Notes under the pieces: model-generated
Database searches by the model: none
What the model was told of the DNA's origin: nothing
Seen by the model: only the letters and a program-made list of their open reading frames with translations
Shown: positions 1 through 64,000 of the stretch, one piece after another
Layout of the letters: each line of letters begins with the position of its first letter
Numbering within the stretch: position 1 is the stretch's first letter
Assembly (NCBI RefSeq): GCF_003177035.1
Contig: NZ_CP029488.1
Location: 2,170,001 to 2,234,000 of the forward strand
Reading direction: 5' to 3'
DNA length: 64,000 bases
Origin: Salinisphaera sp. LB1
GTDB lineage: Bacteria > Pseudomonadota > Gammaproteobacteria > Nevskiales > Salinisphaeraceae
Position numbers and translations under genes: made by a program

Positions 1-2
1 CG

Positions 3-536
3 TGGGTGCTCGACCCGGTGGCCGTCGGGCTTTCCGACTACCGGACTGAGGCCATCCACAAGCTGCTGACCCTCGGCCCGACCGTGATCAAGTCCAACGC
101 CAGCGAAACGCTGGCGCTGGCGCGCACCGGTACGAGCGGGCGCGCCGGGGACAGCCGGCATGCCGTGGATGACGCAATCGACGCGGCGCGGCGGATCGCA
201 CGGCAGTACGGCTGCGTGGTGGCCGTGACCGGCGAGCGCGATCTGATCACCGACGGCGCCCGGGTCGTTCGTCTGCACAACGGCGATCCCATGATGGGCC
301 GGATGATCGGGTCGGGCTGCATGCTGTCGTCGGTGCTGGCCTGTTTCCTGGCCGTGGCGGATGATCCGTTCGAGGCCGCGCTGGCGGGCCTGGCGCATTT
401 CGCGGTGGCCGGCGAGATGGCGGCCGCCCACGCCGGCGGCCCGGGCACGCTCAAGCCCTTGTTGATCGACGCGCTATACAAGCTGGATGCAGCGGACTTA
501 TCGGCGCGGTTGAAGGTGAGCGAGTTGACGCCTTGA
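3..536 (+). CDS. thiM: Hydroxyethylthiazole kinase, C-terminal part (truncated by window edge)
   Basis: ThiM phosphorylates 4-methyl-5-(2-hydroxyethyl)thiazole with ATP in the thiamine salvage pathway, in the cytoplasm. The reading frame is already open at base 3 (W-V-L-D-P-V-A-V-G, a conserved ThiM stretch), so the N-terminal third lies outside the window. Visible are VIKSNASE, the AVTGERD segment, and the GSGCMLSSV motif that forms the ATP/anion-hole region of the ribokinase-like fold. About 178 residues remain, against a usual length near 265. It ends 29 bp before the stop of the convergent ligase gene. Thiamine partners (thiD, thiE) would be expected upstream, outside the window. Confidence 0.88.
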   Translation, partial: WVLDPVAVGLSDYRTEAIHKLLTLGPTVIKSNASETLALARTGTSGRAGDSRHAVDDAIDAARRIARQYGCVVAVTGERDLITDGARVVRLHNGDPMMGRMIGSGCMLSSVLACFLAVADDPFEAALAGLAHFAVAGEMAAAHAGGPGTLKPLLIDALYKLDAADLSARLKVSELTP

Positions 537-565
537 GGGGCCTTGGAGGCTATCCCAACAGGCTG

Positions 566-1714
566 TCAATCCCAGTCCGCGGGCTTTCCCATCGGGTTTT
601 GCGGCAGGGTAGGGCCGAAGCGAAAGCGCGTGGGGCGTTCGGCGGGCGGCAGGCGGCTGGCCACGAACGGGCGCAGTCGGTGTTCGAGGTCGGCTTGGTC
701 TTGGTCGTCGACCGGGACAATGAACGCCTTCAGGCGGCCGTTGTCGCCCAGCCGCACCGCTGCCTCGGCCACGCCGTCGCATTCGGTGAGCACGGCGGCG
801 ATACGGTCGGGATAGACGTTTACTCCGCCGACCTGCACCGCATGGTCCCGGCGGCCCATGAGCTCGATTTGACGTGCGCCGCTGGGCCGGATTTGGTCGG
901 GCAGACGCGTGGTCCGGCCGGCGCGATCGATGAGCGTCGATGGCGCATGGGGCGCGAGCCGCCAGCGCGGTAGCAGGGTGTATTCGATACCGGGGATCTC
1001 GCGCAGGCCGATCGCGCTGGTTTCCGAACTGCCATAGACATCGACCAGGCGCGCCAGCCCGGTGGCGAGCACGGCTTCGCCCAGCGCGTTGGCAAGCGGC
1101 CCGCCGGAACTGATCCCGGTGACATGATCGGGCCACTGTTGGCGCAGGCGTGCCAGCGCGGCCCAGTGATCGGGAACGCCCACCACCAGATCGCCCGCTC
1201 TCGGCGCCGGCATGCCGGGCACGGTGCCATCGACAACCGGCACATCGAGCACCGCCGGCAGCAGGGCGGTCCACACGAGCCCGTAGAGATGGGTCGCCGG
1301 AACCAGCGCGATGACCCGCTGCGTTTCGGCAAACCGGTGGGCGAACTCGTGGGCTTCTTCGAGCAGGTCGGCTGTGGCATGCGAATGGCTCTGCGGCACG
1401 CCGGTCGAGCCGGAGGTATGAACCGTCAGCCGTTGGATCCGCTGGGCCGCGATGCGGTCGGCCCATTCGGCCACCGTGGCCGTCGTCTCCGGGGCGAACG
1501 CCACATCGTCCAGCGTGAAAACTTCGCTGAGCGCGGCGGCTACGCCCATTCTTTCCAGAGAGTCCAGGGCCAGCGGGGTGGCCGTTTCATGCGGGGCATA
1601 GGCGTTGGTCGTGCGCTGGCCGATGTCTTCGCCGCGCAGGCGCTGGAGTTCGCCGGCGATCACGGCGGCGGTGATCCGACGGATGGCTGCCCGTGGCAAG
1701 TCGCTCCGGGTCAC
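566..1714 (-). CDS. Short AMP-forming acyl/aryl-CoA ligase, probable p-coumarate:CoA ligase for the PYP chromophore
   Basis: This 382-residue member of the ANL adenylating family should activate a carboxylic acid to AMP and then a CoA thioester. Visible motifs are the P-loop TSGSTGVPQ (residues 100-108), the A5 motif YGSSETSAIG (227-236), a GRRDHAVQVGG hinge region and NPMGKP with the C-terminal catalytic lysine (about 377). It is clearly shorter than plant-type 4CL enzymes (over 500 residues). The start is a GTG whose GTGA overlaps the stop of the upstream cyclase, so the two genes are translationally coupled. Two genes upstream lies a photoactive yellow protein, whose p-coumaroyl chromophore is known to be supplied by such a ligase (pCL); this context is the main reason for the substrate call. 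The N-terminal 70 residues contain LDSLERM, reminiscent of an acyl-carrier DSL motif. Substrate is inferred, not shown. Confidence 0.75.
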   Translation of the reverse strand: MTRSDLPRAAIRRITAAVIAGELQRLRGEDIGQRTTNAYAPHETATPLALDSLERMGVAAALSEVFTLDDVAFAPETTATVAEWADRIAAQRIQRLTVHTSGSTGVPQSHSHATADLLEEAHEFAHRFAETQRVIALVPATHLYGLVWTALLPAVLDVPVVDGTVPGMPAPRAGDLVVGVPDHWAALARLRQQWPDHVTGISSGGPLANALGEAVLATGLARLVDVYGSSETSAIGLREIPGIEYTLLPRWRLAPHAPSTLIDRAGRTTRLPDQIRPSGARQIELMGRRDHAVQVGGVNVYPDRIAAVLTECDGVAEAAVRLGDNGRLKAFIVPVDDQDQADLEHRLRPFVASRLPPAERPTRFRFGPTLPQNPMGKPADWD

Positions 1715-2988
1715 GCCGGCGCGGGGGCGACACGATTGCGCCCGGCGTTTTTCGCCTCGTACAGACGGCGATCGGCGATTGCGATCAGATCGTCGGTGGA
1801 GCCGTCGGTTTCGCGCATTTCCGAGCAGCCCAGACTGGCGGTGACGTTGACCTGGCCACGGGGCACCGCGATCTGGCGTTCGGCGATTTTGCGACGCAGT
1901 GTTTCGGCCAGCTCGATTGCTGCACTCAACGGGTATTCGGGCGCCAGCAGGGCGAATTCTTCTCCGCTCAGGCGCGCGAAGACTGCCCTCGCCGGCGTGC
2001 AGTCGGCACCGATTTGCGCCACCTGTTTAAGCGCGGTGTCCCCGGCCGGATGGCCGTGCATGTCGTTCAGCGACTTGAAATCGTCCAGGTCGAGGATAAT
2101 CAGCGATAACGGCCGTCGGCGTGTCAGGCATCGCGTGTGTTCGAGCTTCAACACCTTCTGGAACTGCATCCGGTTGACCGCACCGGTCAGATAATCCCGT
2201 GTCAGAAGTTCGATCAGGTCGTTGGTTTTTTTTGCCGGTTCGGGCACGTCCCGCAGCACCATCGAGAAGGTGGGGGCGTCGTCGTCGTCTTGTTCGGCCC
2301 GCGCCACCAGCAGGCGCTGGCACCAGTAGCGTTCGCCATTGGCCCGTTTTTCCCACCCTTCGAACAGATGCCAGCCATCGCGACTGGCAAGCGCAAGTTG
2401 GTCGGCTATGGAGAACGGAATCTGCGCTTCGTCGTCGGTTTCGGACAGAAACGTATCCACGCATTGGCCGACGACTTGTTCGGCGGCATAGCCAGTCTGC
2501 CGGACGAAGGAGGGGTTGGCTGAAAGCACCGTGCCGTCGCCCGCGACCGTCAGCAGCGCATGATCGTTGACCTCGTCGATCAAGGCAGAGAACCAGGTAT
2601 CGGCCTGACGCATCCGTTGTTCCTGGGTCACCTGTTCGCTGATGTCGCTCAAGGTCGCGATCAACTGGTTCGGCCCGCGCTTGACCAGCGAGCAGGCCAG
2701 AACCGTGGGGCGCCCGTCCCGGCTTTTCTGGCCCAGATCCACGACGACCCGGTGTCCGTCGCAGATCGTGCCGTGGGGCTCGGCGAAACCGTCGGCAAAG
2801 TTGCGCAGTTCCGGCGCGAATTTTTCCATTGCGGCGAAGAAGTTCTCGACGCCCTGCGCTCCGGCCAGTGGCAGCAGATGCATCATCGCATGCGGATTGA
2901 TCAACCCGATGTCGCCCCGTTCATCGAGCTCGATCAGCCCGAAGGGGCATGCATACATGAAGCTTAGAAGATCATCTTCATCCGCCAT
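1711..2988 (-). CDS. PAS-PAS-GGDEF diguanylate cyclase of the PYP operon
   Basis: Soluble c-di-GMP synthase candidate of 425 residues. There are no membrane segments. An N-terminal PAS-like region begins at FMYACPFGLIELDERG, a second PAS follows (from about residue 130, with GDGTVLSANPSFVRQTGY), and a GGDEF domain occupies the last 160 residues (LDLDDFKSLNDMHGH, then the signature as SGEEF). The first glycine of GGEEF is serine, and the position five residues upstream lacks an RxxD inhibitory site, so product feedback is probably absent. The ATG at 2988 was chosen because GGAGG lies 9 bases upstream; an in-frame TTG at 3018 would add ten residues overlapping pyp. It sits 16 bp after the PYP gene and overlaps the ligase by 4 bp, so PYP is a likely upstream light input. 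That partnership is inferred. Confidence 0.88.
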   Translation of the reverse strand: MADEDDLLSFMYACPFGLIELDERGDIGLINPHAMMHLLPLAGAQGVENFFAAMEKFAPELRNFADGFAEPHGTICDGHRVVVDLGQKSRDGRPTVLACSLVKRGPNQLIATLSDISEQVTQEQRMRQADTWFSALIDEVNDHALLTVAGDGTVLSANPSFVRQTGYAAEQVVGQCVDTFLSETDDEAQIPFSIADQLALASRDGWHLFEGWEKRANGERYWCQRLLVARAEQDDDDAPTFSMVLRDVPEPAKKTNDLIELLTRDYLTGAVNRMQFQKVLKLEHTRCLTRRRPLSLIILDLDDFKSLNDMHGHPAGDTALKQVAQIGADCTPARAVFARLSGEEFALLAPEYPLSAAIELAETLRRKIAERQIAVPRGQVNVTASLGCSEMRETDGSTDDLIAIADRRLYEAKNAGRNRVAPAPA

Positions 2989-3004
2989 GGCCACCGGCCT
3001 CCGA

Positions 3005-3373
3005 TCAGCGCTCGACAAGAATATAGCGTCGCACTACATCGTGGGCCTGCAGCAGTCGCAGTCGCACGCGGGTGGGGCGCATGCGCAGGGTCAGCACGAA
3101 CGGTACGATCTCGTCGAGGTCGGCCTCGTCCTCGAAACGCTGGGCGACCAGGAAATTGTTCATGCATTGGCCGATGGTGGAAAAAAACGGCACACCCAGC
3201 ACATGAGCGGGGTCGACACCGGACATGCGAGCCTCGGTGGCATTGTAGACATCGGCGCAGGTATCCGGGCGAAGACCGATCACGCCGAAATCGAGCGTGT
3301 CGCGGTCCTCCGGCGCCATGTTTTCGAGATCGATCAGCCGGACGGTTTCGAATGTCGGCTTGGTGTCGCGCAT
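3005..3373 (-). CDS. pyp: Photoactive yellow protein (blue-light photoreceptor)
   Basis: A 122-residue single PAS-fold protein that aligns end to end with photoactive yellow protein of Halorhodospira halophila (125 residues). From memory of that sequence, the chromophore-site residues map as follows: Cys70 (in STIGQCMNN) to Cys69, which carries thioester-linked p-coumaric acid; Tyr43 to Tyr42 and Glu47 to Glu46, which hydrogen-bond the phenolate; Met98 to Met100, involved in recovery. Ser51 replaces Thr50 and Val53 replaces Arg52. The YNATEARMSG and RMRPTRVRL stretches are the most PYP-like. The ATG has GGAGG 7 bases upstream. It is the first gene of an operon with a diguanylate cyclase and a p-coumarate-CoA-ligase-like gene, supporting a holoprotein that signals to c-di-GMP. 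No tyrosine ammonia-lyase gene is present in the window. Confidence 0.88.
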   Translation of the reverse strand: MRDTKPTFETVRLIDLENMAPEDRDTLDFGVIGLRPDTCADVYNATEARMSGVDPAHVLGVPFFSTIGQCMNNFLVAQRFEDEADLDEIVPFVLTLRMRPTRVRLRLLQAHDVVRRYILVER

Positions 3374-3887
3374 GTACGCGCCTCCATGAAATCAGAATGC
3401 GGGAACCACGAGTTTAAGGAACGCCGGGTTCGTGGCTCGTCAGATCCCGCTGCACGATGCCGAGTCGTTGGCGGGCCAGCCACAGTCACAGTCCCGCGTT
3501 TAATGAATCAAAAACGTCGGACGACGATATGGGATAACCCGATAGCGCACAACTATTAATTATCTGCGAAAACGCGGTGTTCGACGTACCGGGCCGGATG
3601 TACGGGGTCAGGTGGCGGGGCGCGCTGTCGAGGTTCGGCCAACTGCTCGGGAGGGTCTGGCCCGTTGGGCCTATGTCAGCCGGCGGCGCACTTAAAAAAA
3701 CGACGGATGCGGCTGCGGATGGCATCGGTCGGGGGCCTGAAGCCGGGCCGCTCCGTGCCCCGGGTGCCCTGTGGCGGCCATTCACCGTGCCTGGCCCGGC
3801 ACGCACAATCGCTGGAAATCCGTGACGTGAACTGACATCACAGGACACGGACAGGGCTCGAATCAGCGGCCTGGCCGTCATGCGCGG
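3374..3887. other. Intergenic region upstream of the PYP operon
   Basis: No credible gene is seen in these 514 bases; the short open frames have no recognisable domain. It should hold the promoter of the PYP operon on the minus strand. One weak sigma70-like candidate reads TTGTGC, 17 bases, TATCGT on the minus strand around 3530-3555. No clear operator or terminator was found. Confidence 0.4.
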
Positions 3888-4817
3888 TCATGACGATGCG
3901 CTGCCGCCGGACGATTGCCAGGGGCTGATGATCGGTACGGCCTGCGCACTCCGCCCCAATAGCGGGAGGCCATACATCGCTTCCAGTGTACGCAGCATGC
4001 TGTAGTGGTTGACCGGACGCTTGACTTGTCCCTTGCGCACATGCGCGCCGGCGATGATCACCGGAATATGGTTGTGATGAAGATAGTTGTCCTCGTCCCA
4101 AGTCACGATCAGCAGGCTGTTGTGATGCCGTGCCCACTGGACGTAGCCGCCCAGATGCCGCTTCAGCCAGCGGTCGCCCTGGGCGATGCTGGCGCTGTGC
4201 ATGTCGTGGTCGAGGTCGGGGATGACGAACGACACCGTGGGCAGCTTGTTGAAGTCAGACGGAAAATCCCGAAACGGGCGGTTCTGGGCGGCGTGTACGT
4301 TAACTCCCTGCCAGTTGACGGCCGGGTTGTGTTTGCGTGCATAAAGCCCGTGGCGGCAGCCGGTGTACCCCGTCTTCGGCATGGACTGGGCATAGGTGGC
4401 GAAGCTCAACCCGGCATCACGCAGTGTGGTGGCCAGGTTGCGGCTGGTGAACCGGTGCGGACAGCTATCCAGCAGCACGTCCTGGGTGGTGCCAGAGAAC
4501 AGTGCGAGGTAATTGGGCTCGCTCGGATGGGTGACGCCGTAGGCATGGGTGAGCGTGGCGCCGGAGGCGGCAAGCCGATTCAGAAACGGCGCCTGGGGAT
4601 TGCCCAGAATCTGGGAATAGGCCTTGTTTTCTTCGATGACGATTACGACATGAGCCGGTCGCGGCAGTGTCCCCTGCGGCAGTCGCGTATGCGCCTGCGA
4701 GCTGCCGAACGCCGGCGGCACCCGGCTGGCGAACATGCAACCCGCCAGGCTGACGGTCAGCGCGGTTATCAGCGCGAGCCGGCGCAGGCGGTGACCGAGG
4801 GGCTGCTGTGGTTTCAT
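3888..4817 (-). CDS. Secreted phosphoesterase lipoprotein (AcpA/PLC-like phosphoesterase family)
   Basis: Alkaline-phosphatase-fold phosphoesterase (acid phosphatase/phospholipase C-like family) of about 309 residues. The N-terminus has a basic stretch, a hydrophobic segment and an LAGC lipobox, so it is probably an exported lipoprotein. Motifs in order are VVIVIEENKAY (metal-ligand Glu-Asn), THPSEPNYLALFSG (nucleophile region), VSFVIPDLDHDMHS and LLIVTWDEDN (second metal site). The start at 4817 was chosen because it begins the signal peptide directly; the longer open frame upstream would run back into the LpxR-like gene and lacks a signal sequence. It follows that gene by about 106 bp on the same strand. 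Substrate is unknown; phosphate scavenging or phospholipid/phosphomonoester hydrolysis is plausible. Confidence 0.8.
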   Translation of the reverse strand: MKPQQPLGHRLRRLALITALTVSLAGCMFASRVPPAFGSSQAHTRLPQGTLPRPAHVVIVIEENKAYSQILGNPQAPFLNRLAASGATLTHAYGVTHPSEPNYLALFSGTTQDVLLDSCPHRFTSRNLATTLRDAGLSFATYAQSMPKTGYTGCRHGLYARKHNPAVNWQGVNVHAAQNRPFRDFPSDFNKLPTVSFVIPDLDHDMHSASIAQGDRWLKRHLGGYVQWARHHNSLLIVTWDEDNYLHHNHIPVIIAGAHVRKGQVKRPVNHYSMLRTLEAMYGLPLLGRSAQAVPIISPWQSSGGSASS

Positions 4818-4923
4818 GCCGGCCCCGCGTTGCCGCCGCGGCGGCGTATTGAATCGAGTCGATACACGTGCATTGATCGCCCTCGTTTGGTCATGGCGCG
4901 AGATGAACCGGCATCGCGCCACA

Positions 4924-5964
4924 TCAGTTGAAACGGTAATCGAACCAGACGGCGCCGAAGTTGTTGTGGGCATCGCTGGCCGGCGGCAGGTTGTCCGTAT
5001 CCACTGTATTGGTCGTCATCCACATGTCGAAATGCACGCCCCAGCGCGGGCGCACATAGTTGACGCCCGCGATCAACTGGGCCACGAACGGCCTCATGTG
5101 CAGCGTGTTCCGTTGGGTCCAGGGATTGTCGTTGCGAATGAGATTGCCCTGGCGTTCCATCGAACGTCCCACGCCGGTACCGCGCACGGCGACGGTGGCA
5201 TAAAAATAGCCGCGATCCGTCGGTGTCTGGGTGGCATCGTAGTTGACACCGCGCCCGAGCGGGTCGGGCAGGGTGGCGAAACCGGGCGGCAATTGCCCGA
5301 TGCGGGCGATCAGCCCGGTCTGGCCGTAGGTGAAATAATTGCCGAGCGCGGCATCCAGGCTCGATGCGATATCGAAATGCGGCGCACGCCAGATCTTGTG
5401 CTGGAACGTGTAGTACAGATTGATCACCGGCTCGTTGTCGAGCTGGTTGTTCCAGCCATGCGGCGGCGTGCTCATGATGCTGTGGATGGCGGTTTGCACC
5501 TGCTTGCCCCCAGCCAATGGCCCGACCAGCCCGAGCATCAGCTCCGCCCCGTACAGATTGCGATCGTTGAATGCGATGAAGGTGTTGCCCCAGCCGAGCA
5601 GGCCCATGTACGGGAAGTCGTTGGTGATCAGCCGGTGCGTGCCGAGATGGGTAGGGGTGTCCTGGACCTGCCCGAGCGTCCAGCTCTCGCGATAGCCCAG
5701 CTGCGGGCCTGTCGGCAGCACCCATCGCGCCAGCGACTTGCCAAAGGCCGGGGTGCCATGGGTCTGGCTCAGCCGGCTCGCGATGGCCGAATGCATGCTC
5801 ACGCCGCCGCCGCCCGTGTACTGATTATCGGAAAGAAATAGTTTGTCGTCCTGGAAAGAGAAGGTCCAGGTGACCGGGCCGTGCGGGCGTTGGGCCAATG
5901 CCAGCGGGCTCAGGCCGAGAAGCGGTGGCAGCCCGAACAACAGCCAGCGCAGCGTGCGGCGCAT
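4924..5964 (-). CDS. LpxR-like lipid A deacylase family outer-membrane protein (DUF2219)
   Basis: Predicted outer-membrane beta-barrel of the LpxR family, which removes the 3'-acyloxyacyl chain of lipid A. Family signatures are FSFQDDKLFLSDNQYTGG near the mature N-terminus (the usual ENDxxxxTDxxYTNG stretch), TNDFPYMGLLGWG and HGWNNQLDNEP, and it ends with a Tyr-Arg-Phe-Asn strand typical of barrels. The Asn-Asp pair of LpxR reads Asp-Asp here, so activity is not certain. The ATG at 5964 starts a good signal peptide (MRRTLRWLLFGL to LALAQ); an ATG at 6036 would add 24 Arg-rich residues. Neither has a convincing ribosome site. The neighbouring phosphoesterase suggests an envelope-modification pair. 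Confidence 0.78.
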   Translation of the reverse strand: MRRTLRWLLFGLPPLLGLSPLALAQRPHGPVTWTFSFQDDKLFLSDNQYTGGGGVSMHSAIASRLSQTHGTPAFGKSLARWVLPTGPQLGYRESWTLGQVQDTPTHLGTHRLITNDFPYMGLLGWGNTFIAFNDRNLYGAELMLGLVGPLAGGKQVQTAIHSIMSTPPHGWNNQLDNEPVINLYYTFQHKIWRAPHFDIASSLDAALGNYFTYGQTGLIARIGQLPPGFATLPDPLGRGVNYDATQTPTDRGYFYATVAVRGTGVGRSMERQGNLIRNDNPWTQRNTLHMRPFVAQLIAGVNYVRPRWGVHFDMWMTTNTVDTDNLPPASDAHNNFGAVWFDYRFN

Positions 5965-6418
5965 GCGACGGTGCGCACTGGCAACAGACCGCTGCCAGCG
6001 TGGTCTTGACGCGTTGCAACATGCTCTGCTGCTCATAGGTGTATTCTACACACGAATCTCGACGCGCTGCCATAGCGTGCCCGGCTCCGGACTCGAAAAC
6101 GCGCTCTGCCCGGGCCCGCGGGCGCGGCCGGCATCGATCGCAGCGGCCGGGCTCTTGCGACCGGCCGCTGCGGCGCCGCGACCGGCCATCGCGATGAAGA
6201 GGTCGGCCACGATGCAGCGCGCACCGGCAGGCAGTGTCCGTGACGCCGGTGTCCGGCCACGTCGGTTCAGGTCGTGGATTTGTAACGATTATTCCGGCCG
6301 GGCGAGGCGCGGTGATGGGCCGTATCCGGGAATACGGCGAATGCCCGCAACGCCGCAGGGCGCGGGACGGGTGTTGGCTGCGGCGACAGCCTGGCCGCAA
6401 AACGTTATCGTTGGCCTG
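5965..6418. other. Gap between the LpxR-like gene and the ArsR gene
   Basis: About 450 bases without a supported gene. Open frames here are in-frame extensions of the flanking genes or antisense shadows with no domain. It probably holds the divergent promoters of the LpxR-like gene and the ArsR gene; no clear -10/-35 pair was identified. Confidence 0.35.
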
Positions 6419-6718
6419 ATGATGGTGCATCAACTGAAGGCATTGGCCAGCGAGACGAGGCTGCAGATCATGGCCTGGCTCCGGGCGCCGGAAGCGCATT
6501 TCCCGGCTCAGGCTCATGGCGACCCGGTCGGCATTGGCGTCTGCGTCAGCCATATTCAGCAAAAGGCAGGGCTGTCGCCCTCCACGGCCTCGACCCATCT
6601 GGCGATTCTGCAGCGTGCTGAACTCGTGTGCGCCACGCGTATCGGCAAATGGACTTATTACCGCCGGAATGAGGCCGCGATCACAACGCTGCTGGACGAC
6701 ATGACCCGCGTCGTCTGA
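6419..6718 (+). CDS. ArsR-family winged-helix transcriptional regulator
   Basis: A 99-residue ArsR/SmtB-type regulator. The helix-turn-helix is HIQQKAGLSPSTASTHLAIL, followed by a wing ending in GKWTYYRRNE. The N-terminal helix reads MMVHQLKALASETRLQIMAWL, a classic ArsR opening, which fixes the start at the ATGATG despite a much longer open frame upstream. The usual CxC arsenic-binding motif is absent (only an isolated Cys in IGVCVSHIQ), so it may sense something other than metal. It lies 60 bp upstream of an MDR oxidoreductase on the same strand, with a palindromic site in between that it may bind. Regulation of that enzyme is the obvious inference. Confidence 0.82.
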   Translation: MMVHQLKALASETRLQIMAWLRAPEAHFPAQAHGDPVGIGVCVSHIQQKAGLSPSTASTHLAILQRAELVCATRIGKWTYYRRNEAAITTLLDDMTRVV

Positions 6719-6734
6719 TATCTTTGCGCTCCAA

Positions 6735-6761
6735 TATTTCGTTAATTCGCGAAATAACGAA
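6735..6761. promoter_or_regulatory. Overlapping inverted repeats, candidate ArsR operator
   Basis: TATTTCG (6735-6741) pairs with CGAAATA (6750-6756), and TTCGTTA (6738-6744) pairs with TAACGAA (6755-6761). The two perfect 7-bp palindromes overlap in an AT-rich stretch between the ArsR gene and the oxidoreductase, 18 bp before its ATG. Location and symmetry suggest an operator; binding is not shown. Confidence 0.5.
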
Positions 6762-6778
6762 TCGAAAAGGAGTCGGAT

Positions 6779-7792
6779 ATGTCGAATCAAGCGATTGTCG
6801 TCGGTGCGGGCAGTGGTTACGACCGGGTGCGTCGTGAGCAGCGCGATGCGCCGGACCCGGGGCCCGGTGAGATCACCGTTCGGCTGAAGGCGAACTCACT
6901 GAATTTCCATGACTATGCCGTGGTGACTGGTCTGTGGGGCGGCGTGCCGGAAGACCGGATTCCCATGGCCGATGGCGCCGGCGACGTGGAAGCCGTTGGG
7001 GCCGGCGTGACCGAGTTCGCCGTGGGCGACTCTGTGGTCAGCACTTTTTTCCCGACGTGGCTGGATGGCGAGGCCGAGGTCGAAGGCTTCGATCAGGTGC
7101 CCGGAGACGGTATCGACGGTTACGCCCGCGAGCGCGTGACCCGGTCGGCCAACGCATTCACGCATGCCCCGGCCAACTACACGGCAGCCGAAGCCTCGAC
7201 CTTGACCACGGCCGGCCTGACCGCCTGGCGGGCGTTGATGGAAGACGGGGCGCTGCAGCCGGGCGAGACCGTACTCATCCAGGGTACCGGCGGGGTTTCG
7301 ATCTTTGCGCTCCAGTTCGCGAAGCGCTGCGGCGCCACCGTGATCGCGACCTCTTCGCGCAACGACAAGCTGGAACGTCTGCGGGACCTGGGCGCCGATC
7401 ATCTGATCAATTACAAGGAAGACAGTAACTGGGGCCAGACCGCACGCGCGCTCAGCGGCGGCCGCGGGGTCGATCATGTGATCGAAGTCGGCGGGCCGGA
7501 TACGCTGGAGCAATCGATGAACGCCGTTCGCGTCGGCGGCCATATTGCCGTCATCGGCGTGCTAACCGGCGTGACCGGCGAAGTCTCGCTCATGCCGATG
7601 CTGGCCAAGCAGATCCGTCTTCAGGGCGTGCTGGTCGGCAACCGGCGTCAACAGCAGGACATGGTCCGGGCGATCGAGGCCAACGATATTCATCCGGTCA
7701 TCGACCAGCGGTTCCCGCTGAATGAACTGGCGGATGCGTTCCGCTATCAGGAAACCAACCAGCACATTGGCAAGATCTGCCTCGACATCTGA
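6779..7792 (+). CDS. Zinc-independent medium-chain dehydrogenase/reductase (NAD(P)-dependent)
   Basis: A 337-residue MDR-superfamily oxidoreductase. The N-terminal GroES-like domain contains NSLNFHDYAVVTG, and the Rossmann domain contains VLIQGTGGVSIFALQFAKRC and DHVIEVGG. The cysteine/histidine ligands of catalytic and structural zinc are missing, so it belongs with quinone-oxidoreductase-like or zinc-free alcohol dehydrogenase-like members. An AAGGAG precedes the ATG by 8 bases. It probably forms a regulatory unit with the ArsR gene just upstream. A decayed copy of its middle portion lies at about 9575-9806. Substrate is unknown; an aldehyde, enone or quinone is possible. Confidence 0.85.
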   Translation: MSNQAIVVGAGSGYDRVRREQRDAPDPGPGEITVRLKANSLNFHDYAVVTGLWGGVPEDRIPMADGAGDVEAVGAGVTEFAVGDSVVSTFFPTWLDGEAEVEGFDQVPGDGIDGYARERVTRSANAFTHAPANYTAAEASTLTTAGLTAWRALMEDGALQPGETVLIQGTGGVSIFALQFAKRCGATVIATSSRNDKLERLRDLGADHLINYKEDSNWGQTARALSGGRGVDHVIEVGGPDTLEQSMNAVRVGGHIAVIGVLTGVTGEVSLMPMLAKQIRLQGVLVGNRRQQQDMVRAIEANDIHPVIDQRFPLNELADAFRYQETNQHIGKICLDI

Positions 7793-8056
7793 ATGTGTCG
7801 CCTCGGGCGGCTTCGAGGCGTTGGCGCGGATGTGAAGGGTTCGGCCGGGCGACAGGCAGAGTCCAGCGGCTTGCTGGCGGCCTGCCCGGTCGCCGTGCAG
7901 CCGTCGGTGCGGGCTGGCCATGGATTGCTGCGCGGGTCGGTTCGAATGGATCCGGGAATCCTCGTTATGCATAGTTGCATTCGGCACATGATTCAGGGGC
8001 GGTCATGGCCCTGCCATTACGGCGTGTCCGGCGTCCCGGGGCAAAAAAGTCGCCGA

Positions 8057-9409
8057 TCAGCGCAACGGCTCGCGGCTGCGGTCTTGCATGAACCACAAGG
8101 CGCCGGCCGATACCAGCGCGGCAAGGGCCAGATACGCCCCGGGCGCGGCGTCGAAACCGGTGAACGAAATCAGCCAGGTGGCGATCATGGGGGCTGTGCC
8201 GCCAGCCACGCCGAGGCCCAGATTATAGGCCAGCGAATAGCCGGTGAGACGGTCCCGTACCGGGAACAGTTCTACCAGCATGGCCGGTGCCGAGCCGAGC
8301 GGTATGGCGATGAGCAGTGCCAGCAGAAACTGGCAGATGATGAGATTGACCCAGCCGCCCGCGGCGAACCCAACCAGGACCCCACCCGCGGCGGCCATGG
8401 CCAGAAAGGCGAGGATTAGCAGCGAGCGACGGCGAATCACATGGTCGGATAGCCAGCCGCACAGCGGGATGATCGGCATGGCCAGCGCAATGCCGATCGA
8501 GTTGATGGTCAGCGCGGTGCCGTCGCTCACCGAGCCGATCTCGCTGGCGAACGTGGGCAGATAGACCAGCGGAATATAGAAGGCGACCCCGTAGCCCGAC
8601 GCGAAGATGATGGCCAGGATTGTCTCGCGCCGGTTCTGGGTGAGGGCCTCGTGCAGCGGGGAATCGTCGGCATGCTGTTTTTCATGATGCGCCATGTGCG
8701 GCGTACCGCCGAGCTTGCGCACATACAGATACGCCGCGCCGCCGAACACGCCGCCGAGCAGGAACGGTATGCGCCAGCCCCAGGCATGCAGCAGATCCGA
8801 CGGCAAAAGGGTGCTGACTCCGGCGGCCAGCCCGGAGCCGACCAACGTCCCCACGAGACTGCCGAAGTTGGCCCAGCTCCCGGACAGGCCGCGCTTATGC
8901 AACGGTGATGTCTCCACCATATAGGTCACCGATCCGCTGAACTCGCCACCCACGGATAACCCCTGGAGCAGACGGACCGCGATCAGCAGTACTGCCGCCC
9001 AGAATCCAATCTGATGGGTCGTGGGCAACGCTCCCAGCAGAAAAGTGGCGAGCCCCATGGTGATGATCGAGAGCCGCAACACCTTGGCGCGGCCGTAGCG
9101 GTCGCCAATATAGCCGAACACCACGCCGCCGAGTGGGCGCATGAAAAAACCGACGGCGAACACGCCGAAGGTGGCGATGAGCGAGCCCAGGTGGCTGTCG
9201 GACGGAAAGAACAGCCCCGAGAGCACGGGCGCGAAAAAACCATAGAGCGCGAAGTCGTACCACTCCATGATGTTGCCGATCGTGCCGCCGATGATGGTTT
9301 TCGGCGTATGGCGGTGGCCGAAATAGGGTCGGGAGTACGATTTACCGCGTTCGACCGGTGCTGGGCCGGTGGGCGTTGACGCAGTGCTCTCGGCGTAATT
9401 GGGTTCCAT
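8057..9409 (-). CDS. MFS transporter of the metabolite:H+ symporter (MHS) type
   Basis: A 450-residue inner-membrane carrier with twelve predicted helices. IGGTIGNIMEWYDFALYGFF in helix 1 is the hallmark of the MHS group (ProP, ShiA, KgtP and citrate carriers). The MFS signature between helices 2 and 3 reads GYIGDRYGRAKVL, and RLLQGLSVGGEFSGS lies in helix 5. Members import organic acids or compatible solutes with protons. There is no diagnostic neighbour, so the substrate is open. The next gene on this strand upstream is metY, separated by the decayed oxidoreductase copy, so it is probably a monocistronic unit. Confidence 0.85.
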   Translation of the reverse strand: MEPNYAESTASTPTGPAPVERGKSYSRPYFGHRHTPKTIIGGTIGNIMEWYDFALYGFFAPVLSGLFFPSDSHLGSLIATFGVFAVGFFMRPLGGVVFGYIGDRYGRAKVLRLSIITMGLATFLLGALPTTHQIGFWAAVLLIAVRLLQGLSVGGEFSGSVTYMVETSPLHKRGLSGSWANFGSLVGTLVGSGLAAGVSTLLPSDLLHAWGWRIPFLLGGVFGGAAYLYVRKLGGTPHMAHHEKQHADDSPLHEALTQNRRETILAIIFASGYGVAFYIPLVYLPTFASEIGSVSDGTALTINSIGIALAMPIIPLCGWLSDHVIRRRSLLILAFLAMAAAGGVLVGFAAGGWVNLIICQFLLALLIAIPLGSAPAMLVELFPVRDRLTGYSLAYNLGLGVAGGTAPMIATWLISFTGFDAAPGAYLALAALVSAGALWFMQDRSREPLR

Positions 9410-9574
9410 GACGCGCCAACAGTCCTCGCGATCATCGGTGACTGGCCCGGTCGGTGCCTAGCGTGTGACCGTGCCGCTGGCCCCGGGCAAGTCGTGGCAA
9501 CTCCGCAGATAGCATAAGCGTGGGGCCCGCCTTGTCTTTTGATATGGATCAAACGGGCCGTTTCGGCGCAGGCT

Positions 9575-9806
9575 TGTGCCTGCAGTCGGGCGAGACCGTA
9601 CTCGTCCAGGAGGGCCCCGGCGGGGTCTTCGTCTTTGCGCTTCAGTTCGCCAAGCGCTGCGGCGCGACCGTGATCGCCGCCTCCTCGCGCAACGACAAGC
9701 TGGAGCGCCTGCGGGATCGGCGCCGATCATCTGATCGATTACGGGGAAAATGGCAACTGGGGCCAGAACCACACGCGCGCTCAGCGGCGGCCCCGATATC
9801 GACAGC
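9575..9806 (+). pseudogene. Decayed partial copy of the MDR oxidoreductase gene
   Basis: These roughly 230 bases are closely similar to 7249-7478 of the intact oxidoreductase gene. The translated piece reads ETVLVQEGPGGVFVFALQF, then AKRCGATVIAASSRNDKLE, before a frame change near 9719 scrambles it. The copy lacks both ends, has a one-base deletion and several substitutions, and ends near a GC-rich hairpin. It is most simply a remnant of a duplication (or of a recombined paralogue) separated from the intact copy by the MFS gene. It has no plausible start or function. Confidence 0.75.
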
Positions 9807-9824
9807 CCCGCCGTGAGGCGGGGC
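9805..9824 (-). terminator. GC-rich hairpin after metY
   Basis: GCCCCGCC (9805-9812), a GTGA loop, then GGCGGGGC (9817-9824) form a perfect 8-bp stem 33 bases beyond the metY stop. There is no T-tract on the minus strand, so it is only a weak intrinsic terminator candidate. Confidence 0.35.
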
Positions 9825-9857
9825 CGGTGGTGGTCGGGTCTGCGCCCGCGGCGCTCG

Positions 9858-11129
9858 TCAGGCGGTGACCGCGAGCGCCTGCGCCAGATCGGCGATCAGA
9901 TCGTCGATGTGTTCGATGCCGACGGACAGCCGCACCATGTCGGGGGTGACGCCCGCGCTTTCCAGTTCGGCTTCGTTGAGCTGGCTGTGGGTGGTGGCCG
10001 CGGGCATGGCCGCACAGCTCTTGGCATCGCCGATATTCACCAGCCGGATGAATAACTCGAGCGCGTTGTAGAACCGTACGCCGGCATCCAGCCCGCCCTC
10101 GATACCGAAGGAGAGAATGCCCGAGGCCCGGCCGTTCATGTAGCGCTGCGCGAGGGGGTAGTCGCGGTGGCCGGGCAGGCCGGCGTAGTTGACCCAGGTG
10201 ATGCGGTCGTGGGCTGCGAGGTATTCGGCAATGCGCTGGGTGTTCTCGCAGACCCGTTCCATGCGCAGGGCGAGCGTTTCGAGCCCCTGCAGGAACATCC
10301 AGGCGTTGAACGGGCTCATCGCGCCGCCCATGTTGCGCAGCGGCACCACCCGCGCGCGGGTGATGAACGCGGCCTCGCCGGCATCCCTGGCGTAGTTGAT
10401 GCCATGATAGGACGGGTCCGGCGTGGTGAGCAGCGGGAAACGCTCGGCGTGTTCCAGCCAGGGGAAGCGTCCGGAGTCGACGATGAGCCCGCCGATGGTG
10501 GTGCCGTGGCCGCCGATGTACTTGGTGGCCGAATGCACGACGATATCCGCGCCGTGTTCGATGGGGCGCAGCAGCGTGGGCGAGGGGACCGTGTTGTCGA
10601 CGATCAGCGGCACGCCGTGGGCGTGGGCGATTTCGGCCAGGCGAGCGACATCGGCGATGTTGCCGGAGGGGTTGCCGATCGACTCGCAGTAGATGGCCTT
10701 GGTGCGGTCGTCGATGAGCGCGGCCATGGCGTCGAGATCGTCCTTGTCGGCGAAGCGCACGCTCATGCCCTGGCGCGGCAGCGTGTGCGCGAACAGATTG
10801 TAGGTGCCGCCGTAGAGTTCGCTGATCGAGACGATGTTGTCGCCGGCTTCGGCAATGGTCTGGATCGCCGCCGTGATCGCGGCCATTCCGGAGGCCATGG
10901 CCAGCGCGCCGACACCGCCTTCCAGGGCGGCGATGCGCTGCTCGAGCACGCCGCAGGTCGGGTTCATGATGCGGCTGTAGATGTTGCCGGGCACTTTCAG
11001 ATCGAACAGATCGGCGGCGTGCTGGGCATCGTCGAACGCATAGGATGTGGTCTGATGCAGCGGCACGGCCACGGCATGCTGTTCGTCCGGCGTGTAGCCG
11101 CCGTGCAGGGCGATGGTTTCGGGTTTCAT
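9858..11129 (-). CDS. metY: O-acetylhomoserine aminocarboxypropyltransferase (sulfhydrylase)
   Basis: PLP enzyme of the Cys/Met-metabolism gamma family, 423 residues. It makes homocysteine from O-acetylhomoserine and sulfide for methionine synthesis in the cytoplasm. The opening ETIALHGGY, the YSRIMNPTCGVLEQRIAALE segment, LIVDNTVPSPTLLRPIEHGAD and the PLP-lysine motif VVHSATKYIGGHGT (Lys about 203) are all MetY-type. The large insert after the lysine and the 420-plus length favour MetY over MetB/MetC (about 380-400). It appears monocistronic, with a short upstream gap before dabA and a hairpin downstream. Confidence 0.92.
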   Translation of the reverse strand: MKPETIALHGGYTPDEQHAVAVPLHQTTSYAFDDAQHAADLFDLKVPGNIYSRIMNPTCGVLEQRIAALEGGVGALAMASGMAAITAAIQTIAEAGDNIVSISELYGGTYNLFAHTLPRQGMSVRFADKDDLDAMAALIDDRTKAIYCESIGNPSGNIADVARLAEIAHAHGVPLIVDNTVPSPTLLRPIEHGADIVVHSATKYIGGHGTTIGGLIVDSGRFPWLEHAERFPLLTTPDPSYHGINYARDAGEAAFITRARVVPLRNMGGAMSPFNAWMFLQGLETLALRMERVCENTQRIAEYLAAHDRITWVNYAGLPGHRDYPLAQRYMNGRASGILSFGIEGGLDAGVRFYNALELFIRLVNIGDAKSCAAMPAATTHSQLNEAELESAGVTPDMVRLSVGIEHIDDLIADLAQALAVTA

Positions 11130-11296
11130 GCGAAGGCTCCCTCGGTTTCGTGAATCGCGGCGCCCGGCGTTGTCGCTTGTGCTATAAGCCGGTGGCCGAG
11201 GGCTTCGAGTTTAGGCCAGCGACACGCGTTGCGGATATGACCAATTGAAACGAAAACTATCTCGTCCTTGACGCGCGAGCCGGCCGGGCGATCGGC

Positions 11297-13807
11297 TCAG
11301 CTCGCCCGGGCTCGATGGGTGTCGCCATCGATGGGTGTCCAGCCGTCGGCTCGATAGCGCTGCACGGCTTCGCTGCCCGGGCCGATTTGATAGACGAACA
11401 GCCACTCGTGGTGGACCAGCTGTCGAATGCTTTCGTGTTTGGCGATGATGTCGGCAATGGCGTCGGCGGATGCCTGGATGAACACGCTGAGCCGCAGCGG
11501 CTCGTGCACCCAACGCGTTCCGTCCCACAGCGACTGCAGCGACAGGCCGATACGCAGGTCGCCCCCGTTGCCTTCGAATAAACCGATGTGACCGCCGGCG
11601 ACATTGTGCAGCGCCTTGTTGCCGCTGCCGTAAACGCGGTTGTCCACGGTTGAGGCGTAGTACTGGAAATTGATCCAGTGCGCGACGATCATCGGCGCGG
11701 TCATGATCGACTCGAGAATCTCGTGGTTCGCGTCCTGCGCGGCGTCGTATTCGTGCAAAAAGGCGCGACCGGCGAGATTCAGCCCCCGCGTGCGCTGGCG
11801 CGGCGCCACGATCAGGCTGGCGTTGCGGGCCAGCCCCCATTCCGGGCGGACCTGCGACCAATCATGGGCGCGCTGGCCCAGACGCTCGCGCTGGGCGCCC
11901 GGGGCCGATGGGCCGGACTCCAGCCAGGGCGCCCGCTCGGCGTTTGCGCGAGTGCGGGCGTCGTCCAGCCAGGTCCGCAGCCGAGCTACGTGGTCGGCCT
12001 GCTCCCGGCTCAGGTCCTCAAGATCGAACAGGGTGACCTCATCGGTGGTCGTGTTGTGCAGTGCGGCGACGAAGCGTGTCGCGGCCGGCACGTCGATGCC
12101 GTGATCGCGCAGGCCCCGCCGTACGTCCGGCTCGTTCAGGAGTCCGGCGACGACGCGTGCGTTGATCTCGCCCGAATGACCGCCGCACGCCCCGCAGTCG
12201 AGGGCGGATTGCTGTGGATTGTTGCGGGTCTGGCTGGCGTGCCCGACCAGCATCACGATCGGGGCGAAGCCTTGCGTCAACGACATGCCGCGCAGAATCC
12301 CGGCGGCCAGCTCGATTTTACGGGCGACGGACAAGGCGTTGCCGTGGTCGGTCAGCCGGGGCTTGAGCGGGGCCGCGCCCGCGGCCTGCGCCGCGTCTGC
12401 TGCATGTCCGGGCGACTTGTGCAAAAGCCCGTCCTTGAGCAATTTCAAAGCGTAGAGCAGCCCGGTGGACTCGACATACGAAAACGTCGACGTGCTGCCC
12501 CAGCGAAAGCGACGGCTGGTCTCGCTGGCGCGCAGCCGCGTGCTCGCGTCTGCGTCGCGCCGGCAGGTGTCGTCGTGGCCGTTCCGGCTTTCCAGCGTCA
12601 CCGTCAGGCTGGGGGCGAGCAGCCCGGGGAGTTGCGCTTGCGATACGGCCGATCCGGGGGGCTGGTAGGCGATCGGGAGGCCGAAAAAACCGGCAAAGCC
12701 GAGCGTGTCGACCTCGGGGCTGACGGCTTCCAGTGCGCGGCGAAAGACTTCCGATCGCACATCGATACAAAACGCGGCCTGCACCACCGGTGTTGACGGT
12801 ACTGAGGTCGGGGTGGGCCCGCCGGTCAGGTCGCCGATCAGCGGCCTTTGATAACCCAGTTCGAGGGCACGGAGCCAGATCCAGTCGAGTTGCTGGTCGC
12901 TGATGTGTTCGGCTTCGATCCGTTCCGCCTGGGTCAGCGCCTGCCGCCAGGCGCCGCGCGCGGCGTCGTCGGCGACCCATTGATACAGCACCCAGTCCCA
13001 GGCCAGGCGCATCGCGAGCAGATCCCGCAGTGTCGTGTCTTCGCGCCCGGCCAGGTTGGCCTGCCAGCACAGATAGGCACACCAGGACGCCCAGCCGTTC
13101 ACGCTCAGCAGCAGTGCGTGCAGATAAGTTTCGGCGTGATCGAGCGGGACCGACATGGCGGTGAGCGCGGCATGGATCAGGGCGTCCGGGCTGTCCGGCA
13201 GGTCTTTAAAGCGTTTTTGAAGACCGGGCTCGCCCATCAGAATCGCCATGCCGCGGTCGTGCATGACGTTGTGATGCCAGGCGGCATAGAGCCCGCCGGT
13301 TGGCCTACCCGGCCAGTCGCCCTGACCGCGATCGAATGCCGACGCGCACAATTGACTGATCTGGTGCACGATCTCTTCGTTCCAGGCGGTGCGGTGGGCG
13401 AGATCACGGGTCTGGTCCAGTTGATCGGCCACCAGCGCGATGCGGGCGGTACAGGTGGGCTGCTCGAGATGAGCGACCAGCGTTTCCGCCGTGAGCGCCG
13501 AATCGGCTTCGCGACAAGCGGCTTCCAAATCGGCACGAGCGATGCGGCCGCTCATCCATTGATCGCGTAAGTAGGCCCGCCCCGGCAGAGCCCGGGCACC
13601 ACCGCGTGCCGCGACCTGGGCCGCGGCCTGCTGGATCGGCAGCCCGCGCAATCCCCACCAGGGGTTGACGGCGACCGACTGATCGAGCGGCCAGGTCGGG
13701 GCGATCCGGGCGCAGGCACCGGCGATGGCCTCGTCGACGACCTCGGCTGAAGGCGCGGTCGATAGGTGGCGCGTTGCGGTGGGCTCCGGGGTTGAAACGT
13801 TACTCAT
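11297..13807 (-). CDS. dabA: Inorganic carbon transporter subunit DabA (DUF2309)
   Basis: DabA is the cytoplasmic, beta-carbonic-anhydrase-like subunit of the DAB energy-coupled bicarbonate accumulation system. The four zinc-site residues known from Halothiobacillus DabA2 (Cys351, Asp353, His524, Cys539) are present with the right spacing: Cys347 and Asp349 in AAFCIDVRSE, His523 in MLVGHASQTRNN and Cys538 in SALDCGACGG. Length is 836 residues, normal for the family. The ATG at 13807 overlaps the dabB stop (ATGAGTAA), which fixes the start and implies translational coupling. There is no RuBisCO or carboxysome gene in the window, so bicarbonate could feed anaplerotic or lipid carboxylations as well as autotrophy. 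Confidence 0.92.
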   Translation of the reverse strand: MSNVSTPEPTATRHLSTAPSAEVVDEAIAGACARIAPTWPLDQSVAVNPWWGLRGLPIQQAAAQVAARGGARALPGRAYLRDQWMSGRIARADLEAACREADSALTAETLVAHLEQPTCTARIALVADQLDQTRDLAHRTAWNEEIVHQISQLCASAFDRGQGDWPGRPTGGLYAAWHHNVMHDRGMAILMGEPGLQKRFKDLPDSPDALIHAALTAMSVPLDHAETYLHALLLSVNGWASWCAYLCWQANLAGREDTTLRDLLAMRLAWDWVLYQWVADDAARGAWRQALTQAERIEAEHISDQQLDWIWLRALELGYQRPLIGDLTGGPTPTSVPSTPVVQAAFCIDVRSEVFRRALEAVSPEVDTLGFAGFFGLPIAYQPPGSAVSQAQLPGLLAPSLTVTLESRNGHDDTCRRDADASTRLRASETSRRFRWGSTSTFSYVESTGLLYALKLLKDGLLHKSPGHAADAAQAAGAAPLKPRLTDHGNALSVARKIELAAGILRGMSLTQGFAPIVMLVGHASQTRNNPQQSALDCGACGGHSGEINARVVAGLLNEPDVRRGLRDHGIDVPAATRFVAALHNTTTDEVTLFDLEDLSREQADHVARLRTWLDDARTRANAERAPWLESGPSAPGAQRERLGQRAHDWSQVRPEWGLARNASLIVAPRQRTRGLNLAGRAFLHEYDAAQDANHEILESIMTAPMIVAHWINFQYYASTVDNRVYGSGNKALHNVAGGHIGLFEGNGGDLRIGLSLQSLWDGTRWVHEPLRLSVFIQASADAIADIIAKHESIRQLVHHEWLFVYQIGPGSEAVQRYRADGWTPIDGDTHRARAS

Positions 13808-15425
13808 GCGCCGTGCTCCGAGTCGGGGATGGGGGCGTCGTGGCAAGCGGTGCGCGCGCGGGAAGCCGCGGCGGCCAGATCACGAGCGTCAGCCGTGTGA
13901 ATAATTGATCCAGATAGAAACCGCCGTATACATGGGGCTGCAGCCAGGCAAGGCGGCGCGCGCCGCCGGCTGTGGTCAGCATCGCGCGCAGGATGAACAG
14001 CGCGCCGAACGCCAGGGTGATGCCGACTTCGCTGGCCATCGAAGGCGCCGTGGTCGTCGGCGGCGCCCAGAATGTGGACAAGAAAGACCACAGCAGATAC
14101 AGACCGGTCACGGCCAGCGCACCGGCGCCCGTGCGCCAGGCCATTTCGCGCGAGTTGGCGCCTTCGCCGATCAACGAGGCAATCGCCAGCACGAGCACCG
14201 CGAAAACGGCCGGATGGCCGCGCCCGAGGCTCGGGATCGCAAACAGTCCGAAGATCACGCCCCCCGCAATGCCGGCGATGAAAAGCCAGCGGGCGCCAGA
14301 TGGTTTGGCGCTGGCCGGCGTGCACGAGCGGCGGGTCGATGTCGCCACCATCTCGCCGGCCGTGAGAAAGCAATGCGCCTTGTAGAACGAATGCGCCAGC
14401 AGATGCAGCATGGCCAGGTTATACAGCCCGAGCCCGCACTCCATGAGCATGAAACCCATCTGGGCGCAGGTGGACCAGGCCAGCATGACCTTGACGCTCA
14501 CACGGGTCGTCATGATCAGGGCGGTGACCACGGCGGTGGTGGTGCCTGCGATCACCAGCAACGCCTGGGCCAGGCCCGCATGTGCCATCAGCGGCGCGAG
14601 ACGGATCATCAGAAATCCGCCCATGTTGACGATGCCGGCATGCAACAGCGCCGATACAGGCGTGGGCGCCTCCATCACCTGAATCAACCAGCCGTGAAAG
14701 GGCAGCTGGGCGCACTTGAGGATCGCCGCACAGGCGATCAGGGCGGTGGCGAGGGTCAATGTCGGTGTAAAAGCGGTCGGCTCGACCCGGGCGAACACCC
14801 GGTCCATCTGGAAGCTGCCGTAGTGCATGCCCACCAGAATCAGCCCCACAAGAATGAACGCATCCGCGACCCGGCTGATGAGAAACTTCTTGTGGGCGGC
14901 CAGCAGCGCCTGGGGGCGCTGATGGTAATAGATCAGAAGCTGATGCAGGCAAAGACTGGTGGCGACCCAGGCCACGCCGAGCAGGAGCAACTGATTGGCC
15001 ACCACCAGGGTCGAGATGCTCGCCAGCGTGGCGCAGAACCAGCGCCGGTAAACATGCTGTTCCGGATCGTCCGCGTTGGGGTCGCCAGCCAGATATTGGC
15101 GGGAGAAGGTGAGAATGACCAGGCCGATGAAGCTGATCAGCGCCAGCATGGCCAGCGTGACCGGGTCGACGCGCACGCTCGGCGCGAAGCTTGTGGGGTG
15201 CGGCCAGGGCAGGCGTGCGCTCAACGTCGGCGACTTTGCCGTGACGAGGTATAGCAATGCGAGCGCGATGGTGAAACCGATCGCGCAGCGCGCATAGACC
15301 AGCGTGGCCGGCCAGCGGGCGAAAACCGGGCCGCGCCGGTCTCCCGATGCAATGGCGGCCCAGAGATAGGTCACGGGCACGCTGAGGGCGAAAAGAGCAG
15401 TCGCGGTGGTGTCGATGGCGTACAT
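13800..15425 (-). CDS. dabB: Inorganic carbon transporter membrane subunit DabB (NuoL/MrpA-like)
   Basis: DabB is the membrane partner of DabA, related to the proton-pumping NuoL/MrpA subunits; it is thought to couple cation flux to DabA-driven CO2 hydration. The 541-residue protein is almost entirely hydrophobic, with proton-translocating antiporter signatures such as CAQLPFHGWLIQVMEAPTPV, LLHAGIVNMGGF and MLAWSTCAQMGFM. It ends 8 bp inside dabA and forms an operon with it. The ATG at 15425 lacks a strong ribosome site. The promoter must lie in the 96 bp shared with the divergent LysR gene. Confidence 0.92.
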   Translation of the reverse strand: MYAIDTTATALFALSVPVTYLWAAIASGDRRGPVFARWPATLVYARCAIGFTIALALLYLVTAKSPTLSARLPWPHPTSFAPSVRVDPVTLAMLALISFIGLVILTFSRQYLAGDPNADDPEQHVYRRWFCATLASISTLVVANQLLLLGVAWVATSLCLHQLLIYYHQRPQALLAAHKKFLISRVADAFILVGLILVGMHYGSFQMDRVFARVEPTAFTPTLTLATALIACAAILKCAQLPFHGWLIQVMEAPTPVSALLHAGIVNMGGFLMIRLAPLMAHAGLAQALLVIAGTTTAVVTALIMTTRVSVKVMLAWSTCAQMGFMLMECGLGLYNLAMLHLLAHSFYKAHCFLTAGEMVATSTRRSCTPASAKPSGARWLFIAGIAGGVIFGLFAIPSLGRGHPAVFAVLVLAIASLIGEGANSREMAWRTGAGALAVTGLYLLWSFLSTFWAPPTTTAPSMASEVGITLAFGALFILRAMLTTAGGARRLAWLQPHVYGGFYLDQLFTRLTLVIWPPRLPARAPLATTPPSPTRSTAHE

Positions 15426-15503
15426 ATCGGCAGGTCCGGTCGGGAACCCGGCTAGGTTAGAGCGGCTCTACGTTCAATAAAAATACTTATTTATATATGT
15501 TTC

Positions 15504-15520
15504 GTTCTGTATTATAGAAC
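15504..15520. promoter_or_regulatory. Candidate LysR-type operator between dabB and its regulator
   Basis: GTTCT (15504-15508) and AGAAC (15516-15520) form an interrupted palindrome with an AT-rich centre, of the T-N11-A kind used by LysR regulators. It ends one base before the regulator ATG, in the AT-rich divergent promoter region, as expected for an autoregulated LysR gene. Confidence 0.5.
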
Positions 15521-15521
15521 G

Positions 15522-16412
15522 ATGGCGCAGTTGAACTACCATCACCTGTATTATTTCTGGCGTGTGGCCAAGCAGGGCAACCTCACGGAGACGGCGGCCC
15601 GCCTGCATCTGTCGCAGTCGGCGCTGTCCACCCAGATCAAGAAGCTTGAAGCGTCGCTGGGGCAGCCTCTGTTCAAGCGTGTCGGCCGGCGGCTGGAACT
15701 CACCGAGTCGGGCCGGGTGGCGCTGGATTACGCCGAACCGATCTTCAACCGCGGCGAGGAACTGCTGGCCACCCTGCGCGAGGGGCGTGGTGCCGCACGG
15801 CAGGTCGTGCGTATCGGGGCCATGGCCACGTTATCGCGAAACTTCCAGGAGGGCTTCATTGCGCCGTTGATGGGCCGAAACGATATCTCGCTGGTCCTGC
15901 AGTCCGGCCGGCTCGATGATCTGCTCGGGCAGCTCAGCACGCATCGGCTGGACCTGGTGCTATCCAACACGACGCTTCCCAGCACTGCGGAAACGCCCTG
16001 GCGCAGCCGGCGTATCGCCCGACAGGCGGTGAGCGTACTCGGGCGGCCGCGCGATACCCCGTTTCGTTTGCCGGATGACCTGGCCGACGCCCGGATCCTG
16101 CTGCCCGGCGAGCACAGCGAGATACGCACCGCGGTGGATATGTACTGCGAACACTGGGGGTTGCGCCCGCATATTCTCGCCGAAGTGGACGACATGGCCA
16201 TGCTGCGTCTGATGGCACGCGATTCGGCGGCCGTATCGATCATGCCGCCCGTGGTCGTGCGCGACGAGATCGCAGACGGCACGTTGGTGGAATACGGGCA
16301 GCTACCCAACGTGCACGAAAACTTCTATGCCATCAGTGTGAAGCGGTATTTCCAGAATCCACTGATCGCACAACTGCTGGCACGCACACCGGATGAGCTG
16401 ATTCGCGACTGA
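15522..16412 (+). CDS. LysR-family transcriptional regulator, NhaR-like
   Basis: A 296-residue LysR regulator. The N-terminal helix-turn-helix (LTETAARLHLSQSALSTQIKKLE) follows an opening NYHHLYYFWRVAKQGN that is characteristic of the NhaR branch, whose E. coli member responds to sodium and activates the nhaA antiporter. The remainder is a periplasmic-binding-like effector domain. It is divergent from dabB-dabA with only 96 bp between, so it probably controls that operon; an antiporter-type regulator fits DabB being a NuoL/MrpA relative. The effector could be CO2/bicarbonate or a cation and cannot be told from sequence. Confidence 0.88.
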   Translation: MAQLNYHHLYYFWRVAKQGNLTETAARLHLSQSALSTQIKKLEASLGQPLFKRVGRRLELTESGRVALDYAEPIFNRGEELLATLREGRGAARQVVRIGAMATLSRNFQEGFIAPLMGRNDISLVLQSGRLDDLLGQLSTHRLDLVLSNTTLPSTAETPWRSRRIARQAVSVLGRPRDTPFRLPDDLADARILLPGEHSEIRTAVDMYCEHWGLRPHILAEVDDMAMLRLMARDSAAVSIMPPVVVRDEIADGTLVEYGQLPNVHENFYAISVKRYFQNPLIAQLLARTPDELIRD

Positions 16413-16486
16413 GCCTGTCTGCCGCGCCAATGACACCCAGGCAAAGCCGCACTTGATTCCGCACCACACCCAGCGGGCTGAATAAG

Positions 16487-16653
16487 CTAGTGTCCTGTCT
16501 CGTAAGTTTCTTATCAAACGAGCGTGAGCCGTCGGCGTGGCTGGCAAGGCGCGAAACCCAGTCGTATCGGATCATACGGCTTGGTTTCGCAACGCCGCCA
16601 GACGCGGTGACGGCCGCGCGCAGTGTAAGGTTACTTGCGAGACAGGACACTAG
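16487..16653. mobile_element. Palindromic MITE-like element (167 bp)
   Basis: The ends are 20-bp inverted repeats with one mismatch: CTAGTGTCCTGTCTCGTAAG at 16487-16506 and its complement at 16634-16653. The interior is itself an imperfect palindrome: GCGAAACCCAGTCGTAT on the left pairs with ATACGGCTTGGTTTCGC on the right around 16575. The whole element can therefore fold into one long hairpin. It carries no gene. Its ends differ from those of both IS elements in this window, so the mobilising transposase is elsewhere. Confidence 0.65.
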
Positions 16654-16992
16654 GGCAATGGGTCCGCCAATGCACGCGAACGAGTGCAAACAAGAAGCAC
16701 AATCAAGGCACCGCTGGCTTCAAGTGCGCGAGCTATCGCGTCGTCAAGCCCCTGACTGAACTTTGTGCATGAGTCCAGAAGCCGCATGCTGCGCCCGGGA
16801 CTGGACGCGATAGCCGGGCCATGACAGCCGGGGTTCCCCGGGCGCGCTCGCCGTAAGCGGGCCGGCGACCCCGGCATTCACGCGAGTGGCCGCTCAGTTG
16901 TCGCCGGCCCGCGGCTGGCCGGTTGGTCCGGCCGCTGCCGCCCCGAGCCATCGCGTGTGGTAGCCGGCCCTTGCCCTTGCGCTAATGCGCCG
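16654..16992. other. Gap between the MITE-like element and the Spy/CpxP-like gene
   Basis: About 340 GC-rich bases without a supported gene. Short open frames on both strands have no domain and no ribosome site. Several GC-rich inverted segments (for example around 16855-16880) could form hairpins at the end of the convergent transcripts, but none has a T-tract. Confidence 0.3.
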
Positions 16993-17694
16993 TCAGTCGT
17001 CGCCATTGTGTTGCCAGCCACCGGCACACCAGGGCCGATCCTGGCGCCAGCGTTTGCGCTGTTCCGGCGTCAGTATATTTTCGAATTTCTTGCGCATCTG
17101 AAGGCTGTTGACCAGCAACTGGCGCCGGGTGGTGGCGATATGGTCGTAGACCTGACCGACCGCTTTCGGATCGGGGTTCGAGTTTGCCATCAGGTTGCGC
17201 ATCTGTTCCATGTATTGGAAAAGCTGCCCCCGGATCTGGCCTTGCTGGCTCGCCTCGGTGCGCCAGAGCTTGCCCAGTGACTGACGCTGCTGGGCACTGA
17301 GATTCAGTGTCGAGCCCGGCATCCCGCCGTAGTCATACATCATGCCGGGGCCATAGCCGTCACCGGACATCATGCCGGGACCGTGGCCATACATCATCCC
17401 GTAGCCGTAGCCCGGCATCATGCCGGGCCCGCGCATCCCGTCCGGCCCGGCACCGTTCCACATCATCATCGGCCCGTAGCCAGAGCTCGCACCCGGACCA
17501 TAGCCGTACATCATGCCCGGGCCATAACCATACGGCGGCGCCTGTGCCGGCGTTTGCGTCTCGCTTGAAGCCTGCGGCGCGGTGCCGTTGCGCCCCATCA
17601 TCCCGTTCTGGGCCAGGGCGGCCGAAGACAGTGCGGCGGCCAGTACCAATCCGCTGAGCCAGGGGGCTGTTTGAATGGCCTTCTGAAATTTCAT
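16993..17694 (-). CDS. Secreted Met/Gly/Tyr-rich Spy/CpxP-like periplasmic protein
   Basis: A 233-residue exported protein. It has a signal peptide (to ALAQ, about residue 29), then a low-complexity stretch of about 95 residues built from repeats such as GYGPGMMYGYGPG and GHGPGMMSGDG, rich in Met, Gly and Tyr with some His. A C-terminal helical domain carries two LTxxQ-like motifs (LNLSAQQRQSL and ILTPEQRKRW), the hallmark of the Spy/CpxP family of periplasmic chaperone and metal-stress proteins. The Met/His-rich repeat suggests binding of copper or another soft metal, as in CnrX/ZraP relatives, but this is inference. A good AGAGGA ribosome site precedes the ATG. It stands alone between gene-free regions. 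Confidence 0.75.
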   Translation of the reverse strand: MKFQKAIQTAPWLSGLVLAAALSSAALAQNGMMGRNGTAPQASSETQTPAQAPPYGYGPGMMYGYGPGASSGYGPMMMWNGAGPDGMRGPGMMPGYGYGMMYGHGPGMMSGDGYGPGMMYDYGGMPGSTLNLSAQQRQSLGKLWRTEASQQGQIRGQLFQYMEQMRNLMANSNPDPKAVGQVYDHIATTRRQLLVNSLQMRKKFENILTPEQRKRWRQDRPWCAGGWQHNGDD

Positions 17695-18103
17695 GACTCG
17701 GTCCTCTTGATCACGCGACTATCGAATACGGCATGCGGTTGGCATCCGGCCGAACCGGACGCCTGATGACGGCATGGCAACGATATTGGCCCGTCGATGA
17801 CGCCGGGCACTTGACCGAAATCAACTCACGGCGGTGATCCGGAATCGGCCACGGCCGGGCGCGCCGCTATGGCACATCCGATGAGGCATGCTCTGATTCC
17901 GAGGGGGCTTCGAGATGGAACGAAACAACAAGTGATGGTTGCAGCGATCTTTATCTTGGTGATTTTTGCATGAGGGGAAGATGCCTCGATGCGTGGCGAC
18001 AGGGCGGGTATGGTTATGGCGGCTCGGTTCAATGGCCTCGCCGTTGAGCCCGGCCCATGTTCCCCTCCTGATCGTGTCACCGGTTTTTTAAAAGGTTCGC
18101 CAC
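17695..18103. other. Gap upstream of the Spy/CpxP-like gene
   Basis: Around 410 bases without a supported gene; the one larger minus-strand frame (17826-18206) is Arg/Ser/Pro-rich, without a domain, and overlaps the LysE-family gene. Base composition falls noticeably toward 18 kb, where the AT-richer exporter region starts. Promoter elements for the Spy-like gene should lie at its left end; none is clear. Confidence 0.3.
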
Positions 18104-18748
18104 CTAGCCGTGGTAAGTGGGCATTGCCAGGAAACAGGCCAGAAGCACGAGAATAAGACCGGAAACGAGTCGTTGTCCTACTCGGTATCGACGACCGGAG
18201 TTCCATCGATTCGCTATCCGCGCCGCATAAAAAGAGATAATGAAGTCCGGAATAGTGTTTAAAAAAACAACCAAAGTTCCGAGAAGCAGGAATTGCGGGA
18301 TAACGTTTTCGGAATTTCGGCTAATAAACTGTGGAATAAAGGTTAAGAAGAATAGCGCAACTTTAGGGTTGAGTATTTCAGTGATGATCCCCTGTCTGAA
18401 TGCCGTGCGGACTTTGACTACCCTGGGCTTTTCGTCCGTTCCATCCACGCCCCGCCCCGTTCGGTTGGCGGAAATCAGCATTCGAACGCCGAGGTAAGCG
18501 AGAAATACGGCGCCGACGTATTTAATTAGAACAAACGACAATGGAAATACCGCAAGCAGTGCTGAAAGCCCCATTGCGGCAGCAACGACATGAATCAACC
18601 CGCCTAGCGCTGTGCCCAGTGTTGATGCAACCCCAGGGGCGGTTCCTCCCTCGATCGCACGTGAAAGCACATACAGCATTCCAGGCCCCGGGCTGAATGC
18701 TAATGCCAGAGCGGCTATGAAAAATACGGCGAAAAGTTCTACGCTCAC
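18104..18748 (-). CDS. LysE/RhtB-family amino-acid exporter
   Basis: An integral membrane exporter of about 214 residues with six predicted helices. Family signatures are LALAFSPGPGMLYVLSRAIEG near the N-terminus and FRQGIITEILNPKVALFF in the middle (the LysE/RhtB NPK motif). The GTG at 18748 was chosen because it gives the usual family length; the open frame continues upstream for 65 polar residues with no family match. No strong ribosome site is visible. Codon use is AT-richer than in neighbouring genes, a sign of transfer. It pairs with a second LysE-type gene and an AraC regulator on the same strand. Confidence 0.82.
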   Translation of the reverse strand: MSVELFAVFFIAALALAFSPGPGMLYVLSRAIEGGTAPGVASTLGTALGGLIHVVAAAMGLSALLAVFPLSFVLIKYVGAVFLAYLGVRMLISANRTGRGVDGTDEKPRVVKVRTAFRQGIITEILNPKVALFFLTFIPQFISRNSENVIPQFLLLGTLVVFLNTIPDFIISFYAARIANRWNSGRRYRVGQRLVSGLILVLLACFLAMPTYHG

Positions 18749-18972
18749 GTCAGATCGAAGGGCTGTTGGCTTCCAATCGCTATCCTCGGACAGCTCAGAA
18801 GCTGCCAGACTACGCAGGCTCGGCTGGGTGCCCACACGATGCGCCGACACGGCGATCATCGGCATCGCCGCCACGGCGGATGCCGTCAATGATCGCGATC
18901 CTATGCGTCTTCCGAAATGCGTTGACATACAACAGCCCCACACTACGCTGTATTCAACACGTCGGCGTTATT

Positions 18973-19602
18973 CTATTGCAAGCCGAAGGTTTCCTGAACG
19001 AGCATAATCACCGATATGCCCAGCAAGACTGCCATCGCACGGTTCAGAATTCGGACGTTGCCGGTACGCCGGGACAGCGCATTTCCCAGCATGGTCCAGG
19101 TCCAGAGCGACACAGCGCAGATACATAGGAAAAGTGCCGAAAACACCAGAAGCCAAGGTATGTAGGCTTGCTTGGTCGCAACATAAATCGATATCCCGGA
19201 AACGGACACAATCCACGCCTTAGGGTTCGCCCATTGCGCGAGCGCGCCAGCGGCGAGGCCTGGAACTCGCTCAATCCGTTTGCTTTCGATTTCGCCGGCC
19301 GATCGGGCAATCTGGTAAGCCAGATACAGCATGTAGACACTACCGACCGCAGTGAGTGTTTTCGAAATGAGCGGGTTGTTGCCCACGATGCCGGCAAGCC
19401 CCACTCCCGCGAGGATCAACTGCGCTACGAATCCAAATGTTGCGCCGAACACGTAACGCAGGCTTCTGACGGGGCCGTAGCGCGCGCCGGACATCGCGCA
19501 GATGACGTTGACCGGGCCCGGCGACGCCGATGTTGCCAAGGCAAAGCCCGCCATCGATAGCGTCGTCACGGCGGCACTGGGCTGAGCTATCGCGACACTC
19601 AC
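18973..19602 (-). CDS. LysE-family translocator
   Basis: A 209-residue member of the LysE exporter family with about six hydrophobic segments. Key motifs are ATSASPGPVNVICAMSGARYG and AGALAQWANPKAWIVSVSG, matching the SPGP and NPK family positions. The start is a GTG at 19602; an ATG 16 codons later (MAGFALATSA) is an alternative. The GTG overlaps the stop of a doubtful 96-residue frame (GTGA), which would imply coupling if that frame is real. It lies in the AT-richer segment with another LysE exporter and upstream of an AraC regulator that may control it. The exported amino acid is unknown. Confidence 0.82.
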   Translation of the reverse strand: MSVAIAQPSAAVTTLSMAGFALATSASPGPVNVICAMSGARYGPVRSLRYVFGATFGFVAQLILAGVGLAGIVGNNPLISKTLTAVGSVYMLYLAYQIARSAGEIESKRIERVPGLAAGALAQWANPKAWIVSVSGISIYVATKQAYIPWLLVFSALFLCICAVSLWTWTMLGNALSRRTGNVRILNRAMAVLLGISVIMLVQETFGLQ

Positions 19603-19889
19603 AGTTCGCAGTCCCGTATGTCGCCGCTGTACGCAACGAAGAGCTCCCGGCGGGCGCCGGCTGCGGAATAGCTCTCAGGCCGCATTCCGGCCTCGAATTC
19701 ATGCCCCGTATTGTTGCTGTAGCGGCTGATGCTGCTGATACGCGCGACTCGAAACCGAGGCGAGGCGTTCAGTCTCACGCCGGCCCCTTTCCGGACCGCG
19801 CTGATGACCGCTGGCGAACCCGATCTAGCGGCGGCATGCGGTGTTCGCCCTATCCTAGTGTTGTTAATCGTACCGGGGTCGGTGGCCAT
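19599..19889 (-). CDS. Doubtful small open frame upstream of the LysE-family gene
   Basis: A 96-residue frame with an ATG start that ends in a 4-bp GTGA overlap with the downstream exporter start. No domain is recognised. It is Arg/Ser-rich at the N-terminus and has a more protein-like C-terminus (HEFEAGMRPESYSAAGARRE). It could be a real small gene, a remnant, or a chance frame. The 405-bp stretch 19603-20007 otherwise holds nothing recognisable. Confidence 0.25.
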   Translation of the reverse strand: MATDPGTINNTRIGRTPHAAARSGSPAVISAVRKGAGVRLNASPRFRVARISSISRYSNNTGHEFEAGMRPESYSAAGARRELFVAYSGDIRDCEL

Positions 19890-20007
19890 ATCTCGAAATG
19901 CGCCGTCATGTGGGCAGTGATCGAGATGAAACTACACTGGCTTCGACATCGGAAATTGTACGATCTTGATGCAAAAGCGCCGGGCGCGCCGTTGGGTCGC
20001 CTATGGA

Positions 20008-20853
20008 CTACCGTTGGAATATCACGCGACGCGGCGTCACGCCCAGAATCCGTTTGAAACTTCTGATCCAGTGCGCCTGGTCATAAAAGCCGAGCCGAAA
20101 CGCGACCTCCGTCGAGGTATAGCCGCGCCGAAGGAGTTCGCGACCCCTTTCAACGCGGCGCTGCACAAAATATTGGTAGGGCGGAACACCCATGACACGT
20201 CGAAATGCGTTGAGAAGATAGTGCGGGTGCAGGTTAACCATGGCCCCGAGAGATTCGAGTGTGACGACTCGATCCAGGCCGGTCATTCGATCATCGGCAT
20301 CCAGTACCGACATGGCGTCCAGGTACTCGCGGACCCGGCGCACGGCCTCGGGTTCCTGGCCGGCACGGACTGGCCGCTCACGGCCGTAACGCACAAATAG
20401 CCAGTCGAGCGTATCGATCAGCTCGCCATCGAATGCCAGCTCCCATCCGTGATGAGCCGGGTGTTCCAGCCGCTTCGCGAGTGACGTGAACGCGCGTTCG
20501 ACGCGTTGATCATCGTCGCGCGGATCCGTTGTATCGAAGCCTTTTCGTGGTCGTCTTGGCAGCAGGCGCCCCAGGGCCTGCTCCGTGATATAGAGCATCT
20601 TGTACTCAAGCCGGCCCTGGAGCGCATACCCATCATGGGACTGCTCCGGGTTCATCAATGACAGCGTATGGGACGGGAATACAAAGGATGCGCCCTTGCT
20701 GCTGTAGCCGCCGACCCCCGCGGTCATGACACCGATAGCGAATGCGTTATGAGTGTGCTTTCCGAAGGGGTGTCCCTTGAAGCTGGCATCCAGAAAGCTG
20801 AAACCTGATTGCCACGGGGTTTCGTAGAGCCGGTTTCGTAAGTGCTGACTCAT
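20008..20853 (-). CDS. AraC-family transcriptional regulator
   Basis: A 281-residue regulator with an N-terminal cupin-like ligand domain (HPFGKHTHNAFAIGVMTAG) and two C-terminal helix-turn-helices (VTLESLGAMVNLHPHYLLNAF and YTSTEVAFRLGFYDQAHWIRSF, ending in GVTPRR). This architecture is common for regulators sitting beside LysE-type exporters, where an amino acid or derivative acts as inducer. The two exporters lie downstream on the same strand, about 400 bp away, and are the likely targets. The ligand is unknown. Confidence 0.88.
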   Translation of the reverse strand: MSQHLRNRLYETPWQSGFSFLDASFKGHPFGKHTHNAFAIGVMTAGVGGYSSKGASFVFPSHTLSLMNPEQSHDGYALQGRLEYKMLYITEQALGRLLPRRPRKGFDTTDPRDDDQRVERAFTSLAKRLEHPAHHGWELAFDGELIDTLDWLFVRYGRERPVRAGQEPEAVRRVREYLDAMSVLDADDRMTGLDRVVTLESLGAMVNLHPHYLLNAFRRVMGVPPYQYFVQRRVERGRELLRRGYTSTEVAFRLGFYDQAHWIRSFKRILGVTPRRVIFQR

Positions 20854-21139
20854 CCGATAGTTTCGCCATCTGCAGCGCGAGCCAAACTGGCGTTATATGG
20901 CTATTCAGCGACTGTACTCGGCTTCGCTGTCATCGCGCGTCATATTCGGGCCGTTGTATTTCGGACCATATGGATGGCATCGAAATTCATGATGCCCCTG
21001 GAATCGGCCAAAGCCAGCGCCAAAACAGTCTTTTGGCACAGATGTTTGCGATGTAATCACATATCAGTGTTCTGTGACACAAGTTTATCTTACTATTTCG
21101 GCGCTTTTCCATGCCATTCGCGGTATTCCCTGATACGAC

Positions 21140-22171
21140 TCATCGCCGTGCCTTGCCCTCGCTTTCACCGTGAACCATCTGCATTGGCCAGAGCCGCTGC
21201 CGGGGCTGGTCGGGGAAGGCGTTCATGTATGCCGGCATGGTCGCGAGCAGCGTCCGCGCCAGTTCGGTGCCGAGCTCGTGAAGAGACATCCGGAAAGCGG
21301 TCAGCGAGGGGGTCAGGAAGCGAGTCTGCGGGCTTTCCTTGAAACCAATGACGGCGACATCGCGACCGGGCATGAGCCCGGCGTCCTGAAGGACGCGGTA
21401 GAAACCGAGGGCGAGCACTTCGTTGACTAGGATGATCGCGTCGGGCCGCGCCTCGAGGGCCAGAAAAGCCTTGCCGATTTCAAGGCCGCCTTCCTCGGTC
21501 GGAATGCCGCGGAGCACCAGACGGGGGTCGAACGCCAGGCCATGCTCGGCAAGCGCCTGTCGATAGGTGTCGACGAAAACGAAGCCCAGATTGAGGTCGC
21601 TCGCCGGTGCCGCGATGGCAATGCGCCGGTGCCCCAGCTCGGCCAGCCGCGCGACGCTGGACCGGGCGAAGTGTTCGAAATCGAGGTCGATCCAGGGATG
21701 GTCGCGACCGCTCTCGCTGCGGCCGAGCGTGACAAAGGGGATATTGCGCTTCTCAAGCAGCGTGATGCGAGGGTCCACGCGCAGCGTGGCCGACAGGATG
21801 AGTCCGTCGACGATATGTCGCGAAACCACCCGTCGCAAATAGGCCTCCGGGTCCTGATGCGTGCTGCAGGTGAGCACGATCAGGTCCATGCCTTGCTCTT
21901 CGAGAACGGTCTGCACGCTGTTGAACAGCGGCATGAAGAAGCTGTCGCTTTCCCCCATGGCCTCGCGGCCGGTCTGGATCATGAAACCGATGGCGTTGGT
22001 GGTGCCCTGTCTGAGGCTACGCCCCGACTGGTTTGGCGCGTAGCCGAGCCGATCGGCGGCTTTCAGCACCCGTTCGCGCGTTTCGGCATTGACGTCGGGC
22101 CGGCCATTGAGGGCCCGCGAAACGGTGCCGATTGAGATGCCGAGTTCTTTTGCCAACATCTTGATATTCAA
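21140..22171 (-). CDS. LacI-family repressor of the adjacent sugar operon
   Basis: A 343-residue LacI/GalR regulator: the N-terminal helix-turn-helix and hinge are MLAKELGISIGTVSRALNGR, followed by a periplasmic-binding-like sugar domain. The start is a TTG at 22171 with AAGGA 8 bases upstream; an ATG four codons in (22159) is possible. It is divergent from a sugar catabolic operon, and a perfect LacI-type palindrome overlaps that operon's promoter. It should therefore be the local repressor, released by the operon's substrate or an early intermediate. Confidence 0.9.
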   Translation of the reverse strand: MNIKMLAKELGISIGTVSRALNGRPDVNAETRERVLKAADRLGYAPNQSGRSLRQGTTNAIGFMIQTGREAMGESDSFFMPLFNSVQTVLEEQGMDLIVLTCSTHQDPEAYLRRVVSRHIVDGLILSATLRVDPRITLLEKRNIPFVTLGRSESGRDHPWIDLDFEHFARSSVARLAELGHRRIAIAAPASDLNLGFVFVDTYRQALAEHGLAFDPRLVLRGIPTEEGGLEIGKAFLALEARPDAIILVNEVLALGFYRVLQDAGLMPGRDVAVIGFKESPQTRFLTPSLTAFRMSLHELGTELARTLLATMPAYMNAFPDQPRQRLWPMQMVHGESEGKARR

Positions 22172-22268
22172 TATTTATATCCTTTTTTTTCTCGGTAAGT
22201 CTGCGGTCTGTTGTCTTCTTTCTGACGGTACGTTCGCGGTCTCCATCCAGATTATCCAGAAAAAAGTG

Positions 22269-22313
22269 TTGACAGGAATAATCTTGTTATATTTTTATCG
22301 TAAACGTTTACGA
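22269..22313 (+). promoter_or_regulatory. Promoter with LacI-type operator for the sugar operon
   Basis: A consensus -35 TTGACA lies at 22269-22274, with -10-like TATTTT at 22290-22295 (15-base spacer) or TTTTAT at 22293-22298 (18-base spacer). Immediately downstream is the perfect 16-bp palindrome TCGTAAACGTTTACGA (22298-22313), with the central CG step typical of LacI/GalR operators. Overlap with the -10/start region predicts repression by the divergent LacI protein. Confidence 0.75.
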
Positions 22314-22368
22314 GCCAAATAAACAGACGACACTTCCAATGGTTTCCGGCCGTAAACGGGAGGAGAGC

Positions 22369-23406
22369 ATGATGCGAGCCGTCCTCGTGGGCTGTGGCTC
22401 GATGAGCCGGGCCTGGCTGCAGGCCGCCGCCGAAATCGACGGCCTTGCCATCGTCGGTCTGGTCGATATCGATCAGCGGCAGGCCCGCCGGCGGGCCGGG
22501 GAATTCGGGCTCGATGCGGTGGTCGTCGGGGACGATCTCGATGCCGTTCTCGCCCAGACCGGGCCCGATCTTGTTTTCGATGTGGTGGTGCCGTCGGCGC
22601 GTCATCAGGTCGTCAGCAAGGCGCTGGCCGCCGGCTGCGATGTGCTTTCCGAAAAGCCGTTGGCGCCGACGCTTGCCGAGGCGCGCGACCTTCTGACCCG
22701 GGCCGACGCGGCCCAGCGTTTGCACGCCGTCGTCCAGAACCGCCGTTACATCGAGCCGGTCCGTCGTCTGCGGGCCTTTATCGAAAGGGGGGCGATCGGC
22801 GAGGTGACGAGTCTGCACGCCGATTTCTTTCTGGGCCCGCACTTCGGCGGCTTTCGCGAGGAAATGCCCCACGTTCTGCTGCTCGACATGGCCATCCATA
22901 CTCTGGATGCCGGCCGCTACCTCGCCGGCGACGACGCGGTCGCCGTCTATGCCGAGGAGTGGGAGCCGAGCAATTCCTGGTATGCCAGCGGCGCCTCGGC
23001 GGCGGCGATCTTCCGTCTCGCCGCGGGCGCGGTCTTCACCTATCGGGGCAGCTGGTGTGCCAACGGGCTGGCAACGAGTTGGGAAGGGGGCTGGCGCATC
23101 GTTGGCACGCGCGGCTCCGTGGTCTGGGACGGTGCGGACTCGCTTTGCGCCGAGGTTCTGGAAAACGGGGCCGGGCCCGGCTTGTTCTCGTCCGTCACGG
23201 CGGTCGACGTGCCGCCGCTGGCCCCCTTGGCCGAGCGCGGCGGACGGGTCGACGGCCACCTCGGCGTCCTTCGGGACTTCATCGACGCGGTCAACGGCGG
23301 GCCCGCGCCGGAAACCGTTGCCCACGAGAACATCAAAAGCCTGGCCATGGTGCTTTCCGCGATGGAGAGCGCTGAGACCGGGCAACGCATCGACATCACG
23401 ACCTGA
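22369..23406 (+). CDS. Gfo/Idh/MocA-family sugar dehydrogenase (first gene of sugar operon)
   Basis: NAD(P)-dependent oxidoreductase of 345 residues. The N-terminal Rossmann fold opens VLVGCGSMSRAWLQAAAEI; the conserved EKP motif appears as DVLSEKPLAPTLAEA, and LDMAIHTLDAGRYL carries the catalytic Asp/His region. The ATGATG start follows GGGAGGAG closely, which rules out the longer upstream frame. It is the first gene of the LacI-controlled operon and is followed 16 bp later by a TIM-barrel isomerase-like gene. Such pairs oxidise a sugar hydroxyl (often C3) to a ketone that the partner then eliminates or epimerises. The exact sugar is unknown. Confidence 0.85.
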   Translation: MMRAVLVGCGSMSRAWLQAAAEIDGLAIVGLVDIDQRQARRRAGEFGLDAVVVGDDLDAVLAQTGPDLVFDVVVPSARHQVVSKALAAGCDVLSEKPLAPTLAEARDLLTRADAAQRLHAVVQNRRYIEPVRRLRAFIERGAIGEVTSLHADFFLGPHFGGFREEMPHVLLLDMAIHTLDAGRYLAGDDAVAVYAEEWEPSNSWYASGASAAAIFRLAAGAVFTYRGSWCANGLATSWEGGWRIVGTRGSVVWDGADSLCAEVLENGAGPGLFSSVTAVDVPPLAPLAERGGRVDGHLGVLRDFIDAVNGGPAPETVAHENIKSLAMVLSAMESAETGQRIDITT

Positions 23407-23422
23407 AACAAGGAGCCCAGCT

Positions 23423-24322
23423 GTGAGCGACCCGGCCAAGGATATCCGCATCGGAACCATGATCAAGGCGAACGCCGAGGACCCCGCCGGCTATGTCCGC
23501 GACATCTTGCCGTACGGCTTCGAGAGTATCGAGCCGTTTTTCTGGCAGGTGATGAACAAGGATCTGCCGCGTCTGGCGGGCGAGCTGCAGGAGGCGATCG
23601 GCGACGCCGACGTGACCATGTCGACGCTGGGCATGTTCGGCAACCCGCTCGAGCGGACCGAAATCGATACCGAGACGCTCAAGGGCTGGCAGGCGCTGAT
23701 CGACAACGCGCATCACTTCGGCGCCACCACCATCGCCGGCTTTACCGGGCGCCTGCGCGACCAGCCGATCGAGGCCAGCCTGCCGCGCTACAAGGCGGTG
23801 TGGTCGGACCTGGCCAAGCGGGCGGCCGACAACGGCGTGCGGATCGCCTTCGAGAACTGTGCGATGGACGGCAACTGGGTCCGTGGCGACTGGAACATCG
23901 CCCACAACCCCGATGCCTGGGAGCTGATGTTCGACCTGCTACCGGCCGACAACATCGGGCTCGAATGGGAGCCCTGCCACCAGATGGTCTATCTCATCGA
24001 CCCACTGCCGCAGATTCGCAAATGGGCGTCGAAATTCTTCCACGTGCATGGCAAGGACGCCACGATCCGCTGGGATGTGATTCGCGAGCACGGTGTCTTG
24101 GGCAAGGAGCCGTGCGTGTTCATGCGGACCCCCGGCTTCGGTGATACGAACTGGACGGACGTCATTTCAGAGTTGCGGCTGGCCGGCTGGACCGGATCGA
24201 TCGACATCGAGGGCTGGCATGACCCCGTGTATCGCGATGCCCTGGAAATGACCGGCCAGGTCGCCGGCCTGAACTACCTGAAGTCCTGCCGTGGTGGCGA
24301 CTACCTGGAAAATCCCGGCTGA
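23423..24322 (+). CDS. Sugar phosphate isomerase/epimerase-like TIM-barrel protein
   Basis: A 299-residue xylose-isomerase-like TIM barrel (AP-endonuclease-2 superfamily). Probable metal ligands sit in VRIAFENCAM (Glu), GLEWEPCHQM, KFFHVHGKDA (His/Asp) and GSIDIEGWHD (Glu), the usual strand-end positions. The GTG at 23423 with AAGGAG upstream was chosen over a much longer frame that overlaps the dehydrogenase. In levoglucosan degradation related proteins catalyse beta-elimination or hydration of a 3-keto sugar; here that role is inferred from the operon. Confidence 0.82.
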   Translation: MSDPAKDIRIGTMIKANAEDPAGYVRDILPYGFESIEPFFWQVMNKDLPRLAGELQEAIGDADVTMSTLGMFGNPLERTEIDTETLKGWQALIDNAHHFGATTIAGFTGRLRDQPIEASLPRYKAVWSDLAKRAADNGVRIAFENCAMDGNWVRGDWNIAHNPDAWELMFDLLPADNIGLEWEPCHQMVYLIDPLPQIRKWASKFFHVHGKDATIRWDVIREHGVLGKEPCVFMRTPGFGDTNWTDVISELRLAGWTGSIDIEGWHDPVYRDALEMTGQVAGLNYLKSCRGGDYLENPG

Positions 24323-24776
24323 CGGGACGGCGCCCGGGGCAACGCCGCGAGAGCGCCCGGGCGTCGAAAATTAAGGAGGAGGAGATGACAACGAAACGAT
24401 TTTCCCTATTGATCGCCGGCTCGGCACTACTGGTCTGGTCGATCGCCGCGCAGGCGTCCCCCATCACGTTAACCGTTTGGACGATCGATCATCCCGGGCA
24501 ATACGACTATGTGCTCGCCAAGGCGTTCGAAAAACAGAATCCGAACATCAAGATCCACGTCAAGACGGTCGATTTCAGCGACATGGTCCACCAGCTCGCC
24601 CGCGCGATGGCGACCGGTGGGGGGCCCGATATCACCTATGTCGACAATCCGGACGTGGCCCTGTTCGCTTCGCGCCACCTGCTTCTCAATCTCACCCCCT
24701 ACGTGAAGAAGTCGAATGTCATCGATACCCGTGACATTTATCCGGGGCCGCTCAAGGCGGTGACCTGGAAAAGCAA

Positions 24777-24784
24777 GATCTACG
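24777..24784. repeat. Left target-site duplication of the ISL3-family element
   Basis: GATCTACG directly precedes the element end and is repeated exactly at 26146-26153. Eight bases is the usual duplication size for ISL3-family elements. The unmutated pair indicates recent insertion. Confidence 0.93.
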
Positions 24785-26145
24785 GGCTCTTGTGACATGG
24801 TTTGAGCCAATCATCCGGTCAGAGCGTACAGGCCAAGGGGTGGTTCGGGCGTTGCGCTTTGCCGGATTTTGAGTTTGAAGTATTCGGTATCGAGCAGTCC
24901 GCGAGCGCGTTTACGGATCAACCCGATCGCGACGTGGCCGCCTTCGAGTCGGGCGGTGGTGATGGGGTGGGCCGCGTAGTTGCAGATCCCGGTGCGATGC
25001 CGCTGTAGCATCGCCACGAAGCGTTTCATGGGGGCCAGCCCGGTGGCCTCGGCCAAGGCACACCAGGCATCCAGGCGCTGGCCCATGACGGTGAAGCTCG
25101 CTGGGGCGTGCCACAGTTGCTGGAGCTGTTCTTTCAAGGCATAGACTGCGTTGAGCGGGCCATTGACGGCGAGCAACCGATCGAGTCGCGCGGCCTGGCT
25201 ATCGCTCAAGCGTTCGGCGTTTTTGAGCAGCAGATAACGGCTGCCAACCAAGACCTGCTTGTCGGCGTGGGTTGCCCGCTTGAACTCGGTTCGGCGGACG
25301 GTATCGATCACCTTCGAATACTGCTGCATGACATGGAAGCGATCGAAGACGATGGCGGCGTTCGGCAACGCCTCGGCCACCGCCTGTTCAAAGGGCTTCC
25401 ACATATCCATGGCTACGGCCTCGATGCCCTGGGCAACGGGCTCATCGAGCTGATCGAAAAACGCCGTCAGGCCGGCCTTGCGACGGCCCTCGGTGACCCA
25501 TACCAGATCGCCGGACTCGAGGTCGTAGACGATGGTCAGATAATCATGGCCCTTGGCGCGGGCGACCTCGTCGACGCCCAGATGCCGCAGGCCGGTCAGT
25601 GCGCCAGGATCCAGAGCCGGCAGATCACGCGTCAACGCCCGTTCGTCCATAGCCTTGACCGTACGCCACGCCAGGCCGGTGTAAGCCGCGACGGCGGCGA
25701 TGCTGATATGCCGAGCCAGTTGGCTGACAAACCGCGCATAGCGGCGTGTGAAGCCATGGCCGGGCTCGACGAACGACAGCCGTTCCATACGGCGATCCGT
25801 CGCCCCGATCTTGAGCTGACAGTACGCGATCGAGAGCGTCACTGAGCGGCCCCAGATCGGCAGATCCTGAACCTCGCGACGCAGCCGTCGATTGACGGTG
25901 CCTCGTGCGCCGCTCCGGTGATCCACCGGCACGAAGCGGCGATCGCGGTCGCAGTGAAACACCAGCGTGCCACGAGCTTCGTCCCACGCCACGCCCTTGA
26001 CGCACTGCCCGCGCAGACCAACAATCCAACTTGGGATGGTTGCCGCCATCTACAAACCCCTTCTGTATTTGTGTAGGAGCTTGTATTGAAACGGATTTGT
26101 CGGCGGCAGTCATCCCTCTCTAGCGCATGTCAGTGCAGAAGAGCC
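24785..26145 (-). mobile_element. ISL3-family insertion sequence (1361 bp)
   Basis: A complete element bounded by GGCTCTTGTGACATG on the left and, in complement, GGCTCTTCTGCACTG on the right; GGCTCTT ends are typical of ISL3. It is flanked by perfect 8-bp duplications and contains one transposase gene in opposite orientation to the host operon. It lies inside the sugar-binding protein gene. Confidence 0.93.
24811..26049 (-). CDS. ISL3-family transposase
   Basis: A 412-residue DDE transposase. The catalytic triad is visible as Asp160 in HLGVDEVARAKGHDY, Asp215 in AVAMDMWKPF and Glu369 in ARLEGGHVAIG; the family-typical YFKLKIRQ stretch lies near the C-terminus. The N-terminal zinc-ribbon cysteines usual in ISL3 (CPxC) are not apparent around FHCDRDRRF, so DNA binding may rely on the following helical region. 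The frame is intact and the element ends are intact, so it could still be active. Confidence 0.95.
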   Translation of the reverse strand: MAATIPSWIVGLRGQCVKGVAWDEARGTLVFHCDRDRRFVPVDHRSGARGTVNRRLRREVQDLPIWGRSVTLSIAYCQLKIGATDRRMERLSFVEPGHGFTRRYARFVSQLARHISIAAVAAYTGLAWRTVKAMDERALTRDLPALDPGALTGLRHLGVDEVARAKGHDYLTIVYDLESGDLVWVTEGRRKAGLTAFFDQLDEPVAQGIEAVAMDMWKPFEQAVAEALPNAAIVFDRFHVMQQYSKVIDTVRRTEFKRATHADKQVLVGSRYLLLKNAERLSDSQAARLDRLLAVNGPLNAVYALKEQLQQLWHAPASFTVMGQRLDAWCALAEATGLAPMKRFVAMLQRHRTGICNYAAHPITTARLEGGHVAIGLIRKRARGLLDTEYFKLKIRQSATPEPPLGLYALTG

Positions 26146-26153
26146 GATCTACG
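26146..26153. repeat. Right target-site duplication of the ISL3-family element
   Basis: GATCTACG, the exact copy of 24777-24784, immediately after the right inverted repeat. Confidence 0.93.
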
Positions 26154-27055
26154 GCATCCCACGCGGCGCCAACACGTTGGTGCTTTACTACAACGCCGAT
26201 ATGTTCAAGGCACACGGGCTTAATCCGAACAAGCCACCGAAGACTTGGAAAGCGCTCTATCAGGATGCCAGGAAACTGACCGATCCGAAGAAGAACGTCT
26301 ACGGACTGACGTTCTGCGCCAAGGCGAATGGCGAAGGCACCTTCCAGTTCCTTCCCTGGGTGCAGATGACCGGTGGCAACTGGAATCGCATCGACACGCC
26401 CGGTGCGGCGCGTGCGCTCAATCTGTGGAAGAAGTTCATCGACCAAAAGATCGCCTCGCCCGACACTCTGGTTCACAGTCAGTGGGAAAGCACCGCGACA
26501 TTCGTCGCCGGCAACGCGGCGATGGCGATTTCCGGCCCGTGGGAGTTGCCGCGAATGCAGAAGAACGCGCATTTCGACTTCCGAGCCGCGATGCTGCCGA
26601 TCCCGGCCAAAAACGGCCAGCACGCCTCGGCGCTCGGTGGCGGCGACAATGTCATTCTCGCCAATACCAAGCACCCGGAGGCGGCCTTCAAGTTCCTGGA
26701 ATTCGCCTACAAACAGATGCCGACGGTATGGAACCGCTTTGGTTACCTGCCGGCCTCCAGGGTTGCGGTGAAGAACCCGAAATGGCCGAAGAGTTTCCGC
26801 GTTTTCAAGAAAAGCATGAAGTACGCTCGGGTACGCGGTCCGAGCCCCGAATGGTCCAGGATATCCCAGGCGATCTACTCGGCCGTGCAGCAGACGCTGA
26901 CCCATCAGAAAAGTGCCAAGGCGGCGCTCGCCGCGGCGCAGAAGAGGATTGACAGTGTCACCGGGAAATAATAGCCGGAGCGCGAAATGGGGAGGTCGGC
27001 CCGCGCCTTCTCTGCTCTGCGGCGCCGATGCGTCTGCGACCCGGGGGGCGTGCTG

Positions 27056-27958
27056 ATGCAAAGCCTATTCGGATCAATACGAGATGGGCGCGGCTTCGAC
27101 GCGCTGCTGGTCGGATTCGCGGTGGCCTATCTGTTCGTCTTTTCGGCGTTTCCGATCGTCTACAACGTAATCATGTCGTTGCAGTCTGTGGATCTGTTTA
27201 ACCTCGCCTCGCTCGACCGGCCGTTTGTCGGCCTCAAGAACTATGAAGCCGTACTGAGTGACCCGCTGGCCTTGCCGATTTTCTGGAACACGGTCAAATT
27301 CGTAGTGCTATCGATCGTTTTCCAGCTTTCGATCGGTTTCGGGCTGGCACTGTACTTTCGGCAGGACTTTCCCGGGGCGCAATATCTGCGGGGGCTGTTC
27401 CTGGCCGGCTGGATCATGCCGGCGCTCGTCGTCGGCGCGGTCTGGAAATGGATTCTCGCTGGGGATTTCGGCGTTCTGAACTACCTCATGACGTCGCTCG
27501 GCTTGATCGACGACCCCATTTACTGGCTATCCAACCCCAACTACGCCCTTTATTCCATCGTCATTGCCAATATCTGGCTCGGCATTCCCTTCAACATTAT
27601 TCTTCTGTCGGTGGGGCTTGCGGCGATTCCGGACGATATCTACGAGGCCGCCAAACTTGATGGCGCCGGCGCCTTGCGGCGGTTTTGCTCGATCACCCTG
27701 CCGCTGATGCGCGCGCAGATCGGTGCCGTCACAGCGCTTGGCATTATCTTTACCCTGCAACAGTTCGACCTGATCGCGGCCCTGACGCAGGGCGGGCCGT
27801 CGAATGCCTCGAACGTCGCGCAGTACTGGTCCTGGCAGCTTTCATTCCAGACCTACAATTTGTCGCAGGGCAGCGTGGTATCCGTGCTGATGATTTTGGT
27901 CGTCATCGGTGTGGCCTTGATTTACACGCGCTCGACGCGTCATGAGCACGTTGCGTGA
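27056..27958 (+). CDS. Sugar ABC transporter permease (MalF-type)
   Basis: A 300-residue inner-membrane permease of the CUT1 carbohydrate importers, with six predicted helices. The EAA loop that docks to the ATPase is IYEAAKLDGAGALRRFCSITLP (about residues 195-216). The ATG at 27056 follows a G-rich stretch; a GTG two codons upstream is an alternative. It follows the interrupted binding-protein gene and overlaps or abuts the second permease. It would form a heterodimeric channel with that permease. Confidence 0.88.
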   Translation: MQSLFGSIRDGRGFDALLVGFAVAYLFVFSAFPIVYNVIMSLQSVDLFNLASLDRPFVGLKNYEAVLSDPLALPIFWNTVKFVVLSIVFQLSIGFGLALYFRQDFPGAQYLRGLFLAGWIMPALVVGAVWKWILAGDFGVLNYLMTSLGLIDDPIYWLSNPNYALYSIVIANIWLGIPFNIILLSVGLAAIPDDIYEAAKLDGAGALRRFCSITLPLMRAQIGAVTALGIIFTLQQFDLIAALTQGGPSNASNVAQYWSWQLSFQTYNLSQGSVVSVLMILVVIGVALIYTRSTRHEHVA

Positions 27959-27968
27959 GGGCGAACGT

Positions 27969-28781
27969 ATGAAGCGCTATGTCCTGCTCGTCGTCGGTCT
28001 CGCCTTTGCCGCGATCTATCTCTTTCCGCTTTACTGGATGTATGTCACGGCGCTGAAGAGCGGCGCGGAAATCTTCAAGAACCCGCCGGACTTCTGGCCC
28101 AAGGTGCCGCATCTCCACGTTGTATCGGTCTGGGAACAAACCCGGATGGGGCATTATCTTCTCAACTCGTTGCTCGTCGGGGGCGGGGTGACGGCACTGG
28201 TGGCGCTGCTCGGCACGGGTTGCGCCTATGTGCTGGCACGCTATCGCAATATCTGGATCGACATCGCGCTATTCTCGATTCTGATGATGCAAGTGCTGCC
28301 GTCGTCGCTGATGGTCACACCCCTGTTCGTGGCCTTCAATCTGGCTGGCTTGCTCGAGTGGCCGCGGCTGTCGGTAATCCTCGCCCAGTCCGCCAAGATG
28401 CTGCCGCTCTACATCGTGCTCTGCCGCGCCACCTTCCTGCAGGTGCCGCGCGCGCTCGAGGATGCCTCACTGGTCGATGGCACCTCGCGTGTCGGCGCCT
28501 TTGTCCGGATCAATCTACCGCTGGCGCGCAACGGCATTCTGGTGACCTCGGTTCTGGTGTTTTTGCAGTCCTTCGGCGAATACGTCTACGCCCGCTCGCT
28601 GATTTCGAAGGACCAGTACGAGACGGCGACGGTCGGGCTGATGAGTTTCATGGGCCCCAACGGCAGCGACTGGTCCGACATCATGACCTACGCGGCCATC
28701 TATGTAACGCCCATTCTCATCATCTTCATTCTTCTGCAGCGGCGCATCGTCAGCGGCTTGACCGCTGGCGCGCTGAAGTGA
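27969..28781 (+). CDS. Sugar ABC transporter permease (MalG-type)
   Basis: The second CUT1 permease, 270 residues and six helices, with the MalG opening LFPLYWMYVTALKSGAEIF and EAA loop RALEDASLVDGTSRVGAFVRINLP. The ATG at 27969 with GAGG upstream is preferred; an ATG at 27942 would overlap the previous gene by 17 bases and add nine residues. It is followed within 10 bp by the ATPase gene. Together with the MalF-type protein it forms the membrane channel. Confidence 0.88.
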   Translation: MKRYVLLVVGLAFAAIYLFPLYWMYVTALKSGAEIFKNPPDFWPKVPHLHVVSVWEQTRMGHYLLNSLLVGGGVTALVALLGTGCAYVLARYRNIWIDIALFSILMMQVLPSSLMVTPLFVAFNLAGLLEWPRLSVILAQSAKMLPLYIVLCRATFLQVPRALEDASLVDGTSRVGAFVRINLPLARNGILVTSVLVFLQSFGEYVYARSLISKDQYETATVGLMSFMGPNGSDWSDIMTYAAIYVTPILIIFILLQRRIVSGLTAGALK

Positions 28782-28789
28782 GTCCGGTC

Positions 28790-29896
28790 ATGCAACAGAT
28801 CGAAATCGACAAGCTCAACAAGCATTTCGGCGATTTTCATGCGCTCCATGACATCGAGCTCGCGGTGCCGAAGGGTGCCTTCGTGGCGCTGGTGGGGCCC
28901 TCCGGATGCGGCAAGTCGACCCTGCTGCGCACCATCGCGGGTCTGGAGAAGGCATCGTCTGGCGCGGTTCGCATTGCCGGCGACGACGTCACCCATAGCC
29001 CGCCGCGACAGCGCGACGTGGCGATGGTGTTTCAGTCCTATGCCCTTTATCCGCACATGACAGTCGAAAAGAATATGAATTTTTCCATGCGCATCAAACG
29101 GATGGAAAAGAGCCGAATCGAGGCGGCGACGCGCGAGGCGGCCGGTACACTGGGCCTCGAAGCTCTTCTTGGCCGCATGCCCCGGGCGCTTTCCGGCGGC
29201 CAGCGCCAGCGCGTCGCCATGGGCAGGGCGATCGTGCGCGATCCCAAGGTATTTCTGTTCGATGAACCGTTGTCCAATCTCGATGCCGCGCTCCGCGTCC
29301 GTATGCGTGGCGAGATCCGGAAACTGCATGAGCGGCTCGGTGCGACCTCGATCTATGTGACGCACGACCAGGTCGAGGCGATGACTATGGCCGATCATAT
29401 CGTGGTGCTACGCAGCGGCTGCATCGAGCAACAGGGCCGGCCGCTGGAGCTTTACGACCGGCCGGTCAACCGCTTCGTCGGCAGCTTCATTGGCTCGCCG
29501 GCGATGAACTTCATTGCCGCGGTCAGCGGTCCCGGTGGCCTGAGCGTGCGCCTGGATCGCCGGCAGACATTGCCGGTGGCGGCCGATGTGGAGGCCGGTC
29601 GCGATGTGCTCGTGGGGCTGCGGCCCGAGCAAATCTCGTTCGTGGAACGGCCGAACTGCATTGGCTTGCCGGCAACGGTCGACACCGTGGAGTCGACCGG
29701 CAGCATGACCTATGTCAACGCCACCGCCGGACCGGAAACGCTCGTCATCGCGCAGGCGGGCCGCCCGACCGTGGAGCGCGGCGAGGACGTCATGCTTTAT
29801 GTCGCACGCGAGGATGTTCGCCTGTTCGACGCGACTTCCGAAAAGCGGCTGTCAGTGTCTCGGCCGGACCCGGGCGAAGTCGCGAAGAAAAGATAA
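28790..29896 (+). CDS. Sugar ABC transporter ATP-binding protein (MalK/UgpC-type)
   Basis: A 368-residue ATPase of the CUT1 family. Walker A is GPSGCGKST, the Q-loop VFQSYALYPHM, the signature ALSGGQRQRVAMGRAI, Walker B VFLFDEPLSNLD and the switch His VTHDQVEAM. A C-terminal TOBE/OB domain starts with FVGSFIGSPAMNF, typical of MalK/UgpC/MsmK, and may bind regulators. The ATG at 28790 is used; a GTG at 28778 overlapping the previous stop is possible. Such ATPases can be shared between transporters, so it may stay useful even if the local binding protein is broken. Confidence 0.92.
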   Translation: MQQIEIDKLNKHFGDFHALHDIELAVPKGAFVALVGPSGCGKSTLLRTIAGLEKASSGAVRIAGDDVTHSPPRQRDVAMVFQSYALYPHMTVEKNMNFSMRIKRMEKSRIEAATREAAGTLGLEALLGRMPRALSGGQRQRVAMGRAIVRDPKVFLFDEPLSNLDAALRVRMRGEIRKLHERLGATSIYVTHDQVEAMTMADHIVVLRSGCIEQQGRPLELYDRPVNRFVGSFIGSPAMNFIAAVSGPGGLSVRLDRRQTLPVAADVEAGRDVLVGLRPEQISFVERPNCIGLPATVDTVESTGSMTYVNATAGPETLVIAQAGRPTVERGEDVMLYVAREDVRLFDATSEKRLSVSRPDPGEVAKKR

Positions 29897-29936
29897 AGAA
29901 CGGTTTGTCTGTCAGACCCCGCCAAAGGAGTGATCT

Positions 29937-31097
29937 ATGGAGACCGAATCCGACACACCCATCCACTTCGGCATGGTCGGCGGCGGTGAGGGCGCCTTCA
30001 TTGGAAAGGCCCATTGTCGCGCGGCCATGCTCGACCATCATTTCACGCTTTGCTGCGGCGCCCTGAGTCGGGACCCCGACAACAATCGCCGTTCCGGCGC
30101 GGCGCTGGGCCTGCCGGCCTCGCGTGTGTACGACACCTGGCAGACGATGCTGGGGCGGGAGGCGGAGTTGCCCGCCGACCAGCGTGCCGCTGCCATCGTG
30201 ATCGCGACCCCGAACAACCTGCACGTGCCGATTGCAAGTGCCGCCATCCAAATGGGATTTCATGTGATGTGCGAAAAGCCGGCCGGGGTCAGTCTGGACG
30301 AAACCATGGCGCTGGGCAGGCTGCTTGAGACCAGCGACCGGGTCTATGCGCTGACCTATACCTACAACGGCTATCCGATGGTGCATCAGGCCCGGGCGCT
30401 GGTCGCCGATGGCCGGATCGGCGCGGTACGCAAGATACATGTTGAATATCCACAAGGCTGGCTGGCCGATGAGCCCGAAGCCCGGGGGGTCAAGCAGGCG
30501 GTCTGGCGGACCCAACCCTCGACCGCCGGCAAAAGTGGCTGCCTGGCCGATATCGGCACCCATGCGTTCAGCCTGGCCGAATTCATCACCGGTCATCGCA
30601 TTGCCGAAGTATGCGCAGCACTCGGTACGTATGGGGCGCAGCGCTCGCTCGATGACGACGGCGACATACTCCTGCGCACCGAACAGGGAGCGACCGGGAC
30701 GCTGATTGCGAGCCAAATCTGCACCGGTGAAGAGAATGCACTGAAAATAAGAGTTTATGGCGATCTAGGGGCGCTCGAATGGCGGCAAATGGCGCCATCG
30801 ACACTGCTGTACCGGCGCCGTGGCGAGCCGGCGCTTTTTTATCGCTCGGGGCTCGACCAGCCCGGCCTGTACCCGGCCGCACGCGAGAGAATCCGTCTGC
30901 CCGGCGGCCATCCGGAAGGTTATCTCGAGGCCATGGCCAACCTCTACGCGGACTTTGCCTCTGCGATCAGGGCAGGCCGGCGTGAAGTGCCAGGTTTGCT
31001 TGGCGGCGTCGAGGGCCGGCGGGGCATGGCCTTTATCGAGGCGGCCTTGACCAGCCACAGCCAGGGCAGCCAGTGGACCGCGCTCCGCCACGTCTAA
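29937..31097 (+). CDS. Gfo/Idh/MocA-family dehydrogenase (second of sugar operon)
   Basis: A 386-residue NAD(P)-dependent sugar oxidoreductase. The nucleotide-binding opening is IHFGMVGGGEGAFIGKAHC, the EKP motif HVMCEKPAGVSLDE, and the catalytic segment GCLADIGTHAFSLAEF (Asp/His). AAAGGAG precedes the ATG. The length and the GKAH motif place it in a different subgroup from the first dehydrogenase of the operon, consistent with one enzyme oxidising a sugar and the other reducing a later intermediate. It is followed 27 bp later by the second isomerase-like gene. Confidence 0.87.
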   Translation: METESDTPIHFGMVGGGEGAFIGKAHCRAAMLDHHFTLCCGALSRDPDNNRRSGAALGLPASRVYDTWQTMLGREAELPADQRAAAIVIATPNNLHVPIASAAIQMGFHVMCEKPAGVSLDETMALGRLLETSDRVYALTYTYNGYPMVHQARALVADGRIGAVRKIHVEYPQGWLADEPEARGVKQAVWRTQPSTAGKSGCLADIGTHAFSLAEFITGHRIAEVCAALGTYGAQRSLDDDGDILLRTEQGATGTLIASQICTGEENALKIRVYGDLGALEWRQMAPSTLLYRRRGEPALFYRSGLDQPGLYPAARERIRLPGGHPEGYLEAMANLYADFASAIRAGRREVPGLLGGVEGRRGMAFIEAALTSHSQGSQWTALRHV

Positions 31098-31124
31098 AAA
31101 CATCCAGTCGGAGGACCGACGATC

Positions 31125-32198
31125 ATGGCACATGAAAACTATTCGGGAATGAAAGGGCCCGGCATTTTTCTCGCTCAGTTCCTCGCGGCCCGGTCGCCGT
31201 TCGATGCGCTGGGCCGCATCGCCCGTTGGGCGGCGTCCCACGGCTATGAAGGAATCCAGGTCCCCAGCGGCGACGAGCGCTGTATCGATCTGGAAAAGGC
31301 GGCCACCAGCCAGACTTATTGCGACGAACTGAAGGGCCAGTGCGAAGCCGCGGGGGTGACCATCACCGAGCTGTCCACGCACCTCCAGGGCCAGCTTGTC
31401 GCCGTGCCGGCAGGGGGCGATGCGCTGTTCGACAGCATCGCGCCCGCCCATGTGCATGGCGATGCCGAGGCCCGAACGCGTTGGGCCACGAGGCAGCTCG
31501 AGTTGACGGCCAAAGCCAGCCGCCGTCTCGGCCTGAGCAAACTGGCGACCTTCTCCGGCGGCTTGCTGTGGCCGTTCTTTTATCCCTTTCCGCAACAACC
31601 CGAAGCACTCGTCGACGAGGCCTTCACCGAGCTCGCGCGGCGCTGGCGCCCGATACTGGACGTGTGTGATGCCGAGGGGGTGGACTTATGTTTCGAAATC
31701 CATCCGACCGAGGATCTGCACGACGGCGTAACGTTCGAGCGTTTTCTCGACAAGGTCGATGGTCATCCCCGGGCGCAGATACTTTACGACCCCAGTCATT
31801 TCCTGCTGCAGCAAATGGATTACACGGGCTTCATCGACTGCTATCACGAGCGTATCGGCATGTTCCACGTCAAGGACGCCGAATTTCGTCCGAGTCCGCG
31901 CAGCGGCGTCTACGGCGGCTATCAGCGCTGGGTAGACCGCCCCGGCCGGTTCCGTTCGCTGGGTGACGGACAAGTCGACTTTCGAAGCATTTTCAGCAAA
32001 TTGACCCAGTACGGCTTCGACGGCTGGGCGGTGTTGGAATGGGAGTGCTGCATAAAGGACTCGGAACAGGGCGCCGCCGAAGGTGCGCGTTTCATACGCG
32101 ACCACATGATCAGCCCGGCCACCACCACATTCGACGATTTCGCCGGCGACGACCAGGCGAGCGACGAACGCAACCGGGAAATCCTCGGGTTGAACTGA
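31125..32198 (+). CDS. Sugar phosphate isomerase/epimerase-like TIM-barrel protein (second)
   Basis: A 357-residue xylose-isomerase-like TIM barrel. Probable metal-site segments are GVDLCFEIHPTEDLHD (Glu, His), AQILYDPSHFLLQQMDY (Asp, His), IGMFHVKDAEF (His, Asp) and WAVLEWECCIKD (Glu). It is longer than the first isomerase-like gene, with inserts around RSGVYGGYQRWVDRPG. It closes the operon. In pathways with two such proteins, one catalyses elimination from and the other hydration of a 3-keto sugar; which is which here cannot be told. Confidence 0.84.
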   Translation: MAHENYSGMKGPGIFLAQFLAARSPFDALGRIARWAASHGYEGIQVPSGDERCIDLEKAATSQTYCDELKGQCEAAGVTITELSTHLQGQLVAVPAGGDALFDSIAPAHVHGDAEARTRWATRQLELTAKASRRLGLSKLATFSGGLLWPFFYPFPQQPEALVDEAFTELARRWRPILDVCDAEGVDLCFEIHPTEDLHDGVTFERFLDKVDGHPRAQILYDPSHFLLQQMDYTGFIDCYHERIGMFHVKDAEFRPSPRSGVYGGYQRWVDRPGRFRSLGDGQVDFRSIFSKLTQYGFDGWAVLEWECCIKDSEQGAAEGARFIRDHMISPATTTFDDFAGDDQASDERNREILGLN

Positions 32199-32381
32199 GC
32201 ACGAACCGGGGCGCATCGATCCCGACGCGGCCGCGTTACTCTCTGGCGGAAAGTAACCGAGCGGGTGCTCCGGGCGTCTGGTAGTTGCCGCCGTATGCCC
32301 GATAAGGCACGGTCTCCCGCAGCAGAATGACTGCCGCAGGTCCGATCCGGAGGAGAGCTGCCAAGTTTGTGATCGCGCCGG

Positions 32382-33773
32382 TCAATCGCCCAGCACGCCC
32401 ACGCGAAAGCGGCGGCCCTTGATTCCGGATTGCCGCAGCCGGTCACGCGCGGGCTTGGCTCGGGATCGTGCGACGGCGACGTAGGCGCGCATGGGCGTGA
32501 TCTCGATCTTGCCGACTTCGTCGCCGTTCAACCCGCCTTCGCCGGTCAGCGCGCCGAGAATATCGCCCGGGCGCAGTTTGTCGCGCCGGCCGCCCTGGAT
32601 GACCAATGTGGTCATCGGCGGCTCGGCACGGGCCGAGCCGTCGTTGTCGGGCCAGCGCGACCAGTTCAGCCGAATGCCGGCGGCGACGGCGATGCGCTCG
32701 GCGCGCTCGCGTTCGCGCGGCGTGCAGAACGACACCGCCCGCCCCGATTCGCCGGCCCGGCCGGTGCGGCCGATACGATGCGTGTGGGTATCGATATCGC
32801 GGGCCAGGTCCACACTCACCACCAATGGCAGCGATGCAATATCCAGGCCGCGTGCGGCCACATCGGTCGCGACCAGCACGGCACAACTCTGATTGGCGAA
32901 ACGCAGCAGCACTTCGTCGCGCTCGCGCTGTTCGCGGTCGCCGTGCAACGCCAGCGCCGAAACCCCGCGCTTGTTCAGATGCGCACAGACGCGATCGACA
33001 TCGGCGCGCCGGTTGCAGAACACCAGGGCCTGAGAGAATGTCTTCTGGCGCCGCTTGGAATCGGCCAGAACCCGTTCCAGGGCGGTCAGCTTGTCGGCAT
33101 CATCGACAAGATGGAAGACCTGGGCGATGCGTAGCGGCGGGCTCTCGCCGCGGGTCGCGGTGATCTGCTTCGGGTTGCGCTGCAGTCGGCTCGAGATGTC
33201 GCGTATGGCCTCGGGCCAGGTCGCCGAGAAGAGCAGGGTCTGCCGCTGGCCGGGCAAGTAGCCGACGATGGCCTCGATATCCGCGATGAAGCCCATGTCG
33301 AGCATGCGATCGGCTTCATCGAGCACCAGGGTCTGCAAGGCACTCGTGTCCAGGCTCTCGCGCCGCAGGTGCGCCAGCACGCGCCCGGGCGTGCCGACGA
33401 CGATATGCGGCGGCTGGCCGAGCGAATTGACCTGGGCGCGCATGGGGGCGCCGCCGCATAGCGTCATCAGTTTGACGTTCGGTATGGCGGCCGCGAATTG
33501 ACGCAATGCCTGGCTGACCTGGTCCGCCAGTTCGCGCGTCGGGCACAGCACGAGCGCCTGGGTTCGAGCCAGGTCGACAACCAGCTTGTTGAGCAGTCCG
33601 AATCCGAACGCGGCGGTCTTGCCGCTTCCGGTGTCGGCCTGTCCCAGCACGTCGGCGCCATCGAGGATGGCGGGCAATGTCTGGGCCTGGATCGGGGTCG
33701 GGCGGGCAAATCCGCGGGCCGAGGCGCTGTCGATCAGCTCCTGGCGCAGGGCGAGTTCGGTGAAGTCGTTCAT
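32382..33773 (-). CDS. dbpA: ATP-dependent RNA helicase DbpA (domain or internally started protein)
   Basis: This 463-residue segment is a complete DbpA. It has a Q motif (FARPTPIQAQTLP), Walker A (DTGSGKTAAFG), LDEADRML, SAT (LLFSATWPE), HRIGRTGRAG, and the C-terminal DbpA RNA-binding domain (PMTTLVIQGGRRDKLRPGD to the end) that recognises 23S rRNA helix 92. DbpA helps 50S subunit assembly. An ATG at 33773 matches the usual DbpA N-terminus, but no ribosome site is visible before it, and the frame is continuous with the upstream P450. It may be made as a separate protein from the ATG or only as part of the fused polypeptide. Confidence 0.8.
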   Translation of the reverse strand: MNDFTELALRQELIDSASARGFARPTPIQAQTLPAILDGADVLGQADTGSGKTAAFGFGLLNKLVVDLARTQALVLCPTRELADQVSQALRQFAAAIPNVKLMTLCGGAPMRAQVNSLGQPPHIVVGTPGRVLAHLRRESLDTSALQTLVLDEADRMLDMGFIADIEAIVGYLPGQRQTLLFSATWPEAIRDISSRLQRNPKQITATRGESPPLRIAQVFHLVDDADKLTALERVLADSKRRQKTFSQALVFCNRRADVDRVCAHLNKRGVSALALHGDREQRERDEVLLRFANQSCAVLVATDVAARGLDIASLPLVVSVDLARDIDTHTHRIGRTGRAGESGRAVSFCTPRERERAERIAVAAGIRLNWSRWPDNDGSARAEPPMTTLVIQGGRRDKLRPGDILGALTGEGGLNGDEVGKIEITPMRAYVAVARSRAKPARDRLRQSGIKGRRFRVGVLGD

Positions 33774-35162
33774 GCGACATGATCGCACGGCGCGCGTGGC
33801 GCGGTGGTGTTCGAGTCGGGGCGCCGGGGCGTGCGCGCGCCCGGCTTGTCGGGCTTCGGCCGTTTCATGCGGGGCGGCGCGGATAGCGTACGATCTGCGT
33901 TGGTCGGTTGGGCTGATGATGTGCTCGGTCAACAGGGTACGAAGCACGATCCGCAGTTCCATGTGTGCGAATGCGGCGCCGATGCACCGGCGCGCCCCAC
34001 CGCCGAACGGGATCAGTTCGTAGGGATCGGGGCGTTGGTCGATAAAGCGCTCGGGGCGGAAGCGGTGCGGCGCGTCGAACAGGCGCGGGTCGGTCTGGAC
34101 CAGTGAAATGCCGATCATGATGTGCATGCCGCGCGGCACGCGCCAGCGACCGATGGCGTAGCCGTCGGCGAGCACCTTGCGGAAGGTCATCGCGATCACC
34201 GGACGCGTGCGCTGCACTTCGTTGATGAAGGCGTTCAAAAGCGCGTCGTCGCCGTCGTCGACGGCCGTGACCAGTTTCGCCATGAACGCGGGATGACGAC
34301 GCAGTCGTTCGACAGCCCAGGCGAGCGTTGTGGCGGTGGTCTCGTGGCCAGCGGTGAGCAGGGTAATGAGTTCGTCGGCAATCTCGCCGTTGCTCATCGG
34401 CGTGCCGTCGTCGTAGCGTGCCCCGATGAGCATGGCGAGAATATCGTGGCGCGCCGCGATGTCCGGATCGGCTCGCGCACGCTCGATCAGCCGGCCGACG
34501 ATGGCGTCGTACTCGGCACGCATGCGGTTGAAGCGGCCCCAGGGGGCGAGGCCGAACAGGTCCCATTCGGGAATCGGTGTGGCCGCCAGGACAGAGCCGA
34601 GCTTGACCATGCGCGGCAGCAGGCCCCGCAAGGTGTTCAGATCCTCGCCTTCGGCCCCGAAGACCGTGCGCAGGATGATGTTGAGCGTGATCGCGTTCAT
34701 GGCCGGCAGGCTGGCCATGGGTTGGCCGGCCGGCCAGGCGGCCATGCCGGCGCGCGCTTCCTCGGCCATCAAGACGCGATATTCGGCCAGACGACTGCCG
34801 TGGAAGGCCGGGGTGAGCAGCTTGCGCTGCGCGCGATGCGATTCGCCGGAGCGGGCGAATAGCGAGCCCGAGCCCATGACGCGACCGAGATTGGGTTCCA
34901 TATTGCCGAGATCGGCTGGATCGGCCTTGAAGATCTGGCGCACTTCGCCCGGTTCGCTGATGACTAGACATTGGCCGAACAACGGCAGCTTGAGCGTGAA
35001 ATCCGGCCCGTACTGGGCGCGGCGCTGATCGAGCGACATCGACTGGCTGCGATCGAACCGAGCCCGCAGCATTCGCAGCAGGAAAGGGGCCTTCGGGCCG
35101 TCCGGCAACACATAAGCGGCGGGCGGGGGATCGATCTCGCTGGCGGCTGAGTCGCGACGCAT
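32382..35162 (-). CDS. Cytochrome P450 in frame with DbpA-type DEAD-box helicase (apparent fusion)
   Basis: One uninterrupted frame of 926 residues. Residues 1 to about 450 are a cytochrome P450: the I-helix oxygen-binding motif LLTAGHETTATTLAW, the ExxR motif (NEVQRTRP) and the heme-ligand loop PFGGGARRCIGAAF are all present. The next residues (HETAEARQAG onward) are an Ala/Arg-rich stretch without P450 similarity that leads with no stop codon into MNDFTELALRQ, the normal start of a DbpA helicase. The ATG at 35162 has GGGAG 7-8 bases upstream. This may be a real fusion, a readthrough from loss of the P450 stop, or an assembly error; no natural P450-helicase fusion is known to me. The P450 substrate is unknown. 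Confidence 0.7.
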   Translation of the reverse strand: MRRDSAASEIDPPPAAYVLPDGPKAPFLLRMLRARFDRSQSMSLDQRRAQYGPDFTLKLPLFGQCLVISEPGEVRQIFKADPADLGNMEPNLGRVMGSGSLFARSGESHRAQRKLLTPAFHGSRLAEYRVLMAEEARAGMAAWPAGQPMASLPAMNAITLNIILRTVFGAEGEDLNTLRGLLPRMVKLGSVLAATPIPEWDLFGLAPWGRFNRMRAEYDAIVGRLIERARADPDIAARHDILAMLIGARYDDGTPMSNGEIADELITLLTAGHETTATTLAWAVERLRRHPAFMAKLVTAVDDGDDALLNAFINEVQRTRPVIAMTFRKVLADGYAIGRWRVPRGMHIMIGISLVQTDPRLFDAPHRFRPERFIDQRPDPYELIPFGGGARRCIGAAFAHMELRIVLRTLLTEHIISPTDQRRSYAIRAAPHETAEARQAGRAHAPAPRLEHHRATRAVRSCRMNDFTELALRQELIDSASARGFARPTPIQAQTLPAILDGADVLGQADTGSGKTAAFGFGLLNKLVVDLARTQALVLCPTRELADQVSQALRQFAAAIPNVKLMTLCGGAPMRAQVNSLGQPPHIVVGTPGRVLAHLRRESLDTSALQTLVLDEADRMLDMGFIADIEAIVGYLPGQRQTLLFSATWPEAIRDISSRLQRNPKQITATRGESPPLRIAQVFHLVDDADKLTALERVLADSKRRQKTFSQALVFCNRRADVDRVCAHLNKRGVSALALHGDREQRERDEVLLRFANQSCAVLVATDVAARGLDIASLPLVVSVDLARDIDTHTHRIGRTGRAGESGRAVSFCTPRERERAERIAVAAGIRLNWSRWPDNDGSARAEPPMTTLVIQGGRRDKLRPGDILGALTGEGGLNGDEVGKIEITPMRAYVAVARSRAKPARDRLRQSGIKGRRFRVGVLGD

Positions 35163-35373
35163 GAAACGTCTCCCGGTCGAGCGTGGTTCGAAATTACGCC
35201 GGCTGTCCGTAGAAAGCAATCAGTGGAGAATGTAAAGGTTGGCTATGCATGCGGTCGTCAAATCCGTGGTGCCGGTGTTGGACGGTGGCCGCCCGGGCGG
35301 CGAAAACGGCACAGGCCACGTCGGCTCTGAGCCCCGTGACCTGTGTTTTGTGTCGCCCTAATGGGATTGGGCG

Positions 35374-35967
35374 CTACGGCATCAGCACCTTGTTGATGAC
35401 GTGAACCACGCCGTTCGACTGGGTCACATCGGCCTGGGTGACGGTCGCCGTATTGCCCTGGGCGTCGGTCACCGTGAGGTTGCCGTTTTGCATGCTGAAG
35501 GTGAGCGGCTCGCCTTCCACGGTTTTCATTTCCAGCATCGCCTGGTCGCCGTTGGCGGCGATCATGTGCATCAGCGACGTCGAATCATAGTCACCGCTGA
35601 TCACGTGGTACGTGAGTATTTTTTGCAGCTGGGCCTTGTTGGCAGGTTTGAGCAGGGTCGCAACAGTGCCGTCGGGCAAGGCGTCGAAGGCTGAGTTGGT
35701 GGGCGCGAATACGGTGAACGGGCCCGGCCCCGACAGCGTGCCGGCCAGGCCGGCGGCCTTGACCGCGGCAACGAGGGTGGTCAGAGTCGCAGCCTGTGAT
35801 GCGTTTTGTACGATGGTCTTCGATGCATACATCGGCGCGCCGCCCACCATGGGCGCCTGGTTTTGCATGCCACTGGCCGTTGCAACGCCCGCACCGAAGG
35901 CGAAGATGCTGCAACCGAGCAGGGTGGAAACAACCGCAGTGCCGATTCTTCTGGCTATTGTGTTCAT
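35374..35967 (-). CDS. Secreted fasciclin-domain protein
   Basis: A 197-residue exported protein. It has a signal peptide (IARRIGTAVVSTLLG to ATASG) followed by a single fasciclin (FAS1/BIgH3) domain with the H1 motif GPFTVFAPTNSAFDALP and the H2 motif NGVVHVINKVLMP at the very C-terminus; YHV lies in KILTYHVISGDY. Such proteins act in adhesion or surface interactions. The ATG at 35967 with AGGAGAG upstream was preferred over a start ten codons earlier. No operon partner is evident. Confidence 0.9.
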   Translation of the reverse strand: MNTIARRIGTAVVSTLLGCSIFAFGAGVATASGMQNQAPMVGGAPMYASKTIVQNASQAATLTTLVAAVKAAGLAGTLSGPGPFTVFAPTNSAFDALPDGTVATLLKPANKAQLQKILTYHVISGDYDSTSLMHMIAANGDQAMLEMKTVEGEPLTFSMQNGNLTVTDAQGNTATVTQADVTQSNGVVHVINKVLMP

Positions 35968-36423
35968 CAATCGCTCTCCTGAGCATACGGCGGCCAAACA
36001 GCCGCTCAGATGTTAGATCGACACACGCAACTGTTTCGGATGCGACCGGCCGTGAAATCGTTGCGCCGATGCGGCAGTAGACGGGTCGAGGTCGTCGCTA
36101 AAAAGATGAAATAACCGCGCCATACGATGTGCATCGGATGCAGGCCTTGGGTTGCCGCGCTTTTTTGCGTGGGCGGGCCTCGCGGTGTCGTGTGACGGTG
36201 GCGACTGCAAGCCGCAACTATTTCGTTCGCCCGCTCGCGAATTGGCATACACTCAACACGAGCTGCAGGCGGTGGCGCCCACGATTGCGAGTTGCGCATC
36301 CGACGGCCACGGGCCGCGTTCGAGAAGACGGCCCGGCGGGCCTTGGAGGCGCCGGGTGCACCCGGGCAGCATCGACGACAAGGCATTTGCCATTACCAGA
36401 ATGAACAGGCAGGAGCGTGTGTC
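35968..36423. other. Gap upstream of the fasciclin gene
   Basis: About 455 bases without a supported gene. Short overlapping frames on both strands are shadows without domains. It must hold the divergent promoters of the fasciclin gene and the small basic protein gene; none is clearly recognisable. Confidence 0.35.
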
Positions 36424-36534
36424 ATGAGCAAGGGAATGGATCGAAAGAAGCTGGACAAGAAGAAACCGACGCGGACCCTGAAGGAGAAACGCGCCGCCAA
36501 GGCGGCGAAGACCGAACAGAAGCGTTTTATCTGA
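36424..36534 (+). CDS. Small very basic protein (36 residues)
   Basis: A 36-residue Lys-rich protein beginning MSKGMDRKKLDKKK and ending QKRFI, with 14 lysines and no hydrophobic core. AGGAG lies 9 bases before the ATG, a better translation signal than those of the longer in-frame extensions upstream. Short proteins with the MSKGxDxKK opening and a KEKRAAK stretch recur in many proteobacteria, from my recollection; their function is unknown. Nucleic-acid or ribosome binding is a guess from charge alone. A strong hairpin follows the stop. Confidence 0.6.
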   Translation: MSKGMDRKKLDKKKPTRTLKEKRAAKAAKTEQKRFI

Positions 36535-36554
36535 TCGATCGGTACGGCGTCGGG

Positions 36555-36588
36555 GCCGGCAAGGCTCGACATGATGGGCCTTGCCGGC
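36555..36588 (+). terminator. Hairpin after the small basic protein gene
   Basis: GCCGGCAAGG (36555-36564) and CCTTGCCGGC (36579-36588) form a perfect 10-bp stem with a 14-base loop, 20 bases after the stop codon. No T-tract follows, so termination would be Rho-assisted or the stem may protect the mRNA end. Confidence 0.45.
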
Positions 36589-36721
36589 TCCGCGCGCCCC
36601 GCGCGTTAGATCGGGATTGCCGGCAGGGCCGCAGGGGCCGTGCTCGCGTTGGCTGTAGCAGCCTCAGGATGCGCCGCACGAGCGTGTGGGCCGGCGCGGT
36701 TCGATCCAGATGGGGCTTGTC

Positions 36722-37267
36722 ATGAGATGGAAGGGTGTACATCACGTCGAGTTCTCGGTTCTTCGCTATGAGGAATCGATTGCATTCTTCGACCGAATGT
36801 TCGGCTGGCTCGGCTATCGCAGCTTCTGGACGCTGGATATCGGTTATCGGTCCACGTATTACATGGCCCGTTTTCCGTTCTTCCACAGCTATATCGGGAT
36901 CCAGCCAGCCTCGGGCGGGGCCCCGTTGAGCTCAAGGAATCACTCGCCGGGGATTCATCACGTCGCCCTCTGGGCGAGAAACCGGCGCGAAGTGGACGCT
37001 TTCCACGAGGATTTCCTGTTGCACAACCGCGTCGAGGTTACCGATCCGCCCGCCGAGTATTCGGCCTACACGCCCGGTTACTATGCGGTTTTTTTCGACG
37101 ACCCCATCAGCGGCATACATTTCGAGCTGTGCCACACGCCGCTGCTGCCGTCGGTCGCGGCGGTCAGACGCTGGTTTCGTGCGTTGAAGGTGGAATGGAA
37201 ACAGCATCCGGAATGGCAGCGCCCGCCCTGGTCACAGGCGATGCGCCCATTGCCGTCGAAAAAATAA
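36722..37267 (+). CDS. VOC-superfamily (glyoxalase/dioxygenase-like) protein
   Basis: A 181-residue vicinal-oxygen-chelate protein. The opening GVHHVEFSVLRYEESIAFF and the central GIHHVALWARNRREVDAFH are the two beta-alpha-beta-beta-beta module starts, each with a candidate metal His, and the segment ending GIHFELCHTP supplies the usual terminal Glu. The ATG at 36722 precedes the domain directly; a start at 36710 is possible. VOC proteins include glyoxalases, extradiol dioxygenases and fosfomycin-type resistance enzymes; nothing here assigns a substrate. No operon partner. Confidence 0.8.
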   Translation: MRWKGVHHVEFSVLRYEESIAFFDRMFGWLGYRSFWTLDIGYRSTYYMARFPFFHSYIGIQPASGGAPLSSRNHSPGIHHVALWARNRREVDAFHEDFLLHNRVEVTDPPAEYSAYTPGYYAVFFDDPISGIHFELCHTPLLPSVAAVRRWFRALKVEWKQHPEWQRPPWSQAMRPLPSKK

Positions 37268-37376
37268 CAGGGCTGACCTGGCCGTAGGTGCCGTGTCGCG
37301 TCGGGGCGCGGCGATCCTGGCGCGATGCTTGGAAACGCGATCGCGACCGGTTCCCGGGCGGTAACCCTGCGACGGC

Positions 37377-37859
37377 TCAGAGGCAAAGCGCATCGCGGCT
37401 GACCGGGTCGACCGCGTCCGGCTCGGTTGCCGTGTGTTGCCGGACGACCAGGACCGAACGATCACTGTGCCGGACCACCTGGGCCGCCGTGCTGCCGAGC
37501 AGCACGTCCCAATGGACGGGGTTGTGTGAGGCCATGATGATCATGTCGGCATTGAAATGGTCGGCGCGCTGCACGATCGTACGCGCGATGGGGCCGATGC
37601 GGACCTCGATTTCCGGTGTCACGGCCTCACCGAGCCATTTCCGGGCCACGTGCTCGAGCTGGTCGTAGGCGAGACTGCCGATATCGTTCAGTTCGTCGAG
37701 GCCGACGAACGGCAGCACGCCGGCCGTGATTTCGGGAATGACGGTCAGTAGGATGACGTGAGCCGGCTTCGAGTCCGCGATGCGTTCCACGGCAGCGAAG
37801 ATGCTCTTGAAAGTGGACGCCTGATTGAGATCGAGCGGTACGAGCAGGGTCTGTTGCAT
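37377..37859 (-). CDS. Universal stress protein (UspA family)
   Basis: A 160-residue single-domain Usp. It opens MQQTLLVPLDLNQAS; the nucleotide-binding region is recognisable in DMIIMASHNPVHWDVLLGSTAAQVVRH, followed by SDRSVLVVR. The ATP-binding motif is normally G-2x-G-9x-G-S/T; here the first glycines are replaced (ASHNPVHW), so it may belong to the non-ATP-binding UspA-like class. The neighbouring heme gene is divergent, with about 180 bp between. Confidence 0.88.
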   Translation of the reverse strand: MQQTLLVPLDLNQASTFKSIFAAVERIADSKPAHVILLTVIPEITAGVLPFVGLDELNDIGSLAYDQLEHVARKWLGEAVTPEIEVRIGPIARTIVQRADHFNADMIIMASHNPVHWDVLLGSTAAQVVRHSDRSVLVVRQHTATEPDAVDPVSRDALCL

Positions 37860-38043
37860 AGCGACGGTTCCAACGGTCCGGGGTTCCAGTTTCGCCGCGC
37901 GCGGATGCCGCGGGCTTGATGTGGGTCAACCCGGCAACGGATGGGAGCGCCGGGCTGGATGGCTGGAATGTCCCGGTCATCTGCCGTAACACCTGCCGCT
38001 CGGATGCTTATACTAAAGCCTGATTTTCCGAACGTGAGGCGTT

Positions 38044-39441
38044 ATGCCCGAGGCCTTTGACCGAGACGTGCTGGTGGTCGGCGGTGGCGCCACCGGACTG
38101 GCAGCGGCGTGGTCGTTGGCCAAGGCCGGTCGACAGGTCGCGCTGCTGGAAGCCTCGGACCGGGTCGGCGGTGCCCTGCGCAGCGAGCGCATGGGCGAAT
38201 GGCAGATCGAGCACGGTCCGAACACCGTGATCATGAAGCCGCCGCTGTATGCCCTGGTCCGCGAGCTGTCGCTGCTGGGCGAGGCCCAGCCCGCGAACCC
38301 GAATAGTCGCAAGCGCTTCGTCGCACTCGACGGACAGCCGGTGGCGCTGCCGACGCGGATCTGGAACGCGCCGGGCAACCCACTGATCGGCTGGCGCGGC
38401 TGGGGCAGTCTGCTGCGTGAGCCGTTCGTCGGGCGCGGCCCCTCGGATGACGAAAGCCTGGCGACGTTCGTGACCCGCCGGCTGGGAACCCAGGTGCTCG
38501 AGCGTCTGGTCGATCCGTTCGTGTCGGGCGTCTACGCGGGCGACCCGCAACGCTTGTCGGCCGCGGCCGCCATGCCGCGGCTGGTCGAACTCGAGCGCGC
38601 GCACGGCTCGTTGATTCGCGGCGGGTTGTCACGGCTGTTGACCTCGAACCGCGAGCCGGCGTCGATGCCGCGTGAATGGCGCGGCAAGTTGCTGAGTTTC
38701 CCGCAGGGGCTGCAACGGCTCGCCGATCGATTGGCCGAGGTTATCGCCACGCGTCCCAATGCCACTCTGGCCTGCAATTGCCGGATCCAGCGCGTCGCGC
38801 GCGAAGGGGCATACTGGGTGGCCGAGGATGATGCCGGCCGCCGCTGGCGGGCGCCCGAGCTCGTGTTGGCGGTTCCCGCGTATGTCGCCGCGCGTCTGCT
38901 GGCGCCGCTGGACCCGGCGCTGGCCGGGCCGTTGGCGGCTATCGTCTATCCGCCGGTGAATATCGTATCGCTCGGATTTCGGCGCGCCGATATCGCGCAT
39001 CCGCTCGACGGTTTCGGGCTGTTGATCCCGCATGTCGAACAACGCCAGACGCTGGGCGTGTTGTTCCCATCGTCGTTGTTCCCGAACCGTGCGCCCGCAG
39101 GGCACCATCTGCTCAGCGTGTTTCTGGGCGGGCGCCGTTCGCCCGGGATCACGGACGAGGACGATGCCACGCATATTGGCCAGGCCATCGCCGATCTGAG
39201 CGATCTGCTGGGGATCCGCGGTGCGCCCGTCTGGCAGCGCGTCGTGCGTTGGCCGCAGGCGATTCCACAGTATGAGATCGGCCACCTCGACCGCCTGGCT
39301 GCCGTCGACGCCGCTCTGGCCCGTCACCCCGGGCTATCGCTCGCTGGCAACTGGCGCGACGGCATCGCCGTGGGCGATTGTCTGGACAACGGTCGGCGTG
39401 TCGGCGAGCGCGTTGCTGCGCGTGCCGGGCCGTCATCCTGA
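38044..39441 (+). CDS. hemG: Protoporphyrinogen oxidase (HemY/PPOX type)
   Basis: A 465-residue FAD enzyme that oxidises protoporphyrinogen IX to protoporphyrin IX in heme synthesis, using oxygen, at the membrane surface. The FAD-binding opening is VLVVGGGATGLAAAWSLAKAG, with DRVGGALRSER next and a PPOX-type IEHGPNTV segment; the C-terminal FAD motif is SLAGNWRDGIAVGDCLDNGRR. GAGG lies shortly before the ATG. It is followed 13 bp later by the hydroxypyruvate isomerase gene, probably one transcript. The symbol hemG is used in its broad sense; some databases call this oxygen-dependent type hemY. Confidence 0.88.
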   Translation: MPEAFDRDVLVVGGGATGLAAAWSLAKAGRQVALLEASDRVGGALRSERMGEWQIEHGPNTVIMKPPLYALVRELSLLGEAQPANPNSRKRFVALDGQPVALPTRIWNAPGNPLIGWRGWGSLLREPFVGRGPSDDESLATFVTRRLGTQVLERLVDPFVSGVYAGDPQRLSAAAAMPRLVELERAHGSLIRGGLSRLLTSNREPASMPREWRGKLLSFPQGLQRLADRLAEVIATRPNATLACNCRIQRVAREGAYWVAEDDAGRRWRAPELVLAVPAYVAARLLAPLDPALAGPLAAIVYPPVNIVSLGFRRADIAHPLDGFGLLIPHVEQRQTLGVLFPSSLFPNRAPAGHHLLSVFLGGRRSPGITDEDDATHIGQAIADLSDLLGIRGAPVWQRVVRWPQAIPQYEIGHLDRLAAVDAALARHPGLSLAGNWRDGIAVGDCLDNGRRVGERVAARAGPSS

Positions 39442-39454
39442 AAGGGCGTTCGAT

Positions 39455-40237
39455 ATGCCGCGTTTCGCTGCCAATCTCAGCCTCATGTTCAACGAAGTCG
39501 ACTTCATTGCGCGCTTTCAGCGCGCCGCGCGAGCGGGTTTCGCGGCTGTGGAGTTTCTGTTTCCCTATGCCCACGACGCCGACGAGATCGCCCGCCAGCT
39601 CGCTGCGCACGATCTCGATCTGGTGCTGTTCAATGCCCCGCCGGGGGATTGGCAGGCCGGGGAGCGCGGCCTTGCTGCATTGCCCGGGCGCCAGGCCGAG
39701 TTTCGAGCGGGGATCGAAGACGCTCTGATTCATGCCGAGCGGCTGCACTGCCCGCGGGTGCACGTCATGGCCGGCAACATGGCCGCGCCGGCGGATTTCG
39801 ATGCCATGCACGAGACGTTTCTCGACAATCTCGCGCATGCGGCGCGCCGGTTTGCCGAGTACGGCATCACCGCGCTCATCGAGCCGATCAACACGCGCGA
39901 CATGCCGGCGTACTTCCTGAGCCGGCAGGCGGCCGCGCATGCGATCGTGCATGAGCTCGGGGCGACGAACGTGGCGGTGCAGATGGATTTCTATCATGCC
40001 CAGATCATGGACGGCGATGTCTGGGACACGTTCCGGGCCGGCCGGGATCGCATCGGCCATATCCAGATCGCGGGCGTGCCCGAGCGGCACGAACCCGACG
40101 ACGGCGAACTCAACTACCCGTGGTTGTTCGAGCGGCTCGACGCGGCAGGTTATGCCGGCTGGATCGGCTGTGAATATACCCCGCGCGATGACACGGAAGC
40201 CGGGCTGGCGTGGTTTGCCCCCTGGCGCCGGGGCTGA
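39455..40237 (+). CDS. hyi: Hydroxypyruvate isomerase family protein (Hyi/OtnI)
   Basis: A 260-residue TIM-barrel isomerase interconverting hydroxypyruvate and tartronate semialdehyde, or a related 2-oxo-tetronate. The opening RFAANLSLMFNEVDFIARF and closing IGCEYTPRDDTEAGLAW are close to Hyi; the two catalytic glutamates are in ALIEPINTRDMP and GCEYTP, and VAVQMDFYHAQIMDGDV holds metal ligands. The ATG at 39455 was chosen because the longer frame overlaps the heme gene. No glyoxylate carboligase gene is adjacent. Confidence 0.85.
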   Translation: MPRFAANLSLMFNEVDFIARFQRAARAGFAAVEFLFPYAHDADEIARQLAAHDLDLVLFNAPPGDWQAGERGLAALPGRQAEFRAGIEDALIHAERLHCPRVHVMAGNMAAPADFDAMHETFLDNLAHAARRFAEYGITALIEPINTRDMPAYFLSRQAAAHAIVHELGATNVAVQMDFYHAQIMDGDVWDTFRAGRDRIGHIQIAGVPERHEPDDGELNYPWLFERLDAAGYAGWIGCEYTPRDDTEAGLAWFAPWRRG

Positions 40238-40405
40238 AAGGCCGCAACGGCCCGAAACGGCGGCGCCTGCTGGGGGCTGCGACAAGATGGGCGCCGGCGC
40301 GAGCCGCGGTGAAACGGCAACACGCCGCAGCGGCGTTGACAGCCGAGTGGCGGCGCCGTAGCTTCTAACTCCGTTGTTACCGGATGTTGGCTCGACCGCA
40401 CAGCC

Positions 40406-40498
40406 ATGCTGTTCAATCTCATCAACGTACGCATCGTAGGCGCCCTGGTGGTACTCGTATCCACCGGGGGTTTTGGCGTGCGTGAGGCGATGACATAG
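40406..40498 (+). CDS. ilvL: ilv operon leader peptide (attenuation control)
   Basis: A 30-codon frame, MLFNLINVRIVGALVVLVST then GGFGVREAMT and a TAG stop. It contains 12 branched-chain codons (4 Leu, 2 Ile, 6 Val), packed mainly into its first 18 codons, just as in the ilvL/ivbL leaders of enteric bacteria. It ends 30 bases before a strong terminator hairpin that precedes the acetolactate synthase genes. Ribosome stalling when Ile/Val/Leu-tRNA is scarce should disrupt the terminator. Confidence 0.85.
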   Translation: MLFNLINVRIVGALVVLVSTGGFGVREAMT

Positions 40499-40528
40499 AC
40501 CGACATCCGATCACCCAGCACTCCGAAG

Positions 40529-40562
40529 CCCCCGGCACCGCAAGGTTCCGGGGGTTTTTTTT
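40529..40562 (+). terminator. Rho-independent attenuator of the ilvGM operon
   Basis: CCCCCGGCACC pairs with GGTTCCGGGGG (one mismatch) around a GCAA loop, followed by eight T residues (40555-40562). It lies between the leader peptide and ilvG, the classic attenuator arrangement. Confidence 0.9.
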
Positions 40563-40601
40563 GGCCGGTCGACCGGCAAGACGATCAATGGAAGACAGGC
40601 G

Positions 40602-42335
40602 ATGAACGCAGCACAACAAATCCTGGAAATCTTCGAGGCGCACGGCATCGATACCGTGTTCGGTTACCCCGGCGGTTGCATCATGCCGCTGTACGACGCG
40701 CTGGTGGATAGCGCCGGGGTCACCCACGTGCTGTGCCGGCACGAACAGGGTTGCGCGCTCGCCGCCGATGGCTATGCCCGATCCAGCGGCCGGGTCGGCG
40801 TGGCCATTGCCACCTCGGGCCCGGGCGCGACCAACCTGATCACCGGCGTCGCCAACGCGCACCGCGATTCGGTGCCGATGGTGGTGATCACCGGGCAAAC
40901 GCCCTCGACCCTGATCGGCACGGATGCCTTCCAGGAAGTCGACGTGCTCGGCATGACGCTGGATATCGTCAAGCACAGTGCGCTCGTGACCCGGCCCGAA
41001 GACGTCGGCCCGGCCATCGACCAGGCGCTGCGGCTGGCGGCGAGCGGCCGGCCGGGGCCGGTCTGGATCGATATCCCGAAGGATGTGCTACAGGGTGAGG
41101 TGACAGTCGCGGCGCGCATTGCAGCGGCCGAGCCCCGGCGTGCGCCGGCCCGTGGCCCGGCGCACGCGGAACTCGCGGCCATCCTCGATCTGTTGCGCCG
41201 GGCGCGGCGGCCGTTGCTCTACAGCGGTGGCGGCGTGAGCCGCGGCGGCGCCGAGGCGGCATTCCGGGATTTTGTGGCGGCCTCGGGCCTGCCGCATGTG
41301 CACAGCCTCAACGGCATCGGCAACGCCGGACGCGCGTCCGCCGAGGATCTGGGCATGCTCGGCATGCATGGTTCGAAGGCGGCCAATCAGGCGGTCGATG
41401 CCTGCGATCTGCTGTTGGTGGTGGGCGCGCGGCTCGACGACCGGGCCACCGGGCGCCTGGACGGTTTTGCGCCGAATGCACGGCTGATCCATCTCGATAT
41501 CGACGCCGCCGAACTGAACAAGCGGCGCGGCGCCGAGTTTGCCCTGCGCGGCGAACTCACCCCCACGCTGTCGGATCTGGCCGCGGTGTTGGCCGAGCGC
41601 CCGCTGGCGATCGCGGCCTGGCGGCGCCAGTGCCGGGATTGGCGCGCACGAGATGGTTTCAAGGCCACGAGGCCCGTCGATCCGGCGGCGCCGGTCGCGG
41701 GCCCGGCGTTCGTGCGGGCGCTGTCGGCTGCCGCCCCCGCCGACGCCATCGTCGCCTGTGATGTGGGTCAGCATCAGATGTGGGTGGCCCAGCATTTCGT
41801 CTTCGATGCGCCGCGCAATCATCTGAGCAGCGGCGGCCTGGGCACGATGGGCTATGGCCTGCCGGCGGCGATCGGCGCCCAGTTCGCGCATCCAGCGCGC
41901 ACGGTCATCAACGTCGCCGGCGATGGCTCGTTCATGATGAACGTCCAGGAGTTGGCCACGATCCGCCGGCATCGTCTGCCGGTGAAGATTGTGCTCGCCG
42001 ACAATGCCTGCCTGGGTCTGGTGCGCCAGCAGCAGGAGCTGTTCTATGCCAACCGCGAAAGCCAGATCGATCTGGACGACAATCCCGACTTCGCCGCGCT
42101 CGTGGCCGCCTTCGATATCCCGACGCATCGGGTGACCTGCTGGGGCGAGATCGAATCCGGCCTGCGGACCCTGTTCGCCACCCCCGGTGCGGCCTTGTTG
42201 CACGTCGCGATCGACCGCGCGGACAACGTGTGGCCGACCGTCGCGCCCGGCCGCTCCAACCGCGAGATGCTGCACGCCGCATCGTTGTCACCCCAACCGC
42301 TGACCGCTGCCAGGCGGTCGATCGCCGAGGCCTGA
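40602..42335 (+). CDS. ilvG: Acetolactate synthase large subunit
   Basis: A ThDP-dependent acetohydroxyacid synthase catalytic subunit of 577 residues, for the first common step of valine/leucine and isoleucine synthesis. VFGYPGGCIMPLYDAL, CRHEQGCALAADGYAR (catalytic Glu), ATSGPGATNLITG and GTDAFQEVDVLGMTLD are E. coli IlvG-like; the ThDP/Mg motif is GDGSFMMNVQELATI with DNACLGLVRQQ downstream. It is paired with an IlvM-type small subunit 3 bp later, which supports IlvG rather than IlvB/IlvI. Expression should be attenuated by the leader upstream. Confidence 0.93.
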   Translation: MNAAQQILEIFEAHGIDTVFGYPGGCIMPLYDALVDSAGVTHVLCRHEQGCALAADGYARSSGRVGVAIATSGPGATNLITGVANAHRDSVPMVVITGQTPSTLIGTDAFQEVDVLGMTLDIVKHSALVTRPEDVGPAIDQALRLAASGRPGPVWIDIPKDVLQGEVTVAARIAAAEPRRAPARGPAHAELAAILDLLRRARRPLLYSGGGVSRGGAEAAFRDFVAASGLPHVHSLNGIGNAGRASAEDLGMLGMHGSKAANQAVDACDLLLVVGARLDDRATGRLDGFAPNARLIHLDIDAAELNKRRGAEFALRGELTPTLSDLAAVLAERPLAIAAWRRQCRDWRARDGFKATRPVDPAAPVAGPAFVRALSAAAPADAIVACDVGQHQMWVAQHFVFDAPRNHLSSGGLGTMGYGLPAAIGAQFAHPARTVINVAGDGSFMMNVQELATIRRHRLPVKIVLADNACLGLVRQQQELFYANRESQIDLDDNPDFAALVAAFDIPTHRVTCWGEIESGLRTLFATPGAALLHVAIDRADNVWPTVAPGRSNREMLHAASLSPQPLTAARRSIAEA

Positions 42336-42338
42336 GCC

Positions 42339-42644
42339 ATGTGCTGTACCCATAGTGCCGAGTTTCATCGCTTCACCTGCCGTCTGGATTTCGAGCCGGC
42401 CGGCCTGGAGCGCCTGCTGCAGGTTGTGCGTCGCCGCGGGTTCGTGGTCGAGTACCTGCATGCCGAACACGATGCCGAGGGCTTGCATGTGGATTTGACG
42501 GTTTCCGGCGACCGCTCGCCGGAAACGCTGCGGGCGCAGATCGACCGGATTCATACCGTGCGCTCGGTGCAGCGACCGCTGGAGCCGCGTTTCATCGCCG
42601 GCGAAATGCCGGGCCCGGCGGCGGGGCTGCGGCCGGCCGTCTGA
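42339..42644 (+). CDS. ilvM: Acetolactate synthase small subunit, IlvM-type (ACT domain)
   Basis: A 101-residue single ACT-domain regulatory subunit. The fold is visible as HRFTCRLDFEPAGLERLLQVV, then RRRGFVVEYLHAEH and GLHVDLTVSGDRSPETLRAQI. IlvM-type subunits are about 87-100 residues and activate the IlvG catalytic subunit with weak or no valine feedback; the longer IlvN/IlvH types are ruled out by size. The start lies 3 bp after the ilvG stop, so translation is coupled. The C-terminal Pro/Ala tail (from AGEMPGP) has no family counterpart. Confidence 0.88.
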   Translation: MCCTHSAEFHRFTCRLDFEPAGLERLLQVVRRRGFVVEYLHAEHDAEGLHVDLTVSGDRSPETLRAQIDRIHTVRSVQRPLEPRFIAGEMPGPAAGLRPAV

Positions 42645-42775
42645 GCCGCCCGCCCGCCGGATAGGGATTCGCCGGGCGCTGTTGTAAGCTGGGCGTAACA
42701 CGTCGTCGCCACGGCCTGCAGCCTTGCACGGTGTGGCAATCGGACCTGTGGCTGGCTGACGGGGGGAAAACGGGG

Positions 42776-43861
42776 ATGAGCCTGGCAACGGACGCGCGTC
42801 GGACCACGGCGCATGCGGCGTTCTGGATGATGACGCGGCGGGTCACGATTCTGGCGGCCGGCGTCGATATCGTGTTCTTCGGCTTCTTTCTGTGGGCCGG
42901 CTCGCCGTTACTGGCGTGGCTGAACGTGCTGAGCGTCGGTCTCTATGCCGCGGCCAATCGCCTGCTGGTCTGGCGCCGGAATCGTGTGGCGCTGGCACTG
43001 ATCTGGCTGGAGGTGGTCGGCCATGCCGTGATCGGCACCCTGTGGGTCGGCTGGGAGGCCGGCTTCAATTACTACCTGTTGATGTTCATCCCGGCGATCA
43101 TGGTCAGCGGCGACTGGCCCCGGGTCGGCGTGCCCCTGGGCACCCTGTTTCTGACCTATCTCGGGTTGCATGCGGCCTCCAGCGAGCTCGGCCCGCTCGC
43201 GCCGATCGATAACACGGCGCTGGTGCTGGTGAATGTCTTTAATATATTCATCTTCTTCACGATGGCGAGTTACACCGCGCGTTTCTATTATCTGCTGGTG
43301 CGTCGCACCGAAGGGCGTCTGCGCGAGCATGCCATGTGCGACGCGCTGACCGGTTTGTTCAACCGACGCCAGCTGATCGCACTCGCCGATGGCGAGATGG
43401 CCCGCGCCCGGCGCGACGACACGCCGTTGTCACTGGCGCTCGTCGACATCGATCATTTCAAGCAGATCAACGACGGGCTCGGGCACGACGTCGGCGACCA
43501 GATGCTGGTTCACGTCAGCGCGCTGTTTCTGGCGTGTTGCCGCGCCTCGGACACCGTGGCCCGCTGGGGCGGCGAGGAATTTCTCTTTCTGTTGCCGAAC
43601 ACCGACGCCGACGCGGCGTTCCACTTCGCCGAACGCGTACGCCGGGCTGTGGTCGGCCAGCCGTTGACATCGGAGCACACGGACGTGGCCTGTACCGTCT
43701 CGCTCGGTGTTACCACGCTGGCGCCCGGGGAAACACTGGACGACGCAATCGCCCGGGCGGACCAGGCGTTGTATGCCAGCAAGTCGGCAGGGCGCGACCG
43801 GGTGACGCGGGCCGGTGCGGCGCCGGCGATCACCGATTGGGACGGGCGGACGGCCTGCTGA
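42776..43861 (+). CDS. Membrane-bound diguanylate cyclase
   Basis: A 361-residue c-di-GMP synthase with about six N-terminal hydrophobic segments (from ILAAGVDIVFFGFFLWAG to NIFIFFTMASY) and a C-terminal GGDEF domain. The active site is VDIDHFKQINDGLGHDVGD and ARWGGEEFLFLLP; an RASD inhibitory I-site sits exactly five residues before GGEEF, so feedback inhibition is expected. A G-rich sequence precedes the ATG at 42776, chosen over a longer frame. The membrane part resembles no named sensory domain I can identify. It stands alone between ilvM and the UDG gene. Confidence 0.9.
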   Translation: MSLATDARRTTAHAAFWMMTRRVTILAAGVDIVFFGFFLWAGSPLLAWLNVLSVGLYAAANRLLVWRRNRVALALIWLEVVGHAVIGTLWVGWEAGFNYYLLMFIPAIMVSGDWPRVGVPLGTLFLTYLGLHAASSELGPLAPIDNTALVLVNVFNIFIFFTMASYTARFYYLLVRRTEGRLREHAMCDALTGLFNRRQLIALADGEMARARRDDTPLSLALVDIDHFKQINDGLGHDVGDQMLVHVSALFLACCRASDTVARWGGEEFLFLLPNTDADAAFHFAERVRRAVVGQPLTSEHTDVACTVSLGVTTLAPGETLDDAIARADQALYASKSAGRDRVTRAGAAPAITDWDGRTAC

Positions 43862-44027
43862 ATATCCGCCTCGTACCCGCCGCGATGCGTGATTCATCGA
43901 GTGTTCGTGTGCGGCCGGGCCGCACGCCGCAGACCGGGCCAGGGACGACGAAGGCCGCAGAAACCGTGGCCTGATATAGTGCGCGCCTTGTGTGCCCTGC
44001 GGCGCGTCAATGTACCGAAATAGTGCG

Positions 44028-44726
44028 ATGAAACAGTCACAGCGCCAGGCGTTTCGCGAACTCGCCGCCGACACTCAAGGTATCGATACCGAGGCCTACG
44101 CCCGGTTCGACAAGGACCCGCTGGAGCCCATCATCGGGCTTGGCCGGGCCGATGCCCGGATCGGTTTTTTCGGCCGCGACCCGGGGCGAGACGAGATCAA
44201 GCACGGCGAGCCCTTCATCGGCGCCGGCGGCCAACTCGTGCGCAAGACGATCTACCGGCATCTGTACGCCAAAGACATGCCGGATTTCGAGGCGTCACGG
44301 GAACTGGGGCGGTTGTTTTTCTGGATCAACACGGTGCCGTACAAGCCGGTGGGCAACAAGGCCTGGTCGATGAAGGTCAAGCGCCGCTTCCAGCCGCTGA
44401 TGAACACGTTGCTGATCGAGCAGTGGCAGGGGCGTTCGCTGATCACGCTCGGGCGCGAGGCCTTTCTCTGGTTCGGCATCGGTCAGCCGAAGGACCAGCG
44501 CCGGCGTATCGAGGCCTTCTGGCAGCGCGAGGATCGTTTCGAGTCGTCCATCGACGTGGATTTGGCGACGGCAACAGGCGCCTCCCAGACCTTCACCATC
44601 CATCCGCTGCCGCACCCCTCACCGTTGAATGCGACCTGGTACAAACGTTTCCCCGACTTGCTGCGCGGCCGGTTGGGCGCGCTCGATGCGCGTCCGGGGC
44701 GGCTGACGCTCGACGCTCACGACTGA
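44028..44726 (+). CDS. Uracil-DNA glycosylase superfamily protein
   Basis: A 232-residue protein of the UDG fold. Motif A reads IGFFGRDPGRDEIKHGEPF followed by IGAGGQLVRK, matching the family GxxPGxxE..GxPFxGxxG pattern, and motif B is HPLPHPSPLNATWY (His-Pro-Ser-Pro-x-Asn). Members excise uracil or other deaminated bases from DNA, or bind uracil. No four-cysteine iron-sulfur cluster pattern is visible, so it is not family 4/5. The ATG at 44028 was chosen; starts 18 or 36 bases upstream are possible. Its exact lesion specificity is unknown. Confidence 0.8.
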   Translation: MKQSQRQAFRELAADTQGIDTEAYARFDKDPLEPIIGLGRADARIGFFGRDPGRDEIKHGEPFIGAGGQLVRKTIYRHLYAKDMPDFEASRELGRLFFWINTVPYKPVGNKAWSMKVKRRFQPLMNTLLIEQWQGRSLITLGREAFLWFGIGQPKDQRRRIEAFWQREDRFESSIDVDLATATGASQTFTIHPLPHPSPLNATWYKRFPDLLRGRLGALDARPGRLTLDAHD

Positions 44727-44908
44727 AGCCGAACGTCCGCCCGGGGCCGGTACGCTCCGGACATGCCGGACCTCGAAGGCGCGCCGCCCGGGCCGTCGTC
44801 GTGCCCGGTCAGGCGTCGTCGCGATCGTGCGGGATGGCGCGCCAGTGGCCGTCGTCGCTGTGCTCGAGCAGCAGATCGCGGGTGACGGTATCACTGCCGT
44901 TGGGTGTG

Positions 44909-44914
44909 ACTAGG
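44909..44914. repeat. Left target-site duplication of the IS481-family element
   Basis: ACTAGG, repeated exactly at 45944-45949. It fits the NCTAGN target known for IS481. The TAG in it supplies the transposase stop codon. Confidence 0.85.
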
Positions 44915-45857
44915 TGTGTAAAGCCACCAGGTTGTTCAGGCCGAGGGTGCTGATGGGTGTGTGATAGTCGAGACTGGCATGGGGGCGATGCCAGTTATAG
45001 TCATGCAGCCAGTGGGGCAGATGGGCGGCACGCTGATCGGCATTGTCATAGGCGCGAGCATAGGCCCATTCGTGCAGCGCGGTCTGGATCAGCCGCTCGG
45101 CTTTGCCGTTGGTGCGCGGCCGGTAGGGCCGTGTCCTCTTGTGTTTGAGCCCGAGTCGCCGACAGGCCTTGGCGAAGACAGCCGACTTGTAACAGCCGCC
45201 GTTATCGGTCAGCACGCGGTCGAATCGTACGCCCAGGTGCCGGTAATAGCGCAAAGCGGCTATCAGGGCGCGAACGGCACTCGGTCCCGTTTCATCCGGC
45301 CAGATTGTCGCGTGACTGACGCGGCTGTGATCGTCGATGGCCACGTGGACATGGTCCCAGCCTGCGCCGCGTGAACGTCCGGCTTGTCGATTGCCGGTCA
45401 CGCGGTGACCGGGGCGCTCGAAGCGGCCGAGCTTCTTGATATCGAGATGCAGCAGATCGCCGGGTGCCTCGCGGGTATAGCGCTTGACCGGCGGCGCGGG
45501 ATCCAGCGCGGACAGTCGGTTCAGGCCGGCTCGCTGAAGCACGCGTGCGATCGTGGTCACGGGCACGCCCAGTTCGCGACTGATCGCGCGATAGATACGC
45601 CGCTCACGCCGCAAGGCCACGATCCGCTGCCGGGTTGCCTCGGATAGCCGATGGGGGCAACGAGCCGGTCGCGAACTGCGTTCATACAAGCCGGACTGAC
45701 CGTGCTCGCGATATCGGGCCAGCCACTTGTAAGCGGTCCGCGCGCTCACGCCCATGGCCTGCGCCGCTTCGACCGGGCGCTGACCATGTTGAAGGATTCG
45801 ACGGACCAACAGGTCTCGACCATGAACGGTCAAACGCGCATTCTTGTGGGTGTTCAT
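44910..45857 (-). CDS. IS481-family transposase
   Basis: A 315-residue DDE transposase. An N-terminal helix-turn-helix (PVEAAQAMGVSARTAYKWLARY) is followed by an rve-type integrase core with catalytic Asp in LLHLDIKKLGR, Asp in FDRVLTDNGGCY and Glu in NGKAERLIQTALHEW. The ATG at 45857 has AGGAGTGA 5 bases upstream. The frame runs past the end of the element and uses a TAG in the duplicated CTAG target as its stop, so its C-terminus depends on the insertion site. Intact and possibly active. Confidence 0.95.
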   Translation of the reverse strand: MNTHKNARLTVHGRDLLVRRILQHGQRPVEAAQAMGVSARTAYKWLARYREHGQSGLYERSSRPARCPHRLSEATRQRIVALRRERRIYRAISRELGVPVTTIARVLQRAGLNRLSALDPAPPVKRYTREAPGDLLHLDIKKLGRFERPGHRVTGNRQAGRSRGAGWDHVHVAIDDHSRVSHATIWPDETGPSAVRALIAALRYYRHLGVRFDRVLTDNGGCYKSAVFAKACRRLGLKHKRTRPYRPRTNGKAERLIQTALHEWAYARAYDNADQRAAHLPHWLHDYNWHRPHASLDYHTPISTLGLNNLVALHT

Positions 45858-45943
45858 CCGGGTCACTCCTGAAGCTTGAAGGATTCGACACCCATCAGTT
45901 TCAGGGCGGTCGGCTCGGATGAACAACCTACTGAAAGATCACA
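44915..45943 (-). mobile_element. IS481-family insertion sequence (1029 bp)
   Basis: The left end TGTGTAAAGCCACCAGGTTG and the right end, in complement TGTGATCTTTCAGTAGGTTG, form imperfect inverted repeats starting TGTG, as in IS481. It is flanked by perfect ACTAGG duplications and contains a single transposase gene. It lies inside a lipoprotein gene. Confidence 0.88.
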
Positions 45944-45949
45944 ACTAGG
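45944..45949. repeat. Right target-site duplication of the IS481-family element
   Basis: ACTAGG, the exact copy of 44909-44914, directly after the right inverted repeat. Confidence 0.85.
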
Positions 45950-46311
45950 TCGTAGCGCACGCGCATGTCGTAGTCGCCGTCGTCCAGCCGCTGCTGTTTC
46001 AGCACGGTGACATGTTTCACCTGTACCTGCTTCGGATCGGGTGAACCGAGGGCGCGCAGCAGGTGGACGGCGGCGTCACCGCCAAGCGCACTGGCAAGCG
46101 AATCCATCTGCGACAGATCGGCACGGGCGTTGCTCTGGATCGCGGCCTGCAGGGCATTGTGGCTGGGCCCACGAGCGCAGCCCGCGAGCAGCGCGACAAG
46201 CGTGGCAAGGATAAAACGACGCGCCAACATCGCTACTCCGCATCGGGGGATGTCTCGTGATGTTGAGCGCGCCTGTCTGCACGCCGCATGAACCGGCGCG
46301 GGCCGGAATAT

Positions 46312-47040
46312 TCAGGTGGCCGCTTTGCCGGCGGGCGCCGGCATGAATATCGACAACGGTTGGTGCTGACGCCCTCGGCCATCGAAGTTATCGGGTGCCA
46401 GCCAGGCCGTGAGTGCGGCGTCGATGGCCGGCCATTCGCGATCGATGATCGAAAACCAGGCGGTATCGCGGCTGCGGCCGTTGTAAACCACGGCTTGCCG
46501 GAAGACACCCTCGAACTGAAATCCGAGCCGCTCGGCCGCACGCCGGGACGGCGCGTTCAGGGCATCGCACTTCCATTCGTAGCGGCGGTAGCCGAGCTCG
46601 AAGGCCCGCCGCATCATCAACGCCATCGCCTCGGTGGCGGCCGGGGTGCGTCGCAGCCGGTGGGTGAAATGCAGATGCCCGACCTCGATCATGCCGTTGG
46701 CCGGGTCGATGCGCAAATAGCTCGCGACGCCGACCGGTCGTTCGCTTTGGATATCGATGATCGCGAAGAATAAAGGGTCGTTGCCGGCAGCCATCCGAGC
46801 CACCCAGTCGCGATAGTCGGCGATGCAGGTGAACGGCCCATAGCCCAGATAGGTCCAGCCGGCGGGGTCGTCGTCCTCGGCAATCCGGGCGTAGAGGGCG
46901 TCGGCGTGCTGCGCCAGCGACAGGGCTTCGAGACGACAAAAACGCCCGATCATGGCCTCGCGCGACGGCGCCGCTGGCGGCTGCCAGTCGGGCAGGGCGG
47001 GGCCGATCGGTTGGCCGTGGCGATTGATAGTGGCGGACAT
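46312..47040 (-). CDS. GNAT N-acetyltransferase (RimJ/RimL-like)
   Basis: A 242-residue acetyltransferase. The GNAT core includes DPLFFAIIDIQSERPVGVAS, GMIEVGHLHFTHRLRRTPAAT (acceptor/CoA-binding strand and loop) and KCDALNAPSRRAAERLGFQF followed by FEGVFRQAVVY, the RimJ/RimL-type C-terminal half. Such enzymes acetylate ribosomal-protein N-termini, amino acids or small amines with acetyl-CoA; the substrate here is unknown. A decayed copy of its 3' half lies just upstream at about 47185-47485. Confidence 0.87.
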   Translation of the reverse strand: MSATINRHGQPIGPALPDWQPPAAPSREAMIGRFCRLEALSLAQHADALYARIAEDDDPAGWTYLGYGPFTCIADYRDWVARMAAGNDPLFFAIIDIQSERPVGVASYLRIDPANGMIEVGHLHFTHRLRRTPAATEAMALMMRRAFELGYRRYEWKCDALNAPSRRAAERLGFQFEGVFRQAVVYNGRSRDTAWFSIIDREWPAIDAALTAWLAPDNFDGRGRQHQPLSIFMPAPAGKAAT

Positions 47041-47184
47041 GACATCAAGCGATGGGATTGACGCAGCCAGTCTGTACGACGACTGGTCCCGGCGTAAGAT
47101 TCAATAATGACGCGTTCGGTGGAACCAGTGAATCAGACCACGGGCCGCAAAATGTGGGTCGTGGACGGACTCTTGGTCCGCGAT

Positions 47185-47485
47185 CGCCGGCCATTCGCCA
47201 TCGATGATCGAGAACCAGGCGGTATTGCGGCTGCGACCGTTGTAGACGACCGCTCGGCGTAACACGCCTTCGAACTGGAATCCCGCCGGCTCGTCAGTGC
47301 GCCTTGACGGGCATGCAGGCACCGTATTCCCGTTCGTAACGGCAATAACCGCGTTCGAATGCTCGCCGCATCATGATGGCGTTGGTCGCGGCCGGCGTGC
47401 GCCGCAGCCGGTGGGTGAAATGCAGATGCCCGACCTCGATCACGCCGTTGGCTGGGTCGATGCGCAGATAGCTGGCCAGGCCGGG
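47185..47485 (-). pseudogene. Decayed partial copy of the neighbouring GNAT gene
   Basis: This stretch closely resembles about 46430-46730 of the intact GNAT gene: minus-strand fragments read GFQFEGVLRRAVVYNGRSRN and FSIIDGEWPAI in one frame, while the part matching the acetyl-CoA region (near 47390-47470) is in another. A divergent, probably indel-bearing segment near 47285-47320 and loss of both ends destroy the gene. It is best read as a remnant of a tandem duplication. Confidence 0.75.
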
Positions 47486-47514
47486 CGGTCAACTGCAGCG
47501 AATCTATAGATTCC

Positions 47515-47979
47515 TTATCCCCTCGGTCGCAGATCCCACTGGTACATGATGAAGTCGCTGGGACCGGACGTATAGCGGTCATAAAGCCCTCGCCCGCGTT
47601 CGTTGTAATACTGTGTAACCCAACGTACGACAGGCCAATCACGCTCGGCCGCTATCGACCCGAGTCGGTCGAATAATGCGTCTGCCGCACCGCTGCCTCT
47701 TGCCTCGGGTAAAACAAACATATCATCGGCAAACCCCATGTCGCGGCCACTTAGAGGGCGCGGGCAAGAACGGAAATGGAGTAGCCCGACCGCGCGCTCA
47801 TCCGAGTTCCGAACCAGCAGACCTTCCAGGACGTGCTCTGGATCGCGCAGCCATCCCCAAACACTGTCAGCGATAGCATCAGTCATATCCGTCTTATAGA
47901 AGGCTGCGTAGCCATCGAACAACGGGCGCCATTCGGATTTATCCTTATCCGACAACAGATGCGCTCTAAATTTCGTCAT
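47515..47979 (-). CDS. GNAT N-acetyltransferase
   Basis: A 154-residue GNAT. The central strand-loop DDMFVLPEARGSGAADALFDRL holds the acetyl-CoA pyrophosphate-binding pattern (R-G-S-G-A), and the C-terminus has RWVTQYYNERGRGLYDRYT (an Asn and Tyr as is common in catalysis). An ATG start at 47979 gives the normal family length. Base composition is lower in GC than in its neighbours, hinting at transfer. The substrate is unknown. Confidence 0.87.
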   Translation of the reverse strand: MTKFRAHLLSDKDKSEWRPLFDGYAAFYKTDMTDAIADSVWGWLRDPEHVLEGLLVRNSDERAVGLLHFRSCPRPLSGRDMGFADDMFVLPEARGSGAADALFDRLGSIAAERDWPVVRWVTQYYNERGRGLYDRYTSGPSDFIMYQWDLRPRG

Positions 47980-48026
47980 AGTCGAGTGGCTCCTTCAAAT
48001 ATCCAACGTACCGGCATGTGCGGCGC

Positions 48027-48692
48027 CTACGGTAGATGGATGCGCAGCCGGCCGTCGCTCTGCACCTGCGACGACACGCCGCGGTAATCAAGGATGCTCG
48101 GATGCCCGGTATCCCGCGCTGCCGAATGCAGTGCCGTAATCACCACTACCGCGGCGCCGACGGCTTCGGCGGCCTGCACGCCGGCGATGGCGTCCTCGAA
48201 GATCAGGCAACGGTCAGCGCTCACGCCCAGACGCTCGGCGCCAAGTCGGAAGGCGTCCGGGGCCGGCTTGCCGCGGGTCACGTCGTCGCCGGCGACCAGG
48301 GTATCGGGTTGCGGCAGGCCGGCGGCCTCGATACGGCGCTCGGCCAGGCGGCGCGACGCCGAGGTGACGATCGCCCAGCGGTCGCGCGGCAGCCCGCCCA
48401 GGAAGTCGGCCGCGCCGGTGATGGGCTCGATCCCCGCCACATCCGCGATTTCGGCCTCGAGTATGGCTTCGGCCTCGGCCTGTGGGTCGATATCCGTCAG
48501 GCCGCTGTCGCGTACGCTGTCGATCGCCCGCTTGCCGTGAATGGTGGGCAAAAAGGCGGCGACATCCAGTCCGTGGCGGTTGGCCCATTGGGTCCAGACA
48601 CGCTCGGCGGCGGCGATCGAGGTTAGAACGGTGCCGTCCATGTCGAACAGCAGGGCATCGAAGGCGGGGTGCGCGGTGCTCGGATGGGCCAT
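48027..48692 (-). CDS. HAD-superfamily phosphatase (subfamily IA)
   Basis: A 221-residue haloacid-dehalogenase-like hydrolase. The four motifs are clear: I is FDALLFDMDGTVL (nucleophile Asp and acid/base Asp), II is AIVTSASRRL, III is the Lys in TRGKPAPDAF, and IV is CLIFEDAIAG. A helical cap lies between motifs I and II. The DxDGT start and cap type resemble sugar-phosphate phosphatases such as YfbT/GPP or beta-phosphoglucomutase-like enzymes. The substrate cannot be assigned. It is the first gene of a minus-strand run. Confidence 0.88.
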   Translation of the reverse strand: MAHPSTAHPAFDALLFDMDGTVLTSIAAAERVWTQWANRHGLDVAAFLPTIHGKRAIDSVRDSGLTDIDPQAEAEAILEAEIADVAGIEPITGAADFLGGLPRDRWAIVTSASRRLAERRIEAAGLPQPDTLVAGDDVTRGKPAPDAFRLGAERLGVSADRCLIFEDAIAGVQAAEAVGAAVVVITALHSAARDTGHPSILDYRGVSSQVQSDGRLRIHLP

Positions 48693-48845
48693 CGGGATGC
48701 AGAACCTGGAAACGAAGCGGCCAAGCCTACCTTGAGACGCCGCGCTTGTCCCGTGCCGCGCGTCCCGCGGCGGTTATCGTTGTAACCGTGCGTGCGTATA
48801 CTCGGGCTAAGGGTCCGGTGCCCCGGATACGCACGGGCCATAGTG

Positions 48846-50009
48846 ATGAACACGGGGGTAGACGTGGCCTTACACGACGTGCGTTGGGGCGAGCTGATTC
48901 AGAGCGCACGCATTTTTGCGACGACGACGCATGGCGCGACCTACCTGGCGGCCAAGCGTGCCGACTTTACCGAATTCACCCGCGGCACGCTGCTCGTCAC
49001 GGCGCTGTTTATGATCACGACCATCGCCTGGGACTTCGCGATCGACCCGGTGAATGCGCCGCGCGTAATCTGGCTGCGGTGTCTGGAATCGGCCCTGGTT
49101 CTGCTGTGGGCGCTGGCAAGCTGGCGCAATGTGCATGCGCCCATGGCACGGGTGCTCGCCATGCTGGGCCCGCTGGGCGTCGAGGCGACATTCGTTCATA
49201 TTCTCGGCGTCCTCCATCAGGGCGCGTCCTTCGGCATGGGCGGCTTCCTCTACTTCTTTATTTTCATGCCGTTTCTGACCCTCGTGCAGCCGCTGGCGTT
49301 TTCCGTGGCCGTTCTAGTGCTGATCGCGGTCTTCCCGCCGGTTCTCGGTGCTTGCGGCGTTTCGGCCGATCTTGATTGGTGGGTGTACGCGGCGTACGTC
49401 GGCCTGGTGATCGGGCCGGTAATGCTCATTTTGTTGATGTTCGAGTATCTGTACTGGACGGTGTTTCGCTATCGCGAACAGGTCGAGGTCCAGGCGGTGA
49501 CCGATGGCCTGACGCGGGTGGCGAACCGGCGTCACTTCATGGCCGAGGCGACTGTGCGACTGAGCCGCCAGAACGAACGCGGCGGGACGGCCAGCCTGTT
49601 GTTCATCGATATCGATCGCTTCAAGGCCATCAACGACGCCTATGGCCATGCACTCGGCGACCAGGTGCTCACCCACGTCGTGGTGCGGCTGCGCCAGGTG
49701 CTGCGCGATGTTGACTTGATCGCGCGCTATGGCGGCGAGGAGTTCGTGGTGCTGCTTTCGGACACCGATACAGATCGGGCGGTGGCGGTGGCCGAACGCA
49801 TGCGGCAGGCGGTCCGAGCGGCGCCCTGTGGCATGAACGCATGCGGCCAGCATATTACGTCCACCGTGAGCATCGGTATCGCGACTCATCGCGCGGAACA
49901 GCCGGCTGATCTCGACCGGCTCATCGCCGACGCCGATCGCGCGGTCTACGAGGCCAAGCGCGCCGGCCGGGACCGCGTGGTCGCCGCCGTAACCCAGGCG
50001 CAAGCGTAG
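48846..50009 (+). CDS. Membrane-bound diguanylate cyclase
   Basis: A 387-residue c-di-GMP synthase. The N-terminal half has about six hydrophobic segments (from GTLLVTALFMITTIAWDFAI to YVGLVIGPVMLILLMFEYLY), and the C-terminal GGDEF domain carries FIDIDRFKAINDAYGHALGD and ARYGGEEFVVLLS. RDVD lies exactly five residues before GGEEF, a functional-looking I-site. The ATG at 48846 was chosen; the frame continues upstream without a membrane segment. It is the third cyclase in the window and shares its general plan, but not close sequence, with the one at 42.8 kb. Confidence 0.9.
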   Translation: MNTGVDVALHDVRWGELIQSARIFATTTHGATYLAAKRADFTEFTRGTLLVTALFMITTIAWDFAIDPVNAPRVIWLRCLESALVLLWALASWRNVHAPMARVLAMLGPLGVEATFVHILGVLHQGASFGMGGFLYFFIFMPFLTLVQPLAFSVAVLVLIAVFPPVLGACGVSADLDWWVYAAYVGLVIGPVMLILLMFEYLYWTVFRYREQVEVQAVTDGLTRVANRRHFMAEATVRLSRQNERGGTASLLFIDIDRFKAINDAYGHALGDQVLTHVVVRLRQVLRDVDLIARYGGEEFVVLLSDTDTDRAVAVAERMRQAVRAAPCGMNACGQHITSTVSIGIATHRAEQPADLDRLIADADRAVYEAKRAGRDRVVAAVTQAQA

Positions 50010-50071
50010 GCGATCGATTTGAACGGGCCTGGGCGGCCCGGCCGTGACGCGCGGCCTCCCGGTCGCGCCGT

Positions 50072-51079
50072 TCAAGCGGCCGAGCTTTGCCGGATTTCCA
50101 GATGATGCGGCACCCGACGCTCGCGGGCGGGCAGCGTATGATCGGCCAGTCGATCGCCCAGGCAGTCCAGCACCAGTGCCACCAGGCGCGGCTTGTCCGG
50201 TGCGATGGTCGACAGTGCCGGCACGCTGTAGCGCCCGGCCTCGATGTTGTCGAAGCCGACCACCGCGACATCCCCTGGCACCGAGCGCCCGCTGGCGGCC
50301 AGGGTATGCATCGCACCGAGCGCGAGCTGGTCGGTGAAGCAGAACACGGCATCCACATCCGGGGCGTTGGCAAGCAGTTGCTGCATGGCCCGGGCGCCGT
50401 CCGGATGATGGAGTCGCTCGACCGACATCTCGAGCGCGGGATCCGGGGTCAGGCCGGCTGCCGTCAGCGCCTGGCGATAGCCCTCGGCACGTAGACGCCC
50501 GGTCTGGTTCGCCAGGTGCGGCTGGATGCCGATCGCTGCCACGCGGCGCCGGCCGCCGGCCAGCAGATGGGCCGTGGCCTCGCGCGCCGCGGCCACATTG
50601 TCCACCACGACGCGATCGAGCAGCCCGAATCCGGGGCGCTCGCCGAGCATGACGACCGGTGGCGCGGAAGGGCCGCGCTCGATTTCATCCGCGCTCATCG
50701 CCCATGGACTGAATACGATGCCGTCGGCGCCGGGTCCGTGCGTCCCGGCCAGCATCGCGCGCTCGCGGGCCAGTTCGCCGTCGCTCTGCTCGATGTGCAC
50801 GGTCCAGTCGCGTTGTTCGGCCGAGCGCACAAAATACGCGGCGATTTCAGCAAAGTAAGGGGAGTCGATTTCCGGAAGCACCAGGCTGATCACCAGGCGC
50901 TGCCCCTGCCTGAGCTGGCGTGCCGCAATGTTCGGCCGGTAGCCGAGCTCGGCGATCGTGGCCTGCACGCGCTGGCGCGTGGCGGCTGCGACGTGGGGAA
51001 AGTCGTTGACCACATTGGACACGGTGCGAACCGAGACGTTGGCCTGGGCGGCCACGTCCCGCAAAGTGATTCGGCTCAA
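50072..51079 (-). CDS. LacI-family transcriptional regulator
   Basis: A 335-residue LacI/GalR protein: helix-turn-helix ITLRDVAAQANVSVRTVSNV, then a sugar-binding-type core. The start is a TTG at 51079 with GGGAG 6 bases upstream, which gives the normal length; a frame extending further upstream has no family match. A perfect palindrome lies 57 bp upstream, between this gene and a divergent PhyH-type dioxygenase, and is the probable operator. The ligand is unknown. Confidence 0.88.
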   Translation of the reverse strand: MSRITLRDVAAQANVSVRTVSNVVNDFPHVAAATRQRVQATIAELGYRPNIAARQLRQGQRLVISLVLPEIDSPYFAEIAAYFVRSAEQRDWTVHIEQSDGELARERAMLAGTHGPGADGIVFSPWAMSADEIERGPSAPPVVMLGERPGFGLLDRVVVDNVAAAREATAHLLAGGRRRVAAIGIQPHLANQTGRLRAEGYRQALTAAGLTPDPALEMSVERLHHPDGARAMQQLLANAPDVDAVFCFTDQLALGAMHTLAASGRSVPGDVAVVGFDNIEAGRYSVPALSTIAPDKPRLVALVLDCLGDRLADHTLPARERRVPHHLEIRQSSAA

Positions 51080-51135
51080 TCGTTTCTCCCAAACACGATG
51101 ATCGATAATTTTAGGGCATACTATTGCAAGATGAA

Positions 51136-51151
51136 TTTGCAACGTTGCAAA
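51136..51151. promoter_or_regulatory. LacI-type operator between the LacI gene and the PhyH gene
   Basis: TTTGCAACGTTGCAAA is a perfect 16-bp palindrome with the central CG of LacI/GalR operators. Placed in the divergent intergenic region, it could control both genes. Confidence 0.75.
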
Positions 51152-51186
51152 AATTGGAAAGAATATAAAACAAAGCATTGGAAAAC

Positions 51187-52032
51187 ATGGTCGATACAGC
51201 ATTTTCGAATAGGCGCGGCGCCCCGATGTCGGCGGTGGATGCCGTCGCCGCTGCGCTATATCGCGATGGCGTGCTTGAACACAAGCAGGCGCTGGGACGT
51301 GTTTGGGCGGCCGAACTCGCGGCCGATATCGATGCCGCCGGTGCCGCGGCGCCATACGCCTGCGCGCACGGCGGTGTCGGCGGCGCGCAGCGCGGTTATG
51401 CAGAAATCCATCCGGAGGTGCTGCGCGGGTTCGTGGCGCTGGTCGACCATCCGTGGGTGCGCGCGGTGTCGGCGGCGGTGTTGGGTCCGGATTACCGGAT
51501 CATGGCCGTGGGGCTCGATCACCGTTCGTCGGGCAGCGCGGATCAGCCCTGGCACCGCGATTGTCCGAGCCCGCGCGCGACGCGGCGCGAACGTCGCCTG
51601 ACGTCATTGGCGTTTGACGTCGCTTGCGTGGATAGCGCGCCCGATACGGGGGCGTTCGAGGTGGTGCCGGGCAGCCAATGGGAATCCGGTGCCGACTTCG
51701 AGCACGAAATGTTTCCGGCGCGCTCCGAGTACGCCCGCTACGCGCGACTGGCCGTGCGACCGTGCCCGCGGGCGGGCGATATTTCAGCGCGTTCGCCGCT
51801 CGCTATTCATCGCGCAACGCAAAATCATTCGGACCACCGGGCCCGGCCGGCACTGGTGCTGCGCATGGGCGCGCCCGGCGTCGGCAATGACGGCCGTCAC
51901 GCCATGGCGGTAACCCGGACATTCTGGCTGAGTCTGCCGCCACGCGTGCGCCGGCACATGGCTTGCCCGATCGTCGGCGCACTCGTTCCGCCGGCCCACG
52001 GGATGGCGGGCGCGCCTGGATCGATGGCATAG
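51187..52032 (+). CDS. Phytanoyl-CoA dioxygenase (PhyH)-family protein
   Basis: A 281-residue member of the Fe(II)/2-oxoglutarate-dependent PhyH family. The metal-binding HxD is seen in DQPWHRDCPSP (His and Asp at about residues 123 and 125), and the distal His probably in LAIHRATQNHSDH, followed by RARPALVLRM (Arg for 2-oxoglutarate). Members hydroxylate small molecules such as ectoine, phytanoyl-CoA or sugars. The ATG at 51187 is used; TTG at 51178 or ATG at 51226 are alternatives. It is divergent from a LacI regulator with a shared operator, suggesting a sugar-like inducer. Confidence 0.72.
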   Translation: MVDTAFSNRRGAPMSAVDAVAAALYRDGVLEHKQALGRVWAAELAADIDAAGAAAPYACAHGGVGGAQRGYAEIHPEVLRGFVALVDHPWVRAVSAAVLGPDYRIMAVGLDHRSSGSADQPWHRDCPSPRATRRERRLTSLAFDVACVDSAPDTGAFEVVPGSQWESGADFEHEMFPARSEYARYARLAVRPCPRAGDISARSPLAIHRATQNHSDHRARPALVLRMGAPGVGNDGRHAMAVTRTFWLSLPPRVRRHMACPIVGALVPPAHGMAGAPGSMA

Positions 52033-52144
52033 GCGCGTCCTGTGCTCCAGCCCTGGTCGCCACGACCAGGGCCGAACGCGGTACCGTGCGCCAGGCGGTC
52101 GATTCACCCGGCGGACTCAAGATGGCCACCGAGCGCGCGGCCGG

Positions 52145-53209
52145 CTATTCGTCGGAAACCCCGTTGGGATGCGGTGCGGCGGTATCGGCGGGCACCTGCC
52201 GGTTGTGTTCCGTTCTGGCGGTGCCGCCATCGCGTGTCTTGATCGGGCCGCTCACCCGGTTGTCGCGGATGACGCCGCTACTTCCGGGAAAGCGGGATTC
52301 GATGGCGCCGGTGCCGGGGCCGTTGCGCAGCACTGTATTGCCCTGAACCAGGAAATGGTGGGCCTTGTTGAGATAGATGCCGGCGTCGTCGGTATCGTGA
52401 ATGACGTTGTCCCGGATCACACCGCCCCGGGTCTCGTATCGCGTGTCGGCATTGCGGAAATACGCGTCGTCGGTGCCACCGCCACCGAAGGACAGGCCGA
52501 TGAAACTGTGCTCGACCTCGTTGTCCGCGAATACCGTCTTGTGTGCGTTGCCCTTGGCAAACGCGGCGTACGCCGGGCCGCCGTCGGCGCGACGAATGTT
52601 GACGAAATGGTTGCCGAGCAGATGCCAGCCATTGCCGGCCACGATATCCACGCCTTCGACCACGCTGCGACGCCCGGTCGTGGTGAAGCCGATCCAGCAA
52701 TTCTCGATCGTGCCGTTATCGGAATAGGCGGCCGGGCCGCTGGCATGGGTGGGGCTGGTGATCTTGAAACCGGATTCGCCGTTGTCGAGCGTGCGCAGGT
52801 TGTCCGCGGTGAAGCGATCGGAATCGTTGTTGATCTGTACGCCGTGGTCGTAGCTGTCGCGCAGCGTCAGGTTTTCCAGCGTGATGTCGTCGGCGTTGTT
52901 CAGCCGGACGTTCGACTGCAGGCTCGGATCGTCGATGCCCGGCCCGCGGATGACCGTGTCGGCATAGTCGCGGGTGGCGCCGCTGATGGTGAGGTGGTGC
53001 TTGCCCCGAATCCGGATCGCCCGGGCCTGGCGATAAACGCCGGGCGCGAGAATGATGGTTTCGCCCGCCGGGGCATTGTCGATTGCGGTCTGCAGGCCCA
53101 CCAGTGAGGATACGGTGACGCGGGACGGATGCGCCACCGGGACACAACCGCTGGCAAACAACAGCGCCAGTAGGGGGACAGCGCGCGAAACGCCATAACG
53201 ATAGGGCAT
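52145..53209 (-). CDS. Right-handed parallel beta-helix lipoprotein
   Basis: A 354-residue exported protein. It starts with a hydrophobic segment and FASGCVP lipobox (lipoprotein), then VSSLVGLQTAIDNAPAGETI and ILAPGVY, the classic opening of pectin-lyase-like beta-helices. Repeated coils follow (DITLENLTLRDSYDHGVQIN, GTIENCWIG, GGVIRDNVIHDTDDAGIYLN, HFLVQGNTVLRNG). Such folds bind or cleave polysaccharides, but no catalytic triad can be assigned. The ATG at 53209 has GAGG upstream; an ATG at 53230 is possible. It is convergent with the PhyH gene. Confidence 0.85.
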   Translation of the reverse strand: MPYRYGVSRAVPLLALLFASGCVPVAHPSRVTVSSLVGLQTAIDNAPAGETIILAPGVYRQARAIRIRGKHHLTISGATRDYADTVIRGPGIDDPSLQSNVRLNNADDITLENLTLRDSYDHGVQINNDSDRFTADNLRTLDNGESGFKITSPTHASGPAAYSDNGTIENCWIGFTTTGRRSVVEGVDIVAGNGWHLLGNHFVNIRRADGGPAYAAFAKGNAHKTVFADNEVEHSFIGLSFGGGGTDDAYFRNADTRYETRGGVIRDNVIHDTDDAGIYLNKAHHFLVQGNTVLRNGPGTGAIESRFPGSSGVIRDNRVSGPIKTRDGGTARTEHNRQVPADTAAPHPNGVSDE

Positions 53210-53434
53210 CAGGTCGGACCTCGTGGACATGATTCGATCGAACCGGCCCCGGCGTCGAAACCGCCCGCATTGTCCCTCGCGCCATGCATGAGAGCAGGTT
53301 TGGCCGTCGCGGGCAACTGCGTGCTCGGGCGCGTGGCCAGGCCGGCGCGCTCAAGTTTCAGCCCGCGCGGCCGATAGAAAGCGCAGAACGAGCGCCGGTA
53401 TCGGCGAGCGGCAGCGAGGCGGGGGGAACACAGC

Positions 53435-55201
53435 ATGCTGAATGTCCGAAAGAGCGTACGAGCCAAGATCGGACTGGGTCTGGGGCTGACCTTCGTCCTG
53501 GTCGCCGTGCTGGTCGCGGTGTCCCTGTGGTCGATTACCACGGTGGATAAAGCCACTACCGAAATCTATCGTAGCAATATGGTCGCCAGTACGGCCATTG
53601 CCCGTACCCAGGCCCTGCTGTCGGACCTCAAAAGCGACATCAAGGTCGCGCTCAATTCCTCGGCGCAGTCGGCCAATGTGCACAATCTGCCGGACGAGAT
53701 CGCCCGGGTACGCAAACAGGTGAAGACCGCCTGGGGACAATATTATCCAACACTGGCCGGCAGCGGCGACGAGGCGAAGGCTGCAAAGAAAGCCCAGACC
53801 ACGCTGGCCGGCATCGATGACGCGTTGGGGCGTTTTGCCGGGACCATCCAGGACCAGGGCATACTCGGCGCGGCCATGTTCTATGGCACATCGTTGCGGC
53901 AACCGCTCGCGCAGATCAATGACCAACTCGATACCTTGTCCGGCTTCGAGAACAAGACGGCTGCGGCGGCTTTCGTGCAGGAACAACGTGTGGCGCATCT
54001 GGCCCGGCTGGGCATGGCGGGCTTCGGTGGCGCGGTATTGTTGGTCACGCTGATTGCCATGATCTGGCTGGCGCGCATGATCATGCGCCCGCTCAATGCC
54101 GCCCGAGGTTTCGTCGAAGCGATCGCCGACGGCGATCTCGGCGTGGCCATTCACAACCCCTACCGCGACGAGTTCGGCGCGATGATCGGTGCCATCGAAG
54201 CGATGCGTGAGCGTCTGGCCCGCGTGGTGCAGCGCGTGCGCGGTCATGCCGAGTCGGTTTCGGGCGGGGTCGGCGAAATCGCGTCGGGCAATGAGGAGCT
54301 CAGCACGCGAACCCAGCAGCAGTCCGCCAGTCTCGAGGAAACCGCGGCGTCCATGGAACAAATGACCGCGACCGTGCGCCAGAATGCCGACAATGCGGCC
54401 CAGGCCGATCAGCTGGCGCGGACGGTGCGTGACCAGGCACATTCCGGCACCGACGTGGTCGGCCGGGCGGTCGAGTCGATGCAGGCGATCGATGCGGTCA
54501 GCCGCCGAATCGCCGAGAACATCAGCTTGATCGACGATATTGCCTTCCAGACCAATCTGCTGGCGCTCAATGCCTCGGTGGAGGCGGCGCGCGCGGGCGA
54601 GCAGGGGCGCGGTTTTGCGGTGGTGGCCTCGGAAGTGCGCAATCTGGCGACGCGCAGCGCCACGGCGGCCAAGGAGATCAATGCGCTGGTTGCCGAAAGC
54701 GTGGCGAAAGTGGCGGATGGCTCGCGCGACGTCGGGCTTTCCGGTGAAACGCTGAACCAGATCACGGGCAGTATCAATCAGGTCAGCGACGTCGTCGCCG
54801 AGATCGCGGCCGCGAGCAAGGAACAGACGGGCGGTATCGAGCAGGTCAACCAGGCGGTCACCCAGATGGACGGCATGACGCAACAGAATGCGGCACTGGT
54901 TGAGGAATCGGCGGCGGCAAGCCGGTCCCTGAGCGAGCGGGCGCGCGAGTTGATCGCCGAGGTGGGTTTCTTCCGGCTCGCCGGCGGGTCAGCGCAGACG
55001 GCTAGCGCGAAGCAGCCCGCCGCGCCCGCGGCCGAGCGTCGCCCGGCCGCCGATAGGGGCGCCGAGGCTGCCGCCGCGAAGGAGTCGGCGGTCGAAAGAG
55101 CGCCCGCACGGCGCGCCTCGCCGACGACGGCATCCGCCGCGCCCGCGCCCGTTGCAGCAGCGGCCGGGGCAGAATCGGAGTCGGACTGGGCCACGTTCTG
55201 A
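53435..55201 (+). CDS. Methyl-accepting chemotaxis protein
   Basis: A 588-residue transmembrane chemoreceptor. Membrane helix 1 ([18 protein letters not shown]), a four-helix-bundle periplasmic sensor of about 150 residues, membrane helix 2 ([16 protein letters not shown]), a HAMP domain ([20 protein letters not shown]) and the cytoplasmic signalling domain with hairpin tip [20 protein letters not shown] follow in order. An Ala-rich flexible linker precedes a C-terminal DWATF, a W-x-x-F pentapeptide like the CheR/CheB tether of high-abundance receptors. GGGGGGAA precedes the ATG. The ligand is unknown; no che genes are in the window. Confidence 0.93.
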
Positions 55202-55668
55202 GTGATTGTCGGATGCCGCCTTCGGGGCGGCGATCGAAGGCCGCGTGAGCCGGCGGGCCGTAGCGGTCCGCCCGGCCCGCCGGACTGGATTTACGCTATC
55301 CGGCATTGCGTTGCTGGATAGGGTTGTCGACGCATCGCGACCGCAACGCGGCATCGTGTCGCGCGGCAACGGGCCTGGGCTGCGGCCAAGGGCGCGTGAA
55401 TGAAGCGCTGCGCAGGGCAGCGTGCCTTGATAATGCGCTCGGCAGATCGCCGATGCAGGATGGTGCGCACAGCCTGCTGCAGTCAGCATGGCTTGCAGGC
55501 AGAGGCTCGATTCGGCCAGGCGACGACAGACGCAATAGACAGGCGCCAGGGACTCGCGATCCTATGATGAAGCCGAGCTGCGCGGCATGTGACCAACTCG
55601 GCGCCGCCGCGGCGCCGGGCGCGCGGTATAGTGACGTCGATCCGGTTTTTGCTTTAACGGAGAAGGCC
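55202..55668. other. Gap after the chemoreceptor gene
   Basis: About 465 bases without a supported gene. A GCCGCC-TTCGG-GGCGGC hairpin (55215-55231) just after the chemoreceptor stop may act in termination, though it lacks a T-tract. The in-frame extension upstream of the small lipoprotein gene has no domain. Confidence 0.35.
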
Positions 55669-56031
55669 ATGTGGCGCCGAACGCTGGTGGTAGCGTCGAT
55701 GCTGACCGGGCTCGCCGGCTGCGCTTCGCAGCCGTCTTCGCCGATTCAGGATGCCTACAACGATTACTGGACATGCGCGAGCAACGCGGTCCGGCCCTTC
55801 ATCGACCAGCGTGATCTGACCTCTCACGAAGCCGCGCTGCGGGCACAGGCGCAGTGTAATCCGTCGTACCGGAAATATCGCGCCGCGCAGATTGCCGCGG
55901 TCCGTCATACCGTGCCCGCCGACAGCTACGACATGGCCGACCCGCTGGGCGCCCAGCAAGCGCTGGTCTGGCGCCGCCGGGTGACCAAGGCGCTGGACGA
56001 CTACGTTCAGCGCGTTCGGGCGGGCTCGTAG
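55669..56031 (+). CDS. Small lipoprotein of unknown function
   Basis: A 120-residue protein with a lipoprotein signal (MWRRTLVVASMLTGLAGCAS; lipobox LAGC). The remainder is helical and polar, with cysteines in YWTCASNAV and AQCNPSYRKY that could form a disulfide. GGAG lies 8 bases before the ATG at 55669, so the longer upstream frame is discounted. I recognise no family. It may be an envelope protein; there is no informative neighbour. Confidence 0.7.
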   Translation: MWRRTLVVASMLTGLAGCASQPSSPIQDAYNDYWTCASNAVRPFIDQRDLTSHEAALRAQAQCNPSYRKYRAAQIAAVRHTVPADSYDMADPLGAQQALVWRRRVTKALDDYVQRVRAGS

Positions 56032-56856
56032 GGTACAGGCCCGGCTGGCCGGACGCAGAACGACGCCTGATGGTCGCATCGCCGATGCCGCGCGCGCTCG
56101 GTATTCAAACCGTGGGTCTGCGTAAGCGTTGGTTCCAGCAAACCCGTAACCCCTGCGACGCGTGCGTTATCGCACGCTTGTCAGTCAATGCGGTGATGCC
56201 GGCCTGTTTTTAGTCAGGCTCCGAAGCGACGACATCTGATCCGCAGCTTGTGACCCGCGGGTCCGGAAGACCCGGGGTGAACGCGGCGCACTCACCACTT
56301 GCGCGGCTGCCTGCAGCACTCGTGCGAGATGGACGCCGGGCGATTGTGGTGATCAGCCGGACGAAGAGCGGGCGATCCGCGGCATTGCGCCCCCCGCCGC
56401 TATTCAACTCGCGTGAATTGGCAGCTCGGGTAGCGGCGCAATCTACTGCTGATTCGCGTCGCCCGGTCATGGGCGACCGATGCGATATATCCGATGTCTG
56501 CGCGCCGTGCATCACAACCGGCACGTTGCCCTTCGGCCGTGCAGCCGTGTGCTCGTGGGTGCCGGCATTTCAATGGACCTGCTCGCCTGCGCCGTACTTT
56601 GCAGACACGGCGAAACTTTATCAGGAAAGGTTTTTTACGCGATTGCCATTCGCAATCTGGCCATCGCGTAGATGATGGCCCTGATCTTGCATTGAACGTG
56701 TCCCAGCTTGCGCTATCGCGTTTTACGCGGATGCCGGGCGCATCCGTTCCGGCCTCGGCTATTGATTTTGGTTTTTTGTAGGCCGTTGATCGAAAAAGGG
56801 AGCGGGGCCGTGGCTGGAAGGGAGGAAGAGGGCTTCGCTCTTTTCGAAAATTGTAA
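56032..56856. other. Long gene-poor leader before the TonB-dependent receptor gene
   Basis: An 825-base stretch with no supported gene. Frames of up to 141 residues (56250-56675) have no domain or ribosome site and look spurious. Lower-GC patches near 56590-56650 and 56755-56880 suggest promoter and untranslated leader for the receptor gene. A GGGAGGAAGAGG with a nearby GAAGAGGGCTTCGCTCTTTTC hairpin (56825-56845) lies just before the receptor start and might modulate translation. No known riboswitch was recognised. Confidence 0.4.
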
Positions 56857-59781
56857 ATGTCCGACCGTTATTGGGGATCGATCATGACCGAAGCGTCAGC
56901 TTCTGAGGCTGAAAAGCCTTGGGTGCGTACTGATGAATATGTATCAGGCGTAACGAACTGGAAAAATACGTCCAAAGCATCGATTTGTGCCTGTCTGCTT
57001 GCGTTGTCGCCGGTCGGTGCCGCCCTTGCGCAGACGACTGGCTCATCTTCGAGTAGTGGCGACAATGGCTATGTTGCGCCTGCTGCAGCGAGCGGTGATG
57101 CTGGCGCCAGCGCCAGTGGGGTGGCGCCGGCGGCGCCTGCAGCAGCGGCCCCCGCAGCAGCGTCGGCTTCTGCGTCCTCAAGCTCGGCGGCGGTTTCTGC
57201 GCCGACTACCAATCTGGGCAATGTGGCGGTAACCGGTACCGCGATCGCGCGTACCGACGCCGCGACTTCTCTCCCGGTCACGGTTTACAAGGCGTCTGAT
57301 CTGCGCAAGCAGGGTATTACATCCACGCCCCAGCTGTTACAGCAGTTGGCGGGTAATGATAGTTCTTCCGGCCCGGGTTTTGGTACCGGCGCACAGAACA
57401 CGGGCGGCGCGTCTTTCGCCGATTTGCGCGGCCTGGGTCCGAACAAGACCCTGATCCTGCTGAACGGGCGTCGTCTGGCGGTCAACGGTTTGTTCGGCAA
57501 CGGTTCCGGGACGGATCTCAACAGCATTCCGTTTGCGGCCATCGACCGTGTGGAAGTGCTGCGCAGTGGCGCGTCGGCCTTGTACGGCACCGACGCGGTC
57601 GGCGGCGTGATCAACTTCATCACCAAGAAGAATCTTCAGGGCGGCGACGTCAGCCTGCAGGAAACGCTGCCGACTCGTAGCGGTGGCGGGAATGGAACAA
57701 CGCTGAGCGCGACCTTTGGCAAGGGCGATCTCGATAAGGACGGCTGGAACATCATGGGTACGCTGGAATACCGGCGTCAGCAGGCCGTCAATGCCAATGA
57801 TCGCAGTTTTGTGACCCCACTCGATCCGCGCATCGATGCCGTCTCGTCGTTCACCTACCCCGGTCAATATGTCGCCAACCCCAACTACAATCCGACGGCA
57901 CCGGGTTGTAACGTGCATGGCGAAGTCAGCATCGGCGATAGCGTGTCCTGCCGCGAGAACTACACCGCGCTCGGGGCGAACGTTGTAGACCGGTCGAACG
58001 AGCCCTCGGCCTATCTGCGCGGCGCGTACAAGATCAACGACAACAACAAGGTTTCGTTGAGCTATCTGTGGACGCGCAATACCAATTACACCCTGTCGGC
58101 GCCGTCGCCCACCGTCGGCAACTTCGGCTCCTCGGTCGCGATCAGTCCCTCGAGCCCGTATTACCCGGGCAACGGCGTGGTGCCGCTGCCGACGACCGCG
58201 GCTGAAGGTGCCGGCAGCTTCGATCCCACGCAGCCGGCGCAACTGCGCTATCGCGCTGTTCCGCTGGGTCCGCGTATCGCCCGCAACGTCAACCAGAGTC
58301 AGCGCGCGGTCATGGCCTTCACGGGCCGTTTCCTGGGTGGCTTCCATTACGACACGGCGCTTAATTTCGACCAGAGCACCACCACGCAGAATCTCGTCAG
58401 CGGGTTCTTCAATCAGGCCTATGGCGCCAATTCCTTTCAGACCGCGGTCAACGACGGCTCCTTCAATCCGTTCACCAGCAATCCGACGCCTGCCCAGTTG
58501 GCAAAACTTCGAAGTCTGGAAACGACCGGGGAGCTCGACCAGTATCGTACCCGTGCCTATATCTGGGATGGCAAGGTCGATCATGAGTTGGGTAACTGGT
58601 TCGGCGCCGGCCAGGCCGCGCTCGCGCTGGGCGCCCAGTATCGGCACGAGACGTTGAGCGAGTACGTCAACGGGTCCGTGGCAGAGCGGGCGACCAGCGA
58701 GGGTATCGAGGCCACGCAGATCAATAAGAAACGAGACGTGGAAAGCGTGTTCGGTGAATTGAACATTCCGCTGCTGAAAAATCTGTCGCTCGACGCCCAG
58801 GCGCGCTTCGACAACTACAGCGATGTCGGTACAACGACCAACCCCAAGGTCTCGCTTCGTTACCAGCCGTTCAAGATGCTGGTGCTGCGCGCGCACTATG
58901 CCGAGGGGTTTCATGCGCCCACGCTGTATGATCTCTATCAGCCGCCGTCCGTCACTAATTCCTCAGGCGGGCTCAACGATCCGTTGCGTTGTCCGGGCGG
59001 CACGCCCATTGCAGGCGCCAACGCTTCGGTCAGCTGTAATCAGCAGTTCAACGAGCAGATCGGCGGCAACAAGAATCTCCAGCCGGAGACATCGCAAAGC
59101 TGGGGTGCCGGCTTCGTTCTGCAGCCGATCAAATATGTGTCCCTGTCCGCAGACTTCTGGCATATCCGGATCACGAACCTGATTTCCGTGCCGCCAGACG
59201 ACTACATCTTCAGCCACTACAGCAAGTACGCGAATGAGTTCCACCGGAACGGGTCTGGCGGGCCGATCAACTACATAAGCGACCTCAACCAGAATCTGGG
59301 CGCGATCACCACCAGTGGTGAGGACGTCGATCTGAAGTTCAATCTTCCGACCGACACCGGCGATTACACGCTGGCCTTGACCGGCACGTATACGAATTAC
59401 TTCGAGCAGCAGGTGGTGCCGGGCGGGAAATTCATATCGAACGTGGGACGTTATGCCAACGACCAGGTCGAGTTCCGCTGGAAGCACAACATTACGCTGG
59501 GCTGGAGCAAGGGCCCTTGGGCGCTGGCGGTCGTCAACCACTACGAGAGTGGCTACCGGGATTCAGGCGGGGATCGGCAGGTGCATCCCTTTATTACCTG
59601 GGATACCTATGGCTCCTACTCGTTCCACGACGGTGTCCAGATCACGCTGGGCTCGGATAACGTGTTCGACAAGAACCCGCCGTTCTCGGTGCAGACCTAT
59701 GCGGGCAATTCCGGGTATGACGCCCGTTATGCCAGCGGTCTCGGCCGTACCGTCTACGGTAGGCTGAGCTATGACTTCTGA
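56857..59781 (+). CDS. TonB-dependent outer-membrane receptor
   Basis: A 974-residue receptor for energy-dependent uptake across the outer membrane. After an N-terminal extension and signal segment (ICACLLALSPVGAALAQ) comes a 50-residue Ala/Ser/Gly/Pro low-complexity stretch. The plug follows (NLGNVAVTGTAIARTDAATS, FADLRGLGPNKTLILLNGRR, RVEVLRSGASALYGTDAVGG), then the barrel, ending in Tyr-Asp-Phe as outer-membrane proteins do. The signal lies unusually far in (about residues 40-60), so the true start may be later than 56857 (for example the ATG at 56884); no ribosome site is obvious. The ligand is unknown. A terminator follows. Confidence 0.9.
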   Translation: MSDRYWGSIMTEASASEAEKPWVRTDEYVSGVTNWKNTSKASICACLLALSPVGAALAQTTGSSSSSGDNGYVAPAAASGDAGASASGVAPAAPAAAAPAAASASASSSSAAVSAPTTNLGNVAVTGTAIARTDAATSLPVTVYKASDLRKQGITSTPQLLQQLAGNDSSSGPGFGTGAQNTGGASFADLRGLGPNKTLILLNGRRLAVNGLFGNGSGTDLNSIPFAAIDRVEVLRSGASALYGTDAVGGVINFITKKNLQGGDVSLQETLPTRSGGGNGTTLSATFGKGDLDKDGWNIMGTLEYRRQQAVNANDRSFVTPLDPRIDAVSSFTYPGQYVANPNYNPTAPGCNVHGEVSIGDSVSCRENYTALGANVVDRSNEPSAYLRGAYKINDNNKVSLSYLWTRNTNYTLSAPSPTVGNFGSSVAISPSSPYYPGNGVVPLPTTAAEGAGSFDPTQPAQLRYRAVPLGPRIARNVNQSQRAVMAFTGRFLGGFHYDTALNFDQSTTTQNLVSGFFNQAYGANSFQTAVNDGSFNPFTSNPTPAQLAKLRSLETTGELDQYRTRAYIWDGKVDHELGNWFGAGQAALALGAQYRHETLSEYVNGSVAERATSEGIEATQINKKRDVESVFGELNIPLLKNLSLDAQARFDNYSDVGTTTNPKVSLRYQPFKMLVLRAHYAEGFHAPTLYDLYQPPSVTNSSGGLNDPLRCPGGTPIAGANASVSCNQQFNEQIGGNKNLQPETSQSWGAGFVLQPIKYVSLSADFWHIRITNLISVPPDDYIFSHYSKYANEFHRNGSGGPINYISDLNQNLGAITTSGEDVDLKFNLPTDTGDYTLALTGTYTNYFEQQVVPGGKFISNVGRYANDQVEFRWKHNITLGWSKGPWALAVVNHYESGYRDSGGDRQVHPFITWDTYGSYSFHDGVQITLGSDNVFDKNPPFSVQTYAGNSGYDARYASGLGRTVYGRLSYDF

Positions 59782-59805
59782 TAGGTAGAAGGATTGGCCC
59801 TGAGC

Positions 59806-59833
59806 CGCCGCCACCGTGAGGTGGCGGCGTTTT
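59806..59833 (+). terminator. Rho-independent terminator of the TonB-receptor gene
   Basis: CGCCGCCACC and GGTGGCGGCG form a perfect 10-bp stem around a GTGA loop, followed by TTTT, 25 bases after the receptor stop. Confidence 0.8.
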
Positions 59834-59926
59834 CATGGGCTCAGACTGAATGACTGCGGGCAGCGTTCAGGCTGGCCGCAAGGTAAAGGGCGCGTGACGC
59901 CGTCAACGAGTCCGGGCGGCCTCGTT

Positions 59927-60712
59927 TCAGCGCTTCTTGCGGTTCAGGAATGCGTTCATGATCTCGCGGACTTCGCTGCTGGCGAGTCGCTGTCCGAAAA
60001 TTTCGGCCTCGCGCTCGATCTGGGCCACGGTGTCGGCCGTATTCATGCCTTCGCGCAGCAGGCGCTTGCTAGCGCTCATCGCCCCGGGCGGTTTCGCGGC
60101 CAGACGTGCGGCCAGTTCGTGGGTACGGTCGGCCAGCTGGGCGGCCGGCACGCGATACGCGATCAGGCCCATGTGCTGCGCTTCCTCGGCGCTGAGCGTG
60201 TCGCCGGCGAGCAGCAAGCGAGCAGCGTTCTGGCGCCCGACCAGTGCCGGCAGCAATCGGCTCGAGCCGGCCTCCGGCACCAGGCCGAGATCGATGAAGG
60301 CCGTGTAGAAACGCGCATCGTCCGCGGCGATGACCAGATCGGCATGCAGCAACAGCGTGGTGCCGATGCCGGTGGCCTGGCCCTGGACGGCGACTACGAT
60401 CGGCTTGTCGCATTCGGCCATGCGGCGGATGAAGCGCAGCGCCGGTCCGTCGGTGCCGGCATCGCCGGACGCTGGATCCGCGTTGGCGAAGTCGGCGATA
60501 TCGTTGCCGGCACAGAACATCGGGCCTTCGCCGGCGAGCACGATGACGTGTACTTCGGGGTCGTCCACTGCGGCCGCGATGGCGGTGCCCAGATCGGCAT
60601 ACATGGCGCGCGTCAGCGCATTGCGCTTGTCGGCGCGATCGAGGGTGACGCGCAGCACGTGGTCGTCGACGCTGGCACGGACATGGCCGCTCTGCAGATC
60701 GGGTCGGGTCAT
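59927..60712 (-). CDS. Enoyl-CoA hydratase/isomerase family protein
   Basis: A 261-residue crotonase-fold protein. The oxyanion-hole segments are PMFCAGNDIADF and VQGQATGIGTTLLLHADLVI, and the catalytic Glu appears as LVPEAGSSRLLP; the first catalytic Glu of hydratases (GGG-hE) is not conserved (TGIGTT), so it may act as an isomerase or atypical hydratase. It ends with the basic NRKKR. The ATG at 60712 starts the domain directly. It is divergent from surE. A role in fatty-acid or aromatic acyl-CoA breakdown is plausible. Confidence 0.87.
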   Translation of the reverse strand: MTRPDLQSGHVRASVDDHVLRVTLDRADKRNALTRAMYADLGTAIAAAVDDPEVHVIVLAGEGPMFCAGNDIADFANADPASGDAGTDGPALRFIRRMAECDKPIVVAVQGQATGIGTTLLLHADLVIAADDARFYTAFIDLGLVPEAGSSRLLPALVGRQNAARLLLAGDTLSAEEAQHMGLIAYRVPAAQLADRTHELAARLAAKPPGAMSASKRLLREGMNTADTVAQIEREAEIFGQRLASSEVREIMNAFLNRKKR

Positions 60713-60880
60713 GGGACTTTCGCCAAAACGATGAAGATACTGTGCCGTATGTACACCGCCGGGGCGGCATTCGGCAAGTCGGTGAGGGTCGCTGTGGCGC
60801 GGTGTTCGACCGGTTGGCACCCGCGTTGCAATGCGGGTGCGCTAAGCTGGTCGCCCTTTGCGAGGTGGAGACAGGCTTCG

Positions 60881-61696
60881 ATGAAACTCGAACGCATCGT
60901 AGTGACCAACGACGACGGCATCGACGCCCCCGGCCTGGCGGTCGCCGAGCGGCTGGCGGCGACGCTGGCCGATGAAGTCTGGGTGTTCGCGCCGGCCACC
61001 GATCAGAGCGGCATGGCGCAGGCGCTGTCCATGCACCATCCGCTGCGGGTTCGCGATCATGGGCCCCGTCGGCACTCGGTGACCGGCACGCCGGCCGATT
61101 GCGTGATGGTCGCGCTCGGTACCGAGTTGATGGGCGGTCAACGCCCGGATCTGGTGCTCTCGGGCGTGAACTGGGGCCACAACCTGTCCGATTCGGTGAT
61201 GTATTCCGGCACCGTGGGGGCGGCCGTGGCCGCCGCGCATTTCGACTTGCCGGCGATCGCGCTCAGTCAGGCTTTCACCGATCGGGCGGCCTTTGACTTC
61301 AGCGTGACCGAAACCTGGGGCCGGGCGGTCGTCGCCGCGCTCTGGGCGGCGCGGCAGGAACATGGCTGTGCCTGGAACATCAATTTCCCGATGTGCGATC
61401 CGGACGCAGTGAACGGGCTGCGTTTCACGCGTCAGGTCGGCGGCAGCATGGCCGCGCCGCGGCTCGTCGAGCAGCGCGATTCACGCGGCCAGTCCTATCG
61501 CTGGATGGCGTTCGAGCGCGGGCTCGAATCGGTCGATCACGCGCATTCCGATGCCGCGGCCCTGCGCGCGGATTATGTCTCGGCCATGCCGCTCAAGCGG
61601 GAGCGTTGCGACGAGGCGCGTCTGGCGGCCGTGGGCGTCGGCCGCGAGTGGACGCTGCGAGCGCGCCCGGCGCCGGCGGCTCGGGGGGCCGGATGA
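60881..61696 (+). CDS. surE: 5'/3'-nucleotidase SurE
   Basis: A 271-residue metal-dependent phosphatase hydrolysing nucleoside monophosphates and short polyphosphates, associated with stationary-phase survival. The metal-binding VTNDDGIDAPG sits at the N-terminus; FAPATDQSGMAQALS, VTGTPADCVMVAL and LVLSGVNWGHN are SurE signatures. The ATG at 60881 was chosen because the longer frame runs through unrelated sequence antisense to the hydratase. It overlaps panE by ATGA. The usual neighbour pcm is absent here. Confidence 0.93.
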   Translation: MKLERIVVTNDDGIDAPGLAVAERLAATLADEVWVFAPATDQSGMAQALSMHHPLRVRDHGPRRHSVTGTPADCVMVALGTELMGGQRPDLVLSGVNWGHNLSDSVMYSGTVGAAVAAAHFDLPAIALSQAFTDRAAFDFSVTETWGRAVVAALWAARQEHGCAWNINFPMCDPDAVNGLRFTRQVGGSMAAPRLVEQRDSRGQSYRWMAFERGLESVDHAHSDAAALRADYVSAMPLKRERCDEARLAAVGVGREWTLRARPAPAARGAG

Positions 61697-62634
61697 GCCC
61701 GCCGGTGCCGCGCATCGTGATCGTCGGCGCGGGCGCCATCGGTGCGTTCTACGGCGCGATACTGCAGCGCGCCGGGGCGCGCGTGGAAGTGGTGCTGCGT
61801 TCGCATGTCGATATCGTGCGCGCGCGCGGCTTCAGCATCGACAGTCCGATGGGCGACTTGTCATACCGGCCGGCCGCGGTCCATCACATCGCCGACGCCG
61901 CCACCCCGGGTGCCGATGTCGTGATCTGTTGCGTCAAAGTATTGCCGGAGGTCGACCGGGCCGCGCTGATCGCGCCCTGGCTCGGCCCGCAATCGGCCAT
62001 CGCCCTGATCGAGAATGGGCTGGATATCGAACCGCCGGTGGCGGCGGCGTTGCCCGGTCATCCGCTGGTCAGCGCGCTGGCCTTCGTCGCGGTCAGCCGC
62101 CGCGCGCCGGGCGAGATCGAGCACCAAGCGTATGGCCGGCTCACCCTCGGCGCCTGGCCGAGCGGCGTGAGCGCCGAAGCACGCGATCTGGCTGCCTGGT
62201 TCGAGGCCGGTGGCATCGATGTGAAGTGCAGCGCCTCGATCGTGCGCGAGCGCTGGGCCAAGAGTTTGTGGAACACACCGTTCAACCCGATTTCCGTGCT
62301 GGCGGACGGCGCTGATACGGTGACGCTGCTGGAAACGCCCGGCGGCGAGACGCTGGCCCGGGCTGCGATGACCGAGGTGATGGCCGTGGCCGCCGCCGAC
62401 GGCCATCCGCTACCGGCAGACGCGGTTGATCGCAATATCGAGGCCACACGGCGGATGCCGGCCTATCGCAACAGCATGGCGCTGGATTATCGGGCCGGGC
62501 GGGCGCTGGAGGTCGATGCCATTCTCGGTAATGTCGTGGCCCGGGCCGAGGCGCTCGGCGTGGCGGTGCCGCGCCTGCATACGCTGCGGACCCTGATCGC
62601 CATGCGCGAGCGCGAGGCCGCCGCGCGCGGATGA
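61693..62634 (+). CDS. panE: 2-dehydropantoate 2-reductase (ketopantoate reductase)
   Basis: A 313-residue NADPH-dependent reductase making pantoate for coenzyme A. The nucleotide-binding opening is RIVIVGAGAIGAFYGAIL, with VVICCVKVLPE and IALIENGLD (Asn) next and the catalytic Lys in ERWAKSLWNTPFNPISVLA. The ATG overlaps the surE stop. Family members include reductases of other 2-oxo acids, so the pantoate role is likely but not certain. Confidence 0.85.
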   Translation: MSPPVPRIVIVGAGAIGAFYGAILQRAGARVEVVLRSHVDIVRARGFSIDSPMGDLSYRPAAVHHIADAATPGADVVICCVKVLPEVDRAALIAPWLGPQSAIALIENGLDIEPPVAAALPGHPLVSALAFVAVSRRAPGEIEHQAYGRLTLGAWPSGVSAEARDLAAWFEAGGIDVKCSASIVRERWAKSLWNTPFNPISVLADGADTVTLLETPGGETLARAAMTEVMAVAAADGHPLPADAVDRNIEATRRMPAYRNSMALDYRAGRALEVDAILGNVVARAEALGVAVPRLHTLRTLIAMREREAAARG

Positions 62635-62718
62635 GATTGGTCTGCGTGCCGACCCCGGTATCGCGTCGGCCGCGTCACGGCGCTATGCTGCGTGTCGGTC
62701 CGCACTGGAGGGACAAGC

Positions 62719-63825
62719 GTGATCGGTGACCGAGACGTAACCGTGTTCTACGACGAACGTGTGCTGCTGCACCGCCCGGAGGCCCAAGAGCCGTTCCTGC
62801 CGGGGCGGATGAACAGCCGGGTACGCCATATCCTCGAAGGCCTGGGCATGGAGGCCAAGTGGAGCTATCCCGAGCATCCGGGACGCGTGACGGCGATCAA
62901 CGATCTGCTGCACGCCGAGCCGGTGCCCGGGGTCCGGTTCGAGACGGGTCGGGTGGCCACGATGGAGCAACTCCAGCGCGTGCATACCACGTCGTACGTG
63001 GAAAGCCTGCATGAGCTCCGGGGCAAGCAGGCGTGGCTCGATGTCGATACCACGGCGGTTTCCGCCGGCAGCCTGGAGGCGGCGGAAGTCGCGGCGGGTT
63101 CGGTGGTGGCGGCGGTCGATGCGGTGTTCGAAAAGCGCACCGGTTCGGCGTTCGTGGTATCGCGCCCGCCCGGGCATCATGCCAATGCGGTACGGGCGCG
63201 CGGTTTTTGTCTGTTCAACAACATCGCGGTCGGCGCCGCCCATGCGCAGGCGCACTGGGAAGCCGAGCGTGTCCTGATCATCGATTGGGACGCCCACCAC
63301 GGCAACGGGACCCAGGATATCTTTGCTGCCGATCCGAACGTGTTGTTCTTCGACACGCATCGCGCGGCCCCGTTCTATCCCGGTACCGGGCCTATGGACA
63401 ACGTGGGCGAGGGGCTTGGCGAGGGCACGACGGTCAACGTGCCGTTGCCCGGCGACGCGGGCGACCTCGCCATGATCCGCGCATTCGAAGACATCCTCGT
63501 GCCGGCGGCCGAGTGGTTCAAGCCGGATCTGGTGATGGTCTCGGCTGGCATGGATGCGCATATCAATGAAATGTGCCTGACCATGACCTTCGATGGGTTC
63601 AGCGCGTTGACCGGCATCGTTCAGTCGCTGGCCGATACCTACTGTGACGGCCGGTTGGTGATGGCGCTGGAAGGCGGCTACAACCCGGAAACCCTGGCCC
63701 GCTGTACGCGCACCACGCTCGAGGTGATGGCGGGCGCGTCACCATCGCCGCTGCGCGAACCGGGCGTGGCCGAGGTCGCTGAGATCGCCGAGTTCCATCG
63801 TACGGCCTTCGCGGACATGAAATGA
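62719..63825 (+). CDS. Histone-deacetylase-family amidohydrolase (acetylpolyamine/AcuC-like)
   Basis: A 368-residue arginase/deacetylase-fold zinc enzyme. Catalytic elements are VSRPPGHHAN (His pair), LIIDWDAHHGNGTQDIF (zinc Asp/His), VMVSAGMDAHIN (Asp) and ALEGGYN (Gly-Gly-Tyr). Bacterial members deacetylate acetylpolyamines, acetoin-related or protein lysines. The GTG at 62719 follows GGAGGGA at good spacing; the frame nine codons longer has no support. It ends with a 4-bp overlap into a GNAT that could catalyse the reverse acetylation. Confidence 0.88.
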   Translation: MIGDRDVTVFYDERVLLHRPEAQEPFLPGRMNSRVRHILEGLGMEAKWSYPEHPGRVTAINDLLHAEPVPGVRFETGRVATMEQLQRVHTTSYVESLHELRGKQAWLDVDTTAVSAGSLEAAEVAAGSVVAAVDAVFEKRTGSAFVVSRPPGHHANAVRARGFCLFNNIAVGAAHAQAHWEAERVLIIDWDAHHGNGTQDIFAADPNVLFFDTHRAAPFYPGTGPMDNVGEGLGEGTTVNVPLPGDAGDLAMIRAFEDILVPAAEWFKPDLVMVSAGMDAHINEMCLTMTFDGFSALTGIVQSLADTYCDGRLVMALEGGYNPETLARCTRTTLEVMAGASPSPLREPGVAEVAEIAEFHRTAFADMK

Positions 63826-64000
63826 GTGCCCATGCGGACGAAACGCCTCCGACCCGGCTGAGCGTCACGCTAGCGCCGGTCACGCGGGCCAATTGGCAGG
63901 CGGTGATCGCGCTGCGCGTCGAGGCGGAACAGGCCGACTATCTTGCGTCCAATCTGTATTCATTGGCCGAGGCCTACGTAGAACCCACCTGCCGTCCGCG
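63822..64000 (+). CDS. GNAT N-acetyltransferase, N-terminal part (truncated by window edge)
   Basis: Only the first 59 residues are inside the window. RLSVTLAPVTRANWQAVIAL and ADYLASNLYSLAEAYVEP match the N-terminus of spermidine/diamine-type GNATs. The ATG overlaps the deacetylase stop (ATGA), so the two are co-translated. Pairing an acetyltransferase with an HDAC-family deacylase suggests reversible acetylation of a polyamine or similar amine; this is inference. Confidence 0.75.
   Translation, partial: MSAHADETPPTRLSVTLAPVTRANWQAVIALRVEAEQADYLASNLYSLAEAYVEPTCRP

Follow-up and report, generated by a model that had tools for sequence, protein, structure and literature searches.

A predicted two-protein switch from blue light to c-di-GMP, and a PAS domain that accompanies clade C photoactive yellow proteins

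Three genes at one locus of Salinisphaera sp. LB1

The window analysed here is a stretch of 64,000 nucleotides from Salinisphaera sp. LB1, whose genome comprises 4,141,708 bases in one contig. Near its beginning lie three genes for a photoactive yellow protein (PYP), a PAS-PAS-GGDEF protein, and a short acyl-CoA ligase (Table 1). An earlier note, made from the sequence alone, had described them as tightly packed minus-strand genes, and the coordinates of the open reading frames (ORFs) confirm the packing, the gap, and the overlap. The overlap is likely to couple the translation of the cyclase and the ligase. The next long upstream ORF on the same strand (3888-4973) ends 514 bases from the PYP start, and the ORF beyond the end of the ligase (3-536) lies on the opposite strand, so the three genes seem to form a separate unit. 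A scan of positions 400-4000 found no sigma-70 promoter, with 0.6 expected. A genome search for the same three-gene order, as the earlier note proposed, was fruitful: a PYP of this type is present in 4 of the 17 genomes of the family, and the order PYP, cyclase, ligase is identical in all four, which argues that the arrangement is not due to chance.

Table 1. Features of the PYP-cyclase-ligase locus (positions are those of the window)
Feature	Position	Strand	Remark
PYP, clade C type, 122 aa	3005..3373	-	Cys70 codon at 3164-3166
PAS-PAS-GGDEF diguanylate cyclase (predicted), 425 aa	1711..2988	-	TIGR00254, Pfam, and model of first PAS
N-PAS, the cyclase's first PAS domain, residues 1-130, PYP-linked	2599..2988	-	predicted structure
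Second PAS of the cyclase, roughly residues 133-250	2239..2592	-	family-profile match
GGDEF domain, residues 264-419, motif SGEEF, without RxxD inhibitory site	1732..2199	-	family-profile match
Short AMP-forming acyl-CoA ligase, 382 aa, GTG start	566..1714	-	best match p-coumarate--CoA ligase of PYP systems
Ligase GTG start overlapping the cyclase stop by 4 bp	1711..1714	-	
16-bp gap between PYP and cyclase	2989..3004	-	GGAGG at 2998-3002, 9 bases 5' of cyclase ATG (by eye)

The identification of the first product as a PYP with the chromophore cysteine is borne out. The pocket residues Tyr43, Glu47, Cys70, and Met98 are present, the first three standing for the Tyr42, Glu46, and Cys69 by which a PYP is recognised (Cys69 with Tyr42 and/or Glu46). 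A profile of 14 relatives matches 33 distinct PDB sequences (best E 2.6e-20), and every one is a PYP, the PYP part of Ppr, or a protein derived from PYP (FAST, nanoFAST). Likewise, the predicted structure (pLDDT 89.6) has the PYP fold, with 2d02 as the best PDB match (TM 0.87) and nothing other than PYP, Ppr-PYP, or PYP-derived entries among the 39 best. A Pfam search of the protein gives no match at E up to 1, and NCBIfam TIGR02373 (PYP) scores 49.4 bits, short of its cut-off of 143.05. The TIGRFAM PYP model was built on just four PYP seeds (PMC9664959), which suggests that it is narrow.

In the published classification, clade C PYPs have lost Phe92, Phe96, and Trp119, have retained Met100, and include no characterised member, as far as the consulted part of the source goes (PMC9664959). 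By its residues, the window PYP fits this divergent type: Val90, Leu94, and Tyr117 replace the three aromatic residues, and Met98 corresponds to Met100. An alignment of 87 clade C PYPs fits it too, where the label at the other loci means a score against the profile of these rows, not a placement in a tree (the rows draw on the best 80 of 267 relatives and are the 90 pairs described below minus L081, L090, and one row removed by a length filter). The Tyr42 position is Tyr in 86 of the 87, and Glu46, Cys69, and Met100 are kept in all; the Phe96 position is Leu in all, and the Trp119 position is Tyr or Phe in 86. All 87 have Thr50 replaced, by Ala or Ser, and Arg52 replaced, by Leu, Ile, or Val, so the photochemistry of clade C may be different. 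The clade is recognisable by two sequence blocks, CMNNF.VAQRFEDE and LTLRMRP, and PYP has stretches that are invariant in clade C around residues 70-83 and 94-100.

The PAS-PAS-GGDEF architecture holds as well. TIGR00254 recognises the GGDEF domain (136.5 bits), Pfam detects a single PAS domain (residues 144-248), which is the second one, and the first PAS, called N-PAS here and missed by Pfam, comes from the predicted model of residues 1-130 (pLDDT 87.5), whose best PDB matches include structures of PAS domains. By sequence, N-PAS finds weak matches only in the PDB, the best being WalK (E 0.042). No membrane segment is visible by eye. The signature motif is SGEEF in the window cyclase, GGEEF in 85 of the 87 rows, and GGDEF in one; the remaining signature positions are conserved at 98-100% across these rows, and the signature residues mark the window protein as a predicted diguanylate cyclase. 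At the optional RxxD product-inhibition site the window reads PARA, and the R and the D occur in 50 and 52 of the 87, respectively.

The third product, taken in the earlier note for a short AMP-forming ligase, does have TIGR02372 ("4-coumarate--CoA ligase") as its best family. The match spans residues 7-377, nearly the full length, scores 283.6 bits against a cut-off of 334.7, and beats the next family by 223 bits, and the motifs and the catalytic Lys377 are present. None of the 17 family genomes reaches this cut-off. Ligases above 260 bits occur in four of them, the same four that hold a clade C PYP, and a fifth genome has a 93-bit match. Lys377 is conserved in 67 of 69 ligases compared, a set that includes one 254-residue fragment and the ligases beside other PYPs at L019 and L037. 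Position 108 of the P-loop motif, Gln in the window, is Lys in 38, Arg in 18, and Gln in 5 of the 69.

A PAS domain beside the PYPs of one clade

A scan of 84,980 species genomes with a clade C PYP profile gave 267 relatives, and the 80 best were examined. Together with the window and 10 of 13 plasmid records, these make 91 clade C PYP genes. The plasmid records outside this count are H6 and H9, which score close to H5 and H8, and H13, which is L037 and carries another PYP type. An N-PAS domain lies downstream of 90 of the 91 genes (best 80 of 267, plasmids, and window), and the distance from PYP to N-PAS is at most 60 nt in 85 of the same 91. Two of the 90 copies are broken: at L081, N-PAS and GGDEF lie in separate frames, and at L090, N-PAS is interrupted. 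The sole gene of the 91 without N-PAS nearby, at L036, has a CheB-CheR-PAS-kinase hybrid and a BLUF gene as neighbours. No ORF fusing a clade C PYP to N-PAS occurs in the examined loci (best 80 of 267). At eight loci with other PYPs (L019, L037, L141-L146), N-PAS was found at none; the canonical-type PYPs inside clade C loci (L033, L035, L087) are excluded from these controls. As a separate observation, L142, one of the loci with another PYP type, has a PAS-GGDEF gene nearby, still without N-PAS.

The collection was made with a PYP alignment as the query, which biases the set towards PYP, so counter-searches were run with N-PAS. In 30 clade C PYP genomes, all 38 N-PAS matches fall at clade C PYP loci (two of them being the halves of the one interrupted domain of L090), and the farthest, on a second N-PAS protein, is 2.7 kb from the PYP. 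Across the phylum, in scans of 398 genomes with at most 10 or 11 candidates scored per genome, N-PAS exceeds 100 bits in two genomes, and clade C PYP exceeds 100 bits in the same two. N-PAS also matches weakly in three cases in other genomes (28-33 bits); these resemble ordinary PAS domains, and the 3.3-kb locus around each contains no PYP. A further set of genomes gave three weak PYP matches (42-62 bits), each to the PYP domain of a longer protein, at loci without N-PAS. Within the class, a single-sequence N-PAS query of 369 genomes matched the window's own genome only. Among the PLSDB plasmids, 13 records match the PYP query, and the N-PAS query finds 11 of these and no others, each time adjoining a PYP match by position.

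While N-PAS stays beside the PYP, the protein behind it varies. A second N-PAS protein, of the GGDEF-EAL type, is present in eight loci (best 80 of 267, plasmids, and window). At L107, the PYP's downstream protein is itself N-PAS-GGDEF-EAL, and in Lichenicoccus (L131) N-PAS is the first domain of a PAS protein of 374 residues, where Pfam finds no GGDEF. All the GGDEF-EAL and GGDEF-less N-PAS proteins are located at PYP loci. Of 90 loci (best 80 of 267, plasmids, and window), 50 also have a strong separate EAL match. This swapping of N-PAS among outputs, always next to a PYP, is as would be expected of a domain on which PYP docks, whereas a free-ligand sensor should also turn up in places without PYP.

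A signal of specific co-evolution between PYP and N-PAS was considered and dropped as support. In a mirror-tree comparison of distance matrices (87 rows), PYP correlates with N-PAS at 0.844, with the second PAS at 0.859, and with GGDEF at 0.856, and the partial correlations are 0.19, 0.20, and 0.30; the N-PAS correlation is thus no higher than the other two. Since the whole unit is inherited together, the comparison points to no particular contact.

Supply of the chromophore

The earlier note called the operon a self-contained module, and this part of its interpretation, otherwise mostly sound, does not stand. The genome has no match to the aromatic ammonia-lyase family PF00221, which was matched in 5 of 14 control genomes, and the tyrosine ammonia-lyase (TAL) of the PYP + pCL + TAL pathway is found in neither the operon nor the genome. 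The three congeners that carry the operon lack PF00221 as well (none in four Salinisphaera carriers, the window genome included). Only 1 of the 17 family genomes has such a lyase, and that genome is without a PYP match at E up to 0.001. One relative, L035, has a lyase inside the same cluster. The p-coumarate would therefore be taken up or made by another route, and the absence suggests that these Salinisphaera read light in this way only where p-coumarate is available. A plant or lichen source is named in 6 of the 13 plasmid records with a PYP match.

The same genome holds a second PYP, of the canonical type and with its classical residues, together with an overlapping ligase gene (around G000:C1:1406774-1408394); this ligase scores 268.4 bits, likewise under the TIGR02372 cut-off. 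More than one PYP is carried by 16% of the PYP genomes surveyed in PMC12826048.

Proposed mechanism, rival readings, and known systems

The preferred reading, given a probability of roughly two in three, is that two proteins of the locus together make up a blue-light to c-di-GMP switch, in which PYP acts via the N-PAS of the cyclase. It draws on the gene order, the protein families, the pocket and active-site residues, and the near-exclusive linkage of N-PAS to clade C PYP in the sets searched. The ligase would convert p-coumarate, from the surroundings or a non-lyase route, to its CoA ester, and the p-coumaroyl-CoA ester would load Cys70 of the PYP. Blue light would then isomerise the chromophore and alter the PYP surface, changing its contact with the N-PAS of the neighbouring cyclase. 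This change could be relayed from N-PAS to the GGDEF dimer by way of the second PAS, with the direction of the light effect on the cyclase left without a prediction. The locus appears to encode the photoreceptor, the chromophore activator, and the c-di-GMP output together, as first proposed, and action of PYP in trans on the cyclase gains indirect support from the N-PAS linkage. N-PAS is likely the docking partner of clade C PYP. A broader claim, to which we lean slightly, makes N-PAS a dedicated PYP receiver plugged into cyclase, GGDEF-EAL, and GGDEF-less outputs, such that one sensor drives several c-di-GMP enzymes in trans. If true, it would supply, for the whole clade, the direct partner that single-domain PYPs have so far lacked.

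PAS domains often bind ligands in their own right. One could therefore suppose that the PYP and the cyclase are merely transcribed together, the cyclase sensing a ligand of its own through N-PAS or the second PAS and the PYP acting on other targets. Both this general habit of PAS domains and the missing co-evolution signal would suit such an arrangement, yet no strong N-PAS was met away from a clade C PYP in the sets searched, despite the swapping of outputs, and it is judged quite unlikely. The supply of p-coumarate gives rise to another possibility: the PYP is loaded only with external p-coumarate, so that formation of the holo-PYP sets the cyclase and light is the second input of a phenolic-and-light AND gate. 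This agrees with the pattern in the four operon carriers, all of which have the ligase and none a PF00221 lyase, and with the plant or lichen origin of 6 of the 13 plasmid records. However, the residues of the photocycle pocket are kept in nearly all 87 relatives, and one relative (L035) carries a lyase in the same cluster, leaving the gate a rather unlikely reading.

The ligase invites doubt of a different kind, in that it could be an acyl- or aryl-CoA ligase of general use, without specialisation on p-coumarate. Its score under the curated cut-off and the Gln at P-loop position 108 speak for this, but the shortfall is shared by the canonical PYP's ligase and by all 17 family genomes, the lead of 223 bits for TIGR02372 covers nearly the whole protein, and Lys377 is almost invariant (67/69), all of which makes a general ligase very improbable. 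With a domain known almost exclusively from the neighbourhood of one PYP clade in the sets searched, the question of how single-domain PYPs signal is reduced to a small binding test, and the PYP with its N-PAS cyclase becomes a possible two-part light tool for c-di-GMP.

In outline, the arrangement in the window is already in print. In the consulted parts of two surveys, GGDEF and EAL genes often neighbour clade C PYPs (Xing, Gumerov, Zhulin 2022, PMC9664959), pCL lies beside at least 30% of functional PYPs, light control of c-di-GMP is proposed (PMC9664959), and 29 of 113 predicted pyp operons include GGDEF and 42 include pCL (Dohmen et al. 2025, PMC12826048). Both term the signalling of single-domain PYPs an open question. 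What appears to be new here is the N-PAS linkage, which offers a candidate partner domain for a whole PYP clade. N-PAS as a PYP-linked domain was not found in the literature searched on PYP with cyclases, PYP partners, and Salinisphaera (main texts in part), the term "PAS-GGDEF" was not found in the main text of PMC12826048, and the consulted parts of the literature on Ramlibacter and light-controlled motility yielded nothing on a PYP-cyclase-ligase arrangement.

Set against the known systems, the window PYP resembles clade C of PMC9664959 in its residue traits, its misnaming as a "phosphonate transporter", the adjacent cyclase, and the proposed light control of c-di-GMP. The Halorhodospira halophila pyp-pcl-tal operon likewise keeps a photoreceptor and its chromophore-activating ligase together, but it has TAL and no cyclase (PMC12826048), whereas the window operon has a cyclase and no lyase was found in the genome. 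In Rhodobacter capsulatus, a single-domain PYP has a PYP-binding protein as its partner, a likeness drawn from a title only (PMC9664959). A further parallel is Idiomarina loihiensis, in which blue light lowers biofilm and an action in trans of the single-domain PYP on the GGDEF protein beside it is presumed (PMC9664959, PMC12826048), although that PYP belongs to clade A and the window PYP is of the clade C type. The pyp operons with GGDEF and pCL in PMC12826048 lead to the same inference about c-di-GMP and biofilm. Compared with that survey, the present set covers one clade, in which an N-PAS protein follows 90 of 91 PYPs and the ligase directly follows the cyclase at 58 of 90 loci, is elsewhere in the locus at 10, and is not seen at 22 (best 80 of 267, plasmids, and window). 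Finally, where PMC9664959 describes the cyclase gene as "often" adjacent, the present analysis singles out the cyclase's first PAS domain as the part that goes with the PYP.

A second PYP and other GGDEF genes in the genome

The genome of Salinisphaera sp. LB1 (G000, contig C1) encodes a second, canonical photoactive yellow protein (PYP), which scores 202.6 bits against TIGR02373, above the cut-off, and whose gene overlaps that of a second short ligase. No GGDEF match was found in its 15-kb locus, L019, with the profile made in this analysis. Genome-wide, 30 GGDEF matches exceed the Pfam cut-off; the GGDEF gene just beyond the window lacks N-PAS, the first PAS domain of the window's cyclase.

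Coordinates of the features (L numbers, excised loci)
Feature	Genome	Locus	Remark
Canonical PYP and short ligase	G000:C1 about 1406774-1408394	L019:6774-8394	overlapping genes
Further GGDEF gene	G000:C1:2168438-2169688	L018:8439-9689	same strand; ~0.3 kb beyond window start
Lichenicoccus clade C PYP with N-PAS + PAS protein		L131:5833-7385	neighboring genes
GGDEF-EAL protein with second N-PAS		L034:7733-9619	downstream of PYP-cyclase pair
Clade C PYP without N-PAS		L036:5989-6375	
Broken N-PAS of cyclase		L090:7390-9833	directly after PYP; interrupted by about 2.1 kb

N-PAS beyond the cyclase

The C-terminal part of the Lichenicoccus protein has no Pfam match and is possibly an undescribed output domain. 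The L034 arrangement recurs in L104, L108, L110, L111, L113, L115 and L116; in such loci N-PAS is the front domain common to the cyclase and the GGDEF-EAL protein, a possible phosphodiesterase. In L036 the PYP lies beside a hybrid protein that combines CheB, CheR, PAS, histidine kinase and receiver parts, and also beside a BLUF gene.

Naming of clade C PYPs

In PLSDB plasmid records H1, H8, H9, H10 and H12, clade C PYPs, the divergent type found in the window, carry the misnomer "phosphonate transporter," on which a passage of PMC9664959 likewise remarks.
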